A stretch of 64,000 nucleotides of DNA from a bacterium (GTDB lineage Bacteria > Bacteroidota > Ignavibacteria > SZUA-365). The position numbers and the translations under genes are program-made. This document shows, piece after piece, positions 1 through 64,000 of this stretch. The stretch is taken from the NCBI GenBank assembly GCA_020444325.1, contig JAHLLD010000010.1:1-64000 (forward strand), given 5' to 3'. Below the pieces are notes generated by a model. That model made no database searches. It had not been told where the DNA came from and was given only the letters and a program-made list of their open reading frames with translations. How positions within the stretch are numbered: position 1 is the first letter of the stretch; each line of letters begins with the position of its first letter.

Positions 1-165
1 CAGATTCCAGATTCCAGATTCCAGATTCCAGATTCCAGATTCCAGATTCCAGATTGCAGATTGCAGATTGCAGATGGCAGATGGCAGATGGCAGATGACA
101 GATGACAGATGACAGATGAAGATGACAGATGAAGATGACAGATGAAGATGACAGATGGCAGATGC
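1..165. repeat. Stepwise-varying heptamer tandem array
   Basis: The window opens inside a 7-bp tandem array. Seven units of CAGATTC (1-49) are followed by three of CAGATTG (50-70), three of CAGATGG (71-91), three of CAGATGA (92-112), then three 13-bp units made of CAGATGA plus AGATGA (113-151), and finally CAGATGG and CAGATGC. The array may continue left of the window. The blocks of identical variants look like successive slippage or segmental duplication. It lies downstream of the stop of the minus-strand gene ending at 330, and no coding role is apparent. Confidence 0.95.
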
Positions 166-345
166 AAACTGGGCAGGAGCGGGGATTGCTTCCCCCGGCC
201 GTGTATCCGGATGCCTGTTGGCTTCGAGGAAGCAATCCCTGATGGGGCACGCTATGGAAAAATGGAAAATGGAAGATGGAAATATGACATCACGCCGTGA
301 TGTTTCCATCGTTGCATTTTTCCATCCTTCTATTCTCCGCCGATA
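166..345. repeat. Composite palindromic repeat, copy 1
   Basis: This non-coding element holds a perfect 12-bp inverted repeat (182-193 GGGATTGCTTCC with 228-239 GGAAGCAATCCC). A second hairpin follows at 275-310, with GATGGAAA pairing TTTCCATC around an inner CATCACG/CGTGATG stem, surrounded by ATGGAAA-type repeats. Its reverse complement aligns by eye over its whole length with 4350-4560, so the same element flanks the large secreted-protein gene on both sides in opposite orientation. The hairpin lies next to the 3' end of that gene (its stop is at 330) and could also act as a transcription terminator or 3' stabiliser. Confidence 0.85.
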
Positions 346-3300
346 TGGAACAGGCGTTGTGTGTATCCCTCCGGGACACCTGCGAGATGCAGCAGATAAA
401 TGCCCGGGGGATGGGCTGAGAGATCGAGAAGGACGCTCGTACGTTTCCCGTCAGAGAAGATATCGCGGTTCAGTACTTCCCTTCCGAGCAGATCGGTTAT
501 TGTCAGCTGCAGAACCCGGGCTGTTCCTCCCCTGATTTGCACGGTGCAGTTGGCGTTGAAAGGATTCGGAAAAACCTGTAGCGAGAGCTCGCCGGGCTGC
601 GGCGGGGAGGTCCCGGTCAGGATGACCGTGAACACATCGGAAAGCGCACTGCATCCGAATTCATTACCGATGCGCACGCTGTACTCTCCGTCTACCATCA
701 CGAGATATTCCCGCGAGGTTGCCATCGGGATGATCTGTCCGTTGAGCAGCCATTGCCAGCTGCTCGCATCCGGCGCCACCAATGTATCGCCGTGGCGTGC
801 GATGACGGGCTGCGCAGGCAGCGGATGGAACAGCACATCCACGGTGTCGGACGAAACGGGACATGAGGGAATACCGGGTGTCATGCGCTGGACGAAGTAT
901 GTGCCGCTCTCCGTGACGTACAGCCAGCGAAGCGTGTCTCCAGTATTCCATGCATAATGTGCATATCCATCGCCCGCATCGAGCAAGACAGTGTCGCCCA
1001 CGCATGCGACCGGATTTCCCACGATCTGTACTGGCGCATGCATTCTGCTGAGAATACGCAGCGAGTCCGCACAGGCATGGCCCCCGCTGCTGACGGGTAT
1101 CCCCTCCCCGCTGTAGCGCAGCGTGAAAGGAATGCTGACAGGAGTGGGACCCGTATTACCGCGCAGCAGTTCGAATTGCCAGGTAAACTCCATCTCCTGA
1201 CCCGGGAAAATGACACTGCGGCTCTGTGGATTTTCATTGCCCGGCTGTGACAGCAGGGCGATGTCGTCTTTGTCGGACCATTCCAACAGTGCCGTAGGTG
1301 TATTCACGTTGACACCTCCGGAATTTCTCAGCGAAGCGCGAACGCTGAAGGTCTCCCCTTCCTTCCCGCACAGCATCCCTGGAGTACGCAGATCGCTGCA
1401 GGCAAGCTGATGGGGAACGGGATCAATATGCAGCGGTTGCACGCATTCTATCTGTCCTCCCAGATCGTCCCAGGCAGTGGCGCGCAGGGAGAGATCCCGG
1501 GTCCGGCTGCTGTGCTGCACGTTGATCAGCCATTCGAACCTCGCGGTGGATGCGCTGCCGATAACCACGTTGACACTGTCATCGAGTCCCATCGGTGAAG
1601 ATGGATGCAGGGAGATTCCTTCCTGCAGCGGCAGGGTCAGGCGGACGCGATGCAGTGCTGCGGACAGTGTCCCGGTATTGCCCACCGCAAAACGCAGCGT
1701 GAAGGGATTCGGCTCAATACCTGTTCCACTGCTGTCGAGATGCAGAGTGTCGGGCATTTCGAGTCCGCAGGCCCAGGAGGGAAGCTCGGGAACAATGCGC
1801 AGGACACGGGAGAGTTCCATGGTATCGAGCGCCAGATCGGCACCGCCTACGGCGTATACACGAAACGCAAACACGGGATACTCCGGGATGGTCGCATTCC
1901 CGGTATAACGCACGGCCCAGTAGAGCGAGCGCTCCTCCTGTGGAAGTATCACCGTTGAGGGAGAGAAGCGCTCTTTGAGGGGTTGAAACTGGTTCTCAAG
2001 AATAAAATCCGGCGGTAGTATCAGCTCACCGTACACTCCTACCGCATTGCGCGACCCCTCGTTTTTGCAGGTCAACGAGACACTGAAGGGATTGGGCATG
2101 TACTCGCCGTGCCCCGTGTCGAAAGTGATGGATTGCGGAACTGAACACGTCGCCTTGAGAATGGGTGCTGCAATGGCGGGTATGGTTACAAGCGTCTGGC
2201 AGAAAGTGGAATCTCCGTTCCCGGCGTACACCCAGACGCCGACGATGTACTGCAGTTTCGTGGGGGTGAGTGGATGTTCGAGCATCCAGGTCTGTACTCC
2301 ACTGCGCAGGGGTGGAATGTGTGGTGGCAATACGTCCTTCTCGTAACCGTCAGGTGCATCGGGAGCTGCCAGGTTCAGCTGTGAAGGCAGCACCAGTCGG
2401 GCACGTACGTTGCGAAGTGTATCGCCGGCAGGATTGTGGACGGTAAGTGTCACCGGCAACGGCATCGGATCATATCGCCGCAGGGCGGTGTCAGGAATGA
2501 GCGTGGGGACATCGAGTCCGCAGTACATTGTCCGCGCGGAAGCAGGCACATGAATGCGCCGGGTACAGGTGACCGGTGCGGCATTGTCGAATTCCGCGGT
2601 CATGCGCAGGACGATGGTGTCATTTGAGGTGCGGGGACGCGCAGAAAGCTGCCAGGAAGCTCCATCCCTGTTGGACGGGAAAAGCACGTCATCGACGGGA
2701 ATCACATCCGCAGCCGGGGACACCAGCATGACATCAGCCGTATCGTAGTCAATGTGGAAACGCATTCCGGTCGCACCCCCGTCCCCGATATTCTGCACAT
2801 TCAACGTGGCCACAAAGGGGTCTGGCGCATAGTGCTGTGAACTCACCTGCCAGGTAAGCGCGTCGGGTGCGGCCGCATCGCAGATGACCGACGCCGTTCC
2901 CGTGCGAATACGCACCTCCGCTGGCTGGATCACAGGCCGCAGGCACCCCTTGCGGAAACTGGCTTCCTCGATGCGCACTTCAGTCGATACGGTGTCATAC
3001 GGCGTGATGAGCGTTTCGAACCGAAATGCCAGCAGGTCTGCGCCGTTGAAACGGGCAGGATTGTTGATGTGAACTTCCGTCCCATACGGCCTGCCAAAGT
3101 ACTGCAGGTTCACCCCTTCGAGCATGCTTCCCTGCGGAGCGAAAAGTTCTGTCAGTGTGAGTCTGGCCCTGTCATACACCAGGGAAAAGTCGAATGCTTC
3201 AAACCGTCCCCCCAGAATCGGACTATCGAGCTGCAACTGCACGATGAATTCCGAATTCCCCGTGACGTCATATTCTCCCAGATGCATCGGCAGCGTTGTC

Positions 3301-4274
3301 AGCGACGAAGAATCCAACCCCACACCGTACGAGTAGTACCAGGACCTGGACGACCCGCAGATTTCATCGCAAGTGATAAAAAGCTTGTGTGACTTTCCGT
3401 CGGCACAGCCGGCATCGATTACCAGCCGGCATTCTTCGAAAGCACGCCGGGTATGCCCGGCAAACGTTGCGAGTATCCCTGGGAGCGAGGTGACACCGGC
3501 AGGTGAAAGAGATTCGTGCAGTCCACCGGTGTTGGACGCAAGCAGCAGCATATCGTTGGTGTTGAACGCAGATCCTATCGCTACCACATACACGTGGACG
3601 TTGTGTAACTTCGCCAGCTCTATGACATCGTCCCGGTAGTGCAGCTGCGATGCGTTGTCTGGTCCTCCCGCGAACGCGATTACGGACTTGCATCCTCCGG
3701 ATCCGTTCGCGGCAACTTCTTCCACAGCAGCATATACCGCATCGTAGAAAGCGCGCTGTACATTTCCGGGGATGCTGTTTATCGCAGCGTGCAACAGCGT
3801 CGTATCGCTGGTCCTCCCCTGCCCGAGCATGGGAGCCTGGCTGTAGTAGAACACGGATGCATCTTCACCGGCATGCAGATCACGGATGAATGCATGCAAT
3901 CCTTCCTTGAATTCTCCCGCCACGCTGCTGATCTCGCCACCCGCATCGGCCACAATGGCAACAGACATGGGACAATCCACCGTCGTATCGGGGCAGCAGT
4001 GTTCCAGTATCGTGCGGGAGAGTCCGTCTTCAGTCACGCTGAGCTGCGAAACATCGATATCGAACTGCCTGACACCATCGCACTCAATCACATAGTACAG
4101 TCGTACTTCCGGTAAATCATTCACGGAACGAAGAATCGTAACCTGCGGAGACGCATTCGCTGCTGCCCCGTGTACCCCCTGCGCCCATACAACCATGGCT
4201 GGTGCAGAAAACAGAACCCAGCAGACAAGCAGCGTACAACGTCCCTTCTGAATGCTGTCCTTTCGCATCATCAT
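330..4274 (-). CDS. Large vWA-like, multi-domain protein secreted by T9SS
   Basis: This 1314-residue protein has a signal peptide (hydrophobic residues 13-30, cleavage likely after VWA31). Residues ~95-290 look like a von Willebrand factor A fold: a beta strand ends in VADAGGEIS, a loosened MIDAS motif lacking the usual DxSxS. The long middle is a series of beta-rich, Ig/cohesin-like repeats. The last ~80 residues have the PNPFN motif and the LLGREV...GIYLLHL pattern of a type A Por (T9SS) sorting domain. Export across the outer membrane and surface attachment or release are therefore expected. Three consecutive ATG codons start the frame (4274, 4271, 4268), and AAAGG spacing favours the third. 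The ligand or function is unknown. Both flanks carry the same inverted composite repeat. Confidence 0.85.
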   Translation of the reverse strand: MMMRKDSIQKGRCTLLVCWVLFSAPAMVVWAQGVHGAAANASPQVTILRSVNDLPEVRLYYVIECDGVRQFDIDVSQLSVTEDGLSRTILEHCCPDTTVDCPMSVAIVADAGGEISSVAGEFKEGLHAFIRDLHAGEDASVFYYSQAPMLGQGRTSDTTLLHAAINSIPGNVQRAFYDAVYAAVEEVAANGSGGCKSVIAFAGGPDNASQLHYRDDVIELAKLHNVHVYVVAIGSAFNTNDMLLLASNTGGLHESLSPAGVTSLPGILATFAGHTRRAFEECRLVIDAGCADGKSHKLFITCDEICGSSRSWYYSYGVGLDSSSLTTLPMHLGEYDVTGNSEFIVQLQLDSPILGGRFEAFDFSLVYDRARLTLTELFAPQGSMLEGVNLQYFGRPYGTEVHINNPARFNGADLLAFRFETLITPYDTVSTEVRIEEASFRKGCLRPVIQPAEVRIRTGTASVICDAAAPDALTWQVSSQHYAPDPFVATLNVQNIGDGGATGMRFHIDYDTADVMLVSPAADVIPVDDVLFPSNRDGASWQLSARPRTSNDTIVLRMTAEFDNAAPVTCTRRIHVPASARTMYCGLDVPTLIPDTALRRYDPMPLPVTLTVHNPAGDTLRNVRARLVLPSQLNLAAPDAPDGYEKDVLPPHIPPLRSGVQTWMLEHPLTPTKLQYIVGVWVYAGNGDSTFCQTLVTIPAIAAPILKATCSVPQSITFDTGHGEYMPNPFSVSLTCKNEGSRNAVGVYGELILPPDFILENQFQPLKERFSPSTVILPQEERSLYWAVRYTGNATIPEYPVFAFRVYAVGGADLALDTMELSRVLRIVPELPSWACGLEMPDTLHLDSSGTGIEPNPFTLRFAVGNTGTLSAALHRVRLTLPLQEGISLHPSSPMGLDDSVNVVIGSASTARFEWLINVQHSSRTRDLSLRATAWDDLGGQIECVQPLHIDPVPHQLACSDLRTPGMLCGKEGETFSVRASLRNSGGVNVNTPTALLEWSDKDDIALLSQPGNENPQSRSVIFPGQEMEFTWQFELLRGNTGPTPVSIPFTLRYSGEGIPVSSGGHACADSLRILSRMHAPVQIVGNPVACVGDTVLLDAGDGYAHYAWNTGDTLRWLYVTESGTYFVQRMTPGIPSCPVSSDTVDVLFHPLPAQPVIARHGDTLVAPDASSWQWLLNGQIIPMATSREYLVMVDGEYSVRIGNEFGCSALSDVFTVILTGTSPPQPGELSLQVFPNPFNANCTVQIRGGTARVLQLTITDLLGREVLNRDIFSDGKRTSVLLDLSAHPPGIYLLHLAGVPEGYTQRLFHIGGE

Positions 4275-4349
4275 GCCTTTATCTCACAAGCTTCGTGTCC
4301 GCTTCGACTCCTCAACAGACCCCAACTCCTCTAAATGTTACTCAAATTG

Positions 4350-4560
4350 CAGACAATGGAAAGATAGAAACATGAAAAAATGGAATTATTACACCGTGAC
4401 GTCAGATTTCCATCTTTCGATTATTCCATCTTTCCATCCGCATCAGTATCAGGGATTGCTTCCGTAATGGCAACAGACATCCGGGGAGACGACACGGGGA
4501 GCAATCCCTGCTCCGGCGAAATTTGCTATCTGCAATTTGTAATCTGCAATTCTCAACCGG
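4350..4560. repeat. Composite palindromic repeat, copy 2 (inverted)
   Basis: The order of parts is the same as in the reverse complement of 1-345. TTTCCAT-type repeats surround a CCGTGACGTCA region. The inverted repeat GGGATTGCTTCC (4452-4463) pairs with GGAGCAATCCC (4498-4508). The conserved stretches AACAGACATCCGG and GCAATCCCTGCTCC follow, then a decayed CTGCAATTTG/CTGCAATTCTC tail matching the heptamer array. It fills most of the otherwise gene-free 4275-4643 stretch between two divergent genes, so the promoters of both probably lie in or beside it. Similarity is by eye, roughly two thirds to three quarters of positions. Confidence 0.8.
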
Positions 4561-4643
4561 CTTGCGGTACCTGGGTACTGACATTCGCGATCGGCCGACT
4601 ACTGGAAGACGGCATTCTTCACGCGGAATTATTATGTTATGCC

Positions 4644-5153
4644 ATGATGCGAAACGTGTCAATACCGGTGATCCTGCTTACGGCGCTGCTCATGAGTGCG
4701 TGCGGGTCGTCCGCTCCGACTGTGAAATCGGGAGGAGGTGCCGGTGTGAAGGGGGCGCCGCAGCTGCCTGCGGACATCAGCAGTGGACGGCGCGCGGTGG
4801 TCTATGAGTCGTATCGCTGGCTGGGGGTGCCATACCGCTATGCGGGCAATACGAAACGCGGGGTGGATTGTTCGGGACTGGTGAATGCCGTATTCGGGAA
4901 GTTCGGTGTGAAGCTGCCGCGGCGGGCACGCGACCTGTATCATAAGGGACGCAAGCGTGACCGTGGCGACCTCGCCCCCGCAGATCTGGTGTTCTTTGCG
5001 AACACGGCCGGGAAGGGTATCACACATGTAGGGATCTATCTCGGCAGCGATCGCTTCATTCATGCCTCCTCCAGTTCCGGTGTCATTATCTCGTCACTGG
5101 AGGACAGCTACTACCGGCGTCACTATGCCGGCGGACGCATGATTATCAAGTAG
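4644..5153 (+). CDS. NlpC/P60 family cell-wall hydrolase, lipoprotein
   Basis: This is a short (169 aa) murein endopeptidase-type protein predicted to cleave peptide stems of peptidoglycan in the periplasm. The start at 4644 gives a clean lipoprotein signal peptide ending in the lipobox LMSAC (Cys20). Upstream in-frame codons give no signal peptide and run through repeat DNA. The NlpC/P60 core has the catalytic cysteine in GVDCSG (Cys76), the histidine in ITHVGIYLG (His128) and a later histidine in RFIHA (His140), the usual Cys-His-polar triad. It is a single catalytic domain with only a short linker and no SH3 or LysM domain. It is monocistronic and converges with the citrate lyase genes. 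Confidence 0.9.
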   Translation: MMRNVSIPVILLTALLMSACGSSAPTVKSGGGAGVKGAPQLPADISSGRRAVVYESYRWLGVPYRYAGNTKRGVDCSGLVNAVFGKFGVKLPRRARDLYHKGRKRDRGDLAPADLVFFANTAGKGITHVGIYLGSDRFIHASSSSGVIISSLEDSYYRRHYAGGRMIIK

Positions 5154-5216
5154 CGACATGGGACGTCGCCCAACGCAGACAGCAAAGCACGATATCATCT
5201 GCTCGGATTGCAGCGG

Positions 5217-6779
5217 CTACGATTCAGCAACCTGACGCACGACGTCGATCACGGTGCCGTCAACCCATTTGATGGCGGCGATGATATTGTCATTGAACTG
5301 CGGCTTGTCTGGCACACCGCCACAGATGCCTTCCACCTCTTCCTTGATCTCATCGATACTCCGAATCGGCAGCCCAGAATTTTTTGTGGCCTCGATCAAA
5401 TCCTGTCTGAGTGGATTGATGGCGATGCCGCGTTCGGTGACGATCACATCAATCAGTTCACCGGGACCACAGAGCGTCGTAACCTCATCGACAATCACCG
5501 GAATGCGATCCCGGAAACTGGGAATCGGGAGGATGGTGCATTTCGAGAACAGGCAATTCTGCCATCCACCAATCCCGTGCAGCAGTCGTCCGTCACTGTG
5601 CGTGACGACGTTCGCGTTGAAATGTGTGTCGACCTCGGTCGCGCCGAGTACGACGACGTCGAGCATGGATGCGATGTTCCCCTTGTTGTGATAGTTGTAC
5701 GAAACAAAGGGATTGGTGTGAATGTGTCGCGGATTGTCACGCATGGAGGCTACGCCGGCAAGATCAAAAGTCTGGCCATCGAGGATGTAGTCAGTGAGTC
5801 CCTCCTCGAGCATGTCAACGAGATAGCGCGTGCTTCCACCGCGCACGAAACGCGCGCGGATATTTTTCTCGCGCATCATGTCGCGCAGAAATATCGCAAA
5901 TGCCAGCGATGTGCCACCGGCACCGGCCTGGAATGAAAAACCGTCTTTCAGGATGCCTGCTGCTTCGACAAAACGCGCGGTCAGTTCCGCAATCAGGAGG
6001 CGGTCGGGACTCTTCGTGATGTTCGTCGTCCCGCTCACGATTTTTTCCGGCTCGCCGATCTTATCCATCACGACGACATAGTCAACGTGGTTACCCATGA
6101 TCTGCCAGGGTACGCAGGGAAACGGCACGAGATTATCGGTCACCACGATGACGCGGTCCGCATACTGCGCATCGGCCAGCGCGAAACCGAGTCCCCCGCA
6201 GGCGGAAGGACCCTGGACGCCATTGCAGTTGCCGAAAGGGTCGGATGTCGGTGCCGCAATGACGGCGATGTCGATATGCACTTCTCCGTCCTGCACCGCC
6301 TGGTAACGTCCCCCGTGGGAACGCAGCACCCCGGTTCCACGCATTTTCCCCTCTGAGGCGTAGGCGCCGAGGGGACCGTTCATGGAACCCTCGATGTGAT
6401 GCAGCACCCCACTCTCGAGATGGCGAATCATGGGTTCGTGACAGGGGAAGGATGCAGAGGGGAACCATCGCAGGTCTTTCACTCCCAGTTCCGCGGCGGC
6501 ATCGAACACCTGGTTGGCCACGAGGTCGCCGTTGCGGAAGTGGTGGTGCGAAGAAATGGTCATACCGTCGCGCAGTCCGGCACGCTCCAGCGCGGTCTTC
6601 AAATCTGCGACGACCTTGTTGCCATCCGCGGGGTAATCCGCGCAGCGGCTGATCAGAGGAGCGGTCTTGCGTCCTGAAGGCACATGTGCGCCCACACCCT
6701 TGTACGGGATGGCCGTCTCCCCGTTAATCTGAGTCGGGACCAGGCGTCCCGCTGCATTGCGCTGCAGATCATTGCTCAT
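5217..6779 (-). CDS. citF: Citrate lyase alpha subunit (citrate CoA-transferase)
   Basis: CitF transfers the acyl carrier thioester from acetyl-ACP to citrate, giving citryl-ACP for cleavage by CitE. The protein (520 aa from the chosen start) reads as CitF throughout: GVGAHVPSGRKTAPL near the start, a central FQAGAGGTSLA CoA-transferase glycine motif, and FVRGGSTRYLVDMLE. The start at 6779 (MSNDLQ) is chosen because GGAGA lies about 8 bases upstream. The frame is open a little further, to 6806. It overlaps the end of the citD-citE fusion by 11 bases, so the two are translationally coupled. No citC, citX or citG needed for prosthetic-group loading lie nearby. Direction of use (citrate breakdown or acetyl-CoA supply) cannot be told from sequence. 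Confidence 0.92.
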   Translation of the reverse strand: MSNDLQRNAAGRLVPTQINGETAIPYKGVGAHVPSGRKTAPLISRCADYPADGNKVVADLKTALERAGLRDGMTISSHHHFRNGDLVANQVFDAAAELGVKDLRWFPSASFPCHEPMIRHLESGVLHHIEGSMNGPLGAYASEGKMRGTGVLRSHGGRYQAVQDGEVHIDIAVIAAPTSDPFGNCNGVQGPSACGGLGFALADAQYADRVIVVTDNLVPFPCVPWQIMGNHVDYVVVMDKIGEPEKIVSGTTNITKSPDRLLIAELTARFVEAAGILKDGFSFQAGAGGTSLAFAIFLRDMMREKNIRARFVRGGSTRYLVDMLEEGLTDYILDGQTFDLAGVASMRDNPRHIHTNPFVSYNYHNKGNIASMLDVVVLGATEVDTHFNANVVTHSDGRLLHGIGGWQNCLFSKCTILPIPSFRDRIPVIVDEVTTLCGPGELIDVIVTERGIAINPLRQDLIEATKNSGLPIRSIDEIKEEVEGICGGVPDKPQFNDNIIAAIKWVDGTVIDVVRQVAES

Positions 6780-7986
6780 CAGGCGTCTCCTTCCAGTCAT
6801 TTTCAAGCAAGCCGGACATGATTGCGAGGCGGATACTGCGCTGAGCCCGTTTGACCACAGGGGGATCGATCATCTTCGATCCCAGGGAAACCACACCGAG
6901 TCCCTGACGCTCGGCATCGTCGAAAGCGAGAACGATGCGCTTCGCCTTCTCTATCTCCGCGTCGGAGGGGGCGAAGCCCCGGTGCACGACGGGAATCTGG
7001 CGGGGATGGATGCAGCCCTTGCCGTCGAATCCCAGCGCCTTCGCTTCGAGTACGCTGGTGAAAAGTCCGTCCATATCCGTGACATCGCTGAACACGGTAT
7101 CAATGGCCTGCACTCCCGCCGCTCGTGCAGCGTTGAGCACGGCACCCCGCATCCAGGCGCTTTCCTTCCCTTCCAGCGTCCGTTCCGCTCCGATGTCGGC
7201 TGTGTAATCCTCGAGTCCGATGGCCAGAGCAACAACCGAGGGTGAAGCGCATGCAATACTGTATGCTTCGATCGCACCTTTTGCGCTTTCGATAATGGGC
7301 ATGAGATAGATTTCGTATGCGCTCCCGGCGCCATCCTGGAGTCTCCGGATATGCGCGGCGGCTTCGGTCACCTGGGCAGCGCTCTCAACTTTCGGGAGCA
7401 GAATAAGATCCGGATGCTGCGGGACGATGGCATCGAGATCCTCGAGTCCCAGCGGCAACTGGTTGATACGCACCATCCGCTCGGCGGCCCCGAAGTCCAC
7501 CGCACGCAGTGCGTTCCGCACGAGGATGCGCGCTGCGTCCTTTTCCGACGAGGCAACGGAGTCTTCGAGATCGAGAATGAGTCCATCTGCGCCATGCACG
7601 CAGGCATTGATCGCGAGTTTCGGATCATTGCCCGGGAGATACAGTCGGGATCTCCGGAAGCGGTCCCGGACCGACCCCGTCCCCTGCACCCTGGCCGGCG
7701 GCAGCCAGCCTGTTCCATCAACGCCGTTCAGACGACGGATTGCAGTCTCGAAGCGTGCGGCAATCGTGTATGGCAGCGCACCGCTGTCTTCCACACGAAC
7801 ATTAACGCCGTCGAGCTTGAAAAAACTGATCAGCTCCTCGAGCAACGCCCGGTTCGCACGTCCGTAGAGCACATCCACCTTGCTTTGCATTTCAATGCGG
7901 ACACCGCTCCCTCCGGTCTCTGTGATCTCGACGAGACAATCCGAGCGCACTCCCCGGCCCGATCGTCCTGCTACAGCTCTGTTCAT
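6769..7986 (-). CDS. Fused citrate lyase acyl carrier protein and beta subunit (CitD-CitE)
   Basis: Residues 1-~90 match the citrate lyase gamma subunit (acyl carrier CitD). The start MNRAVAG resembles the CitD N-terminus, Ser15 in the VRSDC context sits where the phosphoribosyl-dephospho-CoA arm attaches, and DSGALPYTIAARFE matches the conserved DKGALDC..RAR block. From ~108 onward is CitE, the citryl-ACP oxaloacetate-lyase of the HpcH/HpaI aldolase fold (SRLYLPGNDPK, DLEDSV, LPKVES, GKGCIHPRQIPVVH). In most bacteria citD and citE are separate genes, so this fusion fixes carrier and lyase one to one. The start at 7986 follows GGAAGG. It is upstream of and overlaps citF. Confidence 0.88.
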   Translation of the reverse strand: MNRAVAGRSGRGVRSDCLVEITETGGSGVRIEMQSKVDVLYGRANRALLEELISFFKLDGVNVRVEDSGALPYTIAARFETAIRRLNGVDGTGWLPPARVQGTGSVRDRFRRSRLYLPGNDPKLAINACVHGADGLILDLEDSVASSEKDAARILVRNALRAVDFGAAERMVRINQLPLGLEDLDAIVPQHPDLILLPKVESAAQVTEAAAHIRRLQDGAGSAYEIYLMPIIESAKGAIEAYSIACASPSVVALAIGLEDYTADIGAERTLEGKESAWMRGAVLNAARAAGVQAIDTVFSDVTDMDGLFTSVLEAKALGFDGKGCIHPRQIPVVHRGFAPSDAEIEKAKRIVLAFDDAERQGLGVVSLGSKMIDPPVVKRAQRSIRLAIMSGLLENDWKETPDEQ

Positions 7987-8152
7987 GCTACCTTCCGATC
8001 ATTGGTGGCGATGGTGACCTCCCTCCGGCCCGTCATATGCCCCTGCAATATACGCAACAGCGCTCTTATCCCCTTCCCTGTGCGGGTGAGCCCCTTTTGC
8101 GAAACTTTTTACCACGGCAACATTGTTCTTCAAGTGAACTTTGCTCACAATC
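7987..8152. promoter_or_regulatory. Divergent intergenic region between citrate lyase and cobalamin-sensor genes
   Basis: These 166 bases separate the starts of two oppositely transcribed units and must hold both promoters. No convincing riboswitch, long inverted repeat or recognisable operator was seen. An A/T-rich stretch around 8096-8125 is the most promoter-like part for the plus-strand unit. The arrangement makes it a natural place to look for light- or B12-dependent control of citrate lyase. Confidence 0.45.
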
Positions 8153-8599
8153 ATGCAAAACACCATGCCCATGGAAGCCGTCGCAGAACCACTATCGTTC
8201 GACGCCATTGCGGACGCCGATCTGGCAGCGTTTCATCGCAATCGTGAGAAAATGACCACGGCCGTGTGTGACCGTATCGCACACGCATCGAATTTTGAGG
8301 AAATTGCCACTGACCCGGTGAAGACCCGGATCGCGCATGAAAGCGTGCGCATATTCATCGAGAATTTTTATGCGACCGCGAAATACCGCCTTCCCGCCGC
8401 GCTGCTTGAGTATCTCGACTGGCTTCGGGGGTATCTTGCAAGCAGGGAATTCCCGGCAAACTTTCTTCCGCTTATGCTTGCATCACTGAAAATCGCGACG
8501 CATGCCTTCATGGAACACAACAACTGCAATGACATTGCCGCTGTCATCTCGGATCTGCGGCGCAGGGAAAGCAAACTTATGGGAGGTGAAGCAGCATGA
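8153..8599 (+). CDS. Small helical protein, partner of the cobalamin-binding sensor
   Basis: I do not recognise a named family with certainty. The 148-residue product looks all-helical, without signal peptide or membrane segment, and is rich in charged residues. The middle part (VRIFIENFYATAKYRL through WLRGYLA) resembles the N-terminal helical sensor domains of the RsbR/globin-like kind, but no heme-binding or catalytic signature is clear. Its stop overlaps the next start (ATGA), so it is coupled to the B12-binding gene and is probably its structural partner or the split-off sensory half. An in-frame TTG at 8141 and ATGs at 8165 and 8171 are alternative starts. None has a strong ribosome binding site. 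Confidence 0.6.
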   Translation: MQNTMPMEAVAEPLSFDAIADADLAAFHRNREKMTTAVCDRIAHASNFEEIATDPVKTRIAHESVRIFIENFYATAKYRLPAALLEYLDWLRGYLASREFPANFLPLMLASLKIATHAFMEHNNCNDIAAVISDLRRRESKLMGGEAA

Positions 8600-9240
8600 G
8601 TGTCCAACCGCAAATGGAAACGTTCATCAATTGTCTGGAAGCCGGTGACCGGCGGCGCTGTTTCAGGCTCATCCAGGAATGGGAGCAGCAGAAGCTCTCC
8701 GATGAACAGCTGTACACGGATATCCTCATCCCTTCGCTGATCTTTATCGGTACGGCCTGGGAAAGCAACCGCCATGGGATCGTCGAAGAACATGTCGCCA
8801 CCCAGATCATCAAATCGATCGTGGCGAGCAAGGCCGTCACGCTGACTCCGAGACGTGACCTGGGAAAAACGGCGATGGTCGGTTGTGTGCCGAACGAGCA
8901 CCATGAGATCGGATCGATGCTTCTGGCGAACATGCTCGAATCGGAGGGTTGGAAAGTATACCTGTACGGCAGTTCCGTACCTCAGCAGGAACTGGTCAAG
9001 TCGGCCACGAACATGAAACCCGACCTGATCTGCCTGACCATGAAATCCATCGGCTGCCTTGAATCCACACTCCAGCTCCTCGTTGCGATTCGTCGCGACC
9101 TCCCCGGTACGAAAATCATGCTGGGCGGCATGCATATCCCGTCCGTACGTGCCATCCTGAGTGAACATGTAGACATCCTCGCCGACAATTTCATCGACGG
9201 CATCAAACAGGCGGAAATGCTGGCTGGCACATCCACGTAA
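8596..9240 (+). CDS. Stand-alone cobalamin-binding sensor, CarH/LitR-like without DNA-binding domain
   Basis: The 214-residue soluble protein has the two-part layout of B12-binding modules: a four-helix cap (1-~80) and a Rossmann-like cobalamin domain (~92-210). The cap carries Trp55-x9-Glu65-His66, the signature of adenosylcobalamin photoreceptors such as CarH/LitR, where these residues cover the upper axial ligand. The cobalamin domain has E101-x-H103-x-x-G106 in place of DxHxxG, with His103 the presumed lower ligand, plus LGG at 176-178. The N-terminal MerR helix-turn-helix normally fused in CarH is missing, and no methyltransferase partner is adjacent. It could be a light/B12 sensor acting through protein contacts, or a corrinoid carrier. 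It is coupled to the preceding gene by ATGA overlap. Confidence 0.8.
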   Translation: MSVQPQMETFINCLEAGDRRRCFRLIQEWEQQKLSDEQLYTDILIPSLIFIGTAWESNRHGIVEEHVATQIIKSIVASKAVTLTPRRDLGKTAMVGCVPNEHHEIGSMLLANMLESEGWKVYLYGSSVPQQELVKSATNMKPDLICLTMKSIGCLESTLQLLVAIRRDLPGTKIMLGGMHIPSVRAILSEHVDILADNFIDGIKQAEMLAGTST

Positions 9241-9262
9241 CCCGAACTGCATGTACGAAATA

Positions 9263-9292
9263 AAAAAAGGATCCCGCGAAGGATCCTTTTTT
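9263..9292. terminator. Bidirectional intrinsic terminator
   Basis: A 12-bp perfect stem (AAAAAAGGATCC at 9263-9274 with GGATCCTTTTTT at 9281-9292) encloses a 6-base loop. The A and T tracts on either side let it end transcription of both the plus-strand cobalamin unit and the convergent isocitrate dehydrogenase gene. Confidence 0.9.
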
Positions 9293-9309
9293 CATTTCAT
9301 GCGCCGTGC

Positions 9310-10491
9310 TCAGAGCTGTGCGATCACGGCGTCGGTAATCTGCTGCGTGTTGGCAGCACCCTGTTCGATCACCTGCGCGCCACCCGGCAGCTTCATCATG
9401 TCATAACTGCGAACCTTGCCCTCCGCGATGACGGTGGAGATCGCCTTGCGTATCCGCTCGGATTTCTCCGTTTCGCCTATATGATCGAGCATCATGCAGG
9501 CACTGAGCATCATGGCGATGGGATTGACGATTGAAGGATTCAGCGTTTCATACTTCGGCGCGGAACCGTGTGTCGGTTCAAATACCGCCACATCCTTGCC
9601 GATGTTCGCGCTGCAGGCAAAACCGAGTCCGCCAACGAGTCCGGCAAATCCGTCGGAAACGATATCCCCGAACATGTTTCCCGCGACAATCACACCGTAA
9701 TCTTCCGGATTTTTCGTAAGCCACATCATCTGTGCGTCAATGTTGGTCGACCATAGCTGAATGTCAGGGAAGCGCTTGCTGATCTCAGCGGCTTCGGCTT
9801 CCATCATTCCCGACGTCTCACGGATGACGTTGGGCTTTTCACATATGGTGACGGACCTGTACCCGTGCTTCTCCGCGTATTCAAATGCCGCCGTGACAAT
9901 GCGTCTGCAGTATTCGCGGGTGAAAATGCGAGTCGACACCGCGAGATCCTCACCCGGGACGTCGAGGAAGGCCCTGAAACGAGGGTGCGAGGCGAGGGCC
10001 TCACGCACGTTCTGCGGAGGATTGGTCCATTCCACGCCTGCATAGAGTCCCTGCGTATTCTGCCGGAAAATCACGACATCCACCAGTGGCTCCTCGAATC
10101 CGCCTTTCGCGTCTTTTCGAATGAAATTCAGCGGATTGTTCGGGAACGTCTGACAGGGACGAACGCAGATATCCAGGTCGAAATGCTGACGCATGGTGAC
10201 GATGGGACTGTAGTACACAAGTCCCTTGTCCTGCAGTTCCGGACTGAGCTCCGCGGCGGCTTTCGCCTTGGGCTTGGATGTGATGGCGCCGAAAAGACCA
10301 ATTTTGTGTTCGGCGAGCAGATCCACGGTGCGCTGCGGCAGGGGATTCCCCTCCTTGCACCAGAAATCCCAGCCGATATCGCCGTTGACATACTCCGCCT
10401 CGAAACCGGCCGCTTCGAGAACGCGAATTGCTTCCGGGAGCACGACTTTTCCGATCCCGTCGCCGGGCATGGCAACAATCGTACGTTTCAT
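9310..10491 (-). CDS. Isocitrate/isopropylmalate dehydrogenase family enzyme, probably isocitrate dehydrogenase
   Basis: This is an NAD(P)-dependent beta-decarboxylating dehydrogenase of 393 residues. Family marks include MPGDGIGKVV at the N-terminus, the substrate-arginine region MRQHFDLDICVRPCQ, the tyrosine/lysine region, NMFGDIVSDGFAGLVGG with the metal-binding aspartates, and the cofactor loop FEPTHGSAPKYE. Length and the presence of citrate lyase next door favour isocitrate over 3-isopropylmalate or homoisocitrate, and no leu genes are near. Cofactor choice was not resolved by eye. The ATG at 10491 is preferred over an in-frame GTG at 10497 because GAGGAAG lies at good distance. It converges with the cobalamin unit. 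Confidence 0.75.
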   Translation of the reverse strand: MKRTIVAMPGDGIGKVVLPEAIRVLEAAGFEAEYVNGDIGWDFWCKEGNPLPQRTVDLLAEHKIGLFGAITSKPKAKAAAELSPELQDKGLVYYSPIVTMRQHFDLDICVRPCQTFPNNPLNFIRKDAKGGFEEPLVDVVIFRQNTQGLYAGVEWTNPPQNVREALASHPRFRAFLDVPGEDLAVSTRIFTREYCRRIVTAAFEYAEKHGYRSVTICEKPNVIRETSGMMEAEAAEISKRFPDIQLWSTNIDAQMMWLTKNPEDYGVIVAGNMFGDIVSDGFAGLVGGLGFACSANIGKDVAVFEPTHGSAPKYETLNPSIVNPIAMMLSACMMLDHIGETEKSERIRKAISTVIAEGKVRSYDMMKLPGGAQVIEQGAANTQQITDAVIAQL

Positions 10492-10570
10492 AAACACTTC
10501 CTCATTGAGATTGCGTGGTGATGTAACATGAAGAACAGATGTCAGCGAAAATACATAAATCCGCCGCGAA

Positions 10571-10593
10571 AAATATGCAGAAACTGCATAATG
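10571..10593. repeat. TATGCAG-AAA-CTGCATA palindrome, solitary copy
   Basis: TATGCAG (10574-10580), an AAA loop and CTGCATA (10584-10590) form a 7-bp stem. The same 17-base core occurs three times at 31750-31832. It lies between the HAD phosphatase stop and the isocitrate dehydrogenase start, so it could be a 3' hairpin of the former or a regulatory site of the latter. Confidence 0.9.
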
Positions 10594-10614
10594 CAGGCGA
10601 CCGCGGTGTCTGTC

Positions 10615-11325
10615 TCATCCCCGGGAAATATCAAGCCCGAGTTCGAATGCAAGCATCGGAAGGTCGCGTACGACCCAGCGGGGCGCAAATCCGTCAGGGA
10701 CTTCTTCCCCCGCCGGGTTCACCCAGCAGAAATCCATTCCCGCGTTGCGTGCTGCGGGCATATCACTCGTCGTACTGTCACCCACCATGAGCACTTCCTC
10801 CGGGCACAGCGCATGCTTCTCCATTGCCGGTGAGAAAATGGCGGGATCGGGCTTCGCCACACCAAGTTCCTCGGAAATGAGAATATCTTTGAAATACCCG
10901 GTCACCGGTGCTGCAGCGAAACGCCTCCGCTGCACCGAGGTGAGTCCGTTCGTCACCAGCACCAGCAGAAAGTGCTCTGCCGCTTTTGCGATCACGTTTT
11001 CCGCCCCGTCGAGTAGGATGGTCTGTTCGGAAAGCCGGTCCAGATAATACACACTCATCTCCGGGGCACGGGAGACATTTTCCCCGAGATCCGCCAGGAC
11101 ACGATGGAAGCGTTCGATCTTGAGTGCATCCTGTGTGATGCGTCCCTCCTCGAGTGCCCGCCACACGTCCGCATTGTGCTTGCGGTATCGCATCTGCGCG
11201 TCCTCCAGCCTGTCCTGCAGTCCAAATTCCCTCGCCGTCGCAGCAAATGCGGCGTTTTCGCCGCTGCGATAGTCAAAAATGGTGTCGTCCGCATCGAAAA
11301 AAATCGCCCGGTACGGCTGTGTCAT
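10615..11325 (-). CDS. HAD-family phosphatase, YjjG-like (pyrimidine nucleotidase type)
   Basis: The 236-residue protein has all HAD motifs: the nucleophile/acid pair in FFDADDT (Asp11, Asp13), the motif II threonine in VTNGLTSVQ, the motif III lysine in LGVAKPDP, and the motif IV acids in MVGDSTTSD. A helical C1 cap follows motif I. The order and spacing resemble YjjG, which dephosphorylates non-canonical pyrimidine nucleotides, although HAD substrate calls from sequence are weak. The start at 11325 overlaps the threonine dehydratase stop by four bases (ATGA), fixing it as the second gene of a two-gene unit. A much longer open frame upstream only runs antisense-free through the dehydratase gene in another frame. 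Confidence 0.82.
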   Translation of the reverse strand: MTQPYRAIFFDADDTIFDYRSGENAAFAATAREFGLQDRLEDAQMRYRKHNADVWRALEEGRITQDALKIERFHRVLADLGENVSRAPEMSVYYLDRLSEQTILLDGAENVIAKAAEHFLLVLVTNGLTSVQRRRFAAAPVTGYFKDILISEELGVAKPDPAIFSPAMEKHALCPEEVLMVGDSTTSDMPAARNAGMDFCWVNPAGEEVPDGFAPRWVVRDLPMLAFELGLDISRG

Positions 11326-12392
11326 GTGTTTCCTTTCTGCCATGGCAGTGCATCGAGATCCACGTTGCCCCCAGAGAGGATGATGCCCACAACGCGGCCC
11401 CGCACATCGATCCGTCCCTCGAGCACGGCAGCAAGCGGCACAGCGGCGCTCGGTTCGATGATGAGTTTCATACGCTCCCACACCAGACGCATCGCCTGTC
11501 GTATCGCGTCGTCATCGACGGACACGATATCGCGCACATGCTGTCTGATAACAGCGAAATTTCGCTTGCCCAGCGATGTCAGCAGTCCATCTGCAATCGT
11601 ATCCGGCTGCACGGAGGGAACGATATGTCCCGCCCTGAACGACCGCATCGCATCGTCTGCTCCCTCGGGTTCCGCGGCGATAACCTCCGCTGTGGAGGAA
11701 AAATAGTGCGCTGCAAGCGCGGTGCCGCTCAGCAGTCCTCCGCCGCCTACGGGTGCCAGGATCAAATCCACATCCGGTCTGTTTTCGAGCATTTCTTTTG
11801 CCGCAGTCGCCTGTCCGGTGATGATCCTCCAGTCATCGTACGGGTGAACGAAAACCGCCCCCGTGCGTGCTACCACGGCAGCGAGGGTGTCTTCCCTCGC
11901 CTGAAGGGTGGGACGACAGAAGGTGATCTGCGCACCGTAACCTTCGACGGCACGAATCTTCACTGCAGGAGCATTTTCAGGCATGACGATGTATGCCGGA
12001 ATACCCCTGACACGCGCCGCCAGCGCGAGTGCCTGCGCGTGATTGCCGGAGGAATGCGTCGCCACGCCGCGTGCCGCGGTGGCCTCATCGAGTCCGTGTA
12101 CGGCATTCGAAGCGCCACGGTACTTGAATGCACCCACTTTCTGCAGATTTTCACACTTGAAGAGAATTTCCGCACCAACCATACCCGAAATCGTATCGGA
12201 GCTGTGTATCGGAGTGTGATGAATGTAGGGACGGATACGCTCCGCCGCCCGCTCAATATCCCTGGCCGCAGGGAAATCCCCCATATCGAAAGGCTCATCC
12301 ATATTGTGGGATTCCTGTGTATCGCGGGATTCCTGTGTATCACTCGTGGGCTCGGTGTCGGAGAAATCCTTCATATGTGGAGAATCCTGCAT
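11322..12392 (-). CDS. Threonine/serine dehydratase or serine racemase family PLP enzyme
   Basis: This fold type II PLP enzyme would deaminate L-threonine or L-serine to 2-oxobutyrate or pyruvate and ammonia, or racemise serine. PLP-lysine motif GAFKYRGASN, substrate loop THSSGNHAQ and phosphate-binding GGGGLLSG are all present. There is no C-terminal ACT regulatory domain, so it is the catabolic/racemase size class. The first ~35 residues are unlike the family and include a repeated DTQES motif encoded by an 18-bp DNA duplication. The real start may therefore be Met31 (12302), which has AGGA upstream and gives the usual ~325 residues. Confidence 0.85.
   Translation of the reverse strand: MQDSPHMKDFSDTEPTSDTQESRDTQESHNMDEPFDMGDFPAARDIERAAERIRPYIHHTPIHSSDTISGMVGAEILFKCENLQKVGAFKYRGASNAVHGLDEATAARGVATHSSGNHAQALALAARVRGIPAYIVMPENAPAVKIRAVEGYGAQITFCRPTLQAREDTLAAVVARTGAVFVHPYDDWRIITGQATAAKEMLENRPDVDLILAPVGGGGLLSGTALAAHYFSSTAEVIAAEPEGADDAMRSFRAGHIVPSVQPDTIADGLLTSLGKRNFAVIRQHVRDIVSVDDDAIRQAMRLVWERMKLIIEPSAAVPLAAVLEGRIDVRGRVVGIILSGGNVDLDALPWQKGNT
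12309..12344. repeat. 18-bp tandem duplication in the dehydratase 5' end
   Basis: GGGATTCCTGTGTATC occurs twice at an 18-bp step. On the minus strand it encodes DTQESR/DTQESH. It lies in, or just before, the true coding start of the dehydratase. Confidence 0.8.
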
Positions 12393-12522
12393 CTGCGCCT
12401 TGTTTTCCTTCTTTGTATACTGAAATGTACATGCGGCGGCACTCGTATAAAAATGACGTTCGAGGGCACGGCTTCAGGGTCAGCGGTGTTGGTAACAATG
12501 CAGAACAAGAAACGAGGAATTC

Positions 12523-13170
12523 ATGACCATCGGCATTATCGGTGTGGGGAATGTGGGAGCGACGCTGGGAAAACGCTGGGCCCAGGCCGGATACCATGTA
12601 CTTTTCGGCGTACGGGACCCGAACGCGGAGAAAGTCCGTCGATTGCTTGAGGAGGCCGGATCGAATGCCTGCACGGAAAGCATTGACGATATTGCGAAAC
12701 ACACTTCCGTGATACTTCTCGCGACGCCACATTCCGCTCTCCGTGCTATAACAGAGCAAATGGGAAATCTGCGCAGCAATATCCTGGTCGACTGCACGAA
12801 CCCGATCGCGCCGGGACTCCGCCTGGCTGTCGGACACTCGAGTTCAGGCGCAGAGCAGCTCGCGCGCTGGGTCAACGATACACCGGTCGTGAAGGCATTC
12901 AATACCATGGGCTGGGAAAGTATGCAGCAGCCCGATTTCAATGGGACGGCCGCAACGATGTTTCTCTGCGGTGACAACAAGAAGGCAAACGAAACGGTTC
13001 GAAAAATGGCCGCGGATATCGGTTTCGATGCAGTGATTACCGGTCCCCTGCAGCACGCACGCTATCTCGAACCCATGGCCATGCTGTGGATTGAAATGGC
13101 GATGAAGCACGGGTTTGGAAGGGACACCGCATTTCATCTGCTCCGTCGCGGAGAATCCGAGGGATCCTGA
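12523..13170 (+). CDS. NADPH-dependent F420 reductase-like oxidoreductase
   Basis: The 215-residue protein begins with a dinucleotide-binding Rossmann motif GIIGVGNVGATLG, followed by FGVRDPN, where an arginine suits the NADP 2'-phosphate. VDCTNPI and VVKAFNTMGWE are blocks shared by the F420:NADPH oxidoreductase and STEAP-type reductase family. No F420 biosynthesis genes are in the window, so the hydride partner is open; relatives in F420-free bacteria are common. A good GAGGAATTC precedes the ATG. It is transcribed divergently from the dehydratase, with 130 bases between them for both promoters. Confidence 0.75.
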   Translation: MTIGIIGVGNVGATLGKRWAQAGYHVLFGVRDPNAEKVRRLLEEAGSNACTESIDDIAKHTSVILLATPHSALRAITEQMGNLRSNILVDCTNPIAPGLRLAVGHSSSGAEQLARWVNDTPVVKAFNTMGWESMQQPDFNGTAATMFLCGDNKKANETVRKMAADIGFDAVITGPLQHARYLEPMAMLWIEMAMKHGFGRDTAFHLLRRGESEGS

Positions 13171-13184
13171 TGCCTCTCCTGTGA

Positions 13185-14201
13185 TCAGGCGGCGGGCAGG
13201 AAATCGCGTCCCGCCACATACCCGTTCGTTTCGAGCCAGTCACATATCTGGGCGCGTGCATCCCTGCTGCCGACATAGGGCAGGACAAAACAGCTCCCCG
13301 GCGCCGGGAGATTTTCCGGTGCAATGACTTCGACACCATCGATTCTCTGACCGATTTTCTTCGCGTCAATATCTACCCACCATCGTATGCGCGCCCCTTC
13401 CGCCTCCAGTAAACGCACACGCTTGCGCGTGATCCTTCCTGCACCCCAGACAACAACTTCAGGCCAGCTCCGTACATGCGCAACGCACCAGCGTGCGAGG
13501 TACCGCGATTTCACGGTATAAAAGGCATCGACATCGTAGCGTGCATGGGTGCGGGACAGGCGTTCAGGACTGTCATTCCAGAGCAGCACCTCGTCCGGGA
13601 TAGAGGCAAAGCGCACTCCTCCCTCCAGCCATCGCAGCCACAGCTCATAGTCTTCAGGGAATGGACCGTCACGATACCCGCCATGCTCCCGCACGCATTG
13701 TGCACGATACATCACGGCGGGATGGGCCAGCGGAGATTCCACGAATCGGGAGCGAGAGAACTGCTCAGGCGTTCGCAGGGTGTTGATCCAATCCACATAC
13801 GCCGCATATCCACCTGCCGCTTCCCTGTTTCCCCCGAAACGTACTTTTCCCGTCACCAGGCCAACCTGCGGATGTTCGTCGAGAAAACGTCGTTGCCGCT
13901 CGATGCGTCCCGGCAGGGAAATGTCATCGGCATCCATGCGTGCAATGTAATTCCCGGAGGCCTCACGCAGCCCGCGCTGCAGCGCCTGTACGATACCAAG
14001 ATGGTCCTGCCGGAATACATGCAGCTGCTCAATTTCCTTCACGAGCGCATCGAGGCGTGCGGCAGTCTCATCGTTGCTTCCGTCATCCACAACGATGATT
14101 TCCACGTCCTCAAGCTCACAGGTATCGAGGCTTTGCACTGCGCCTTCTATGGTCGAAGCGGCATTGTGCACGGGGATCACTATGGATGTGGGTGTTGGCA
14201 T
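13185..14201 (-). CDS. GT2 glycosyltransferase with C-terminal Rossmann-like domain
   Basis: This is a cytoplasmic family 2 inverting glycosyltransferase of 338 residues. The GT-A domain (1-~235) begins SIVIPVHNAASTIEGA and has DDGSNDETAARL and the DxD-type metal/nucleotide motif ARMDADDISLPGR. From ~245 a separate domain starts with VVVWGAGRITRKR, a glycine-rich nucleotide-binding turn, followed by IRWWVDIDAKKIG. This pattern occurs as an add-on in some surface-polysaccharide transferases. Acceptor and donor sugar are unknown. It is the last of three close genes (thioesterase, EamA transporter, this one) read in the same direction with 6-base or shorter gaps. Confidence 0.85.
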   Translation of the reverse strand: MPTPTSIVIPVHNAASTIEGAVQSLDTCELEDVEIIVVDDGSNDETAARLDALVKEIEQLHVFRQDHLGIVQALQRGLREASGNYIARMDADDISLPGRIERQRRFLDEHPQVGLVTGKVRFGGNREAAGGYAAYVDWINTLRTPEQFSRSRFVESPLAHPAVMYRAQCVREHGGYRDGPFPEDYELWLRWLEGGVRFASIPDEVLLWNDSPERLSRTHARYDVDAFYTVKSRYLARWCVAHVRSWPEVVVWGAGRITRKRVRLLEAEGARIRWWVDIDAKKIGQRIDGVEVIAPENLPAPGSCFVLPYVGSRDARAQICDWLETNGYVAGRDFLPAA

Positions 14202-14207
14202 ACAGGA

Positions 14208-15050
14208 TCAGGCGAGCAGTGCCAGTGATACGACGGCCATGAAAATCGCGACAAGATTGCGTCGCGGCAGAGATTCACGCCACATGAGCACGCCGACGAG
14301 TGACGAAAGCAGGATAATCCCAATTCCATTCGCCGGATACACGACGATCCCCGGGAGATCCGCAAGGGCGCGGATAAAAAAATACGTGCTGAACAGGTTC
14401 AGCAAGCCCAGCACGGTGCCCATACCGACCAGGCGTGTGGAAATCCGTTCCCGTCGGAGGACGGCAGCAGTGGCGGTAATTGCCACCGCGGTTCCGAAGA
14501 CTACGACGAGCAGATCATACGCATCGCGCACGGGAAGCATTTCCTTCTGCACCTTGAAAAGGAAGTCGGTGATGCCGTAGGAGACAAAGAGGACCAGTCC
14601 CCACCCCAGTCCCTCACGCAGCAGGGGACGCAGCGTTTCACGCGTGAGCTTTTCCCTCGAAGACAGCGGGAGTGCGACGAAAGCGAGAAGGATGCCGGCG
14701 GACTGCAGTGTGGTGGGACGCTCGGCGAAAAGCAGAATTGAACCGAGGACAGGCAGAACGATGGAAATCCGCATCAGCGTGACGGGGATAACCATCCCGA
14801 GCTTGCCGACCGTGTGCATGAACAGATAGAAGCTCCAGACGAAGAGCGCGCCGAGTAGAATGCCGAAGAGGACCACTTCAATGCGCAAATCCAGTACGGT
14901 GAAACCACCGGCGCCGGAAACGGCACTGGCAGAAGCAATAAGATAATTCACCGTAAAGAGCGCGAACGTGGGCAGTCGCATGCGGTCGGCGTATTTGAAC
15001 GTTACCGCGATGCCGACGCTGCAGAGTACGGAGAGCGCCAGGTACAGCAT
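14208..15050 (-). CDS. EamA/DMT-family transporter
   Basis: This is an inner-membrane protein of 280 residues with about ten hydrophobic segments and the two-fold repeat typical of the drug/metabolite transporter superfamily. The first half ends after RISIVLPVLGSILLFAERP, and the second carries YPANGIGIILLSSLVGVLMW. The substrate is unknown. Its start overlaps the thioesterase stop by one base (TGATG), and it is followed six bases later by the glycosyltransferase, so the three are probably co-transcribed and translationally coupled. Confidence 0.88.
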   Translation of the reverse strand: MLYLALSVLCSVGIAVTFKYADRMRLPTFALFTVNYLIASASAVSGAGGFTVLDLRIEVVLFGILLGALFVWSFYLFMHTVGKLGMVIPVTLMRISIVLPVLGSILLFAERPTTLQSAGILLAFVALPLSSREKLTRETLRPLLREGLGWGLVLFVSYGITDFLFKVQKEMLPVRDAYDLLVVVFGTAVAITATAAVLRRERISTRLVGMGTVLGLLNLFSTYFFIRALADLPGIVVYPANGIGIILLSSLVGVLMWRESLPRRNLVAIFMAVVSLALLA

Positions 15051-15484
15051 CAGTGCTGCTGTGCGCCGACAGCCTCGAGAAACGCTTCTGGTGTCGACAC
15101 CATGGTCCGTGTTTCGAAGTCGAAGAAGACGATACCGGTCTTTACGCGGGCGACCTCACGTCCATCCGCAATGCAGCTGAAGCGATAGAGAATATCGCAA
15201 CCTTTGCGGTAGATGTCACTGACGCCGACTTCGACGCGAAGACGCTCACCGGGAAACGCCTCGCTGCGGTACATTACCGCAGCGTCATTCATGACAATAC
15301 CTATGCCGTCGACATCGCTCTCGCTGAAGCCAAGTGAATGGAGGAAGCGTTCGCGTGCCTCGTGCGCCAGCGTAAACACGGAGTCGTTGCCGAGATGTCC
15401 GGCATAGTTGGCATCGGTGATTCTGACACCGATTTCCGTCTCAAATGGAAGAGACGATGGGATGTGGATTTTGATTCTGGCCAT
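15050..15484 (-). CDS. Hotdog-fold acyl-CoA thioesterase
   Basis: This 144-residue protein of the 4HBT family would hydrolyse acyl-CoA thioesters in the cytoplasm. The hotdog signature is seen in VRITDANYAGHLGNDS (the asparagine/aspartate region at the helix start), followed by the strand MYRSEAFPGERLRVEVGV and VKTGIVFFDF. The substrate chain length cannot be told. It is the first gene of the thioesterase-transporter-glycosyltransferase unit and overlaps the next start by one base. Confidence 0.85.
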   Translation of the reverse strand: MARIKIHIPSSLPFETEIGVRITDANYAGHLGNDSVFTLAHEARERFLHSLGFSESDVDGIGIVMNDAAVMYRSEAFPGERLRVEVGVSDIYRKGCDILYRFSCIADGREVARVKTGIVFFDFETRTMVSTPEAFLEAVGAQQH

Positions 15485-15532
15485 GATTTCGAGACGATGG
15501 CCGGGTATGAACCGGCCATCGCATGTGTAGTA

Positions 15533-17425
15533 TTAATTCTGTTTGAAGAGCAGTGTATTGTGTGAGGGATTCCGCCAGGCGCGTAGCAGTGCCTGCAGAT
15601 CCACATATCCCTCGGGTTTGACCTCATCGACATCAATGGTAAGCACTCGCGTAACTTCCACATCATGTGCGTCCGCTTTGATCACGCTGCGTATGCTGCC
15701 GATGTTGTTCTGAAATTCCACAGGAGAAGGGACATCCACCGCATGGTAACCTTCGAGATGAAGCACCAGCCGCGTCTCTTCCTTCATGCGTCCCGGTAGA
15801 GAAACCGGGGTGATGCGGTTGTAGTCCCCGATCGGGAGATGCAACGCACTGATTCCTTCGGGCGGAAGCGGAATCTGGAAGCGGAAATAACCTCCGATGC
15901 CTTTCAAAGGATCTTTTGCGTCAACGGAAACTTCGCATACCGACGTCGTCCCCTGCTGCACGGTCATGGGACCCGCTTCGGCATGGAGTCCCTGCGCCGC
16001 ATTTACGAGCGAGGCGCGAGCTGACTTCTGGAATCCCGATGAGTCGAACACTGCACTGTGCACGCCGTTGACGGAAATACTGCTGCGCCCTGAAACATAA
16101 CCGTCACCGCCGAGGGACCAGTCTGATGTCATCGACGAGGTACTGTAACTCGGTCCGATGGCATAATGCCAGATCTGAGGAGGGAGTCCCTCGATCGGCA
16201 TGAAATACCCGGTTGTGTACTGGGAAGGACAGGGACCTCCCTGCGTATCCAGGGATGGATCAAGTACGATGAGCGGGTATTCACCGAGTCCCTGGCAAAT
16301 GACCCCCGCATGCGTGAACAGCTGCAGTGCCGGCACGTTGGGTGTGGCTTCGGGGCCGATCTCCGTGATCACGGGACCCTGCTCACCTGGCATCTGCACG
16401 ATACGCATGCCGCGCGTCGTAACATCATGGCTGAAAAGCACCGGGGATGCTTCGAGTCCGATGCTGCGGCAAAGCTGCGCAAGCATCACAGCCCTGTCGA
16501 GATCCGAGCCGACGTTGAATTCGAGAATCTCCTCAACGGGACGAGCGCGATACCCGATCAGATCGAGCGGGACGCTGCAGCGTCCAACGCGCTTTGCAAC
16601 CCAGTCGCGCAAGGCCAGCGCACTTGCCAGTGGCGTCGCATGCTGCCTGTTGATCATTTCCCCGAGTTCGAGCACATGTGGCGGCAGGGGGCGCGGTCCC
16701 TCCGGTCCGAACACATGCAGGGCGATTGCATCATAGTTGCTCGTGCTGAAGTACAGTACGGGAAGCACCCTCTGGGGCGCGGACTGATGGGCTTCCGTCT
16801 CATACTGCGGGATATGTTTCCGTGTCCATGTATACACGGTGTTTCCCGCTTCCGTTGTAATCACGGGCTGGATATCGTCGCGGGCGAATCCCCATTGCAG
16901 TTCGGTGCCTTCGGGAACGACGACGCGAATGCTCATCTGCACCACATGATTCCTGCTGCCGCACACCACGCGTCCCATGAGTCCGGGATACATCCCCGGT
17001 TTGCTTTCCAGCGTGTACGCGAAATCGACAACCGCACCGGCCTCGAGTCCGGTATGCGTCACCACCATCTCACGCAGATGGTTGAAAGGAACCGCGTGCG
17101 CGGCAGACCGCGGCAGCACCTCATTGTATGCATTCACCGGGGATGGCACGACGCTGCCGTCGCGCATCGTGGTTTCGGATCGCGTTACGTCCAGCGTCTG
17201 CCATTTGGGATTGTAGGTGATGAACGACTCCCCGTACTCGCGCGTGAAGGCGAACGGGGTGAGCAGCTTCAGTTTGCTGCTGTAACTGTAGAGCGTCGAG
17301 CCGTCGGGACGAAGCAGGTATTCATGCTGAATATTTTCGTACACGGCGTCGGTTGTATCCTGCGCGCGGAGTGCCGAGGAAGCTGCCGCGAGGATCAGAA
17401 TGCTGAGTGCAATACGCTTGATCAT
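15533..17425 (-). CDS. DUF3857/transglutaminase-like exported protein with degenerate active site
   Basis: From the ATG at 17425 (AAGGAGG seven bases upstream, an excellent site) the 630-residue product has a signal peptide ending LRAQ. A DUF3857-type beta domain (~25-230) precedes a transglutaminase-like fold (~265-400). Where the neighbour has the catalytic cysteine in CGVCKDK, this protein has NVGSDLDRAVMLAQL, so the nucleophile is missing, and the matching histidine is not evident. It is probably a non-catalytic binding or structural paralogue. It lies 10 bases after its paralogue in the same direction, surely in one operon. The role is unknown, probably periplasmic or on the cell surface. 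Confidence 0.8.
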   Translation of the reverse strand: MIKRIALSILILAAASSALRAQDTTDAVYENIQHEYLLRPDGSTLYSYSSKLKLLTPFAFTREYGESFITYNPKWQTLDVTRSETTMRDGSVVPSPVNAYNEVLPRSAAHAVPFNHLREMVVTHTGLEAGAVVDFAYTLESKPGMYPGLMGRVVCGSRNHVVQMSIRVVVPEGTELQWGFARDDIQPVITTEAGNTVYTWTRKHIPQYETEAHQSAPQRVLPVLYFSTSNYDAIALHVFGPEGPRPLPPHVLELGEMINRQHATPLASALALRDWVAKRVGRCSVPLDLIGYRARPVEEILEFNVGSDLDRAVMLAQLCRSIGLEASPVLFSHDVTTRGMRIVQMPGEQGPVITEIGPEATPNVPALQLFTHAGVICQGLGEYPLIVLDPSLDTQGGPCPSQYTTGYFMPIEGLPPQIWHYAIGPSYSTSSMTSDWSLGGDGYVSGRSSISVNGVHSAVFDSSGFQKSARASLVNAAQGLHAEAGPMTVQQGTTSVCEVSVDAKDPLKGIGGYFRFQIPLPPEGISALHLPIGDYNRITPVSLPGRMKEETRLVLHLEGYHAVDVPSPVEFQNNIGSIRSVIKADAHDVEVTRVLTIDVDEVKPEGYVDLQALLRAWRNPSHNTLLFKQN

Positions 17426-17435
17426 GGCTGCCTCC

Positions 17436-19511
17436 TTATTTGCTGAGAATGACGGGGGTGTCGGAAAGTTGCTTACGCGCCATGAGACAGCTTCGGAACA
17501 GTGGCCACTCCCCTGCCTCATACACCCGCTTCTCCATGCGATGTGTGAGACTGGAACGAAGGATGTTTCCTTCCAGACGCACGTTGCTGCGGAACCCCGC
17601 GACCGCTCCTTCTATCATATTGTCGTCCGGTACCTTGACCGGCGTCATTGTGCCCGGCAGGGTGATATTATCCTGCAGTTCCACCAGGCGCGAACAGCGT
17701 TGACGGAAGCCGTATTTCCTCTGCTCGAGACTGGTATTCGTACGCAGTTCCGGAGCATTGCTGTAGTCATCGAACGGATTGCGCAGAAGCATCGGGGTGA
17801 AATACATCTGTTTGCCGATCACACGGGCGAAGTGCGGAATACGATAGGTCAGTGTGACGGAGAAGGGTTTACTCAGATCGTATACGTCTGTCATTTCCTG
17901 ATGCAGCAGTTCCGCCGCGGGATAAGCATTTGCCAGCAGTTGCGTGTAGACATCCTCCCAGGAACTGCGATGTGATCGTGCGAAAGCACGGCGCATGAGC
18001 GCGTCACTCTGTCCTTCCGCCTCGATCACGACCGTTCCCGCCAGCGTGCCGTCATTCTCCAGCGTCGCGTTGTTCGTGGCCTTCCAGTAATGATTCTGCG
18101 GCGGGGAAACCGGTGTGGACATGATGTCGGCGCCACCGGGGATACCGAGAAGGAATTGCTGCTGCTGTTCGGCGGAGGACCACATTTCCCGCACGCCAGG
18201 AATCCATGTTGGATCAAGCAACATCCATGATCCGTTGCTGCGTTTGACGACGGCGACACTGTGATTGAACTGGTCGGCCGGGATCCTTTCAATACGCGAA
18301 CCTGCCATGGTCATCGCAGGATACGATTCGAATCCCGCAGCGCGAAGCATGGTCACCAGCATACCGGCTTTGTCCTTGCACACACCGCAGCGGTCACTGA
18401 ATGTCATCGCACCGGGATGCAGCGTATAACCTTCCCCTTCTCCCATCGAGATGCCGGAATAACGAATTTCTTCGGCCACCCAGTGGTTGAGGATCGCAAT
18501 TTTCTCGAGTTCGTCATCGACGCCATCGAGAAGTTCATCCGTCTTATCCTGCACCTCCGAGGTCACTTCGAAACTCCCGAAATCCTCATTTACGCCATGG
18601 AACCAGACCGACTTTGCATACCAGTCAGGCGACGTCGACATGAGGAGCTTCGTTGCGACGTCGGACGGCGCAACCATATCCGGCTCCCGCTCGAACGGTT
18701 TGATATTCCGCTTGTACCAGCAATACGTAATCTTTCCGGGTTTGGTGTACATTCCCGCCGTCGGATGCAGCTGATCGGGCGGCGTTTCATGCTGTGCCGC
18801 GGAAGGATTCATCTCCACGGTGACGCGGCGACTGTCTTTCGGATGAAAATGGACATAGGAGGAAAGCTCACCGTTGTACACCTCGTACTGCAGGGGCTTG
18901 TTCTCCGGAACCAGCACGCGATACACCTTTTCGACGACAGGTACCGATGACCAGAATTCCACGATCTCGTAGAAATGCCCCTTCATCGGCGGGATAAACC
19001 GGCTTTCGTCATCCCCGTCCTGCAGCAGCGCGTAGGTAAAGCCCTTGCGGAATGCCACGATCTCGACGGCATCGCCGACTTCCAGCCAGCCGACAGGAGC
19101 CATTTTCTGCCGCGCGCCCCAGTAGATCGCCCGTGCAGGAGCAGCATAATCCACTACCCTGTCCATCGGTACACTTTCCACCAGTCCGCTTTTCCGGTAA
19201 ATGCGCACGCTCCTGATCTCGACATCCGCGGATAGCGGATCATAGTCATAGGTCACCTGACGCATACTGCGCGCCCCCTCCTCGGTCAGAATTTTCACGA
19301 GGCGGTGCATGCGAACGTGGCTCAGTCCGCTGTCCATTACATCGACATCGGTACTGTCGTACGCCACAACGACATCCTGGCCGGGATAATCCTCCGGCTC
19401 ACCGGCTGCCATGAGACGGTAATGATTGCTGTCGAGCTGCGCATATGCTGCAGTCGCCAAAAAGGCGATTGAGAATATCGCCAGGAACAATCCATGTAGT
19501 CGTTGCTTCAT
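17436..19511 (-). CDS. DUF3857 and transglutaminase-domain exported protein
   Basis: The 691-residue protein has a signal peptide (cleavage after AYA), a DUF3857 beta-sandwich region (~45-235) and a transglutaminase/protease-like core at ~325-430. The core has the full triad: Cys in DRCGVCKDKAG, His in QFNHSVAVV and Asp in WMLLDPTW. A C-terminal beta-rich domain follows. Such proteins are widespread in Bacteroidota and are thought to act on exported proteins or peptides; substrates are unknown. The ATG at 19511 is preferred to the in-frame GTG at 19514. It is first gene of a two-gene unit with its degenerate paralogue. Confidence 0.85.
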   Translation of the reverse strand: MKQRLHGLFLAIFSIAFLATAAYAQLDSNHYRLMAAGEPEDYPGQDVVVAYDSTDVDVMDSGLSHVRMHRLVKILTEEGARSMRQVTYDYDPLSADVEIRSVRIYRKSGLVESVPMDRVVDYAAPARAIYWGARQKMAPVGWLEVGDAVEIVAFRKGFTYALLQDGDDESRFIPPMKGHFYEIVEFWSSVPVVEKVYRVLVPENKPLQYEVYNGELSSYVHFHPKDSRRVTVEMNPSAAQHETPPDQLHPTAGMYTKPGKITYCWYKRNIKPFEREPDMVAPSDVATKLLMSTSPDWYAKSVWFHGVNEDFGSFEVTSEVQDKTDELLDGVDDELEKIAILNHWVAEEIRYSGISMGEGEGYTLHPGAMTFSDRCGVCKDKAGMLVTMLRAAGFESYPAMTMAGSRIERIPADQFNHSVAVVKRSNGSWMLLDPTWIPGVREMWSSAEQQQQFLLGIPGGADIMSTPVSPPQNHYWKATNNATLENDGTLAGTVVIEAEGQSDALMRRAFARSHRSSWEDVYTQLLANAYPAAELLHQEMTDVYDLSKPFSVTLTYRIPHFARVIGKQMYFTPMLLRNPFDDYSNAPELRTNTSLEQRKYGFRQRCSRLVELQDNITLPGTMTPVKVPDDNMIEGAVAGFRSNVRLEGNILRSSLTHRMEKRVYEAGEWPLFRSCLMARKQLSDTPVILSK

Positions 19512-19689
19512 CACAAATACCTGCTGTTACACGAGACTCAATTGGTGGGCGCGGCTTCGCGGTTCTCGAAGTATAGTAAAAATCCGGGAATCTGACGAGA
19601 GCAGCGCTTTCGCCTTCGTCGTCGCGCTGTTCAAACTGCGGCGGACAGCAGCACGGGAATCTTGGGATGAGGCGCAGGGGATGGAAGCA

Positions 19690-19716
19690 AAAACGGGTCC
19701 CTGAAGGACCCGTTTT
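19690..19716 (-). terminator. Intrinsic terminator after rpsD
   Basis: An 11-bp stem (AAAACGGGTCC 19690-19700 with GGACCCGTTTT 19706-19716) and a 5-base loop. On the minus strand it ends in CCCGTTTTTGC, 24 bases past the rpsD stop. Confidence 0.88.
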
Positions 19717-19739
19717 CGCCGAGAGAAAAAATTCTGTGT

Positions 19740-20345
19740 CTAGCGGGAGTAGTATTCGATGACCAGGGAGAACTCGCAGACCACAGGGATCTTCTCGCGC
19801 TCGGGTTCGGCGAGCAGCGACACGGAGAGTTCGGGTTTGGAGATCGAGAGATACTCGGGGGGACGCGCAGATTTGACCGCGTCATTGAACATATCGATCT
19901 TGCGGCTCTTCTGACGCACGGTGATAACATCATTGACCTTCACGTGATAGGAAGGGATGTTCACGCGCTTGCCGTTGACTTCAATGTGTCCATGCGTGAC
20001 ATACTGGCGCGCGGCAAAGATGGTGCGCGCGAGACCGCCACGGTAGACAAGGGCATCGAGGCGTGTTTCCAGCATGGCTGCCAGGTTGTCAGACGTGTTC
20101 CCTGCTTTGTTCGTCGCCTTTTTGTAGTAGTTCAGCATCTGCTTTTCGCTGATGTTGTACTGCCAGCGCAGCTTCTGCTTCTCAACAAGCTGCTTTTTGT
20201 AGTCCGAAATCTTCTGACGGCGATTGCGCGAAAGACCGTGGGCACCGGGAGGATGCGGCTTGCGCTCCATATACTTGGATGCCTTGGGGGAAAGGGGGAC
20301 GCCGAGCTGGCGGGAAAGCTTGACCTTGGGGCCGTTGTACTTCAT
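19740..20345 (-). CDS. rpsD: 30S ribosomal protein S4, zinc-free (C-minus) form
   Basis: S4 binds the 5' domain of 16S rRNA and nucleates 30S assembly. The 201-residue protein is normal length, with the S4 RNA-binding domain at ~90-155 ([34 protein letters not shown]). The N-terminal zinc knuckle of the C-plus form is absent: no cysteines occur where CxxC...C would be. The gene stands alone with its own terminator, not in the usual rpsM-rpsK-rpsD-rpoA-rplQ cluster. Either the cluster is split in this lineage or this is a second, zinc-independent paralogue. Possible autoregulatory hairpins lie in its leader. Confidence 0.93.
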
Positions 20346-20391
20346 ACTGGGTTGCTCCGTAAGACCTTTATTTCTTTAAGAATCCTCATTT

Positions 20392-20437
20392 CACATGCAT
20401 GTGCCGCACGATGCGGCGCAGGAGGAAAACTTCCTCC
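20392..20437 (-). promoter_or_regulatory. Three adjacent palindromes in the rpsD leader
   Basis: Within 100 bases upstream of rpsD are CACATGCATGTG (20392-20403, a perfect 12-bp palindrome), GCCGCA-CGA-TGCGGC (20403-20417) and GGAGGAA-AAC-TTCCTCC (20421-20437). In the transcript they would form a compact structured leader, which suits autoregulation by S4 as known for rpsD in other phyla. Homology to a known S4 leader was not established. An operator role is also possible. Confidence 0.45.
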
Positions 20438-20635
20438 ATTTAGAGCATTAGCAAATATAGAGCTGTAGTGGGAAATATCAAAATATCATTTTTCAGGAAA
20501 GAATCCAGTTCCCCGTAGCATCTTCCGAAGATAGTGAAACATGCCGCGAAACGCTCCGTATGATGCTGCATGCCCGGATCCACGGCCGGACCGGTCAGAG
20601 AATGCGACGCAGTTTGCCGCAACATTATCTCCGAT

Positions 20636-21331
20636 ATGATGACCACTCTTTCCGTGCTTCGTCAGCGCGGTCCCGCGCGATTGGAATATCCGGCGCTCCT
20701 TGAGCTGCCCGAGGGACCGCTGCGCCTTCACCGGTTTCTCGGCAAAGGGAAATCCGGATACTCCTTCCACGCCGTACACGAGCGCAAAGAAGTCGTATTC
20801 AAGTGCATGCACGATGAGACATGCGATTTCTACCGCTTCGACGACGCGAAAACAGCCCTTGAGGAACGCGATTATCACCGGTTGAAAGAAATCGGTCTTC
20901 CCGTCCCCGATCTGCTCAATACCGATCACAGGCATGGCTACCTGATCAAGGAGTTCATTCCTGGCATGACCGCGGCGGAGATGGTGGCGGAAGCGCTTCC
21001 TTCCACCGATATTCTTCGCCAGCTCTTTGAATTCAGTGCCCTCTGCCGTCAGGAGCGACTGAACATCGACTACTTTCCTACCAATTTTGTCATACGCAGC
21101 GGTCGTTTGTATTATATCGACTACGAACTCAATCCCTATCAGCCAGCCTGGTCGCTCGAACGCTGGGGACTGTATTACTGGGCCAATACGGCGGGAATGC
21201 ACGAATTCCTCTACCATGGCTCCACACGTCTGCTCGATGAACCTGAACAGGCCGGCTCTCCGCTTCGCGCACCGTTCGAAGCCATCGTGCAGAGCTGGAT
21301 TGAAGAATTTGGAGACGGATTGATGGAGTGA
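20636..21331 (+). CDS. Small protein-kinase-fold protein
   Basis: This cytoplasmic protein of 231 residues (starting MMTTLSV) has a compact kinase-like fold. It shows a glycine loop GKGKSGYSFHAV, the ATP-anchoring lysine in VVFKCMH, a catalytic-loop-like NIDYFPTNFVIRSG with the expected Asp and Asn, and YIDYELN as the likely metal-binding Asp. It resembles lipopolysaccharide-kinase or RIO-like small kinases more than Hanks-type serine/threonine kinases. Activity is likely but the substrate is unknown. No good ribosome binding site fixes the start (an ATG at 20570 is also open). Its TGA stop is followed in the same frame by an open linker leading into the DUF4870 gene. Confidence 0.72.
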   Translation: MMTTLSVLRQRGPARLEYPALLELPEGPLRLHRFLGKGKSGYSFHAVHERKEVVFKCMHDETCDFYRFDDAKTALEERDYHRLKEIGLPVPDLLNTDHRHGYLIKEFIPGMTAAEMVAEALPSTDILRQLFEFSALCRQERLNIDYFPTNFVIRSGRLYYIDYELNPYQPAWSLERWGLYYWANTAGMHEFLYHGSTRLLDEPEQAGSPLRAPFEAIVQSWIEEFGDGLME

Positions 21332-21342
21332 CAGCAGTCCGG

Positions 21343-21423
21343 CAGCAAGGAACCGGACAGCAATGAAGCACCATCCAGCAGCAAGGAACTGGACAGCAGC
21401 GAAGCACCATCCAGCAGCAAGGA
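21343..21423 (+). repeat. 36-bp in-frame repeat between kinase and DUF4870 genes
   Basis: Two full 36-bp units (21343-21378, 21379-21414) and a 9-base partial third. Read in the frame shared by both neighbouring genes they encode 12-residue repeats of the type SKE-P/L-DS-N/S-EAPSS, an acidic, serine-rich linker. The AAGGAG of the partial unit (21418-21423) also serves as ribosome binding site for the ATG at 21434. Confidence 0.9.
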
Positions 21424-21433
21424 GAATGAAGAC

Positions 21434-21919
21434 ATGGATGCAACAACGACGCAGCAGAACGACCCCGCTTCCGATCCCACCCCGGAGGCAATGTCCGCCG
21501 AGCAGAAAGCGCATGACGAATACCGCCGCAGGCACGACGAGCGGGCGTGGGCCATGCTTGCGCACCTTGCCGTCTTTTCAGCCGGCATCATCCCCTTCGG
21601 CCATATCTTCGGTCCTCTCATCGTCTGGCTGATCAAGCGGGATCAGTATCCCCTCGTGGACGACCAGGGGAAGGAATCGCTGAACTTCCAGATCAGCATG
21701 AGCATCTACACGATTATCCTTACCATCGTCGGCGTCGTTTTGCTGCTCTCATTCGCCGCGGGCGACAACGAATCGAGCGTTCTCGGCGCCCTCATCGCTA
21801 TCGGCGTCGGACTGATTGTCATCGCGTTCGGCGTCCTCATACTCGTCATCATCGCGGCGGTCCGCAGTTACCGCGGAGAACGCTACCGCTACCCCCTCAC
21901 CATCCGCTTCATCAGCTGA
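21434..21919 (+). CDS. DUF4870 (Tic20-like) membrane protein
   Basis: This is a 161-residue inner-membrane protein. An acidic, proline-rich N-terminus (1-~35) precedes the DUF4870 core: WAMLAHLAVFSAGIIPFGH, then IVWLIKRDQYPLVDDQGKES and three further hydrophobic segments, ending in YRYPLTIRFI. The family is common and structurally Tic20-like, but its role is unknown. AAGGAG 10 bases upstream supports the ATG at 21434. The frame is open upstream through the repeat linker to the kinase TGA, so a read-through kinase-membrane fusion is conceivable. Confidence 0.85.
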   Translation: MDATTTQQNDPASDPTPEAMSAEQKAHDEYRRRHDERAWAMLAHLAVFSAGIIPFGHIFGPLIVWLIKRDQYPLVDDQGKESLNFQISMSIYTIILTIVGVVLLLSFAAGDNESSVLGALIAIGVGLIVIAFGVLILVIIAAVRSYRGERYRYPLTIRFIS

Positions 21920-21928
21920 CTCCCCCCG

Positions 21929-22110
21929 CGCGAGGCGCAGCTGAGCTCCCGCGCGAGGCGCAGCCGAGCTCCCGCGCGAAGCGAAGCTGAGCTCAAGCGC
22001 GAGGCGCAGCCGAGCACAAGCGCGAGGCGAAGCCGAGCTCAAGCGCGAGGCGCAGCCGAGCTCAAGCGCGAGGCGCAGCCGAGCTCAAGCGCGAGTTCCG
22101 CTTGCGGAAC
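21929..22110. repeat. 23-bp tandem array ending in a short palindrome
   Basis: Seven copies of a 23-bp unit (consensus CGCGAGGCGCAGCCGAGCTC plus AAG or CCG) run from 21929 to 22089, and a truncated eighth leads into GTTCCGC-TT-GCGGAAC (22095-22110). The unit length is not a multiple of three, so it is not a coding repeat. It fills most of the gap between the DUF4870 stop and the kynurenine cluster. The rest of the gap (22111-22236) is A/T-richer and is the likely promoter region of that cluster. Confidence 0.95.
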
Positions 22111-22236
22111 GAGCAACCCCCTGCATTTGTGATTTCCCCGGCCGGGTGTATTTTATTCTTTTGGAAACCCACGAGACATTTACGCCCGCGTGCAGCAGCG
22201 TGTGACACGATTGCTGTCAGGCGGGGAGGTTGATTT

Positions 22237-23679
22237 ATGGAACACATCCGCAATTACATACAGGGTGAGCTGCGTGATTCACTCAGCGGCGCCTGGATGC
22301 CCAATTTTGAACCCGCGACCGGAGAGGTCTATGCGCGCATTCCGGATTCGGTTCCGGCGGACGTTGACGATGCGGTACAGGCTGCGAAAGAGGCCTTTCC
22401 TGCCTGGTCCGCCCTGCCCGCTCAGCGACGATCGGCTTACATGCTGCGCATCGCCGAACTGATCGAGGAACGCCTCGATGATCTTGCTGCCGCGGAATCC
22501 CGCGACAACGGGAAGCCGCTGCATCTCGCCCGGTCGGTCGACATCCCGAGAGCAGCGCAGAATTTTCGTTTTTTTGCCACGGCGATTCTGCACAGTTCCA
22601 CCGATGCGCATATCACCGACGGAGAAGCGATAAACTACACGCTTCGTCAGCCGCTCGGGGTCGCAGGCTGTATATCGCCGTGGAATCTCCCGCTGTACCT
22701 TTTTACGTGGAAAATCACTCCCGCGCTCGCAGCGGGCAATACCGTCGTCGCGAAACCGAGTGAAATCACGCCGATGACGGCGTTCCGGCTCTCACAGATC
22801 TGCATGGATGCCGGGCTCCCTCCCGGGGTGCTCAACATCGTGCATGGACGGGGATCGGAAGTGGGGGCCGCCATTACGGAGCACCCTGATATCCCGGCCA
22901 TTTCCTTCACAGGTGGAACGGCGACCGGTGAAGCCATTGCGCGCACCGCCGCGCCGATGTTCAAAAAACTATCGCTCGAACTGGGCGGGAAAAATCCCAC
23001 GGTGATTTTTGCAGACTGTGATTTCGATCAGACGATAGAAACCGTGCTGCGCAGCGCATTCTCCAACCAGGGAGAGATCTGCCTCTGCGGTTCACGCATT
23101 TTCATCGAGCGGCCGCTCTACGACAGATTTCGCGATACGTTTGTGGCGCGTGTGCAACAGCTGCAGGTGGGCGACCCGCTCAACGGAGCGACGGATCAGG
23201 GCGCGGTGGTCTCCGAAGCACACATGGAGAAAGTGCTCAGTTATGTCTCCCTTGCACGTGAGGAAGGAGGCAGCGTCCTCTGTGGTGGTGCGCGCGTCAT
23301 ACCTGAAGGACGGTGTGAAAACGGCTGGTTCATTTCTCCCACGGTGATTGAGGGACTGCCATTCAGCTGCAGAACGAATCAGGAAGAGATTTTCGGGCCT
23401 GTCGCGACATTGCTTCCCTTCGACACTGAGGAGGAAGTAATTGCCCAGGCGAACAGTACTCCTTACGGACTCGCCGCATCGCTGTGGACGCAGGACCTCA
23501 CCCGCGCGCATCGTGTGGCCGCCGCACTGCAGACCGGTATCGTCTGGATCAACTGCTGGATGCTCCGGGATCTGCGCACACCGTTCGGCGGCATGAAGCA
23601 ATCCGGTGTCGGGCGCGAAGGCGGCTGGGACGCGCTGCATTTTTTCACCGAAGCAAAAAATATCTGCGTAAAACTCTGA
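22237..23679 (+). CDS. Aldehyde dehydrogenase, probable 2-aminomuconate semialdehyde dehydrogenase
   Basis: This 480-residue NAD-dependent aldehyde dehydrogenase would oxidise 2-aminomuconate-6-semialdehyde to 2-aminomuconate. The general-base glutamate is in LELGGKNPT, the nucleophilic cysteine in NQGEICLCGSR, and the cofactor region in SFTGGTATGEAI and PWNLPLYL. By itself the sequence only says ALDH of the hydroxymuconic/aminomuconic semialdehyde group; the specific call rests on its place at the head of a kynurenine cluster next to an aminomuconate deaminase and ACMS decarboxylase. GGGGAGG precedes the start. It is the first gene after the 23-bp array, so the operon promoter should lie at 22111-22236. 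Confidence 0.85.
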   Translation: MEHIRNYIQGELRDSLSGAWMPNFEPATGEVYARIPDSVPADVDDAVQAAKEAFPAWSALPAQRRSAYMLRIAELIEERLDDLAAAESRDNGKPLHLARSVDIPRAAQNFRFFATAILHSSTDAHITDGEAINYTLRQPLGVAGCISPWNLPLYLFTWKITPALAAGNTVVAKPSEITPMTAFRLSQICMDAGLPPGVLNIVHGRGSEVGAAITEHPDIPAISFTGGTATGEAIARTAAPMFKKLSLELGGKNPTVIFADCDFDQTIETVLRSAFSNQGEICLCGSRIFIERPLYDRFRDTFVARVQQLQVGDPLNGATDQGAVVSEAHMEKVLSYVSLAREEGGSVLCGGARVIPEGRCENGWFISPTVIEGLPFSCRTNQEEIFGPVATLLPFDTEEEVIAQANSTPYGLAASLWTQDLTRAHRVAAALQTGIVWINCWMLRDLRTPFGGMKQSGVGREGGWDALHFFTEAKNICVKL

Positions 23680-23688
23680 CAGGATATT

Positions 23689-24147
23689 ATGAGCGATACA
23701 ACCAAGACCAACGAAACAGCGAACGGAATCGAATCGCGGGAAATCATTGACTCGGGGAAGGCGCCGGAACCGGTTGGCATGTATCCTCATGCCCGCCGCG
23801 TCGGCAACCTGCTTTTTCTTTCCGGCGTGGGACCCCGCGAGCGCGGCAGCAAAATCATCCCCGGCGTTCAGCTCGACGGTGAAGGAAACATCGTCTCTTA
23901 CGATATCGAGGCGCAGTGTCATTCGGTGTTCAAGAATGTGCGCGCTATTCTCGAGGATGCAGGGTCAGGCTGGGACAGGCTCGTCGATGTCACCGTCTTT
24001 CTCACGAACATGAAGGACGATTTCAGTACGTACAATCGGGTGTATGCCGAGTATTTCGCGGACAACCGGCCCTGCAGAACGACAGTGGAAATCAACGCAC
24101 TGCCCACCCCTATTGCCATCGAACTCAAATGCATTGCGACCATCTGA
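23689..24147 (+). CDS. RidA-family protein, probable 2-aminomuconate deaminase
   Basis: This 152-residue YjgF/RidA-fold protein forms trimers in the family. Seen here are NLLFLSGVGPRE, the helix EAQCHSVFKNVRAILEDAG, and the arginine/glutamate region RTTVEINALP that shapes the active-site cleft. In the 2-aminomuconate pathway a RidA homologue hydrolyses the enamine of 2-aminomuconate to 4-oxalocrotonate plus ammonia. That role fits its place directly after the semialdehyde dehydrogenase. A general enamine/imine deaminase is the fallback call. It begins nine bases after the preceding stop. Confidence 0.82.
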   Translation: MSDTTKTNETANGIESREIIDSGKAPEPVGMYPHARRVGNLLFLSGVGPRERGSKIIPGVQLDGEGNIVSYDIEAQCHSVFKNVRAILEDAGSGWDRLVDVTVFLTNMKDDFSTYNRVYAEYFADNRPCRTTVEINALPTPIAIELKCIATI

Positions 24148-24160
24148 GAAAGGACAGGAC

Positions 24161-24676
24161 ATGTATACAACGCAAGGATTCAATTTCAGGGAATGGATAG
24201 ACGAACACAGGCATCTGCTGAAACCGCCTGTCGGGAATCAGCAGGTTTTTGAAAACGCGGAATTCATCGTCATGGTCGTCGGCGGACCGAACGCCCGTAA
24301 AGACTACCATTACAATGAGGGCGAGGAATTTTTCTACCAGATCGAAGGCGACATCACGCTGAAAGTCATGGACGACGGCACACCGCGGGATGTCACGATC
24401 AGGGAAGGCGATATTTTCCTGCTGCCCGCACGTGTGCCACACTCCCCTCAGCGTCCCGCAAACACGGTCGGACTCGTCATCGAACGCAAGCGTCTGCCCG
24501 GTGAGCAGGACGGCTTCATGTGGTTCTGCGAACAGTGCGGCGACAAGTTGTACGAAGAGTATTTCCCGCTCGAGAATATTGTCACGCAGCTGCCGCCCAT
24601 CATGGAACGATTTTTTACCTCAGACGAGCATCGCACATGCGCGAAATGCGGGCATGTCATGGAGAAACCCAACTAA
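24161..24676 (+). CDS. 3-hydroxyanthranilate 3,4-dioxygenase
   Basis: This Fe(II) cupin opens the ring of 3-hydroxyanthranilate to give 2-amino-3-carboxymuconate semialdehyde (ACMS). The 171-residue protein shows the metal ligands in YHYNEGEEFFYQ (His and Glu) and the second-motif histidine in ARVPHSPQRP. The C-terminal structural iron (rubredoxin-like) site typical of bacterial enzymes is also present as CEQCG and CAKCG. The start at 24161 follows AAAGGACAGGAC, 13 bases after the deaminase stop. Confidence 0.95.
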   Translation: MYTTQGFNFREWIDEHRHLLKPPVGNQQVFENAEFIVMVVGGPNARKDYHYNEGEEFFYQIEGDITLKVMDDGTPRDVTIREGDIFLLPARVPHSPQRPANTVGLVIERKRLPGEQDGFMWFCEQCGDKLYEEYFPLENIVTQLPPIMERFFTSDEHRTCAKCGHVMEKPN

Positions 24677-24703
24677 TCATCAGAAAGCGGATACCAGACA
24701 CGC

Positions 24704-25720
24704 ATGTTCAAAGTCGACGTCCACACACACATTCTTCCTCCGTCATGGCCGGACCTGAACGAACGCTTCGGCACACCGGGCTTTCCATCGTTCGAAGCGC
24801 AGGCAGACGGTTCCGCCAATATGATCGTGAACTGCAAGCATTTCCGGACTTTTCAGCCGAACTCCTGGGATCCTGCGGTACGTATCGGGGAGTGTGACGC
24901 AACCGGTGTCGACGTACAGGTGCTCTCGACGGTGCCGGTCATGTTCAGTTACTGGGCAAATCCTGAACATGCAGCCACACTGTCCCGCATTCTGAACGAT
25001 CACATCGCCAGCACTGTCGCTGACAACCCACGGCGTTTTATCGGCCTTGCGACCGTGCCTCTGCAGGATACCGGCCTGGCCATTCGTGAGCTCGAACGTG
25101 CGGTGAAGGAACTTGGCCTGGCCGGCGTGGAAATCGGCACACATATCGACGGAATGAATCTCAATGACGAGCAGCTGTTCCCGTTCTTCGAAGCTGCATC
25201 GGATCTTGGTGCCGCAGTATTCGTGCATCCATGGGACATGATGGGAAAGGAAGCCCTGCAGCGGTACTGGCTGCCCTGGCTGGTCTCCATGCCCGCAGAA
25301 ACGTCTCGTGCGATATGCTCCATGATTTTTGGCGGTGTGCTGGAACGCCTGCCCGATCTTCGTGTGAATTTCGCGCATGGCGGCGGATCTTTCCCGGCGA
25401 CCATCGGACGCATTGAGCATGGCTTCAACGTGCGCCCCGACCTCGTCGCCATCGACAATTCCGTCAATCCCCGTGAATATCTCGGGCGCTTCTGGCTCGA
25501 TTCGCTGGTGCACGATCCGGCCATGCTGCGCTACATCGTCGACCTCGTCGGCGAGGACCGCATTACACTCGGATCGGACTACCCCTTCCCGCTCGGTGAA
25601 CATCATCCCGGCGCGTTGATTGAGTCCATGAGCGATTTCAGCGACGCACGCAAAGCCCTGCTGCTCGGGGAAAATGCGCTGACCTGGCTGAACATCGAGA
25701 AGGAGCGATTCATCGCATGA
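24704..25720 (+). CDS. 2-amino-3-carboxymuconate-6-semialdehyde decarboxylase (ACMSD)
   Basis: This amidohydrolase-superfamily enzyme of 338 residues decarboxylates ACMS to 2-aminomuconate semialdehyde, keeping it from cyclising to quinolinate. Zinc ligands are visible as VDVHTHILP at the N-terminus, FVHPWDM, FAHGGGSFP and the catalytic Asp in TLGSDYPFPLG. The NERFG and ATVPLQD blocks also match ACMSD. Its position after the dioxygenase that makes its substrate is strong support. Its TGA overlaps the next ATG (ATGA). Confidence 0.93.
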   Translation: MFKVDVHTHILPPSWPDLNERFGTPGFPSFEAQADGSANMIVNCKHFRTFQPNSWDPAVRIGECDATGVDVQVLSTVPVMFSYWANPEHAATLSRILNDHIASTVADNPRRFIGLATVPLQDTGLAIRELERAVKELGLAGVEIGTHIDGMNLNDEQLFPFFEAASDLGAAVFVHPWDMMGKEALQRYWLPWLVSMPAETSRAICSMIFGGVLERLPDLRVNFAHGGGSFPATIGRIEHGFNVRPDLVAIDNSVNPREYLGRFWLDSLVHDPAMLRYIVDLVGEDRITLGSDYPFPLGEHHPGALIESMSDFSDARKALLLGENALTWLNIEKERFIA

Positions 25721-26550
25721 AATGCACCGTGCATTTTGGAAACGAGAGCTTCGCCGTCTTCATGGATCGTGCAACGCCGATAAGCATCCCGCTGCGCTTC
25801 GACGGACCTCAGCCCAACAGTTACGATGTTCCGCACGCGACATCACGGGCGTACGAAGACGGTGGATTCATTGGTGATACCCGCCGCGGGGGCGGCTGTA
25901 ATTTCGAGACCGTGCAGCTCACGCCGCATTGCAATGGTACACATACCGAATGTGTGGGACACATTTCCGATGCACGGCTTTCCGTAGAAGAGCTGGTGCC
26001 CCCCGGACTCCTCCCCGCCACATTGATCTCGGTCACACCCGAACAGGCGCTGTTCAGCAGCGATTCATATTTCCTGCTCAAAGAAGAAGATGATTTCATC
26101 ATCACCGCACATGCGCTGCGCAGTGCACTGGCACATGCCGATCCACATTTTCTGGAAGCGCTGGTGATACGTACACTGCCAAATGACGCATCGAAATGCA
26201 GCAGGCGTTACACGGAAAAGCCACCGCCATTCCTCAGTATCGAGGCGGTGCACACGCTCAACGCCTTCGGGATAGAGCACCTGCTGGTAGACATTCCCTC
26301 GCTCGATCGTGCGATGGATGAAGGCAGACTCAGTGCTCATCATCTCTTCTGGGATGTCCCACAGGGCAGCCACGAAGTGGATCCTGCCTCGCCTTCAAGG
26401 CGCAGTATCACGGAAATGATCTTCGTACCCGATACGGTGAAGGACGGCAAATACATGCTTGACCTGCAGATCGCGCCGTTTGTATCAGACGCCGCCCCAA
26501 GCCGTCCTGTCCTTTTCCCCATTCAAGCAATCGAAAACCATGCAGCCTGA
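25717..26550 (+). CDS. Cyclase-family hydrolase, probable kynurenine formamidase
   Basis: The 277-residue protein has the zinc-binding HCNGTHTECVGH pattern (HxGTHxDxxxH class) of the metal-dependent cyclase family that includes bacterial kynurenine formamidase KynB. In this context it would hydrolyse N-formylkynurenine to kynurenine and formate. It is longer than typical KynB (~210 residues) and differs around the motif, so it is a divergent member. The function is inferred mainly from the otherwise complete pathway, which needs this step. The ATGA overlap with ACMSD and an 11-base overlap with kynureninase show coupling. Confidence 0.78.
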   Translation: MKCTVHFGNESFAVFMDRATPISIPLRFDGPQPNSYDVPHATSRAYEDGGFIGDTRRGGGCNFETVQLTPHCNGTHTECVGHISDARLSVEELVPPGLLPATLISVTPEQALFSSDSYFLLKEEDDFIITAHALRSALAHADPHFLEALVIRTLPNDASKCSRRYTEKPPPFLSIEAVHTLNAFGIEHLLVDIPSLDRAMDEGRLSAHHLFWDVPQGSHEVDPASPSRRSITEMIFVPDTVKDGKYMLDLQIAPFVSDAAPSRPVLFPIQAIENHAA

Positions 26551-27820
26551 CCACTCTCGTTTTTCAGAACCAGATTTCGTCACACGTGCCGATACGGAGG
26601 ACCCGCTGCGGGATTTCCGTCCCCGTTTCCATATTCCGCAAGGTGAGAGCGGAAGGCCTTCGGTGTATCTCTGCGGGAATTCCCTGGGATTGCAGCCACG
26701 GGAAACACGTGCTTACATCGATGCCGAACTCAAAGATTGGGCGACCTACGGTGTTGAGGGACACTTCAGGGCGCGCCATCCCTGGATGCAGTATCACGAA
26801 CTGCTGACAGAGCAGACGGCAGCCATCGTCGGCGCCCAGCCGGAAGAAGTCGTGGTGATGAACACGCTCAGCGTGAACCTGCACCTCATGATGGTCTCGT
26901 TCTATCGTCCCACATCTCAGCGCTACCGCATTATCATCGAAGAAAAGGCTTTCCCCAGCGATCAGTACGCCGTGGCATCGCAGGCCGCATTTCACGGCTA
27001 CGATCCCGGGGATGCCATCGTTGAAATTCCGATGAACAATGCGGGAGTATTTGAAGCCGATGCGATACATGCGACGATCGAAGCCAACCGTGACTCCGCG
27101 GCTCTGCTCCTGCTCGGCGGAGTCAACTACTATAACGGACAGTTATTCGACATCGCCGCAATCACCGACCAGGCGCATGCTGCGGGGATTACTGTCGGTG
27201 TGGATCTTGCACATGCTGCTGGGAATGTCCCGCTTCATCTGCACGACTGGGGTGTGGATTTCGCCGCCTGGTGTTCCTACAAATACCTGAATGCAGGTCC
27301 CGGCAGTACCGCAGGCTGCTTCGTGCATGCCAGGCATGCGAAGGATGCGTCACTGCCCCGTTTTGCCGGATGGTGGGGACATGACAAGGCGAGCCGCTTC
27401 AAGATGCCAGGTACGTTTACGCCCATCACCGGGGCCGAAGGCTGGCAGCTCAGTAATCCCTCCATCCTTCCACTTGCCGCACTCCGGGCTTCCACTGCCA
27501 TGTTCGCGGAAGCGGGTATGGCGTCGCTGCGCGAGAAGAGCGTAGCGCTGACCGGCTACTGCTCCTACCTTCTTCAGCAGCGCCAGCATCCACAGTGGAG
27601 CATCATCACTCCTGAGGATGCAGACGCGCGCGGCTGTCAGCTTTCCCTGCGGATTCGTGAGAACGGACGCGCACTTTTTGATCATCTTGCTGCCAACGAT
27701 GTCATCTGCGACTGGCGGGAACCTGATGTGATACGCATCGCGCCGGTACCACTGTATAACAGTTTCGAAGACGTCGCACGTTTCGTCTCTCTCTTCCACG
27801 ACTTTTTCACTCGTCCCTGA
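26540..27820 (+). CDS. kynU: Kynureninase
   Basis: This PLP enzyme cleaves (3-hydroxy)kynurenine to (3-hydroxy)anthranilate and alanine. The protein is 426 residues. It has YLCGNSLGLQPR near the N-terminus, VGVDLAHAAGNVPL holding the PLP-binding Asp, and the PLP lysine in WCSYKYLNAGPGS. GWWGHD and SNPSILPLAALR complete the family pattern. The start at 26540 (MQPDHS) is chosen because the earlier open frame overlaps the preceding gene by far too much. The region before it has no clear Shine-Dalgarno sequence, which fits re-initiation after the overlapping upstream stop. Confidence 0.95.
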   Translation: MQPDHSRFSEPDFVTRADTEDPLRDFRPRFHIPQGESGRPSVYLCGNSLGLQPRETRAYIDAELKDWATYGVEGHFRARHPWMQYHELLTEQTAAIVGAQPEEVVVMNTLSVNLHLMMVSFYRPTSQRYRIIIEEKAFPSDQYAVASQAAFHGYDPGDAIVEIPMNNAGVFEADAIHATIEANRDSAALLLLGGVNYYNGQLFDIAAITDQAHAAGITVGVDLAHAAGNVPLHLHDWGVDFAAWCSYKYLNAGPGSTAGCFVHARHAKDASLPRFAGWWGHDKASRFKMPGTFTPITGAEGWQLSNPSILPLAALRASTAMFAEAGMASLREKSVALTGYCSYLLQQRQHPQWSIITPEDADARGCQLSLRIRENGRALFDHLAANDVICDWREPDVIRIAPVPLYNSFEDVARFVSLFHDFFTRP

Positions 27821-27833
27821 ATCAAGAGCATCC

Positions 27834-29216
27834 ATGACTGAAGAACGACAGCATATTCTCATTGCCGGTGCAGGACTCGCCGGCAGCCTGTTATCCGTCT
27901 ATCTCGCGAAGCGGGGTCTGCACGTCGACATGCGCGAGCGCCGGCCGGATATGCGCCGTGAAGATATCAGCGCCGGGCGGTCCATCAACCTCGCATTGTC
28001 CACCCGCGGCATACATGCGCTGCAGGAGGTGGGGCTTGCGGATGAAATCATGCAGCTGGCCATCCCCATGCGCGGCCGCATGATGCATGCCGTGGACGGC
28101 AGCCTGACGTTTCAGCCTTACGGCAAGGACGAGAGCGAGGTCATCTACTCCGTCTCACGCGGTGAACTCAACAAACGACTGATGACGCTCGCCGAAAAGC
28201 ATGCGCATGTATCGCTCTCCTTCCAGCAGCGATGCGAAGGGATGGACTTCAGCACCGGTCGCGTACAGTTCACCGATGAACGCGGCGGCGGACAGTACAC
28301 CCTTCAGCCGCAAACCGTCATCGCCTGCGACGGCGCCGGTTCCCCCGTCCGTCACAGCATGGAGGCGCTCGAGGCGTTCAGCGCCAGCACAGAGTATCTC
28401 GCGCACAGCTACAAAGAGCTGCATATTCCGCCGCATGATGACGGCAGTCACCGCATTGAAAAGCATGCCCTGCACATCTGGCCACGGCGCGCATTCATGC
28501 TCATCGCATTGCCAAATCTTGATGGCAGCTTCACCTGCACGCTCTTCCTTCAGACAGAAGGTGAGCCCGGCTTTTCCTCCCTGCAGACGCCGGAAGCGCT
28601 GCGCAGTTTTTTCCAGAAGGAGTTCCCTGACGCGCTCGCACTCATGCCCACGCTGGAGGAGGATTTCTTCAGCAATCCCACGGGCGCGCTCGGCACCGTC
28701 CGCAGCTACCCCTGGCATGTCGGTGGAAAGGCGGCGCTGCTCGGTGATGCCGCACATGCCATCGTTCCATTCTATGGACAGGGAATGAATTGCGCATTCG
28801 AAGACTGTACGGTACTCAATACCTGCATTGAAGAATTCGGACTGCAGTGGGAGCGGGTATTCAGGGCTTACCAGGAACGGCGGAAAGCCAATGCGGATGC
28901 CATTGCGGATCTCGCCATCGAAAACTTCATCGAGATGCGTGACCGCGTCGCCGATGACCGCTTCCTGCTCATGAAGAAGGTCGGCCTCGCCCTGGAAGCG
29001 CGTTTCCCCGAGTACTTCATCCCGCTCTACAGCATGGTGACCTTTCACCGCACACCATACGCCGTTGCGCGGGAACGGGGACGCATGCAGCAGGAAATCC
29101 TCGAAGAGATCACCCGCGGCGTCCACGACCCTGAAGGAGTCGATTTCACACGCGCCGGATCCCTGATCGAGGCAAAGCTCCGTCCCTACGCCGAAGAAGC
29201 GGCCGGACTGTACTGA
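27834..29216 (+). CDS. kmo: Kynurenine 3-monooxygenase
   Basis: This FAD-dependent aromatic hydroxylase (460 residues) makes 3-hydroxykynurenine from kynurenine with NADPH and O2. The N-terminal FAD site is LIAGAGLAGSLLSVYLAKRG, the ribityl-binding block is LLGDAAHAIVPFYGQGMN, and GRSINLALSTRG is the kynurenine-monooxygenase-type block. The C-terminal ~100 residues (FPEYFIPLYSMVTFHR, YAVARERG) correspond to the helical region that anchors eukaryotic KMO to mitochondria and closes the bacterial active site. It starts 13 bases after kynU. Confidence 0.96.
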   Translation: MTEERQHILIAGAGLAGSLLSVYLAKRGLHVDMRERRPDMRREDISAGRSINLALSTRGIHALQEVGLADEIMQLAIPMRGRMMHAVDGSLTFQPYGKDESEVIYSVSRGELNKRLMTLAEKHAHVSLSFQQRCEGMDFSTGRVQFTDERGGGQYTLQPQTVIACDGAGSPVRHSMEALEAFSASTEYLAHSYKELHIPPHDDGSHRIEKHALHIWPRRAFMLIALPNLDGSFTCTLFLQTEGEPGFSSLQTPEALRSFFQKEFPDALALMPTLEEDFFSNPTGALGTVRSYPWHVGGKAALLGDAAHAIVPFYGQGMNCAFEDCTVLNTCIEEFGLQWERVFRAYQERRKANADAIADLAIENFIEMRDRVADDRFLLMKKVGLALEARFPEYFIPLYSMVTFHRTPYAVARERGRMQQEILEEITRGVHDPEGVDFTRAGSLIEAKLRPYAEEAAGLY

Positions 29217-29234
29217 CACAAGGAGAGAACCAAC

Positions 29235-30335
29235 ATGGATAAACCTTATCCCCCGCTTTACTATACAGACTATCTTCAGCTCGATGCATTGCTCAATGCG
29301 CAGGATCGGAAGAGCGAAGAGTACGGCCAGCCGGCACATGATGAAATGCTCTTTATCATCGTCCATCAGGCATACGAACTGTGGTTCAAGCAGATTCTGT
29401 TCGAGGTCGATTCCGTCATCACCCTCCTCTCCGCCGATCATGTGGATGAAAAAAACATCGGCATCTGTGTCGCGCGGCTCGAACGCGTGATCGAGATTCA
29501 GAAAGTACTCATCGATCAGCTTCGCATCCTGGAAACCATGACGCCGCTGGATTTCCTGGATTTCAGGGATTTTCTTTTTCCCGCTTCCGGTTTCCAGAGC
29601 ATACAGTTCCGCATGCTGGAAATCCGGCTCGGCCTGCAGTCGGACAAACGGCTGCGCTACAACCAGGCAGCGTATCACAGCCGGGTCTCCGCGGCACACC
29701 GGGAAGAACTGATTGCGGCGGAACAGCAGCCGTCGCTGTTCAACACGCTGGAGAACTGGCTCGAGCGTACGCCTTTCCTCGAAACGGGGTCGTACCGTTT
29801 CTGGGATGAATACCGCAGTGCGGTGCAGGACATGCTGGCACGCGATCGCGCGGTCATCGAGGGCAATCCGACGCTCACCGAGGAGGAAAAAGCCGCCCAG
29901 CTCGAAGAGCAGAATGGGACGGTGGAACACTTCGAAGCGATTTTTGATCAGACGCGACACGATTCGCTGCGTGATGAAGGGGAACGGCGTATGAGACATC
30001 GTGCAACGCTCGCTGCGCTGTTCATCAGCCTCTATCGCGATGAGCCCATACTGACACAGCCCTATCGCCTGCTGGCCACGCTCGTGGATGTCGATGAACT
30101 CATGACAACCTGGCGATACAGGCATGCCCTCATGGTGCACAGGATGATCGGGACAAAAATCGGTACCGGAGGGAGCTCGGGCTATCACTACCTGAAATCC
30201 ACTGCTGAAAGCCATCGCATTTTCCGTGATCTCACAAATCTCTCGACCTTCCTCATTCCCCGGCACGCATTGCCGTCTCTACCGGATGAATTGCGCACAA
30301 AACTCGGTTTTTCTCATGCAGGGAAAGGACAGTGA
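29235..30335 (+). CDS. kynA: Tryptophan 2,3-dioxygenase
   Basis: This heme enzyme opens the indole ring of L-tryptophan to N-formylkynurenine, the entry step of the cluster. The 366-residue protein shows YTDYLQLDALL, HDEMLFIIVHQAYELWFKQ and the C-terminal HRMIGTKIGTGGSSGYHYL with the substrate-binding GTGGS loop and heme-side residues. It is longer than common proteobacterial TDOs (~280-300) and nearer the eukaryotic size through extra helices in the middle. AGGAGAG precedes the ATG. It is the last catabolic gene of the cluster and overlaps the next frame by four bases. Confidence 0.95.
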   Translation: MDKPYPPLYYTDYLQLDALLNAQDRKSEEYGQPAHDEMLFIIVHQAYELWFKQILFEVDSVITLLSADHVDEKNIGICVARLERVIEIQKVLIDQLRILETMTPLDFLDFRDFLFPASGFQSIQFRMLEIRLGLQSDKRLRYNQAAYHSRVSAAHREELIAAEQQPSLFNTLENWLERTPFLETGSYRFWDEYRSAVQDMLARDRAVIEGNPTLTEEEKAAQLEEQNGTVEHFEAIFDQTRHDSLRDEGERRMRHRATLAALFISLYRDEPILTQPYRLLATLVDVDELMTTWRYRHALMVHRMIGTKIGTGGSSGYHYLKSTAESHRIFRDLTNLSTFLIPRHALPSLPDELRTKLGFSHAGKGQ

Positions 30336-31747
30336 TACAGGATGAAAGCTCAGCCGATGCGCACGGGACCGACCGGTTTCGCGCACTGCTCGAACAGTCT
30401 GGTGAACTTGCGCGCCTGCTCCTGAAATCTCCTCAGGCGCCGCGGGCGCTTACTTCCGAATTCCTCCACGCACGCAAACGTTTCAGCTCCGAGGACAAGG
30501 GACGCATATCCTCGCTGGCGCATCACGCCCTGCGCTGCTGGCGTCCCTCGTGCGCTGCCCTTACCGGGGATGCCGGGGATGTGGATCATCGCATCGACAG
30601 AGACATGGCGGAGGCGGTGACAGCAACCGCCCTTCTGCTGGCCCTGGAACAGCGCCCCGGATTCCCTCTCCCGTTTGAACTTCGTGTCAGTCCCTGGACA
30701 AAGGACGAAATGTCATCCACGGCGCAGACAATCATCGCACATTACAGCAGTGGGAAAGTGGTATCCGTCGATACGCTCTCGGCGACGCTGGATGCTGTCA
30801 CTGTTCCCGCAGTGCACGCTGCACTGCAGGACTGGACGTACGACACGCTCACCACGGAGGGAATGGCGGCACAGGAAATTCATGATCTCGGACAGACGCT
30901 CTGTGAAGCGCCACCCCTGACGCTGCGCGTCAACCTCATGCGGAACTCGCGGGAAGAACTCCTGCAGCTATTGGCGGAGCAGAACGTTCCCGCGCTGCCT
31001 CACAGTCTGCTGCCCGCTGCCATCGTCGTACAGGAGAGGTTGCCCCTCACCGAATCCGAGCTGTACCGCGAGGGACGCTTTGAAGTGCAGGATGCAGGCA
31101 GTCAGCTCATCGGTCATGCATGCGCGGTCTCGGAAGGCGATACGGTGTATGACGCCTGTGCGGGTGGTGGTGGAAAAAGCATCCACCTGTGTGATCAGCT
31201 CGGAGGAAGCGGCCGGCTACTCGCCAGCGACATCGAGCGCAACAAGCTGCGTGGACTGCGACAGCGAGCCAAGCGCCTGGCGCTGACGAACATCGAGCTG
31301 CTGGCCGTTACACCATTCGGTGATCCCCAGAACCCCGATGAACACAAACCTGATCCCGGATCATTTGACTGCGTGCTTGTCGACGCTCCTTGCTCCGGCT
31401 TCGGAACCGTGCGGCGCAATCCCGCCCTCAAATGGCGACTGCAGGAACGCACCGTCCACCGTCTCGCATCGCGACAGAGCGGTATCCTCTCGCGTAATGC
31501 GGTGTATGTACGCAGTGGCGGCATCCTGCTGTATGCCACCTGCTCACTGCTGCCCGAAGAAAACGCGCATATCGTCCGCGCATTCCTTTCCACGCACAGT
31601 GACTTTTCTCTCGAAAACATTTCCCCCGCATTTCGCAAACAGAACGTCGACCTGCCCCTGTTCCCTGAAGATCACGGTATGCTGACCCTGCCTCCTTCCG
31701 TGCTTGACTCTGACGGTTTTTTCATGGCGCGCATGCGCAGAAGCTGA
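30332..31747 (+). CDS. RsmB/NSUN-family rRNA cytosine-5 methyltransferase
   Basis: This is a SAM-dependent RNA m5C methyltransferase of 471 residues. The N-terminal ~150 residues are helical, NusB-like. The catalytic domain has the SAM loop DACAGGGGKSIHL, the catalytic cysteine motif VDAPCSGFGTVRRNP and the release cysteine in YATCSLLPEEN. The target is probably 16S rRNA, as for RsmB, though other NSUN targets are possible. It starts with GTG at 30332, overlapping the dioxygenase stop, so it is read from the kynurenine transcript although functionally unrelated. Confidence 0.88.
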   Translation: MIQDESSADAHGTDRFRALLEQSGELARLLLKSPQAPRALTSEFLHARKRFSSEDKGRISSLAHHALRCWRPSCAALTGDAGDVDHRIDRDMAEAVTATALLLALEQRPGFPLPFELRVSPWTKDEMSSTAQTIIAHYSSGKVVSVDTLSATLDAVTVPAVHAALQDWTYDTLTTEGMAAQEIHDLGQTLCEAPPLTLRVNLMRNSREELLQLLAEQNVPALPHSLLPAAIVVQERLPLTESELYREGRFEVQDAGSQLIGHACAVSEGDTVYDACAGGGGKSIHLCDQLGGSGRLLASDIERNKLRGLRQRAKRLALTNIELLAVTPFGDPQNPDEHKPDPGSFDCVLVDAPCSGFGTVRRNPALKWRLQERTVHRLASRQSGILSRNAVYVRSGGILLYATCSLLPEENAHIVRAFLSTHSDFSLENISPAFRKQNVDLPLFPEDHGMLTLPPSVLDSDGFFMARMRRS

Positions 31748-31833
31748 AATATGCAGAAACTGCATATTTTCGGCTGACGGATTATGCAGAAACTGCATAA
31801 TGCGACGGAAAGAATATGCAGAAACTGCATATT
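31747..31833. repeat. Three-copy array of the TATGCAG-AAA-CTGCATA palindrome
   Basis: Palindromes are centred at 31758, 31791 and 31823. Each has the same AAA loop and the stems ATATGCAG/CTGCATAT, ATTATGCAG/CTGCATAAT and AATATGCAG/CTGCATATT. The outermost bases differ but pair in each copy, that is, they covary. Spacing is 33 and 32 bases, about three helical turns. The array lies between two convergent gene ends (rRNA methyltransferase and ICMT-like gene), so it is more likely a processing/termination or REP-like element than a promoter operator. Confidence 0.92.
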
Positions 31834-31872
31834 TCGCAGAGGACAACCCGGCGGGATGACATGGAAATCTGC

Positions 31873-32502
31873 TTATCGCCGTATTCGAAGGCGGGGAATG
31901 AACATCGGGACGTCGCGCTGATACTCCCGGTAAGCGTCCCCAAATTCGAGTATCAGTTTCCTTTCCTCAATGAACGCCCCGATAATGAGATATGCGATAC
32001 CGATGCCGGCGGTGATCGCGTAGGCAACGGAGAAGTTTCCCCAGAACAGCAGGAATAGGATACCGCCGCTGTAATACGGATGCCGCATGCGCGCAAGAAT
32101 CCCACGCGCCGTGAAATCCGAGAATTCGGCTTTTTCCCCGTTGAGATGCTGCTGTATCTGCCTGATGCCGAAGAAGAAGGGTTGATCGTATTGCCGGGCA
32201 CCGAGATAAAGGATCATCAGCGCCAGCCCGAGTCCAACCCACCGCACGATCGATGCGGGGAAGCTCCACACAAATAGCATCGGCGACTCGAGCGTCCACT
32301 GCAGCCACAGCAGAGGCAGCAGTGTCACAACGCTCAGCAGCACATAGAACAGACGAAAGTATGCGTACCTCGCCCCGAGCCAGTGATGCAGCTTGCGCTT
32401 CAGCGTGCAGGAAATCAGCAGACTGTGGATCACACACCAGGCCACCCAACCGACGGCGAGGAACAGATGTCCCGAGAAATTGAAAGTGGTATCGGCACTC
32501 AT
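31873..32502 (-). CDS. Isoprenylcysteine carboxyl methyltransferase-like (ICMT/PEMT family) membrane protein
   Basis: This integral membrane protein of 209 residues has about five hydrophobic segments. The C-terminal half carries the family core: ARMRHPYYSGGILFLLFW (the RHP-Y-G motif that helps bind SAM) and EERKLILEFGDAYREYQRDV before a final IPR. Bacterial members methylate unknown small or lipid substrates, and some are NnrU-like. The start at 32502 overlaps the LarA-like gene's stop (ATGA), so the pair is coupled. Earlier in-frame codons would only run through that gene. Confidence 0.82.
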   Translation of the reverse strand: MSADTTFNFSGHLFLAVGWVAWCVIHSLLISCTLKRKLHHWLGARYAYFRLFYVLLSVVTLLPLLWLQWTLESPMLFVWSFPASIVRWVGLGLALMILYLGARQYDQPFFFGIRQIQQHLNGEKAEFSDFTARGILARMRHPYYSGGILFLLFWGNFSVAYAITAGIGIAYLIIGAFIEERKLILEFGDAYREYQRDVPMFIPRLRIRR

Positions 32503-33791
32503 GCGTTCACCGGCCTCGGAACAACAAGTGATCCGTTGGGGAGAATCAGGACATCGGCGTCGTCGGGCAGTTCCTCTTTCAGCACGTCGATAGCCTGCTG
32601 CAGGCTGTTTACGGGTTGCATACCGAGTCGCCTGACGATCAAACCATCCATCGCAGTCAGCATCCGGATTCCAAAGCGCCAAGCTTTTTCCCGCATTGCG
32701 AGGGCGGTATGCGCATTCATGGCATAGCGCTCAAGCAGCGCATTGCGCAGCTGTTCGCCGGCCGGAATGTCGAACCACGGCAGCAGCGCTTCATTCCCAA
32801 TGCCTTCACGGCATTCCGCAAGGAATACGATATGCCCACCTTTGCGCGTGGCATATGACGCGTGATGCAGAGACTTATGTGACTGAATGAAATTGATGTC
32901 CTTTGGAAATCCACCGGTGCTGACGATGACAAGATCGGCCCGCGAATCGAGCGGAACTCCGTACTGCGCTTCGACGCGGCGGCAGCCTTCGTCATGGGCG
33001 GACAACAGGTCACCGCACACAGCATCCGCGATACTGCCCTGCTCGTCGAGCAATGCCGCGAAGTACCAGGTCGGTGGCATGAAACGAAAGGCATCGAGAA
33101 TATCGGTGATAACCGGGTTTCCCTCGATGCGGCCATCAGCGCAGCCCGGATGGAAGCTTCCCTCGGCTGTAATCGTTCGCCGGTGATTGGCAACTGCAGT
33201 CTCGTAAGAGGCCACCCCGGGCACAAAGAGCTTCGCCCCGCCGCCAAAGCCCGCGAAATAGTGATGCACGATGGTCCCGGTCGCGATTACGCGATCTGCC
33301 TCCGCGACAAGACGATTGATGTGAATGTCCGTACCGGCTGCGGTTGTTCCGACATGCACGCATGCAGAGATATCGCGTGCGTCGTGCTCACGAATGGTGT
33401 AGCGACGATATACCTCGTCTCCGAGAATTGCGCGCTGTTCCTCCTCCGACTGCGCGGGATGCGTGCCCGTGGCGAACAGGATGGTGATGTCGTCGTCTTT
33501 CACACCCGAGAGGGCGAGACGTTCCAGCAGTATCGGAAGGAACAGATCGGTTCTGCAGCGGCGTGTTTTGTCTGAGACGAGGATGAGGACGCGTTCTCCG
33601 GGACGCACAAAATCTTCGAGTGCGGGCGCATTGATGGGGGCGTCCAGCGTATCCATAACGATCGAACGCTCAGCGCGTCCCTTTGCATGGGGGACGCTGC
33701 TGAGCGTTCGAAGTTTCCAGGAGTGCGGGACTTCAGCGCGCTGGACACCGGAGCCGTAGGGGAGTTCCAGTACTGACGCTGTGTCCTTCAT
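32499..33791 (-). CDS. LarA-family (lactate racemase-like, DUF2088) protein
   Basis: This 430-residue protein is of the nickel-pincer racemase family. Family residues are present: the ATGTHPAQSEEE histidine, the two histidines and lysine of VHHYFAGFGGGAKLFVPGV (the lysine forms the pincer thioamide link in LarA) and ANHRRTI. LarA interconverts L- and D-lactate, and close paralogues racemise other 2-hydroxy acids, so the substrate is not fixed. The pincer-cofactor genes larB, larC and larE are not in this window. It is first in a two-gene unit with the ICMT-like membrane protein. Confidence 0.85.
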   Translation of the reverse strand: MKDTASVLELPYGSGVQRAEVPHSWKLRTLSSVPHAKGRAERSIVMDTLDAPINAPALEDFVRPGERVLILVSDKTRRCRTDLFLPILLERLALSGVKDDDITILFATGTHPAQSEEEQRAILGDEVYRRYTIREHDARDISACVHVGTTAAGTDIHINRLVAEADRVIATGTIVHHYFAGFGGGAKLFVPGVASYETAVANHRRTITAEGSFHPGCADGRIEGNPVITDILDAFRFMPPTWYFAALLDEQGSIADAVCGDLLSAHDEGCRRVEAQYGVPLDSRADLVIVSTGGFPKDINFIQSHKSLHHASYATRKGGHIVFLAECREGIGNEALLPWFDIPAGEQLRNALLERYAMNAHTALAMREKAWRFGIRMLTAMDGLIVRRLGMQPVNSLQQAIDVLKEELPDDADVLILPNGSLVVPRPVNA

Positions 33792-33795
33792 CGTA

Positions 33796-35163
33796 TTACT
33801 CTATGCGCAGGCTGGGACGAATGGTGAGCACACCTTTTTTGAAGCCCAGGATGCGGTCGAAATCGGCCACATATACCATGTCATCGCGCACGAGAACGTC
33901 GCGCGGGGAAACGAATCCGCGAATGGTAATCGGGTCGATACGTTCGATGAATTCTCCGTCCTCGCTGTAGTGCAGCACTGCTACGGCACCGGGATCGGCG
34001 ACGTAGATGTCTCCGTTTTTGGAATCAATGCCGACACCCCAGGGATTCATGAGATCTTCCTTGATCACCTGGTCGACGGACATGTCAGACTTGTCGAGCA
34101 CCTGCACCTGGCCGTTGCCGAAGTCTGCAACATAGACCTTGTCGCCGTGCACCGCGATTCCACGCGGATCGCGGAACAGCCCGCCTGCCTTGCGCTCGAT
34201 GAGATTCAATTTCTTGTCAAACACCGCGATACCGCTCTTGTCGAGTACATACACGTTATTGTCATCAATCGCCACATCACGTGGATCGCTGAGATCGGAA
34301 GTCACGACTTTCTGTACGCGGTTATCCGTGTCAAACGCGCGAAGGGCGTTGGATTCGGCGTCGACTACGTAGGAGACTCCATCGCCGGCCGCGACGCCGC
34401 GGAGTTGCGTTTTTTCCTCGATGCTGATTTCGCTGACATACGTGCCGACGCTGGTGATGCGCTGAACGATACCAACGACAGGGTTGACAATGAGGAACCC
34501 GTCATCCTTGATGCACATGTACGCAAGATCGTTGAGCTGGCGCTGATTCGACTTCATGAAAAATGCCGGTGTATCCATGGTACCGGGACCGGAAACGCGG
34601 AACGAGTCGAAGGTCACGCGATTGCTGCCGGAGTAAAGGCCGGCGTAACCGGAATTGAAGCGCAGCTCCTCAAGCGCCACGTTGCGGTCACCGAGAAGCA
34701 CCGAGTAATTACGATTCTTCTGGTCAACGTAGATACGCATGGTGACAGGTGCGGTAAAATCCTTCAGCGAAATTGCGCGGGTCTCGAAATACTGGCCGAG
34801 AAAATCCATGTACCCCAGCGTAACGCCACCGTCAACAATGCGAACGACGTGGCAGCTCTTCAGTGCGTCGGGATGTTCGGCGTTGAAAACCAGTCCGCCG
34901 CCGAGTTTGTCGATAACTGCTTCGATGACGAAAGATTTCGTGTACATGATGTACTTGTCGAGCAGCATCGCGAACTGTTCCCCGCCACCCGTGACCATGA
35001 CGCGTTCGCCGTCAGCGGACCAGGTTCCGGATACCGGCTTCCAGTCTGCACGCAGGCTTTCCCCGGAAAAATCATCTTCAATCCAGGTAGACTGCTCCAT
35101 CTGCTGCGCATGCACGGTGATGAAGGCAAACAGGCCGATCAATAAAGGGGTTACGAAGCGCAT
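33796..35163 (-). CDS. Exported NHL-repeat beta-propeller protein
   Basis: The 455-residue protein has a signal peptide ending VHAQ. An N-terminal jelly-roll (laminin G/DUF1080-like) domain of ~25-200 starts WIEDDFSGESLRADW, as in secreted carbohydrate-associated proteins. The C-terminal half (~210-450) has at least five NHL-type repeats (GVAAGDGVSYVVD, DVAIDDNNVYVLD, GIAVHGDKVYVAD, GVGIDSKNGDIYVAD, DVLVRDDMVYVAD), forming a beta-propeller. No catalytic motif is seen, so it is probably a binding protein. AGGAG precedes the ATG. It ends four bases before the LarA-like start on the same strand, so co-transcription is likely. Confidence 0.85.
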   Translation of the reverse strand: MRFVTPLLIGLFAFITVHAQQMEQSTWIEDDFSGESLRADWKPVSGTWSADGERVMVTGGGEQFAMLLDKYIMYTKSFVIEAVIDKLGGGLVFNAEHPDALKSCHVVRIVDGGVTLGYMDFLGQYFETRAISLKDFTAPVTMRIYVDQKNRNYSVLLGDRNVALEELRFNSGYAGLYSGSNRVTFDSFRVSGPGTMDTPAFFMKSNQRQLNDLAYMCIKDDGFLIVNPVVGIVQRITSVGTYVSEISIEEKTQLRGVAAGDGVSYVVDAESNALRAFDTDNRVQKVVTSDLSDPRDVAIDDNNVYVLDKSGIAVFDKKLNLIERKAGGLFRDPRGIAVHGDKVYVADFGNGQVQVLDKSDMSVDQVIKEDLMNPWGVGIDSKNGDIYVADPGAVAVLHYSEDGEFIERIDPITIRGFVSPRDVLVRDDMVYVADFDRILGFKKGVLTIRPSLRIE

Positions 35164-35240
35164 TGTATCTCCTGCTGTGGTAATGGTAATGCATAAAATA
35201 CGTTAAAGTCGGTCAATTGCACAAAATCTGCGGGGTCATA

Positions 35241-36449
35241 TCACGCTTTTTCCTCGTGAAGGATTTCATCATAGATGCGCAGCACCTGTGCAGTATTCTT
35301 TTTCGCATCGAAATGCTGCGCGGCAAATGTCCTGCCGGCTTCACCCATGCGCCTGCGCAGGGATGCATCCTGCAGCAGTTTCCTCAGAGCCTGTGCAAGC
35401 GCATCGCTGTCGCCCGCAGCTGTCAGGAAACCGGTTTCGCCGTGCACGACGAGTTCCTGTGGTCCGCCGAGATCGGACGCGACAACCGGCAGTCCCATGG
35501 CACTCGCTTCAATAACGGGACGTGCAAAGTGCGGCACGGTGGACGGAAAAGTGAGAACGTCCGACGCCGCGAGCAGTTGCGGCACATCGCTGCGAACACC
35601 GAGAAATCGTATCCGCTCCTGGTACTTTTCTGGAATGCGAGAACTGATTTCTTCCCGGTATACGCGCATCCCATTGATTCTGTTTCTGAATCCGTCGTCA
35701 GGCAGCGGTCCCGCGACAAAAAAATATGCATCCTGCTGCGTGTCGAGCAATGTGACGGCGGCATCAACGAATTCGCGCGTGCCCTTTATGGGATTCACTC
35801 CACCAAGCATGAGCACCACGCAGGCATCGGCACTGATCCCGAGTTCTTCCCGCACGGTGGCTCCGCTCAATGAAGCGTCGAAATGCGAAAAGTCGATAAA
35901 ATTGTAGACCACGTGAATTGCGGGTGAAGGCAGCAGCTGTTCCGCATCATAATGGCAGATGGGAAGGATGCGTGTCGCTGTGTGATCGATGATCCTCCGG
36001 ATGACAGCCCGCCGCAATCCGGTATAGCCCTTCTGCAGGGGTTCACGGATATGCCAGACTACAGGGATTCCGGCGTTCTTCCCTGCGAGAGCAAAGGCGG
36101 TGAGCGTCGACGTGTTGAGATGGATCAGATCGGGCTGCACACGCGCGAGCAGCTGCGCGAAACGCATTCGGCTCAGTGGCCACTGCAGGAGGCGCAGCAG
36201 AATTTTGGGGAATTGCCAGAGGGGGTACCAGAGCACGTTTGTGTGACTGAAGTCGTGCAGCTTCGTGTCGACGATGGTCTCGATCCCTTCGTCGCGAAAC
36301 AGCTCAGCCGCTTCTCCATCGTGGATACAGAGCACAACGGGCGTATAGCGTGTGCGATCGAGTCCGCGAATCATATACAGCAGACTCAGCGGTGCACCGC
36401 CAATACCCTTCCCGTGATGAACGTACAGTATCCTCCTCACGTGCAGCAC
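35241..36449 (-). CDS. GT4-family glycosyltransferase
   Basis: This is a retaining GT-B glycosyltransferase of 402 residues. The N-terminal domain starts ILYVHHGKGIGGAPLSLLY, with the glycine loop seen in surface-polysaccharide transferases. The C-terminal domain has LMLGGVNPIKGTREFVDA and the nucleotide-sugar E-x7-E motif in FARPVIEASAMGLPVVASD. The sugar and acceptor are unknown. It lies beside, but is not tightly packed with, the NHL protein and tryptophanase. The Wzc-type kinase 2 kb upstream on the same strand suggests exopolysaccharide or capsule synthesis. Confidence 0.88.
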   Translation of the reverse strand: MLHVRRILYVHHGKGIGGAPLSLLYMIRGLDRTRYTPVVLCIHDGEAAELFRDEGIETIVDTKLHDFSHTNVLWYPLWQFPKILLRLLQWPLSRMRFAQLLARVQPDLIHLNTSTLTAFALAGKNAGIPVVWHIREPLQKGYTGLRRAVIRRIIDHTATRILPICHYDAEQLLPSPAIHVVYNFIDFSHFDASLSGATVREELGISADACVVLMLGGVNPIKGTREFVDAAVTLLDTQQDAYFFVAGPLPDDGFRNRINGMRVYREEISSRIPEKYQERIRFLGVRSDVPQLLAASDVLTFPSTVPHFARPVIEASAMGLPVVASDLGGPQELVVHGETGFLTAAGDSDALAQALRKLLQDASLRRRMGEAGRTFAAQHFDAKKNTAQVLRIYDEILHEEKA

Positions 36450-36468
36450 TGCTCCGGATAAAAATCAT

Positions 36469-36505
36469 GAGGCCGCCAACGGACTGCGTTTCCGGTGACG
36501 GCCTC
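36469..36505 (-). terminator. Possible terminator after tryptophanase
   Basis: The outer stem GAGGCCG (36469-36475) pairs with CGGCCTC (36499-36505), with an inner CGGA/TCCG pairing. On the minus strand it is followed by ATGATTTTTATC, a weak U tract, 14 bases after the tryptophanase stop. Confidence 0.45.
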
Positions 36506-36518
36506 GAGAACGGGTGTA

Positions 36519-37907
36519 TCAGTCAACCGTGGCGAAGCGCGCGGTGAAGTGGCGCAGCATGGGAGCTTCGTAGGTCAGTTTCAGACCCTTGAGCTCGTCG
36601 CGGCGATCGTAAACGTGCTTCACGATCTCGATGACATAATCAATGTGGCTCTGCGTGTACACGCGGCGAGGAATGGCAAGGCGCACCAGTTCCAGATCCG
36701 GTGCCACGAATTTGCCATCCTCGGTCCGTCCGAACATCACGCTGCCGATTTCGACGGCACGGAGTCCGCCGTCAAGATACAGTGCACAGGTAATCGCCTG
36801 CGCAGGGAACTGTTCCTGCGGAATATGCGGACAGAAGCGTTTCGCATCGAGGTAAATGGCATGTCCGCCCGGCGGCATAAGGATGGGCACGCCGAGGTCC
36901 ATCAGTTTCTTGCCGAGGTACTCAGTACTCTTGATGCGATACTGCAGATAATCTTCGTCGAGAATTTCTTCGAGTCCCTGTGCGATCGCCTCAAGGTCAC
37001 GACCGGCGAGTCCGCCATACGTCGGGAAACCTTCGGTCACAATCAACAGGTTGCGGCACTGCAGGGCGAGCTCGTCGTCATTGAGTGCAAGGAAGCCACC
37101 GATGTTCACCAGGGCATCTTTCTTGGCCGACATGGTCACGCCATCGACATGGGAGAACATCTCCTGGGAAATCTCCAGCGGTGACTTGTCCGCGTATCCT
37201 TCCTCGCGGAGTTTGATGAAATACGCGTTCTCCGCGAAGCGGCAGGCATCCATGAACAGCGGCAGGCCGTACTTGTCGCAGACGGCGCGGGTCTGACGGA
37301 TATTCTCCATCGACACCGGCTGTCCGCCGCCACTGTTATTCGTCACGGTGATCATGACGACGGGAATGCGTTCAACGCCATATTCCTTGATGACGGACTC
37401 GAGCTTTTCGATGTCCATGTTGCCCTTGAAATCCGCAATGATTTCCGGGTTCTTCCCTTCCGCGTTGAGGCAGTCGATTGCCTTGGCGCCGGAGAATTCA
37501 ACGTTTGCGCGCGTCGTATCAAAATGCGTGTTATTCGGAACTACTTTGTCCTCTCCACCCACGATGGAGAAAAGGATTTTCTCGGAGGCGCGTCCCTGAT
37601 GCGTCGGAATGATGTGTTTCATCCCGGTGATCTTCTGCACCATGTCGCGCATGCGGAAGAAGCTGCGTGAACCGGCATAGGATTCGTCTCCGTCAAGCAT
37701 GCCTGCCCACTGCTTCGAACTCATGGCGGACGTGCCACTGTCGGTCAGCAGGTCAATCAGCACGTTCTCCGCGTCGATGAGGAAGGGGTTCAATCCGGCT
37801 TCCTCCAGGTAGCGGGTGCGCTCTTCAGCGGTGGTGAACTTGATGGGTTCCACGGTCTTGATCTTGAATGGCTCAATGACCGTCTTGATATAGCTGTCTC
37901 GGATCAT
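36519..37907 (-). CDS. tnaA: Tryptophanase
   Basis: This PLP beta-eliminating lyase (462 residues) makes indole, pyruvate and ammonia from L-tryptophan. Family marks are LLTDSGTSAMSSKQW, the ITVTNNSGGGQPVSM region, RFAENAYFIK and the PLP lysine in MSAKKDALVNIGG. Against tyrosine phenol-lyase, two diagnostic positions point to tryptophanase: Asp in HFDTTRAN, where tyrosine phenol-lyase has Thr, and valine in RAVEIGS, where it has arginine. No tnaC-like leader peptide or tnaB permease is adjacent. It is probably monocistronic, bounded by hairpins on both sides. Confidence 0.9.
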   Translation of the reverse strand: MIRDSYIKTVIEPFKIKTVEPIKFTTAEERTRYLEEAGLNPFLIDAENVLIDLLTDSGTSAMSSKQWAGMLDGDESYAGSRSFFRMRDMVQKITGMKHIIPTHQGRASEKILFSIVGGEDKVVPNNTHFDTTRANVEFSGAKAIDCLNAEGKNPEIIADFKGNMDIEKLESVIKEYGVERIPVVMITVTNNSGGGQPVSMENIRQTRAVCDKYGLPLFMDACRFAENAYFIKLREEGYADKSPLEISQEMFSHVDGVTMSAKKDALVNIGGFLALNDDELALQCRNLLIVTEGFPTYGGLAGRDLEAIAQGLEEILDEDYLQYRIKSTEYLGKKLMDLGVPILMPPGGHAIYLDAKRFCPHIPQEQFPAQAITCALYLDGGLRAVEIGSVMFGRTEDGKFVAPDLELVRLAIPRRVYTQSHIDYVIEIVKHVYDRRDELKGLKLTYEAPMLRHFTARFATVD

Positions 37908-38016
37908 TGTACGTTATGCATGTGTTATGGTTGGGTTTACTGTCCAGGCGGGTTACCCCGGCATGAGCAAGGAAAAATAGGCCTTTTTCATCTGAAACCC
38001 AATGCACGGGAGCTAT

Positions 38017-38043
38017 AAAAAACCCCCGGACAGTGTCCGGGGG
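38017..38043 (-). terminator. Intrinsic terminator after the tyrosine autokinase gene
   Basis: A 9-bp GC-rich stem, CCCCCGGAC (38023-38031) with GTCCGGGGG (38035-38043), three-base loop, and an oligo-T on the minus strand from 38022 to 38017. It closes the polysaccharide kinase/SLBB unit and separates it from tryptophanase. Confidence 0.93.
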
Positions 38044-38074
38044 TGTACAATTTCGCAGGCAGGGAAACCTGCCG

Positions 38075-40453
38075 TCAGGCGGTTTCCTGCTTCTCGGCAT
38101 CCGACGTTTTGCGTTTCTTCACGCGCTTCGACTTCCGTTCGCCGTCGGTGGAGTAGTAGTAATAGTTCTGGTAATAGTAGCGGTAGTAGCTGTAGTACAC
38201 CTTGTTGGCGTTGAAGCGGTTTACCACCACACCGATGATATTCGCATTGTTTGCCGACAGCATTTCATTCGCTTTTTCGAGTCCGAGAGATTTTGTCTGG
38301 TCGGCGGAGACGATAATGACGGTGCCGTCGGTGTATTTGGCGAGCACGAGCGTGTCAGCCATGGCGATGACCGGAGGCGCATCGAAAAGCACGAGATCGT
38401 AATACTGTCGCACGAGTTTGACGAATTTCTCCATCTTGGCCGAACCGAGCAGTTCGGCGGGATGGCTCGGGATGTTGCCGCAGGGAATGATATGCAGCCC
38501 GGGCACCATCGTTTTCTTGATGCACTGGTTGACAGGAACTTCGCCTATCAGTGCGTTCGACAGCCCGGGTTCACGTTCAACCTCGAAAATCTGATGCTGG
38601 ACAGGGCGGCGAAGATCGGCGTCCACAAGCAGCACCTTGCGGCCGCTGTTCGCGGCGCTCACCGCAAGGTTTGCGATAGCAGTGGATTTTCCCTCCTTCG
38701 GTGCAGGCGAGGAAAACACCACGGCCATGGATTTCCCATGATTCGGCAGCGAGTTTTCGATGGATGTCCGCATCGTGCGGTAGGATTCACTCGGCGGCGA
38801 TTGCGGCGCCGTCAGTGTCACAAGGGTCTGGTTGCGGTCGAGCTGATTGTCTTCCGCCCCGAAAGTCGGAATGAATGAAAGCACGGGGATACCGAGCTTT
38901 TCCACGTCTTCCGGACTGCGGATGGTCGTGTCGAGGTAGCGCAGGAGGATAGCCACACCGAAACCGAGTCCGAGTCCGACCAGAATCCCGAGAATCATGT
39001 TCATGGGACGATTGGGCTTCACCGGACGGCCCGGAACTTTGGCGCGATCGACGATGTCGACATTTCCCGTCGTCGTCTGCTCGTTGATCATGGCCTCCTG
39101 GTATTTCTCATCCAGCAAGCCGTACAACTTGTCGTAACTCTGCCTGCGGCGTTCAAGCCGGGCAAATTCGATGGTCTGGGCAGGGATGGCTTCGAACTCG
39201 ACGTTGTATTCTTCTATGGTCTTGGTCAGCGTATTAATGCGTGAGCGGATGGATTCGATTTCCACATCCTTCTCGAGGATTTTCTGCCGCAGCTGCCGGG
39301 CATACTCCACCGGAGCACCGGTGATGTTGTCGGAGCTGGTGATGTTTGCGCTCGCCGCATCGATCTGGCTGAGAATCTCGTCGAGCTGTTTCTTCTTCTC
39401 CTCGATCTGCTTGCGCGCATAGGGTTCGAGCTCGGGCCGGATCCGCATTGTCTGCTTGCGGTTATACTCCATTGTCTGGATGGTAGCTTCGAGTTCGGTC
39501 TTTTTCTCGATGAGCTTGCGCATCTGCGGATCGACACCCTCTTTGATCTGCTTTGCAAGATTGGGTTCGATGGCTTTCAGCTGCATGTTCAGCTCATTGC
39601 GGATTTTTTCCACCGACTCGAGATCGATGCGCGCCTGTTCACGCTGCGCTTCGAAGGTGCTCAGCTGCTCAATGAGATTCTGCGTTTCTGCGTCAAGTGA
39701 GACAAAGCCCTGATGCTGCTGGAAGCCGCGAACCTTATTCTCGATCTCCGAGAGTGAATCCTTCTTGTCGTCGAGCTGGTTCTCGAGAAAACTGCGCGCC
39801 GTGGTAATATTTTCACGGGCCGATTCGAGGTTCCGCCGCTGATAGGCATCGACGAACAGGTTCGCGATCGTCGCCGCCTCAACAGGTGATGTACTTTGGA
39901 CACCGATCTGAATGAAATCCACTCCGCGAACCTGCTCGGCGCTCATCTGACCGCGGGCACGAGCGGCAACGACCGCTTCGTCGGCAAGACGCGACGATGT
40001 ATCGAGCTTCGCCATCCCCATGGAAACGAAAAAATCTTCCAGACCGATCGACCGGGCGATTTTCCGAAGCGTCGAGGGACGCTGACGCGCCTTGAGAATG
40101 GGCAGCGTATCGGCGAGCGCGGCAAGATCGTCGGTGCTCGAATAGAGTGTATGAGCGACGCGCTGTGCGATGTCATCGCTCTGTATCATGTGGATTTCGT
40201 TGGCGAGAATGCGCTCGCCGCCCCATCCGAGTCCCTCAAGCCCCCCCTGCTGGCCGGCCTGGCCGCTCAGAAGGTCTTTCGAAGGTTTGAGGCGGACGGT
40301 CGCGGACGCCGCGTAGATATCGTCCTGCTGCATGGTGTACAACCATGTTGCAGTGACGACAAGGACAAAGATGGCGAGAATGACCCACTTGCCTTCAAAG
40401 GCTATCCGCAGGTATTCCTGCACCTGTTTATTGAAATCGTCTCTTGCTGTCAT
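38075..40453 (-). CDS. Wzc-type polysaccharide co-polymerase and tyrosine autokinase
   Basis: This inner-membrane protein of 792 residues controls chain length and export of surface polysaccharide. The N-terminal Wzz domain has a first membrane segment at ~34-52. A long periplasmic coiled coil (~190-440) with the GNVR-type region follows, then a second membrane segment at ~490-515. The cytoplasmic BY-kinase domain has Walker A (SPAPKEGKSTAIANL), A' (VLLVDADLRRP) and B (LVLFDAPPV). The C-terminus is a dense tyrosine cluster of about ten Tyr in twenty residues around 752-772, the autophosphorylation tail. It lies about 100 bases downstream of the small SLBB protein. Confidence 0.93.
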   Translation of the reverse strand: MTARDDFNKQVQEYLRIAFEGKWVILAIFVLVVTATWLYTMQQDDIYAASATVRLKPSKDLLSGQAGQQGGLEGLGWGGERILANEIHMIQSDDIAQRVAHTLYSSTDDLAALADTLPILKARQRPSTLRKIARSIGLEDFFVSMGMAKLDTSSRLADEAVVAARARGQMSAEQVRGVDFIQIGVQSTSPVEAATIANLFVDAYQRRNLESARENITTARSFLENQLDDKKDSLSEIENKVRGFQQHQGFVSLDAETQNLIEQLSTFEAQREQARIDLESVEKIRNELNMQLKAIEPNLAKQIKEGVDPQMRKLIEKKTELEATIQTMEYNRKQTMRIRPELEPYARKQIEEKKKQLDEILSQIDAASANITSSDNITGAPVEYARQLRQKILEKDVEIESIRSRINTLTKTIEEYNVEFEAIPAQTIEFARLERRRQSYDKLYGLLDEKYQEAMINEQTTTGNVDIVDRAKVPGRPVKPNRPMNMILGILVGLGLGFGVAILLRYLDTTIRSPEDVEKLGIPVLSFIPTFGAEDNQLDRNQTLVTLTAPQSPPSESYRTMRTSIENSLPNHGKSMAVVFSSPAPKEGKSTAIANLAVSAANSGRKVLLVDADLRRPVQHQIFEVEREPGLSNALIGEVPVNQCIKKTMVPGLHIIPCGNIPSHPAELLGSAKMEKFVKLVRQYYDLVLFDAPPVIAMADTLVLAKYTDGTVIIVSADQTKSLGLEKANEMLSANNANIIGVVVNRFNANKVYYSYYRYYYQNYYYYSTDGERKSKRVKKRKTSDAEKQETA

Positions 40454-40555
40454 CGGGATGCGTAGAATGTTAGGATGTCAAGCGACACATCCTCACGTAT
40501 GTGCCCCGTCATATCAGGCGATTGGGGGAACAGTTCCTCTCTCTCACTGCTCACC

Positions 40556-41098
40556 TCATTTCGTGAGGTTGATTACCGCCACTGTCGAGGTGACGATGGA
40601 TGCGATGGCAACGATAATCTGCGCGACACGCAGCACCACGTTGCTTTCTTCACGTCCATCAACAATAATCAAATCCCCCGGAAAGAGCAACAATTCCGAG
40701 GTCTGCGTGGGGGTGTCGCGCAGCTCGAGATATTTCTCGAGATCGATCTCGAACACCTCCGCGATTTCATTTTCGCGATCCGCGCCGCCTTTCCGCACAA
40801 TCTTGATTTTGAACAAATAGGCTTCAGCACCGCCACGGGAGAGCGGTCCCCCGCAATAGGAAAGCAGATCGAGCAGATTGGTCTCGCAGGGGACTTTATA
40901 TCGACCCGGATTCCCGACATACCCCCAGACGCTGACCATGAGATCGCAACCGCTGTTCGACGAGAAATTGTAGTACGAACCGGCCTGATTGATGAAACTC
41001 GGTTGGTTCAGCGTTCCGCCGTCATCGAGGATCTGTGCCCGCAGGGGCACAGATCCAAGAATGACGAGCAGAACAATGCCTGCGAAATGCAAACGCAT
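40556..41098 (-). CDS. Minimal SLBB-domain polysaccharide export-type protein
   Basis: The 180-residue exported protein has a signal peptide ending LRAQ. A single SLBB-like domain covers ~50-145 (VWGYVGNPGRYKVP, NLLDLLSYCGGPL, ELLLFPGDLIIVDG). A C-terminal hydrophobic helix (~155-178) follows. Wza-type exporters usually have a poly-export domain, two or more SLBB domains and a lipobox, all absent here. The placement directly upstream of the Wzc-type kinase says it works in polysaccharide export, perhaps as an accessory or mini-Wza. Its stop lies just before the kinase promoter/leader, and it is preceded at zero spacing by the EF-G-like gene. Confidence 0.78.
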   Translation of the reverse strand: MRLHFAGIVLLVILGSVPLRAQILDDGGTLNQPSFINQAGSYYNFSSNSGCDLMVSVWGYVGNPGRYKVPCETNLLDLLSYCGGPLSRGGAEAYLFKIKIVRKGGADRENEIAEVFEIDLEKYLELRDTPTQTSELLLFPGDLIIVDGREESNVVLRVAQIIVAIASIVTSTVAVINLTK

Positions 41099-43192
41099 TT
41101 AGTTGTCCTCTTCCTTTGCGGCTTCCGCTTCGGCGACGATTTTCTGCTGCACATCGTGCGGCACTTCCTCGTAATGCGAGAAGGCGCGACGGTAAATGCC
41201 GCGTCCCTGCGTGATCGAACGCAGGCGGGTGGCATAGTTGTACAGCTCTGCCAGGGGGACCTTCGCGCGGATGATCTGGAAGGGACCTTCCGCGTCCATG
41301 CCCTGGATTTTGCCGCGGTGCGTGGAAATATCGCCCATCACGTCGCCCATGAACTCATCGGGCACGGTGACGGTAATTTCGTAAATCGGTTCGAGCAGCA
41401 TCGGGTTCGCATCCGCGACTGCCTTGCGAAATGCCTGCTGGGCGGCGACTTTGAATGCCATTTCGTTGGAGTCCACCGTGTGCTGGCTTCCGTCGTAAAG
41501 CGTAATCTTGAGGTCGACCATGTTGTATCCGGCGACCACGCCCCTGGCCATCTGCTCCTGGATGCCCTTGTCAACTGCGGGGATGAAACGTCCGCTGATC
41601 ACACCGCCGACAATATTATCGACGAACTCGTAGCCTTCGCCTCGCGGCTGGGGATCGAGTTTGATATACACTTCCGCATACTGTCCTGCGCCGCCAGTCT
41701 GCTTTTTGTGGCGGTAGGAAACGTCGGCATGCTTGCGTACGGTCTCGCGATACGGAATACGGGGCGGCTTGAGGTCCACTTCGACACCGAAGCGCTGCTT
41801 GAGACGCTTGCACATGATGTCGATGTGAATTTCACCCTGTCCCATGACCACCGTCTCACCGGTTTCCGTGTCCACTTTCACCATGAAGGCGGGATCTTCT
41901 TCATGCAGGGTATGCAGGCCGGTACCGATCTTGTCTTCATCGCCCTTTGCCTTGGATTTGACCGCACTGGTCATGACCGGCTCAGGGAATTTGATGGGCG
42001 GAATCAACGTATCGCTGCCCTTGGTGGCCAGCGTGTTGTTGGTGTGCGTGTCTTTGAGCTTGACGACAGCTGCGATGTCGCCAACGCACACCTTGCCCAC
42101 TTCCATGCGCTCCTTGCCGCGCAGGGCATACATCTGATTGAGACGCTCGTTCTGTCCGCTGTTCTGGTTGACCAGGTCCATTCCGGCAGTGATCGTGCCG
42201 TTGTACACGCGGAACAGGGAAAGTTCACCGACATGCGGTTCGGAGATGGTCTTGAAAATAAAGGCTGCAACGTCCTTGCCCGCGACATCCGGCTTCAGCT
42301 CCATGGCTTCGTCGGTGCCGGCCTTGAGAACGTTGAAGGTCCTGCCACTGATCGGATCGGGACCGTAGTTGATGATGAATTCCATCATGCGTCCCACGCC
42401 GATGTTCTGCTCACCGGCCATGCAGAAGATCGGGAAGAGCTTGCGATCACGAATTGCTGCCTTGAAGCCCTGCGCCAGTTCTTCCTCTGACAGTGTGCCG
42501 TTCTCGAAGAATGCGTTGAGCAGTTCCTCTGAGGATTCGGCGACCTTCTCGAGCATGGCCTGATGCTCGGCTTCAATACGTTCCTGGAATTCGGCGGGAA
42601 CCTCACTCTCGGTGTACTTGCCTGAACCGTCGGTGCTGAACGTCATCTGCTTCTTGCGCACGACGTCGATGCACGTGTTGAAACCGGGCCCCTTGTTGAC
42701 GGGGAACTGTGCGATGACGAGATCCGTGCCGAAACGGGCTTTGGCTTCCTCGTACACGCGATCGAAATCCGCGTGTTCGTTGTCCATCTTGTTGACGGCG
42801 ATCACAACCGGCACGTTGTTCTCTTCCGCATACTTCCAGACCAGTTCACTCCCCACTTCAACACCTTCCACCGACTTGAGAACAAGCAGCGCGCTGTCGA
42901 CGACACGAAGACTGGAAATCACATCGCCGATAAAGTCGGAGTATCCCGGCGTATCGATGATGTTCAGTTTGTGGTTCATGAACTCCGTCGAAAGCAGCGT
43001 ACTGTTGATGGATATCTGTCGATCAACCTCGTCAGAATGATAATCGGAAACCGTACTGCCGTCCTCAATGCTGCCAATACGGGTTGCAGCACCGGAAGTG
43101 AGCAGCATCGCATCCGCGAGGATGGTTTTTCCGGAGCTTCCGTGGCCGATCAGCGCCACATTCCTGATTTTGTCGGGGGTGAATTCTTTCAA
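41099..43192 (-). CDS. Elongation factor G-like GTPase (EF-G-2 type)
   Basis: This is a five-domain translational GTPase, 697 residues from the chosen start. The G1 loop is GHGSSGKT rather than the GHIDAGKT of canonical EF-G, a mark of the EF-G-2 paralogue family whose role in translation is not settled. G3 DTPGYSDF and G4 NKMD are normal, and domain IV has YRHKKQTGGAGQYAEV. The start is TTG at 43192: a perfect AAGGAGG lies six bases before it, whereas the earlier in-frame TTG at 43246 lacks one and adds 18 poorly family-like residues. It abuts the SLBB gene, whose start immediately follows. Confidence 0.88.
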   Translation of the reverse strand: MKEFTPDKIRNVALIGHGSSGKTILADAMLLTSGAATRIGSIEDGSTVSDYHSDEVDRQISINSTLLSTEFMNHKLNIIDTPGYSDFIGDVISSLRVVDSALLVLKSVEGVEVGSELVWKYAEENNVPVVIAVNKMDNEHADFDRVYEEAKARFGTDLVIAQFPVNKGPGFNTCIDVVRKKQMTFSTDGSGKYTESEVPAEFQERIEAEHQAMLEKVAESSEELLNAFFENGTLSEEELAQGFKAAIRDRKLFPIFCMAGEQNIGVGRMMEFIINYGPDPISGRTFNVLKAGTDEAMELKPDVAGKDVAAFIFKTISEPHVGELSLFRVYNGTITAGMDLVNQNSGQNERLNQMYALRGKERMEVGKVCVGDIAAVVKLKDTHTNNTLATKGSDTLIPPIKFPEPVMTSAVKSKAKGDEDKIGTGLHTLHEEDPAFMVKVDTETGETVVMGQGEIHIDIMCKRLKQRFGVEVDLKPPRIPYRETVRKHADVSYRHKKQTGGAGQYAEVYIKLDPQPRGEGYEFVDNIVGGVISGRFIPAVDKGIQEQMARGVVAGYNMVDLKITLYDGSQHTVDSNEMAFKVAAQQAFRKAVADANPMLLEPIYEITVTVPDEFMGDVMGDISTHRGKIQGMDAEGPFQIIRAKVPLAELYNYATRLRSITQGRGIYRRAFSHYEEVPHDVQQKIVAEAEAAKEEDN

Positions 43193-43392
43193 AAGGTCCT
43201 CCTTGCGATAAGCGTATAAAAGAACGTCTTTTTCGTCATCGTACAATCCATAAATTTATGCCGGGGTGGGCTAACTTGCAAATAATTCAAGGGGTGCTGA
43301 TCGTGTATTGCTGAATTTCACCGTCTGCTGCCGTCCGCTGGCGTTGCCCTTTGGTTTTGCAAGACATAGTCGATATATTTCCCGGAATTTGA

Positions 43393-45209
<1,817 letters not shown>

Positions 45210-45234
45210 TACACTCCCCAGAAGCCGGAGCATT

Positions 45235-46161
45235 ATGTCATCGCTTAGCATTCAGCATCTGCTCGGTCTGCAGAATGTCCCGAAGGAAGACATCACCCTC
45301 ATTCTCGACAGTACGGATTCCTTCCTCGAGATTCTGGACCGGCCCATCAAGAAAGTGCCCACCCTGCAGGGAAAAACGGTGGTGAACCTGTTCTTTGAGA
45401 ACAGTACACGCACGCGTATTTCCTTTGAACTCGCCGAACGACGGCTTTCGGCCGATGTCGTAAACTTCGCGGCGGCCAGCAGCAGTGTAAAAAAAGGAGA
45501 AACGCTGCTCGACACCGCCAGGAACATCGAGGCCATGAAAGTTGACATCGTCGTCATGCGGCACAGTGCCGCGGGCGCCGGACATTTCCTCAGCGAACGC
45601 TGCACGAGCAAGTTCATCAACGCGGGAGACGGCGCACACGAACATCCGACACAGGCCCTGCTCGACATGTGTACTATCCGCCAGAAGCACGGGACGCTGG
45701 AAGGACTCAATGTCTCCATCATCGGTGACATCGCGCATTCCCGTGTGGCGCGCTCGAATATCTATGGACTGCTGAGCATGGGCGCCAACGTCGCCGTCTG
45801 CGGTCCCCCGAGCATGATCCCGTACGACCTCGAGCAGCTTGGCGTGCGCGTCTTTTCCGACGTTGACGCCGCTCTCGATTTCAGCGACGTCATCAACGTC
45901 CTGCGTATCCAGCTCGAACGCGACGCGGGTGCGGACTTCCCCTCGCTGCGCGAATACCACAACGCCTTCGGCGTCACACGCCGCCGGCTCGACAAGCTGG
46001 GACGTGAAATCACCGTCCTGCACCCCGGTCCCATCAACCGCGGTGTCGAAATTGAATCGGAAGTGGCCGATGGGCCATATTCCGTTATCCTTCCCCAGGT
46101 CACCAACGGTGTGGCCATTCGAATGGCAGTCCTCTATCTCATTGGAACCAGAGCGGAGTAA
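45235..46161 (+). CDS. pyrB: Aspartate carbamoyltransferase catalytic subunit
   Basis: PyrB makes N-carbamoyl-aspartate from carbamoyl phosphate and aspartate in de novo pyrimidine synthesis. The protein is 308 residues, normal for a catalytic chain, with the carbamoyl phosphate motif FENSTRTR, the SSSVKKGETLLDT loop, HPTQALLD and HPGPINRG. The start at 45235 (MSSLSIQ) follows GCCGGAG; upstream open frame is overlap with pyrR. There is no pyrI regulatory subunit here. It is followed four bases later by pyrC. Confidence 0.96.
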   Translation: MSSLSIQHLLGLQNVPKEDITLILDSTDSFLEILDRPIKKVPTLQGKTVVNLFFENSTRTRISFELAERRLSADVVNFAAASSSVKKGETLLDTARNIEAMKVDIVVMRHSAAGAGHFLSERCTSKFINAGDGAHEHPTQALLDMCTIRQKHGTLEGLNVSIIGDIAHSRVARSNIYGLLSMGANVAVCGPPSMIPYDLEQLGVRVFSDVDAALDFSDVINVLRIQLERDAGADFPSLREYHNAFGVTRRRLDKLGREITVLHPGPINRGVEIESEVADGPYSVILPQVTNGVAIRMAVLYLIGTRAE

Positions 46162-46164
46162 TAC

Positions 46165-47439
46165 ATGGCATCGTTTGTCTTCAAAAACGCCCATATCGTC
46201 GATCCCGTCACCGGACTCGATGCAGTCAAGGATGTGCATGTCATAGACGAGCACATCGAGAATATCGGCGAAAACATCTCCGCCAGCGGTGCCGAGGAAA
46301 TCGATCTCGGCGGCGCCCATGTCGTTCCCGGTCTCTGCGATATGCACGTGCACTTTCGCGAGCCCGGTTTTGAACACAAGGAGGACATTCGCAGCGGAGC
46401 AGCGTCCGCCGCCGCAGGTGGATTCACGGCTGCAGCGTGCATGCCCAATACCGATCCCGTGATCGATACGGCGTCGGTTGTGAGTTTCATCTATGACAAG
46501 GCCAGGGGACTTGCGGTGGATGTCTATCCCATCGCTGCGATTACCAAGGGACGCAAGGGCGAAGCCATCGCGCCGATGGTGGAACTGCGTGAGGCCGGCG
46601 CTGTCGGCTTTTCCGACGACGGATCTCCGGTGTACAACACGAAAATCCTCCGCACTGCCCTTGAATACGGTTCCATGTTCAATGTCCCGATCATCCAGCA
46701 TGCCGAAGATCCTCACCTGTTCACCGGCGGCGCGATGAATGAGAGCATCGTCTCGACGGAACTCGGTCTGCCGCCGATATCCCGCCTGTCTGAGGACGCG
46801 GTGGTGATGCGCGATATCATGTTCACCGAGTACGTCAACGGACGCTACCATCTCGCGCATATGAGCACGAGCGGCTCGGCCGAGGCGGTCCGGGGCGCAA
46901 AAGCCAGGGGCCTCAATGTCACGAGCGAAGTCGCCCCGCATCACTTCTCCCTTACGGACGAGGAAGTGCGCTCCTACGATACCAACGTCAAGATGAATCC
47001 CCCGCTTCGACGGATGGAGGATGTCATCGCTATGAAGGAAGCGCTCAAGGACGGCACGGCAGACGCCATCGCCACCGACCATGCACCGCATGCGGGATTC
47101 GAGAAGGAAGTGGAATTCACATACGCGCCCTTTGGCATTATCGGACTGGAAACAGCGGTGGGGCTTTCGATCACCGAGCTGCTGCTCGAAAACTGGCTGA
47201 CACTGCCGCAGCTCATTGAAAAGCTGTCAACGAATCCCCGACGCATACTCGGACTCCCTGAAATCCGCATCGAGGCAGGCGCAAAAGCAAACCTGAGCTT
47301 CCTGGATATCGCCAGGCAGTGGACCGTTGACGTCAATACCTTCAAGTCGAAATCCCGCAACAGTCCTTACAACGGAAGGACGCTCACGGGCAAGGCACTG
47401 GGTATTTACAATAACGGTCAGCTGATTCTCGAGCGCTGA
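46165..47439 (+). CDS. pyrC: Dihydroorotase
   Basis: This zinc amidohydrolase (424 residues, class I length) cyclises carbamoyl-aspartate to dihydroorotate. The N-terminal metal motif is DMHVHFREPG, and the catalytic aspartate motif is ATDHAPH. The PNTDPVIDTASVV and LSTNPRRILGLP blocks are as expected. GGAG precedes the start in the three-base gap after pyrB. No other pyr genes (carA, carB, pyrD, pyrE, pyrF) follow. Confidence 0.96.
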   Translation: MASFVFKNAHIVDPVTGLDAVKDVHVIDEHIENIGENISASGAEEIDLGGAHVVPGLCDMHVHFREPGFEHKEDIRSGAASAAAGGFTAAACMPNTDPVIDTASVVSFIYDKARGLAVDVYPIAAITKGRKGEAIAPMVELREAGAVGFSDDGSPVYNTKILRTALEYGSMFNVPIIQHAEDPHLFTGGAMNESIVSTELGLPPISRLSEDAVVMRDIMFTEYVNGRYHLAHMSTSGSAEAVRGAKARGLNVTSEVAPHHFSLTDEEVRSYDTNVKMNPPLRRMEDVIAMKEALKDGTADAIATDHAPHAGFEKEVEFTYAPFGIIGLETAVGLSITELLLENWLTLPQLIEKLSTNPRRILGLPEIRIEAGAKANLSFLDIARQWTVDVNTFKSKSRNSPYNGRTLTGKALGIYNNGQLILER

Positions 47440-47543
47440 CAACATGACTCCGACACTGCCTGCATGTTGCATCTGAAATGCGGCATGGGCATGTTGTTGC
47501 CATACGATAGAAACAACACCGGATTCAATTGAAAGGTCACACC

Positions 47544-48161
47544 ATGCGACACATGCTGATTATTGCCCTCCTTCTCCTTGCCGCTGGTTGCGGGAAACAG
47601 GAGCAGAAAACGAATGAAGAGCAGAGCGGAAATGTCACCGCAGGAGTATCCTCCGAAATCATCAGCGCCGATATGGGCTACATCGTCGAAAACGCCCGTC
47701 TGACGGAAGGCGATGAGCAGGCGGAGTACAGCGTCAAAGGCATGATGAAACTCAGCTCGGGTCCGGGCAGTGTCATGATTCTGCGTACGCAGTCAACGGA
47801 CGGCAGCTTTACGGAAATGCTTGCCATCGCCATGCCGGCATTCGCCGCCGGTACCGTTCTCGACCTGACCGCAGGCAGTCCTGATGCCGGTTTCTGGATT
47901 TTCGGAATGAAGGGCGATCAGGATGTGATGAAGGAAACCGGCATGATCGAAGGCTCGCTGACGATGCTCAAGACCGAGCCCGCGGATGATGCACTCGGTT
48001 TGTCCAGAGATGTCATGAATGCCGTCGGCGAGATCGAAGTTGTCGTGACAGGGATAGACAATGAAGGACTCCCTGTCGAAGCTGAAAAGAAGTACGCCGC
48101 GCGCTTCCGCCTCCCCATCATCACGCTTGATGAACTGGCGCGCATCAATCAGCCGATCTGA
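47544..48161 (+). CDS. Hypothetical lipoprotein
   Basis: This is a 205-residue protein I cannot assign. The ATG at 47544 has GAAAGG seven bases upstream and gives a lipoprotein signal with lipobox LLAAGC. The mature part is acidic and beta-rich with no cysteines and no recognised motif. Two blocks (YSVKGMMKLSSGPGS and IITLDELARINQP) look like strand-forming regions of a small beta-sandwich. It sits between pyrC and a glycosyltransferase fusion on the same strand, with a gap of 104 bases before it and 38 after. Confidence 0.72.
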   Translation: MRHMLIIALLLLAAGCGKQEQKTNEEQSGNVTAGVSSEIISADMGYIVENARLTEGDEQAEYSVKGMMKLSSGPGSVMILRTQSTDGSFTEMLAIAMPAFAAGTVLDLTAGSPDAGFWIFGMKGDQDVMKETGMIEGSLTMLKTEPADDALGLSRDVMNAVGEIEVVVTGIDNEGLPVEAEKKYAARFRLPIITLDELARINQPI

Positions 48162-48199
48162 CAGTCGCGAACGGCTCATTTCACAAATCGGGATCGAAC

Positions 48200-50206
48200 G
48201 TGTCGGTGAGCACTCCGGATATCTCCATCGTTGTCGTCAGTTATAACGTCCGCGATCTCCTGGAAAATTGCCTCTATTCGCTGTATTCGGCGCTGGAGGG
48301 GATTTCCCATGAGATTTTCGTCGTGGATAACGACAGTACCGACGCAACGGTCGACATGGTGCGGCAGCGATTCCCGGACGTGGAGATGATCGCCAGCCAG
48401 GAAAACCTCGGCTTCGCAAGAGGAAACAACCTCGCGCTCGCTCGTGCACGGGGGAAATACCTTCTGCTGCTCAATCCCGACACCCTGGTACAGGAAGACA
48501 GCATCACCGCGATGCTGGACTTCTTCAGGGAAAACGCCGATGTGGGCATGGCGACATGCAAGATCATCAAACCCGATGGCAGCCTTGAACCCGGATGCCG
48601 GCGCAGCTTTCCTTCCCCCTGGGTCTCGTTCACAAAACTTGCCGGACTCAGTTCCCTCTTCCCGCATTCCTCACTGTTCGCACGTTACAACCTGACCTAC
48701 CTCAGCGAGGATGAAACCTATGAAGTCGATGCCATTTCCGGATCCTTCATGATGCTCCGGCGGGAGGTTTATGAAGAGATCGGAGGACTCGACGAAAGCT
48801 ACTTCATGTACGGCGAAGATCTCGACTGGTGTTATCGAACACAGAAGGCCGGGTGGAAACTCTACTACGTGCACAGCACGAAGATCATTCACTACGGCGG
48901 AGAAAGCACCAAACGCAGCAGTATCGATGCAACAGCTGAATTCTACCGCGCAATGCAGGTGTTCGCCAAAAACAACCTTGGGCTCTCTCCCGTCTGGCGT
49001 ATCCTGATTGAGGCCGGCATCAAATTGCGCCTGCTGTTCAGCCGTTCGCATTACGCCGTTGAGCGGACCATGCCCCTGCTCGCCGATGCGGTCACGACGA
49101 TACTCGCCATGATGGCAGCCGAGCTGCTGCGCTTCGGCGGGCTCTTCCGCTTTCCCGATTACGCGTATCCCACCGTGTATATCGCCGTCGTCGCCATCAT
49201 GTGGACGGGGATGTTCATCGCCGGCTCATATACCAGGGAGCAGCACAGAATTGTTCGTTCCGGACTCGGCGTCCTCCTTGCATTCCTCATCCTCTCCTCG
49301 CTTACCTACTTTTTCAAGGACTGGCAGTTCAGTCGCATGGTGGTACTCATTGCGGGCGGACTCAATCTCGCCCTCATTCCCGGCAGGCGGATTCTCGCGG
49401 GGATTTTTTCACCGGGCATGCGCGAACAACCCGTGACGGGCCGGCGCACGTTGCTCGTGGGACGCAACGAAGAATCGCTCGAGGTGCTCAACAAGCTGAA
49501 ATCGCTCGACAACCAGAGCTATGACATTGTCGGTCTGATCGATCTGCACCGGCGCGAAATCGGCAATCGGTATTTTGGCGTCGAAGTCATCGGAAGCGTG
49601 GAAAACATCGGGAAAGTCATCGATGAGAACAATGTGACCGACGTCATTATCGGTCCCGGTGTCCTGAGCTACACAGCCATCCTTTCGATGATCAGCCGCA
49701 CCCGCGGCAAGGCCGTGCACTACCGCATCGTACCGCGCACGAAGGAGTTCATTATCGGCAAGGCGCGGGTCGATCAGCTGACCAGCGTTCCACTGCTCGA
49801 TTTCGAGTACAATCTCATGAAATCCTCGAATCGCTTCTTCAAGCGGCTGATGGATATTGCTTTGTCTTTCCCCGGAATCCTGCTAATTTATCCTTTCACC
49901 GCTCTGCTGACGGACAAACAGAACCCCGGAGCTGCAGCTCGCTTCGTTCTTGGGCTGCCTTCCGTGCTTCGCGGGACGAAAAGCCTGGTCGGATACGATC
50001 CCGACCATGCGGACACGCTCCCCGAGGTCTATCTCGGCAAGCCCGGTCTGACCGGTCTTGCCCAGCTCCGCGGAAAGACGCTTTCAGAAGATGAAATACT
50101 CAGCTCGGTGATACAGTATGTTCGTGATTATTCGGTTTTCCTCGATATGGAAATTCTGATACGAACCCTGATGTTATCATTCATGAGACGAAACAAGACG
50201 CGATAA
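48200..50206 (+). CDS. Fusion of GT2 glycosyltransferase with degenerate WbaP-like phosphoglycosyltransferase
   Basis: The N-terminal ~280 of 668 residues are a rhamnosyltransferase-like GT2: [38 protein letters not shown] and [11 protein letters not shown]. Four hydrophobic segments (~290-400) follow. A Rossmann-like domain (~415-550: [28 protein letters not shown]) matches the middle part of polyprenyl-phosphate hexose-1-phosphate transferases. The C-terminus (~555-668) keeps the membrane re-entrant helix, [11 protein letters not shown] and [13 protein letters not shown], but lacks the Q-R-x-G...FRSM segment and the catalytic Asp-Glu before the LP-x-V-LRG block. Priming activity is therefore doubtful. 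The start is GTG at 48200. Confidence 0.82.
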
Positions 50207-50208
50207 AA

Positions 50209-51159
50209 ATGGCCAAGACTGTCCTGGACTTTGAACGTCCCATTGTAGAACTCGAACAGAAAATCATCGAAATGCGCAGCGTCATTGACGATCTGGAGCT
50301 GACCGACGAAATCGATGCGCTCGAACGGCGGGTCGATGATCTGCGGGCTTCCGTGTATTCGAATCTCACGCGCTGGCAGAAAGTACAGCTCGCCCGTCAT
50401 CCCGACAGGCCCTATACGCTAGATTACATCCGGCTGATGACGTCAAACTTCATGGAACTGCACGGTGACAGGGGCCATGGCGACGATCACGCCATCGTTG
50501 GGGGGTTTGCGACACTCGAAGATCGTTCGGTGATGATTATCGGACATCAGAAAGGCAGGGACACGAAGAGCAACCTGTACCGGAATTTCGGCATGGCGAA
50601 CCCGGAAGGATACAGGAAAGCACTGCGCCTGATGAAGCTCGCCGCCAAATTCAACCGGCCCGTGATTACGCTCGTCGATACTCCGGGAGCCTATCCCGGG
50701 CTGGAAGCAGAAGAACGGGGACAGGCGGAGGCTATCGCCCGCAACCTCTTTGAAATGACACGGCTTCCCGTTCCCATTATTGTCGTCGTCATCGGTGAGG
50801 GTGCCTCGGGCGGCGCACTCGGGATCGGGGTGGGCGATCGCATCCTGATGCTGGAAAACACCTGGTACAATGTGATTTCGCCCGAATCCTGTTCCAGCAT
50901 TCTCTGGCGCAGCTGGGAATACAAGGAACAGGCCGCGGAAGCGCTGCGTCTGACCGCCCCCGACCTGCTCGAGCAGGGCATTATCGATCGCATCGTCGAC
51001 GAGCCACTGGGCGGCGCACATCGCAACCATGCGGAAGCGGCGCACACACTCAAAAACGTTCTGCTTGAGGAATTGAAGGGTATGCGGTCACAGCGTCCCG
51101 AACAGCTGCTTCGGAACCGCATCCGGAAATTCGGCCAGATGGGGGATTTCTCAAGCTGA
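50209..51159 (+). CDS. accA: Acetyl-CoA carboxylase carboxyltransferase subunit alpha
   Basis: AccA with AccD transfers the carboxyl from biotin to acetyl-CoA, the first step of fatty acid synthesis. At 316 residues it has normal length, with an N-terminal coiled region ([13 protein letters not shown]), [36 protein letters not shown] and the oxyanion-hole glycines of [15 protein letters not shown]. It starts two bases after the preceding stop, with only a weak ribosome binding site (GCGATAAAA), so it probably depends on coupling. accB, accC and accD are elsewhere. Confidence 0.97.
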
Positions 51160-51160
51160 C

Positions 51161-51580
51161 ATGGTGATCAATTCACATGATACATCCATCCGGGTCCGTT
51201 ATGCGGATACGGATCAGATGCAGATCGTCTACAATGGGAAGTACCTTGAGTATTTTGAAGTGGGCCGTACTGAGCTCATCCGCTCGCTCGGACTCAGTTA
51301 CGCCGAAATTGAGAAACAGGGAATCTGGCTCCCACTGGTCGAGGCGCATTGCCGCTACCATCTCCCCGCACGTTACGACGATGTGCTCATAGTTCGCAGT
51401 ATCGTCCAGGAGCTTCCCCGCTCCTCCCTTCGCATCGAGTACGAAATAATGCGTGAAGGCAGCGATGATATCCTGGTCTCCGGCTACACCGTTCACGTGT
51501 TCTTCGACGTCCACCGTCAGCGTCCCGCGCGTCCCCCACAGTTTTTCCTCGACGCCATGGGTATTACAGACCCGAAATAA
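51161..51580 (+). CDS. YbgC/FadM-type acyl-CoA thioesterase
   Basis: This hotdog-fold protein of 139 residues has the active-site block RVRYADTDQMQIVYNGKYLEY (catalytic Asp with the following GKYLEYFE helix) and LPLVEAHCRYHLPARYDD. It would cleave short acyl-CoA or acyl-ACP. It starts one base after the accA stop, so the two are co-translated, and a link to fatty acid or phospholipid metabolism is likely. About 200 bases of A/T-richer DNA follow before the next gene and probably hold its promoter; no clear terminator was seen. Confidence 0.9.
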   Translation: MVINSHDTSIRVRYADTDQMQIVYNGKYLEYFEVGRTELIRSLGLSYAEIEKQGIWLPLVEAHCRYHLPARYDDVLIVRSIVQELPRSSLRIEYEIMREGSDDILVSGYTVHVFFDVHRQRPARPPQFFLDAMGITDPK

Positions 51581-51781
51581 ACGCTGAATTTCACTTGGTT
51601 TGGCTGTTTATCCTCCTTTCCGCAGCATTTTTCCTCCCTTTCTTCCCCTCCCTGACAAAATTGTAAGCCGTGATTAAGTCCGCTGTAAGCTGGGCATTCT
51701 AACTTGGCCGTTGAAGTAACAGAGTTTCACTCTCAGGAATGAATATCTGAGGTCAGGTTCAGACGCCAGTCTCACAATTGT

Positions 51782-54409
51782 ATGAAAGCAACAGTCGTCA
51801 TACTGGGTTTTTTCGCGGGTCTCCTCCTCTCGATCCCACCTCTGCCGGTCTCGGCTCAGACCGGCTATCCTACTCAGGTCGCAAAGCTCGCATCGCTCAG
51901 GTCCGGCAACCCTCAGAATGTTGTGAACGCCATTACTACCATTTCACAAGACGACCTCGCGAAAACCCTGTACCAGAACCTCTATCACGTTGCCGGATCT
52001 GAGCCCTCCTCCCTTCTCGAAGCATCGGCGGTGGCCAAAGCCCTGGGCTTTGTGCTGCTTGTCGGACTCGACAGCGATTTGCAGACACTTTCCGAATCGT
52101 CGCTTGAGCAGAAGCGCATTGCGCTCCAATCACTGCTCCTGCAGATACGGACAGAGGTAGGATGCACCGTAGACGAATATCAATGGCATGCCGTGCAGCT
52201 CATGCAATTCTGTACGGCGTATGATTTTTATCGCGCATACACCGGCACCGAAGACGGGGTGATCGAAGCCCTGCTCGCATCTTATGCTTCTTCGGCGACG
52301 ACACAGCTCGAACAGACCTTTGTCATCAAAAACAATCTCAGCCTCAAGCTTGCCGCTTCGGCCGGATACGCAGCGCTCATCCTGCAGGGAAGCAGCGCCG
52401 TCACCGGCGCGCAACGGGAACACTGGCTTGCGGTGAGCATGGCACATATAGAAAAGACATTGTGGGAATACCAGAGTGATCCGGACGGCATGTACGGATA
52501 CAGCGAAGGTCCCTGGTATTTCCGCTACGCCATGATGAACCTCCTGCCCTTTTTCGTCACCTTCGATGAAACCTCGGGTGGCGGGAGTATTCGTGCTGAA
52601 GGACAGGACTACGCGAGTCCCTTACGGCAAAGCCGCTACAAGCGTTTATTCGACTGGATCGCCACCATCCGCATGCCCTCGGGCATGCTTCCGCCGTTTG
52701 AAGACAGCTACATGAATACTTTCTTCCCCGAGCTGGCCACACTCGGCGGAATCCCGGATTATTCCAATCTCGCCTGGGAAAATTTCACGGCCGCTGCCGA
52801 ACCCGCGAATCCCGCTCGACTTTCATCTGAACTTGCACGCAGTTTCGACGGACGTGTGGAATACCTCCTTCGCATGTCCACCCTCCCTTCAGGCAGCAGC
52901 GATCAGCCACTCGTGCGGCACATGCCGAACGCAGGCTACAGTGTATTTCGCAGCAGCTGGGACGAAACGGCATTGTATTTCGCACTGATCGGCAAACATG
53001 GCATTGCACGCACGCATCGCTCTCCCGTCGGCAGCGGACATAAACAGGCGAATGAGAGTGCCTGCATGCTGGCCGCGGGCGGAGAGATGCTGCTGCTCGA
53101 GCCGGGATATCACAGCAGTGGTGAGCGTGAAGCACTGGTCTACAGTGATCACCACAATATCATGCTCGTCGACGGCTCAGGCCCCGACAGCACGAGCTAC
53201 GGCAGCAATCTGTTCGGCGTCGACGCCTGGATCGGTGACACACTGACGCAGGGCAGCAGCGGCATGGCCGCAGTAACGACACGTTATCAGGACGCGGACA
53301 TCGAGCGGCGCAGCACCGTGCTTGGCGGGCGCTTCGTCATACTCCGCGATGCTGCGCGTTCGGCATTCCCGAGAACATATACGCAGCAGCTGCACGGGAA
53401 CGGGCTGGTCGAAGACGGGACCTGCACGCTGCATTCCGGGAAGCAGTATGCGTCCTGGACACGTGGCGCCATGACATTGCACGCCGTCAGCGCGAGTCCT
53501 TCCGGTACCCTGACACAGGCGCTCGTGCGTCGCCGGCACGCACCGTCCTCCGGCCGTTTCGCCGAGCATGACGCGCTGTACAGCAGCCTGCGTGCCGCCG
53601 ATGCCGTATTCCATACCGTCCTGTACCCTGCCCGCGATGGCGAGCAGGTTTCCACGAATATCCCGGTCACCGCTCCGGGCACGACTCTTATCGATTTCCG
53701 CACGGGCGACGATCAGCTTCTATCGCTGATCAACATCAACACATGCGCTGTCACCGTCGATGCACCGGTATTCGGTGCGCTCACGACTGACGCGCTCGCG
53801 TTTCACTGCATCCTCGATCCCGCTGGCAGGCCGGAGTCATGGATGTGCGACGAAGGCAGGAGTGTCCTGAGAGACGATGTGGAGCTGCTGTCTTCGTCGA
53901 TGCCCGTGCGGGTCGTCTGGTCCCACGATGAATGCCTGCGCATTTCCATCAGAAGCGACGCCGCGGGAACGCTGCGCATCGCCGTTCCTCAGACAGTCAC
54001 GCGATTGACCGGCGACGGCATTGGAAGCTGGAGCATGGTTGATGGCATGCTGCTGCTCGAGATCACCGGGGGAAATGCCGATATCACGGCATACTTCGAC
54101 GGCGCCGCAACCGGCGTTCCGGATACGCATGCATCCCCGCGTGCGCTGCAGCTCGGCAGCCCATATCCGCAGCCTCTGCGTGCTGACGCAGGACACATCA
54201 ATGTTCCCTGCACGCTCGCTACTGCGGATCACGTTACACTTTCCGTCAACGACATGCTTGGCAGAGAAGTCGTGCGACGTCGCATGGGAAATCACTCCGC
54301 AGGAAATCATGTCCTGTCCCTGCCGCTGCAGCAGCTGCAGCCGGGCGTGTATTTCCTCAAACTCTCGACCGCTCACACCGCGGTGATGCGTCGATTCGTC
54401 ATCAGGTAA
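51782..54409 (+). CDS. Heparinase II/III-like secreted protein with T9SS sorting domain
   Basis: The 875-residue protein has a signal peptide ending VSAQ. A helical alpha/alpha-toroid domain covers ~30-330. A heparinase II/III-like beta-sandwich (~375-700) follows: GYSVFRSSWDETALYFALIG, THRSPVGSGHKQANES, and HHNIMLVDGSGPD. These resemble the polysaccharide lyase families that cleave acidic glycans. The last ~80 residues form a type A T9SS sorting domain (SPYPQPLRADAG, NDMLGREVVRRR, LQPGVYFLKL). It is probably secreted and cell-surface attached. The substrate is unknown. It opens a three-gene run with a lipoprotein and an outer-membrane barrel. Confidence 0.82.
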   Translation: MKATVVILGFFAGLLLSIPPLPVSAQTGYPTQVAKLASLRSGNPQNVVNAITTISQDDLAKTLYQNLYHVAGSEPSSLLEASAVAKALGFVLLVGLDSDLQTLSESSLEQKRIALQSLLLQIRTEVGCTVDEYQWHAVQLMQFCTAYDFYRAYTGTEDGVIEALLASYASSATTQLEQTFVIKNNLSLKLAASAGYAALILQGSSAVTGAQREHWLAVSMAHIEKTLWEYQSDPDGMYGYSEGPWYFRYAMMNLLPFFVTFDETSGGGSIRAEGQDYASPLRQSRYKRLFDWIATIRMPSGMLPPFEDSYMNTFFPELATLGGIPDYSNLAWENFTAAAEPANPARLSSELARSFDGRVEYLLRMSTLPSGSSDQPLVRHMPNAGYSVFRSSWDETALYFALIGKHGIARTHRSPVGSGHKQANESACMLAAGGEMLLLEPGYHSSGEREALVYSDHHNIMLVDGSGPDSTSYGSNLFGVDAWIGDTLTQGSSGMAAVTTRYQDADIERRSTVLGGRFVILRDAARSAFPRTYTQQLHGNGLVEDGTCTLHSGKQYASWTRGAMTLHAVSASPSGTLTQALVRRRHAPSSGRFAEHDALYSSLRAADAVFHTVLYPARDGEQVSTNIPVTAPGTTLIDFRTGDDQLLSLININTCAVTVDAPVFGALTTDALAFHCILDPAGRPESWMCDEGRSVLRDDVELLSSSMPVRVVWSHDECLRISIRSDAAGTLRIAVPQTVTRLTGDGIGSWSMVDGMLLLEITGGNADITAYFDGAATGVPDTHASPRALQLGSPYPQPLRADAGHINVPCTLATADHVTLSVNDMLGREVVRRRMGNHSAGNHVLSLPLQQLQPGVYFLKLSTAHTAVMRRFVIR

Positions 54410-54462
54410 TGCAGAACATGAGAATACATATACAGGAAGTTCATAGAGAGGAGCAGGATATC

Positions 54463-56505
54463 ATGATCAGCCATTCATACCAATCCAAGCCGCCAGTGGC
54501 CTGGGCGCTCGCGTTCACCGCGCTCGTTCTCGCCGCCACGCTGTTCAGCGGCTGCACCGAGCCCCTCGCACCGGTGCTGCCGGAGTGGGATGTCGACGCC
54601 AACGTGCCCATTGTCAACCACACGTACACGATGGAAGAGATGCTCAGCAACGACGATATCCTTCGCATCACCGAAGACGGTGACCAGGTACTCGTCGTCA
54701 CGCAGCGCTACCCACTCAAATCCATCTGCGTCGGAGATCACCTCGCCGTGTCAGATCTGCAGTTCCGCGCATCGGAAACGTTTGACGCCGTGCGCTTTGA
54801 ACTGCCGGATTATCTCAACCAGCACCTGGACGTCTTCACACTCTTTCCGTCCCTGCCGAAGGGGCAGCAGGTGGTTTCCCCGGTTTCAAATGACCTGGGA
54901 ATCGCCATCGCAATAGATACGCGAGAGTATTTCGAGGAAATGACTTTTGATCGCGGGAAACTCGCACTCAGTTTTACCAATCATGTTCCCATCCCTCTCC
55001 GTCTGGAGGCCATCAGGCTGCTCGACCTGCAGGGCAATCCGATCGCCCAGGTCAATACGAACGAACTGGTACAGCCTACGCAGACCATCACGCTGCCGAC
55101 AATGCAGCTTGATGGACTCACTCTGCGCAACAACATGAAGCTGGCCTTCGACATCTCTTCCCCCGGCAGCGGTGGCGCCAGCGTCGATCTCAACAGCAGC
55201 ATGAGTCTAGGTGTGCAGGGCGCATTGCGTGACACCGACATCCGCTCGGTCCGTGGATATGTTCCCTCGCAGGAACTTCTGTACAACCGCAGTGTGAACA
55301 TCACGGAAGCCAACGGACTGCGTGTCTCGGATGCACTGGTGCACAGTGGCGAGCTCAGGTTCACAGTCAAGAATTATTTCGCAGTCGGCGGACAGTTCAG
55401 CATCTCCCTTCCGGGCGCGACCCGCGGCGGTGCTCCGATTACCGCCGGCGCCTACGTAGCGCCCAACAGTACGAAAATCATCGCTCTCGACCTCGCCGAC
55501 GCCGCGCTCATTCTCAGCGACCAGACGAAACTCAGCTACGAGGCACATATTGTCACAGACGATGCCTCTGACCGTACCGTCCTTGTGCGTAAAAGCGACA
55601 GCGTTTCGGTGACGGGACAGTTGAAGGACGTGCATTTCGCCTCCCTGAACGGCACGCTTCCTCCGACGGCACTGAATGTGCGCGATATGAAATACTCGGA
55701 TTTCAATCTCGATAAAACCATTTCCGGCGCAATACACCTTTCGGAGGCGAGGATGTGGGCTGCACTTTCAAACCGGTCTGTTCTCCCGGTCGGCATCGAA
55801 GATGCTTCGGTGCTCGGGAAAAACCTCTCCGGATCGAGTGCTTCCCTGCGTGTCATCCCGATGGATCTGGCAGGACAATCCGATGCACGGGTCGATTTTG
55901 AGCAGTCGCAGGTGGTGAATTTCCTGAACAGTTTCTCACCCGCGTACCCTGACAGCCTCGGCATGGAAGGAAAGTTCGTCCTCAATCCCCAGGGAGCCCA
56001 GGCCAGCATCGCGGGGACCGACTCCATCACGGGCGATCTTTTCGTCGAATTCCCCCTCCGCTTCACGCAGGTGAATGGAAGCGTCGTCGACACGGTGGAT
56101 CTGGTCATCGACGAGACGACGCGACGCAAAATGACGGAAGTCAATGAAGGACTGCTCAGCTTCACGGTCGAGAACCATCTCCCCACCACCGTCATGGTTG
56201 AACCGGAGTTCCTCGACAGCAGGGGCAATGTAATCCTGGTTCCCACGACGCTCGATGGCACCCCCCTGCAGGTATCGGCCGCCCCGGTGGACGCATCAGG
56301 ATATGTCAGCAGTTCACGAACGGAGAAGCTCTCACTGCACTTCAGTGCGGAAGAATTCAGCCGGCTGGCGGAATCGACCGCGCTGCGCTTCCGCCTCTCC
56401 TTCACCGCCTCGGAGCAGGCAAGCGCTGCCTTCCGCAGTACCGATTACGTGCGTATCCGCGGATATGCCCGTCTGAACGTCAGCAGCACTATCACGGAGA
56501 AATAG
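54463..56505 (+). CDS. Large hypothetical lipoprotein, beta-rich
   Basis: From the ATG at 54463 (GAGGAGCAGG upstream) the 680-residue product has a lipoprotein signal ending in TLFSGC. An earlier in-frame ATG at 54409 lacks a plausible signal peptide. The body is a repeated beta-sandwich pattern: several blocks of the type LxFTxxNHxPIPLxLExIxLLDxxGN (for example LALSFTNHVPIPLRLEAI and LLSFTVENHLPTTVMVEP) suggest LEA/WHy- or DUF4352-like modules in tandem. No catalytic motif is visible. It is followed one base later by the DUF5723 barrel, so an outer-membrane complex is plausible. Confidence 0.78.
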   Translation: MISHSYQSKPPVAWALAFTALVLAATLFSGCTEPLAPVLPEWDVDANVPIVNHTYTMEEMLSNDDILRITEDGDQVLVVTQRYPLKSICVGDHLAVSDLQFRASETFDAVRFELPDYLNQHLDVFTLFPSLPKGQQVVSPVSNDLGIAIAIDTREYFEEMTFDRGKLALSFTNHVPIPLRLEAIRLLDLQGNPIAQVNTNELVQPTQTITLPTMQLDGLTLRNNMKLAFDISSPGSGGASVDLNSSMSLGVQGALRDTDIRSVRGYVPSQELLYNRSVNITEANGLRVSDALVHSGELRFTVKNYFAVGGQFSISLPGATRGGAPITAGAYVAPNSTKIIALDLADAALILSDQTKLSYEAHIVTDDASDRTVLVRKSDSVSVTGQLKDVHFASLNGTLPPTALNVRDMKYSDFNLDKTISGAIHLSEARMWAALSNRSVLPVGIEDASVLGKNLSGSSASLRVIPMDLAGQSDARVDFEQSQVVNFLNSFSPAYPDSLGMEGKFVLNPQGAQASIAGTDSITGDLFVEFPLRFTQVNGSVVDTVDLVIDETTRRKMTEVNEGLLSFTVENHLPTTVMVEPEFLDSRGNVILVPTTLDGTPLQVSAAPVDASGYVSSSRTEKLSLHFSAEEFSRLAESTALRFRLSFTASEQASAAFRSTDYVRIRGYARLNVSSTITEK

Positions 56506-56506
56506 T

Positions 56507-57913
56507 ATGCATCGCAGGAATACAGGAAATACCATTCGCGCCGCAGGCGCTGCGCTGATCCTCACCTTGCTCTGCGGCTATGCGACAGTGGAGGCGCAGA
56601 CGATCGGAACGAGCGCCCGTCTGACCGGCATGGGAAACAGCAGTGCCGGACTCGTGCGCGGACTCGACGCGTTGAACGTCAATCCTGCACAGCTTGTCCC
56701 GGATGACGGTGTCACCGTCTCGTTCGGCGTCCTTCCCTTCGGAGCGCAGGCCGGTGCCGACTTCATGGATTACAGCACGTACAATCAATACTTCACCGGC
56801 ACCCCAGACGCGAAGGGCAAGCGCACGCCGACCTATCTCACCTCCGCCGACAAACAGGCCATACTGAATACATTCTCTGGCGAGACCGGGCACTTCACAC
56901 ACGATATCCGGTACACGCTGTTCAACGCCATGCTTTCAACGCGTGCCATGACTGTCGCCGTGGGCATTACGGAACGCACCGGAAGCAATGTCGCACTTCC
57001 CCGCTCATTCGCCGAATTCATGTTCTTCGGCAACGAGCCAGGCAAGGCCTTCGATTTCAGCAATACCGAAGTCTCGTCATCGTGGACACGGGATTACAGT
57101 CTGACCGTCGCACAGGAATTCAGACTGTATCGCCGAATTCCCATTCTCGTCGGTGCCAGTCTCAAACTGGTACACGGCTATGCTTACTTCGGGATCGATC
57201 GCTTCAACAGCAGCTTCGTCACGGACCCGGAAACCTACGAGGTGCGCGGCACCGCTGACATGGTTGCGCGATATGCCGGCACCAGCGACTGGATCGGGAA
57301 CAATAATGATTTTCATTACTCGTTGTTTCCCACGCCTGTCGGCACCGGTTTCGGTGTGGACATCGGTGCGCACATGAAGCTCACCAGGATGTTCAGCGCC
57401 GGCTTCAGTCTCGTCGATCTCGGTTCGGTGAGCTGGGACCGCGGTGCACATGAAATTACGGCGAACGAAGATTTCGTCATCGACGATCTGTCCTCCACCG
57501 ACCAGGTGGATGAAATACAATCGCGACTCAACGGGACGGAGTATGAAATACCTTCATTCTCTACCCCCCTCCCGTCAGCAATGATCATATCCGGTGTTCT
57601 CAGCCTCCCCGATATGCCACGCAGGGGCAAATACTGGCATTTCACCTTCGCCTACAGGCAGGGCTTCAACGACATGTCAGGCAACAGCACCCATCCGCGT
57701 ATTGGCGTGGGCACGGAAATCGAGCTCCTTTACAACGTGGCGTTCCGCTTCGGCGTAAACGTCGGCGGCGTCGAACCCATTATTTTCGGCGCAGGAGTCG
57801 GCTTCATCGCCGACAATTTCAAGCTCGATATCGGGACGATGGACATCACTCCGCATCTGAACGACTCGTTCTCCGCGGTAGCAGTGGGCGTCAGTTCCCA
57901 CTGGGATATCTAA
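56507..57913 (+). CDS. DUF5723-like outer-membrane beta-barrel protein
   Basis: The 468-residue exported protein has a signal peptide ending VEAQ. SARLTGMGNSSAGLVRGLDALNVNPA near the mature N-terminus is the family hallmark shared by PorV-like and DUF5723 barrels (FadL-related). It is followed by alternating amphipathic strands, ending in an aromatic VSSHWDI typical of an outer-membrane C-terminus. PorV proteins shuttle T9SS cargo, but this member could also be a general transporter. It is coupled to the lipoprotein (GGAG in its last codons). Confidence 0.8.
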   Translation: MHRRNTGNTIRAAGAALILTLLCGYATVEAQTIGTSARLTGMGNSSAGLVRGLDALNVNPAQLVPDDGVTVSFGVLPFGAQAGADFMDYSTYNQYFTGTPDAKGKRTPTYLTSADKQAILNTFSGETGHFTHDIRYTLFNAMLSTRAMTVAVGITERTGSNVALPRSFAEFMFFGNEPGKAFDFSNTEVSSSWTRDYSLTVAQEFRLYRRIPILVGASLKLVHGYAYFGIDRFNSSFVTDPETYEVRGTADMVARYAGTSDWIGNNNDFHYSLFPTPVGTGFGVDIGAHMKLTRMFSAGFSLVDLGSVSWDRGAHEITANEDFVIDDLSSTDQVDEIQSRLNGTEYEIPSFSTPLPSAMIISGVLSLPDMPRRGKYWHFTFAYRQGFNDMSGNSTHPRIGVGTEIELLYNVAFRFGVNVGGVEPIIFGAGVGFIADNFKLDIGTMDITPHLNDSFSAVAVGVSSHWDI

Positions 57914-57984
57914 GAAATTCCGGAACGGAGACCCCGGTTTCCGGTCCGGGATACCATACCCTACTTCCCTTCCTCTTACTTCCG

Positions 57985-58046
57985 GGCCGGGGATTTCGGT
58001 CCCCGGCCAAGACATGCAAGCCTTCCCGGCTTGCATGTCCTTTTTT
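57985..58046 (+). terminator. Tandem hairpins ending the barrel operon
   Basis: The first hairpin, GGCCGGGGA (57985-57993) with TCCCCGGCC (58000-58008), lacks a T tract. The second, GACATGCAAG (58011-58020) with CTTGCATGTC (58030-58039), is followed by CTTTTTT and is a good intrinsic terminator. The next gene starts 20 bases further, so its promoter must overlap this region or transcription must read through. Confidence 0.85.
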
Positions 58047-58065
58047 CCGTCCGTAATTTTTCAAA

Positions 58066-60834
58066 ATGCATTCATTCGGGCGCCCTCATATCGGTGCGGT
58101 TATCGCACTTTTTCTGCTCCCATGGACGCTGTTCGGGCAAACCGGGCAGGTGCCGGATGCCAATCGCGCGAATCTGATCACACAGCAGCTTCGCGCACGC
58201 TCGCAGCAGAGCAGTGGCAGCAGGGCAATGTTTGCACGAGCTACAGCCACACAATCGACATCTGCGCATCCGAGAGTCCCGAAAATAGGACTGGTGCTCA
58301 GCGGAGGGGGCTCACGCGGCATTGCCCAGATTGGCGTGATCAAGGCGCTGGAAGATGCCGGCATCGTACCGGATTTCATCGTCGGGACAAGTGTAGGCAG
58401 TATTATCGGTGGACTGTATGCATGCGGTTACAGCGCCGATCGACTCGAACACAGTATCAGAACTATCGACTGGAACAATGTGCTGCAGCTGCGGGATGAG
58501 GCCGACCGCAGTCTTCTGACCGTCGATCAGAAACCCGTATCCGACCGTTCCATTCTCACGATGCGTCTCGATGGACTGCAGCCCGTGATACCACTGGCTG
58601 TATCGAACGGTCAGCGCCTGACGAACATGCTCAACGAGCTCGCGCTGCAGGGAACGCATTACGCAAGAAATTTTGATGATCTGCAGATCCCGTTTCGTGC
58701 CGTCGCGACGGATCTCTACAGTGGGAAGCGTGTCGTCCTCAGCAGCGGCAGCCTCGCGGAAGCCATGCGTTCGAGCTCTACCATCCCGGTGATGTTCAGT
58801 CCGGTGACCATGGACAGCATGGCACTTGTCGACGGCGGACTGCTTTCGAACATTCCTGTCGACGTCGCCGTGGATCAGGGGTGCGACATCATCATCGCCG
58901 TCAACACCACCAGTCCGCTGCGGCGGAACGACGAAATCACCAATCCGCTCGAGACGCTCGATCAGGTATTCAACGTCATGATGCAGAACCGGATCGATGA
59001 GGAACTCGCGCCGGCAGACTTCATCATTTCGCCGCCGCTTGATGGGTTCGGCGGGACCAACTTTGATCACATCGACTCCCTTCTCCTGCTCGGCTACGAG
59101 GCGGGTCGTGCGATGCTGCCTGCGCTTCGCGACACGATCTTCAGCAGAATGATCTCGGCAATGCCTGTTCCTTCCTCTGCTGAGGGGTATCGTGCCGTCG
59201 TGTGCACATCACCACTCTGCAGCGACGACAGCTGGTTCTCCAGCAGTCACTCGGTTGAAGATATCCAGCGCAAAGCGGTAGAGCTGCAGCTGCGACCGGA
59301 TGTTCTCGGTGTCGAACTCACCTACGACAACAGCAACACCGTGCATCTTGAAGTGCGGTCTGCCATGCATATCGGCAGCATCGTACTGCATGGCAATACC
59401 ATACTTCCGGAGGCCGCGATCTCCGGCATCGAATCCCGATGGGTCGGGGCACCGTGGACGGCTGTTTCCCGCAGTTCATTTGAACGATATGTACTCGAAG
59501 ACTACCGCATACGTGGATATTCGCTTGCGGCAATTGACTCGATGGCGCGACATGGCGACGGCAGCGTACATGTATACATCCGCGAAGGCAGAATCGGCCA
59601 CATCCTTGTGCAGGGCAACACACGTACAGACCGGGTGGTGATTCTGCGGGAACTCCCCCTGAAGGAAGGTGGACGTTTCCGTATCAATGATTTGAAGCGG
59701 GGGATGGATAATCTCGCCGGACTCAATCTCTTCCACTACGTCACCTTCGATCTCGTCCCGAACGAGGAGGCGGCAGACCTGATCATCCGTGTTATCGAGC
59801 GTCCCTCGCAGATGCTGCAGGTGGGACTCCTGGTCGACAACGAACGCAACGCGCAGATCGGCCTCGTACTGCGGGATGCGAACTTTTTCGGTACGGGCAC
59901 TGAGCTGGCATCGACATTCTTCTCCGGCGACCAGAATCGCCGCTATGGACTGCGATACAATACCAATCGGTTGTTCTACTCGCCGTTCACGCTCAGGGTG
60001 GAAGGCTATTACGGGTTCAAGGACTTCAACAACTACAAGGATGTGACGGACCTGCCTTCCTACCGTTTCGAACGTGAAGTTGCCTCCGTCACCCGCCATA
60101 TCACCTATGGTGGCGCCGCTTCGCTGGGCATGAACGTCGAGCGCATCGGCAATTTGCTCGCTACGTTCCGCTATGAACAGCAGAATGTACGGACGGATCA
60201 GATTCGCCGCATGGATGCGGATATGGTCGATGAGAAAAACCTCGTCGTCTCCATGAGCATCAGTTCAACCATTGACACGCAGGATCGCTATCCGTATCCA
60301 TGTCAGGGACTGTTTTTTACGGCGGAGTATCGCTCTGCACAGATTCCGCTGGGAAGCGAAGTCGCGTTTTCACGCATAGAAAGCAGTTACGAGCTTTACG
60401 TCCCTCTCATCGAGCACAGCCTGGTCGTCCACCCGCGCTTCATGTTCGGGTACGGCGACAAGACCATGCCCAGAAGCGAGGAATTCCGGCTGGGAGGGCT
60501 CTCCTCCTTCATCGGCATGCGTGAGAATGAATACAACGGGCGACAGCTCGCCGTCGGCAGCCTGGAGTTCCGCTATCAGCTGCCCATCGCCATCCTCTTC
60601 GACAGTTACCTTTCATTCCGCTATGATCTCGGACGCACCTGGGCGAATCCTGAACTCATCAAGATTGAAGATTTGCGTCATGGGGCAGGACTCATACTCG
60701 GACTGGACACTCCCATCGGTCCAGCCGACTTTGCCATTGGACGTAGTTTTTATTTCCTGCGCAACAATCCCTCCACCCCTGCGCGCTGGGGTCCTCTCAA
60801 CCTCTATTTTTCCATCGGCGTCGAGCTTGACTGA
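58066..60834 (+). CDS. Patatin-POTRA-barrel protein (type Vd autotransporter-like phospholipase)
   Basis: The 922-residue exported protein has a signal peptide ending LFGQ. A patatin phospholipase domain (~72-290) has the oxyanion loop LSGGGSRGIAQIG, the nucleophile elbow GTSVG and the catalytic Asp in LVDGGLLSNIP. POTRA-like modules (~425-590) follow, including GHILVQGNTRTDRVVILREL. The C-terminal Omp85-type barrel (~600-922) has RLGGLSSFIGMRENEY and ends in FSIGVELD. This is the PlpD-type layout, in which the barrel presents the lipase outside or retains it at the outer membrane. It is monocistronic. Confidence 0.92.
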   Translation: MHSFGRPHIGAVIALFLLPWTLFGQTGQVPDANRANLITQQLRARSQQSSGSRAMFARATATQSTSAHPRVPKIGLVLSGGGSRGIAQIGVIKALEDAGIVPDFIVGTSVGSIIGGLYACGYSADRLEHSIRTIDWNNVLQLRDEADRSLLTVDQKPVSDRSILTMRLDGLQPVIPLAVSNGQRLTNMLNELALQGTHYARNFDDLQIPFRAVATDLYSGKRVVLSSGSLAEAMRSSSTIPVMFSPVTMDSMALVDGGLLSNIPVDVAVDQGCDIIIAVNTTSPLRRNDEITNPLETLDQVFNVMMQNRIDEELAPADFIISPPLDGFGGTNFDHIDSLLLLGYEAGRAMLPALRDTIFSRMISAMPVPSSAEGYRAVVCTSPLCSDDSWFSSSHSVEDIQRKAVELQLRPDVLGVELTYDNSNTVHLEVRSAMHIGSIVLHGNTILPEAAISGIESRWVGAPWTAVSRSSFERYVLEDYRIRGYSLAAIDSMARHGDGSVHVYIREGRIGHILVQGNTRTDRVVILRELPLKEGGRFRINDLKRGMDNLAGLNLFHYVTFDLVPNEEAADLIIRVIERPSQMLQVGLLVDNERNAQIGLVLRDANFFGTGTELASTFFSGDQNRRYGLRYNTNRLFYSPFTLRVEGYYGFKDFNNYKDVTDLPSYRFEREVASVTRHITYGGAASLGMNVERIGNLLATFRYEQQNVRTDQIRRMDADMVDEKNLVVSMSISSTIDTQDRYPYPCQGLFFTAEYRSAQIPLGSEVAFSRIESSYELYVPLIEHSLVVHPRFMFGYGDKTMPRSEEFRLGGLSSFIGMRENEYNGRQLAVGSLEFRYQLPIAILFDSYLSFRYDLGRTWANPELIKIEDLRHGAGLILGLDTPIGPADFAIGRSFYFLRNNPSTPARWGPLNLYFSIGVELD

Positions 60835-60866
60835 CCAGTTCTGTAATTGACTGGCCAGTTCTACAA
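60827..60866 (+). repeat. 20-bp direct duplication over a stop codon
   Basis: TTGACTGACCAGTTCTGTAA (60827-60846) and TTGACTGGCCAGTTCTACAA (60847-60866) are near-identical neighbours, with a third partial start at 60867. The first copy contains the last codon and stop of the patatin-barrel gene. Confidence 0.85.
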
Positions 60867-60939
60867 ATGACTGAAGGCAAAACAGCCTTGAAGGTCATCC
60901 ATCACCGGTCAAATACTGATCAGCATGCAATTTTCGTTG

Positions 60940-62448
60940 TCAACTCTCGATATTCCTCAGGAATTCAGTCAGGAGTCGCACTCCGACACCTGTGCCGCCC
61001 TTGGGCTGGTAATCCGTCGCCGCATCGAGGAAGGACGTTCCGGCAATATCGAGATGAATCCAGGGATATTCGCCGATGAAATTCTGCAGAAAGATGCCTG
61101 CGGTGATAGCGCCACCCCAGCGGCCACCGAGATTCTTGAGATCGGCGATATCACTTTCCATCATTTTCTTGTACTCATCGAAGAGCGGTAATTCCCAGAC
61201 ACGTTCGTAGGTACCGTCGCCAGCTGCTTTCATGGCGGCCTTCAGGTCATCATCGTTCCCCATCATGCCTGTCGCATGGGAAGCGAGTGCGACGACAACA
61301 GCGCCTGTCAGAGTGGCAACGTCCACAATTGCAGCCGGTTTGAAGCGCTGTGCATAAACGAGCGCATCCGCGAGGATGAGTCGTCCTTCTGCGTCTGTAT
61401 TCTTCACTTCGACCGTGGTGCCATCCGAAATGGTGATGACATCTCCCGGACACATGGCGCCGCCACCTGTCATATTGTCGGTCACCGGAATGAGTGCCAC
61501 GACGCGAAGCGGGAGTTTCAGTTTTGCGATGGCGAACATCGTTCCGAGCACGGCGGCAGCCCCGCCCATATCCGACTTCATCTCTTCCATCGCACTCGCG
61601 GGTTTAATCGAGAGTCCGCCCGAATCGAAGGTGATGCCTTTCCCCACAAGCACGTAGGGTTTCAGTCGTTTTCGCTTGTCATTATACTCCATGACGATAA
61701 AGCGCGGCTCGGCTGCGCTGCCCTGATTGACGCCAAGCAGGCCACCCATTTTGTTGGCCTGAATTTCCTTCTTGTTCAGGATGACGGTCTTGATATTCAG
61801 TTTTTTTCCGAGAGCCACTGCCGCCTTTGCCAGGGCATCCGTTCCAAGAGCATTTGCGGGGGCGTTCACGAGATCGCGGGCGTACTGTACCGCTTCGACG
61901 AGAAGCTGGCTCTCCTGAATCCCGTTTTTCATCCGGCTTTGATATCCTTCGTCCGCCGTCACCATTTTCACTTCCTTGATGACGCCCTTGGTATCGTCCT
62001 TCTTCTTTTTCTTGAACTGGTCATAGCGGTAGGTTGCCAGAAGCGCCCCCTCGACCATGGCGCTGACCGTGACCTCGAAGGAGACAGGAAGGATTTTACG
62101 GACGATTTCCTCGAGCGGAACATAGATTGCGACAGTCGGGGCGACCGAATTCATGGCGATCTTCATCGCCTGCGCCGCCGCGCGCCTGACACGTTCGACA
62201 CCCATCGCATCGGTATCACCGAGTCCGACAAGCACAAATCGCCCTTCCGCGGTGGTCAGGGTGCTGATCTCATCCGCTTTCCCGGTGAATTCCCCGCGCT
62301 CCAGCAGATCTGACACCGCTGCCTTGAGATCGGGGCAAATCTGTTTCAGGGTTTTATTGAAGAGCGTTTTGTCGCTGGGAAAGGGTATCGCGTACATATC
62401 CGCCGCGACGCGGTCCGGTGTTCCATAGTGGCCGGTGCATTTCAACAT
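60940..62448 (-). CDS. pepA: Leucyl aminopeptidase (M17)
   Basis: This cytosolic dizinc aminopeptidase of 502 residues is in the usual size range. The M17 catalytic domain (~165-495) has VGKGITFDSGGLSIKPA with the metal-binding lysine and Asp, KSDMGGAAAVLG, and the signature NTDAEGRLILADAL. The N-terminal macro-like domain is poorly conserved, as is normal. AGGAG lies five bases before the ATG at 62448. It may also bind DNA, as in E. coli, but nothing here shows it. It converges with the patatin gene, with no strong terminator between. Confidence 0.96.
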   Translation of the reverse strand: MLKCTGHYGTPDRVAADMYAIPFPSDKTLFNKTLKQICPDLKAAVSDLLERGEFTGKADEISTLTTAEGRFVLVGLGDTDAMGVERVRRAAAQAMKIAMNSVAPTVAIYVPLEEIVRKILPVSFEVTVSAMVEGALLATYRYDQFKKKKKDDTKGVIKEVKMVTADEGYQSRMKNGIQESQLLVEAVQYARDLVNAPANALGTDALAKAAVALGKKLNIKTVILNKKEIQANKMGGLLGVNQGSAAEPRFIVMEYNDKRKRLKPYVLVGKGITFDSGGLSIKPASAMEEMKSDMGGAAAVLGTMFAIAKLKLPLRVVALIPVTDNMTGGGAMCPGDVITISDGTTVEVKNTDAEGRLILADALVYAQRFKPAAIVDVATLTGAVVVALASHATGMMGNDDDLKAAMKAAGDGTYERVWELPLFDEYKKMMESDIADLKNLGGRWGGAITAGIFLQNFIGEYPWIHLDIAGTSFLDAATDYQPKGGTGVGVRLLTEFLRNIES

Positions 62449-62605
62449 GGGGGCTCCTTCTCGATGATGGTGACATCCTCACGGACGAGCGCATGATGTG
62501 CCAGCTTCCCTAGAAGCGGACATCGAAAATCATTGTAACGGAAAAAGGAATAACAAACAACCGGACGGCGATTTCCGGCGGAAAAAGCGATGGCGGAAAG
62601 GAAAA

Positions 62606-62630
62606 AGCCCGTTTTTCGGGAAAACGGGCT
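62606..62630 (-). terminator. Intrinsic terminator after the SDR pair
   Basis: A 10-bp stem, AGCCCGTTTT (62606-62615) with AAAACGGGCT (62621-62630), and a five-base loop; on the minus strand it is followed by TTTTTCC. The remaining 62449-62605 bases up to pepA hold its upstream region, with no other feature seen. Confidence 0.88.
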
Positions 62631-62645
62631 GGATTTCTGCTGGGA

Positions 62646-63359
62646 CTAGCGTGGGTTTGCGGGACGAATGTCGATTTCACTCGACAGTGCTCTCCGCGGG
62701 GCCCGCAATGCATGCAGGATGGAATCCGCAACATCCTCAGCACGGAGAATGCGGTCCCGGTTCGGAGACATCGGTGTGCCGTCAAAGAAACTGGTATCAG
62801 TAGAGCCGGGGAACACACTGAAAACACGTACGTTATGCTCGCGCACCTCATGCATGAGTGACTGTGCGATCCCGCGAACGGCAAATTTGCTTGCACTGTA
62901 GGCCGTGCCTCCGGCAAAGCCGTTCTTCCCTGCCAGCGATGCGACGACAACGACATCCCCTTCCTTTCGTTCGACCATACCGGGCACCGTCTCATGCAAT
63001 GTCACCCAGACACCACGGACATTCGTGGCCATCACCGCATCGAACTCGGAAGTTTTCATTTCCGTGAGTGGTTTGAACACGCCGAAGCCGGCATTCGCGA
63101 TGACGATGGATATAGGACTCAGCAGCATCTCCGCTTTTTCGACGAAGGCGTGCAGCTGATCTTCATCGGAGACATCCACACTGCCAATCACGAGTTTTCC
63201 GGGCAGGGCTTTTGCAGCCTCCCGCAATTCATCGAGGCGATACTGGGAGCGGGCACAGGCGGCAACGTTAGCACCGTCACGCAGCAGTTCCAGGGTGAGA
63301 TTCCTGCCGATACCGCTGCTGGCACCGGTCACGAGTGCGGTTTTTCCTTCAAATGACAT
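62646..63359 (-). CDS. SDR-family oxidoreductase
   Basis: This classical short-chain dehydrogenase of 237 residues has the NAD(P) motif TGASSGIG near the N-terminus, ANAGFG, and the catalytic YSASK with an upstream serine (VVVASLAG). ARSQYR after the second strand suggests NADP preference. The substrate is unknown; 3-ketoacyl reductase-like or sepiapterin reductase-like activities are both possible. Its start overlaps the stop of the preceding SDR gene by one base (TGATG), so the two tandem paralogues are coupled. Confidence 0.88.
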   Translation of the reverse strand: MSFEGKTALVTGASSGIGRNLTLELLRDGANVAACARSQYRLDELREAAKALPGKLVIGSVDVSDEDQLHAFVEKAEMLLSPISIVIANAGFGVFKPLTEMKTSEFDAVMATNVRGVWVTLHETVPGMVERKEGDVVVVASLAGKNGFAGGTAYSASKFAVRGIAQSLMHEVREHNVRVFSVFPGSTDTSFFDGTPMSPNRDRILRAEDVADSILHALRAPRRALSSEIDIRPANPR

Positions 63360-64000
63360 CAGAGTGCTCCACCAATTGGCTGTAAAACCAGTTCTTCAAT
63401 CGTCGTTCGCGACGAAGCTGCGCATGCGTCGCAGACCGCGGCAGCGACATCGTCCGCAGTCATCATGCGTTCGGCGTGTTTTTCCCGCACCCTGTCAGGC
63501 CAGATCGCGGTATCGGTCGCCCCCGGGTACACATTCAGGACGCGAATGCCGGAAGAGCGCACCTCACTGCGCAGGCAGTCCGCCATCATGCGAAGCCCCG
63601 CTTTTGTTGCACCATACACGGAGCTGTTCGGAAATACCTGCCGTGCAGCCATGGAATTTATCATGACAATATGTCCTTCACCCCTCTCCAACATTGAGGG
63701 GAGCACGGCTTTCGTCGTGAGAAATGGTCCGCGCAGATTCGTTGTCATCAGATCGTCGAATGCATCGATATCGGTTTCCGTAAAGGGCTGAAACACCGTC
63801 GTCCCGGCGTTATTGACCAGGATGTCGATATGCCCCGTTCTGTCCATGATTTTCCGGTACGCCGCCTGCACTTCAGCCGCGTCGGTGACATCGCAGGGTA
63901 CCGCGAAGGCGTTCGCGCCGAGTTCGGAGGCGGTTGCTCGCAATCCTTCAGGATCACGGCTGCTGAGATACGCATCAGCACCTTCGTTCATGAAAGACGC
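63359..64000 (-). CDS. SDR-family oxidoreductase, N-terminus beyond the window
   Basis: This is a partial gene of at least 214 residues. It is open to the window edge and lacks the N-terminal TGxxxGIG motif, which must lie beyond 64000. Visible are the cofactor acidic-residue region SSRDPEGL, CDVTD, the NNAG motif in ILVNNAGTT, and the active site in VYGATKAG (YxxxK) with the serine in INSMAA. NVYPGATDT is the usual post-catalytic loop. It is similar to the following SDR and probably arose with it by duplication. Confidence 0.88.
   Translation of the reverse strand, partial: ASFMNEGADAYLSSRDPEGLRATASELGANAFAVPCDVTDAAEVQAAYRKIMDRTGHIDILVNNAGTTVFQPFTETDIDAFDDLMTTNLRGPFLTTKAVLPSMLERGEGHIVMINSMAARQVFPNSSVYGATKAGLRMMADCLRSEVRSSGIRVLNVYPGATDTAIWPDRVREKHAERMMTADDVAAAVCDACAASSRTTIEELVLQPIGGAL

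Follow-up and report, generated by a model that had tools for sequence, protein, structure and literature searches.

A Probable Two-Gene Photocobilin-Type B12 Photoreceptor with a Divergent Globin Partner in an Ignavibacteria Genome

Introduction

The photocobilins, described through SasPcob and AbDPcob (PMC10979010), join a CarH-type B12 domain and a bilin-type globin in a single chain, with the W-x9-EH and E-x-H residues in the former and Asp270 as the biliverdin ligand in the latter. The same two domains, with the same W-x9-EH and E-x-H residues, are predicted for a pair of adjacent genes in a 64,000-nucleotide stretch of DNA from a bacterium of the Ignavibacteria (contig JAHLLD010000010.1), hereafter the window, and SasPcob is the best or nearly the best fold match for both halves of the pair. 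The pair differs from the photocobilins in that it consists of two polypeptides with the globin gene (ORF1) placed first, the residue at the Asp270 position is replaced (S, T or C), an output domain is lacking, and the B12 protein (ORF2) branches outside the photocobilin clade.

Several other systems share part of this composition. The photoglobin family (Schneider et al. 2022, as relayed in PMC10151467) likewise comprises, as far as that account goes, non-heme globins linked to B12-binding domains, whereas ORF1 is a stand-alone gene and has lost the C-x-Q-D motif. In the Myxococcales there are two-gene clusters of a globin and a B12-binding protein (BBAG-2), as a rule in genomes that also encode a heme oxygenase, and their globins bind biliverdin (PMC10151467). 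These resemble our pair in that a stand-alone globin gene is clustered with the gene of a B12-binding protein (here at 9/9 loci), but the pair belongs to a different phylum, its genes are coupled by an ATGA overlap, no FDBR was identified in its neighborhood, the RGMC motif is absent from the ORF1 alignment, and a search of 11 family genomes detected no PF01126 heme oxygenase, other enzyme classes being possible. CarH/LitR proteins have the AdoCbl-binding domain and adenosyl-pocket residues of ORF2, which in contrast possesses neither a MerR domain nor an equivalent of His132. AerR of Rhodobacter, according to the accessible parts of PMC5362033 and PMC6199135, is a B12 photoreceptor that has no DNA-binding domain and acts by protein contact, as would ORF2; no CrtJ partner was identified for the pair, which has a globin partner instead, and the structural match is weaker (Z 19.6). 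From these comparisons and the evidence below, we favor, with reasonable confidence, the reading that the pair is a two-gene (split) B12 photoreceptor of the photocobilin type, with a globin that is devoid of the main biliverdin ligand and an output that operates by protein contact.

Gene Organization

The two genes, located head to tail on the plus strand, are present as the original prediction had described them. ORF1 (8165..8599, +) is a predicted stand-alone bilin-type globin (photoglobin) of 144 aa, or 148 aa from ATG 8153, and ORF2 (8596..9240, +; 214 aa) a predicted CarH-type AdoCbl-binding photoreceptor protein that has no output domain. The stop codon of ORF1 and the start codon of ORF2 overlap in an ATGA (8596..8599, +), indicative of translational coupling, and this overlap, also part of the prediction, is kept at every locus (9/9: this genome and eight relatives). 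ATG 8165 appears better placed as the ORF1 start than ATG 8153, because the orthologues begin at that Met and because the distance to the promoter motif (see below) then fits, being 37 nt as compared with 35–48 in the other loci. Selection on both ORFs is purifying, with dN about 0.2–0.4 and dS >1.2, the latter near saturation.

To the left, across a gap of 166 bp counted from ATG 8153, the citrate lyase genes citDE (CitD-CitE fusion, gamma-beta; 6769..7986, −) and citF (alpha subunit; 5217..6806, −) diverge from the pair, both assigned with Pfam and NCBIfam. The acyl carrier CitD and CitE are fused here as one 405-aa protein, a fusion shared by 11/12 genomes of the family, with that of G003 in pieces, and by G012, which belongs to another family. 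On the right side, an isocitrate-dehydrogenase-like gene is convergent with ORF2. A perfect GGATCC hairpin with A and T runs on its flanks (9262..9292, not assigned to a strand), read from the sequence, lies between the two and is a probable bidirectional terminator; the terminator scan gave no flag at this position.

The Globin Partner and the Question of Its Chromophore

ORF1 gave no significant match to Pfam, NCBIfam or PDB sequences, so that its identification needed profile–profile and fold comparison. B12 proteins of ~355 aa from other Bacteroidota families bear an additional N-terminal domain, which matches Pfam Phycobilisome (best 1e-7; 9/13 members) and can be aligned to the SasPcob globin that binds biliverdin. 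When the ORF1 profile was compared with these fused photoglobin domains using hhalign, a score of 38.5 over 107 columns was obtained (P 6e-6), as against a maximum of 24.7 in 200 column shuffles, 11.6 for the reversed profile and a value far below 38.5 for a helical-bundle control. In the reverse search, the photoglobin HMM found the ORF1 of one relative (G004) among whole genomes with E 4e-4. The AF2 model of ORF1 is helical and confident (pLDDT 87.7), and nearly all of its structural matches listed are bilin-binding globins, such as the bilin protein smURFP (Z 15.8) and the SasPcob globin domain (8j2x, residues 227–346; Z 14.8, rmsd 2.1 A, 119 residues), with which the sequence identity is only 14%. 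The models of ORF1 and ORF2 together account for the whole length of SasPcob, but as two proteins in reversed order. ORF1 is thus identified, on the strength of a predicted structure and of profile matches, as a globin of the photoglobin/phycobiliprotein type, one that is too diverged for detection by Pfam Phycobilisome and went unrecognised by every curated profile tried. The partner had originally been taken for a small, unassigned and novel helical protein; it is helical and ATGA-coupled, but its profile and fold matches to bilin-type globins show that it is not novel. Heme binding by ORF1 is not supported, the sole near-invariant His column being H117, which belongs to the helix that follows the proximal position and is replaced by V in one orthologue.

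The ORF1–SasPcob alignment is gap-free around the bilin pocket and places E63-S64 of ORF1 (numbered from ATG 8153; 8339..8344, +) at the site of the biliverdin ligand Asp270. At the Asp270 position all nine ORF1 proteins have S, T or C, where the other photoglobins examined have D or H; the bilin motif C-x-Q-D / C-x-R-D is replaced by A-x-E-S/T/C in all nine, and they have no conserved Cys. Because the ligand is substituted throughout, ORF1 has probably lost biliverdin binding, and B12 alone would be the likely chromophore. As for the enzymes, the classical heme oxygenase PF01126, the HugZ-type DUF2470 and the phytochrome PHY domain gave no match in the family genomes searched, whereas hits were obtained in control genomes. 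PF01126 is equally missing from 19 genomes that encode fused photoglobins or proteins related to them, and its absence was therefore rejected as proof of bilin loss, being non-discriminating; as these fused photoglobins mostly bear the Asp, it is mainly the Asp substitution that argues for bilin loss.

If ORF1 still bound biliverdin or another bilin, the pair would be a dual-chromophore photocobilin in two polypeptides, sensing green and red light. We judge this unlikely, given the replacement of Asp/His by S/T/C in 9/9 proteins, the lack of a conserved Cys and the unmatched enzyme families, but a number of observations speak for it. The ORF1 fold is nearest to biliverdin-binding globins among the structural matches listed; W90 (8420..8422, +), which by alignment is the equivalent of SasPcob Trp296, a residue in contact with both corrin and bilin (PMC10979010), is invariant in 9/9; and E63, likewise invariant, stands next to the lost Asp and might substitute for it. 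AbPcob, with His at the Asp270 site, still binds about 20% biliverdin (PMC10979010), and the BBAG-2 globins bind it as stand-alone proteins (PMC10151467).

The fused photoglobin-B12 proteins raise the question of where their bilin, if any, comes from. They occur in the Bacteroidota genomes G117, G168, G199, G256, G194, G127, G244 and others, in which there is no PF01126 and, where searched, no match to DUF2470 or PHY either; the biliverdin-ligand Asp is mostly kept.

The B12-Binding Protein

ORF2 matches the Pfam families B12-binding (7e-16) and B12-binding_2 (4e-8), and, as the original prediction had it, contains no MerR domain by Pfam, nor any other DNA-binding domain. CarH is its top NCBIfam profile, with a score far under the cut-off. 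The AF2 model (pLDDT 85.6) has its best structural match in residues 7–214 of SasPcob (Z 25.8, rmsd 1.9 A, 205 residues), where the sequence identity of the B12 domain is only 21%; the corresponding Z values are about 20 for CarH and 19.6 for AerR.

The residues expected of an AdoCbl sensor are all kept in ORF2, as judged by alignment, and are invariant in the 8 orthologues. These are G52-x-x-W55-x9-E65-H66 (8749..8793, +), comprising the adenosyl-stacking Trp and the EH motif, E101-x-H103 (8896..8904, +), the lower axial cobalt ligand corresponding to SasPcob His108, and G125-x3-P129 (8968..8982, +), the dimer-interface loop of the light signature (PMC11796333). In CarH, CtMerR and the photocobilins, the GxxW, EH, ExH and GxxxP residues stack on, hydrogen-bond or ligate AdoCbl (PMC11796333, PMC10979010, PMC10442372), and W, EH and GxxxP have been established experimentally as marks of photoresponsive cobalamin domains (PMC11796333). 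The W-x9-EH claim of the earlier analysis is thereby borne out (W55, E65 and H66), whereas its cobalamin-ligand motif ExHxxG stands only in part, the terminal glycine varying between G, A and P across the orthologues. Compared with the SignatureFinder signature of a light-responsive cobalamin domain, ORF2 has GxxW, EH and GxxxP and lacks the glycine of GxxH, a position occupied by N, D or E in the ORF2 family, with H103 itself invariant. The residue H132 of TtCarH, responsible for bis-His ligation in the light, corresponds to E56 in ORF2, and the light state must therefore differ from that of CarH; the photocobilins (SasPcob included) and CtMerR are likewise devoid of an H132 equivalent, and their light state is water-ligated. 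A cobalamin adenosyltransferase gene is present in 9/9 genomes with the pair. We infer from these features that ORF2 binds AdoCbl and responds to light, and the proposal of a CarH-type B12 photoreceptor domain that has no DNA-binding domain and is permanently paired with a small helical protein has computational support.

The pair might alternatively sense the availability of AdoCbl, or the redox or oxygen state, instead of light. AdoCbl binding alone shifts the oligomer state in CarH-type proteins, and no light-related genes were identified near the pair; with W, EH and GxxxP of the photoresponsive domains invariant, however, we consider this a rather improbable function.

The Intergenic Region and the Citrate Lyase Genes

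A promoter-like motif, GAAACTTTTT-N13-TGTT (8101..8127, +), is found at 9/9 loci with a length of 27 (7 loci) or 26 (2) and stands 25–48 nt ahead of the annotated ORF1 start. We take it to resemble an ECF-sigma promoter. As a regulon marker the motif was of no use: a search of 1.26 Mb, 27% of the own genome, turned up no second copy, so that no regulon was seen. It was not found either in the 19-kb locus (L020) of a MerR-type CarH homologue (9335-10273, −) that the source genome also has. Facing the other direction, a CAATATA block (8046..8052, −; TATATTG on the minus strand) is the probable −10 region of citrate lyase. As CAATATA or AAATATA, this block is shared by all 8 loci at which citrate lyase adjoins the pair. 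In G008, where the lyase lies elsewhere, the block is missing and GAAACTTTTT-N13-TGTT is retained. The alignments thus give the pair a conserved promoter-like motif of its own and citrate lyase a separate promoter-like block.

The original prediction proposed that the pair could control citrate lyase, and with it central carbon metabolism. The divergent arrangement on which that idea drew proved to be conserved, since the lyase genes adjoin the pair in 8/9 genomes, and this adjacency is what could be expected of a light switch for them. They lie, however, 13 kb away from the pair in G008, and occur without it in the family genomes G003 and G007 and in G012 of another family; the conserved elements differ for the two directions, and neither protein has a DNA-binding domain. 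With separate promoter-like blocks and a lyase that exists without the pair, the idea that light controls citrate lyase lacks support, and we see little chance of it; by the evidence here, citrate lyase is not part of the module.

Distribution and Lineage of the Pair

ORF1 is present in nine of the 12 genomes of its GTDB family, and the ORF2 type in the same nine only (best hits <=3e-94; the remaining three genomes give no hit stronger than 3e-29). The co-inheritance is strict, both genes being together in nine family genomes and both missing in the other three. An ORF1 HMM run over 395 phylum genomes gave no more than weak matches outside the family, and a search of plasmids and viral contigs found no ORF1. 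ORF2 is a separate clade (support 100/99) in the maximum-likelihood tree, lying apart from the MerR-type proteins and outside a group (95/90) that unites the fused photocobilins with SasPcob/AbPcob and solo B12 proteins. On this tree, ORF2 is a deep lineage of its own and did not arise recently from a local fused gene; its placement gives no support to the idea that it descends from a Bacteroidota photocobilin that was split recently.

The solo CarH-type B12 proteins of other families of the class (210–240 aa; L026-L046) have no globin gene, and many of their genes are directly downstream of a gene for a ~215-aa membrane protein, PAP2-like in appearance. The fused photoglobin-B12 gene of G225 (L086 1501-2564) is frameshifted inside the B12 helical domain, and was rejected as a second split example, being a frameshift within a fused gene.

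Two further readings carry less weight. ORF1 could belong to a different type of non-heme sensor globin (RsbR or PucR-like) and have come to lie beside a B12 protein by accident; the RsbR globins, being the outgroup of the photoglobins and so alike in fold, speak for this, but the strict co-inheritance, the ATGA overlap and the direct profile match of ORF1 to photoglobin domains fused to B12 domains make this very unlikely. The notion that ORF2 is the corrinoid protein of a methyltransferase system, with ORF1 as its accessory, is hardly credible: NCBIfam profiles of MtgC/MtbC-type corrinoid proteins show weak similarity to ORF2, but the CarH profile scores higher, the best corrinoid protein of that kind reaches 21.2 in the structural comparison against 25.8 for SasPcob, the photoreceptor residues are invariant, and no methyltransferase was identified near the pair in neighborhoods whose annotation relied solely on similarity to proteins of the window.

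Proposed Mechanism

For the pair, computation established the two folds and their homology, showed that the genes are inherited together and translationally coupled, and found the B12 site conserved; on that basis a split photocobilin-type receptor could work as follows. H103 of ORF2 would bind AdoCbl in the base-off/His-on state, with W55 stacked on the adenosyl group, while E65-H66 would lie at the interface of the dimer. ORF1 would dock on ORF2 as the globin and B12 domains of SasPcob do on each other; this contact, and the absence of a bilin, we infer. With a globin that has no main biliverdin ligand, B12 would be the only likely chromophore. Green or blue light would then break the Co–C bond, and the departure of the adenosyl group would shift the helical bundle and alter the dimer, the ORF1–ORF2 contact, or both. 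Because neither ORF1 nor ORF2 has an output domain, the signal would be passed on by protein contact. More tentatively, the pair may be a bilin-free two-subunit photocobilin in which the globin is a diffusible output subunit, bound or released according to the AdoCbl photostate, its expression driven by a dedicated promoter, in a Bacteroidota/Ignavibacteria lineage that is not known to make biliverdin.

Significance

The pair is probably a variant of known photoreceptors rather than wholly new, namely a two-gene, bilin-free relative of the photocobilins. These are known as single-chain proteins, of which the pair would be a natural two-gene form, and such a form would let the globin–B12 contact be studied as a reversible protein–protein interaction; a possible use of the pair is as a two-component optogenetic tool. 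With the bilin ligand lost, this form would also reveal a function of the globin besides bilin carriage, which bears on the diversification of the phycobiliprotein-like globins. If the more tentative reading is true, a formerly bilin-carrying globin has become the output of a B12 light switch.
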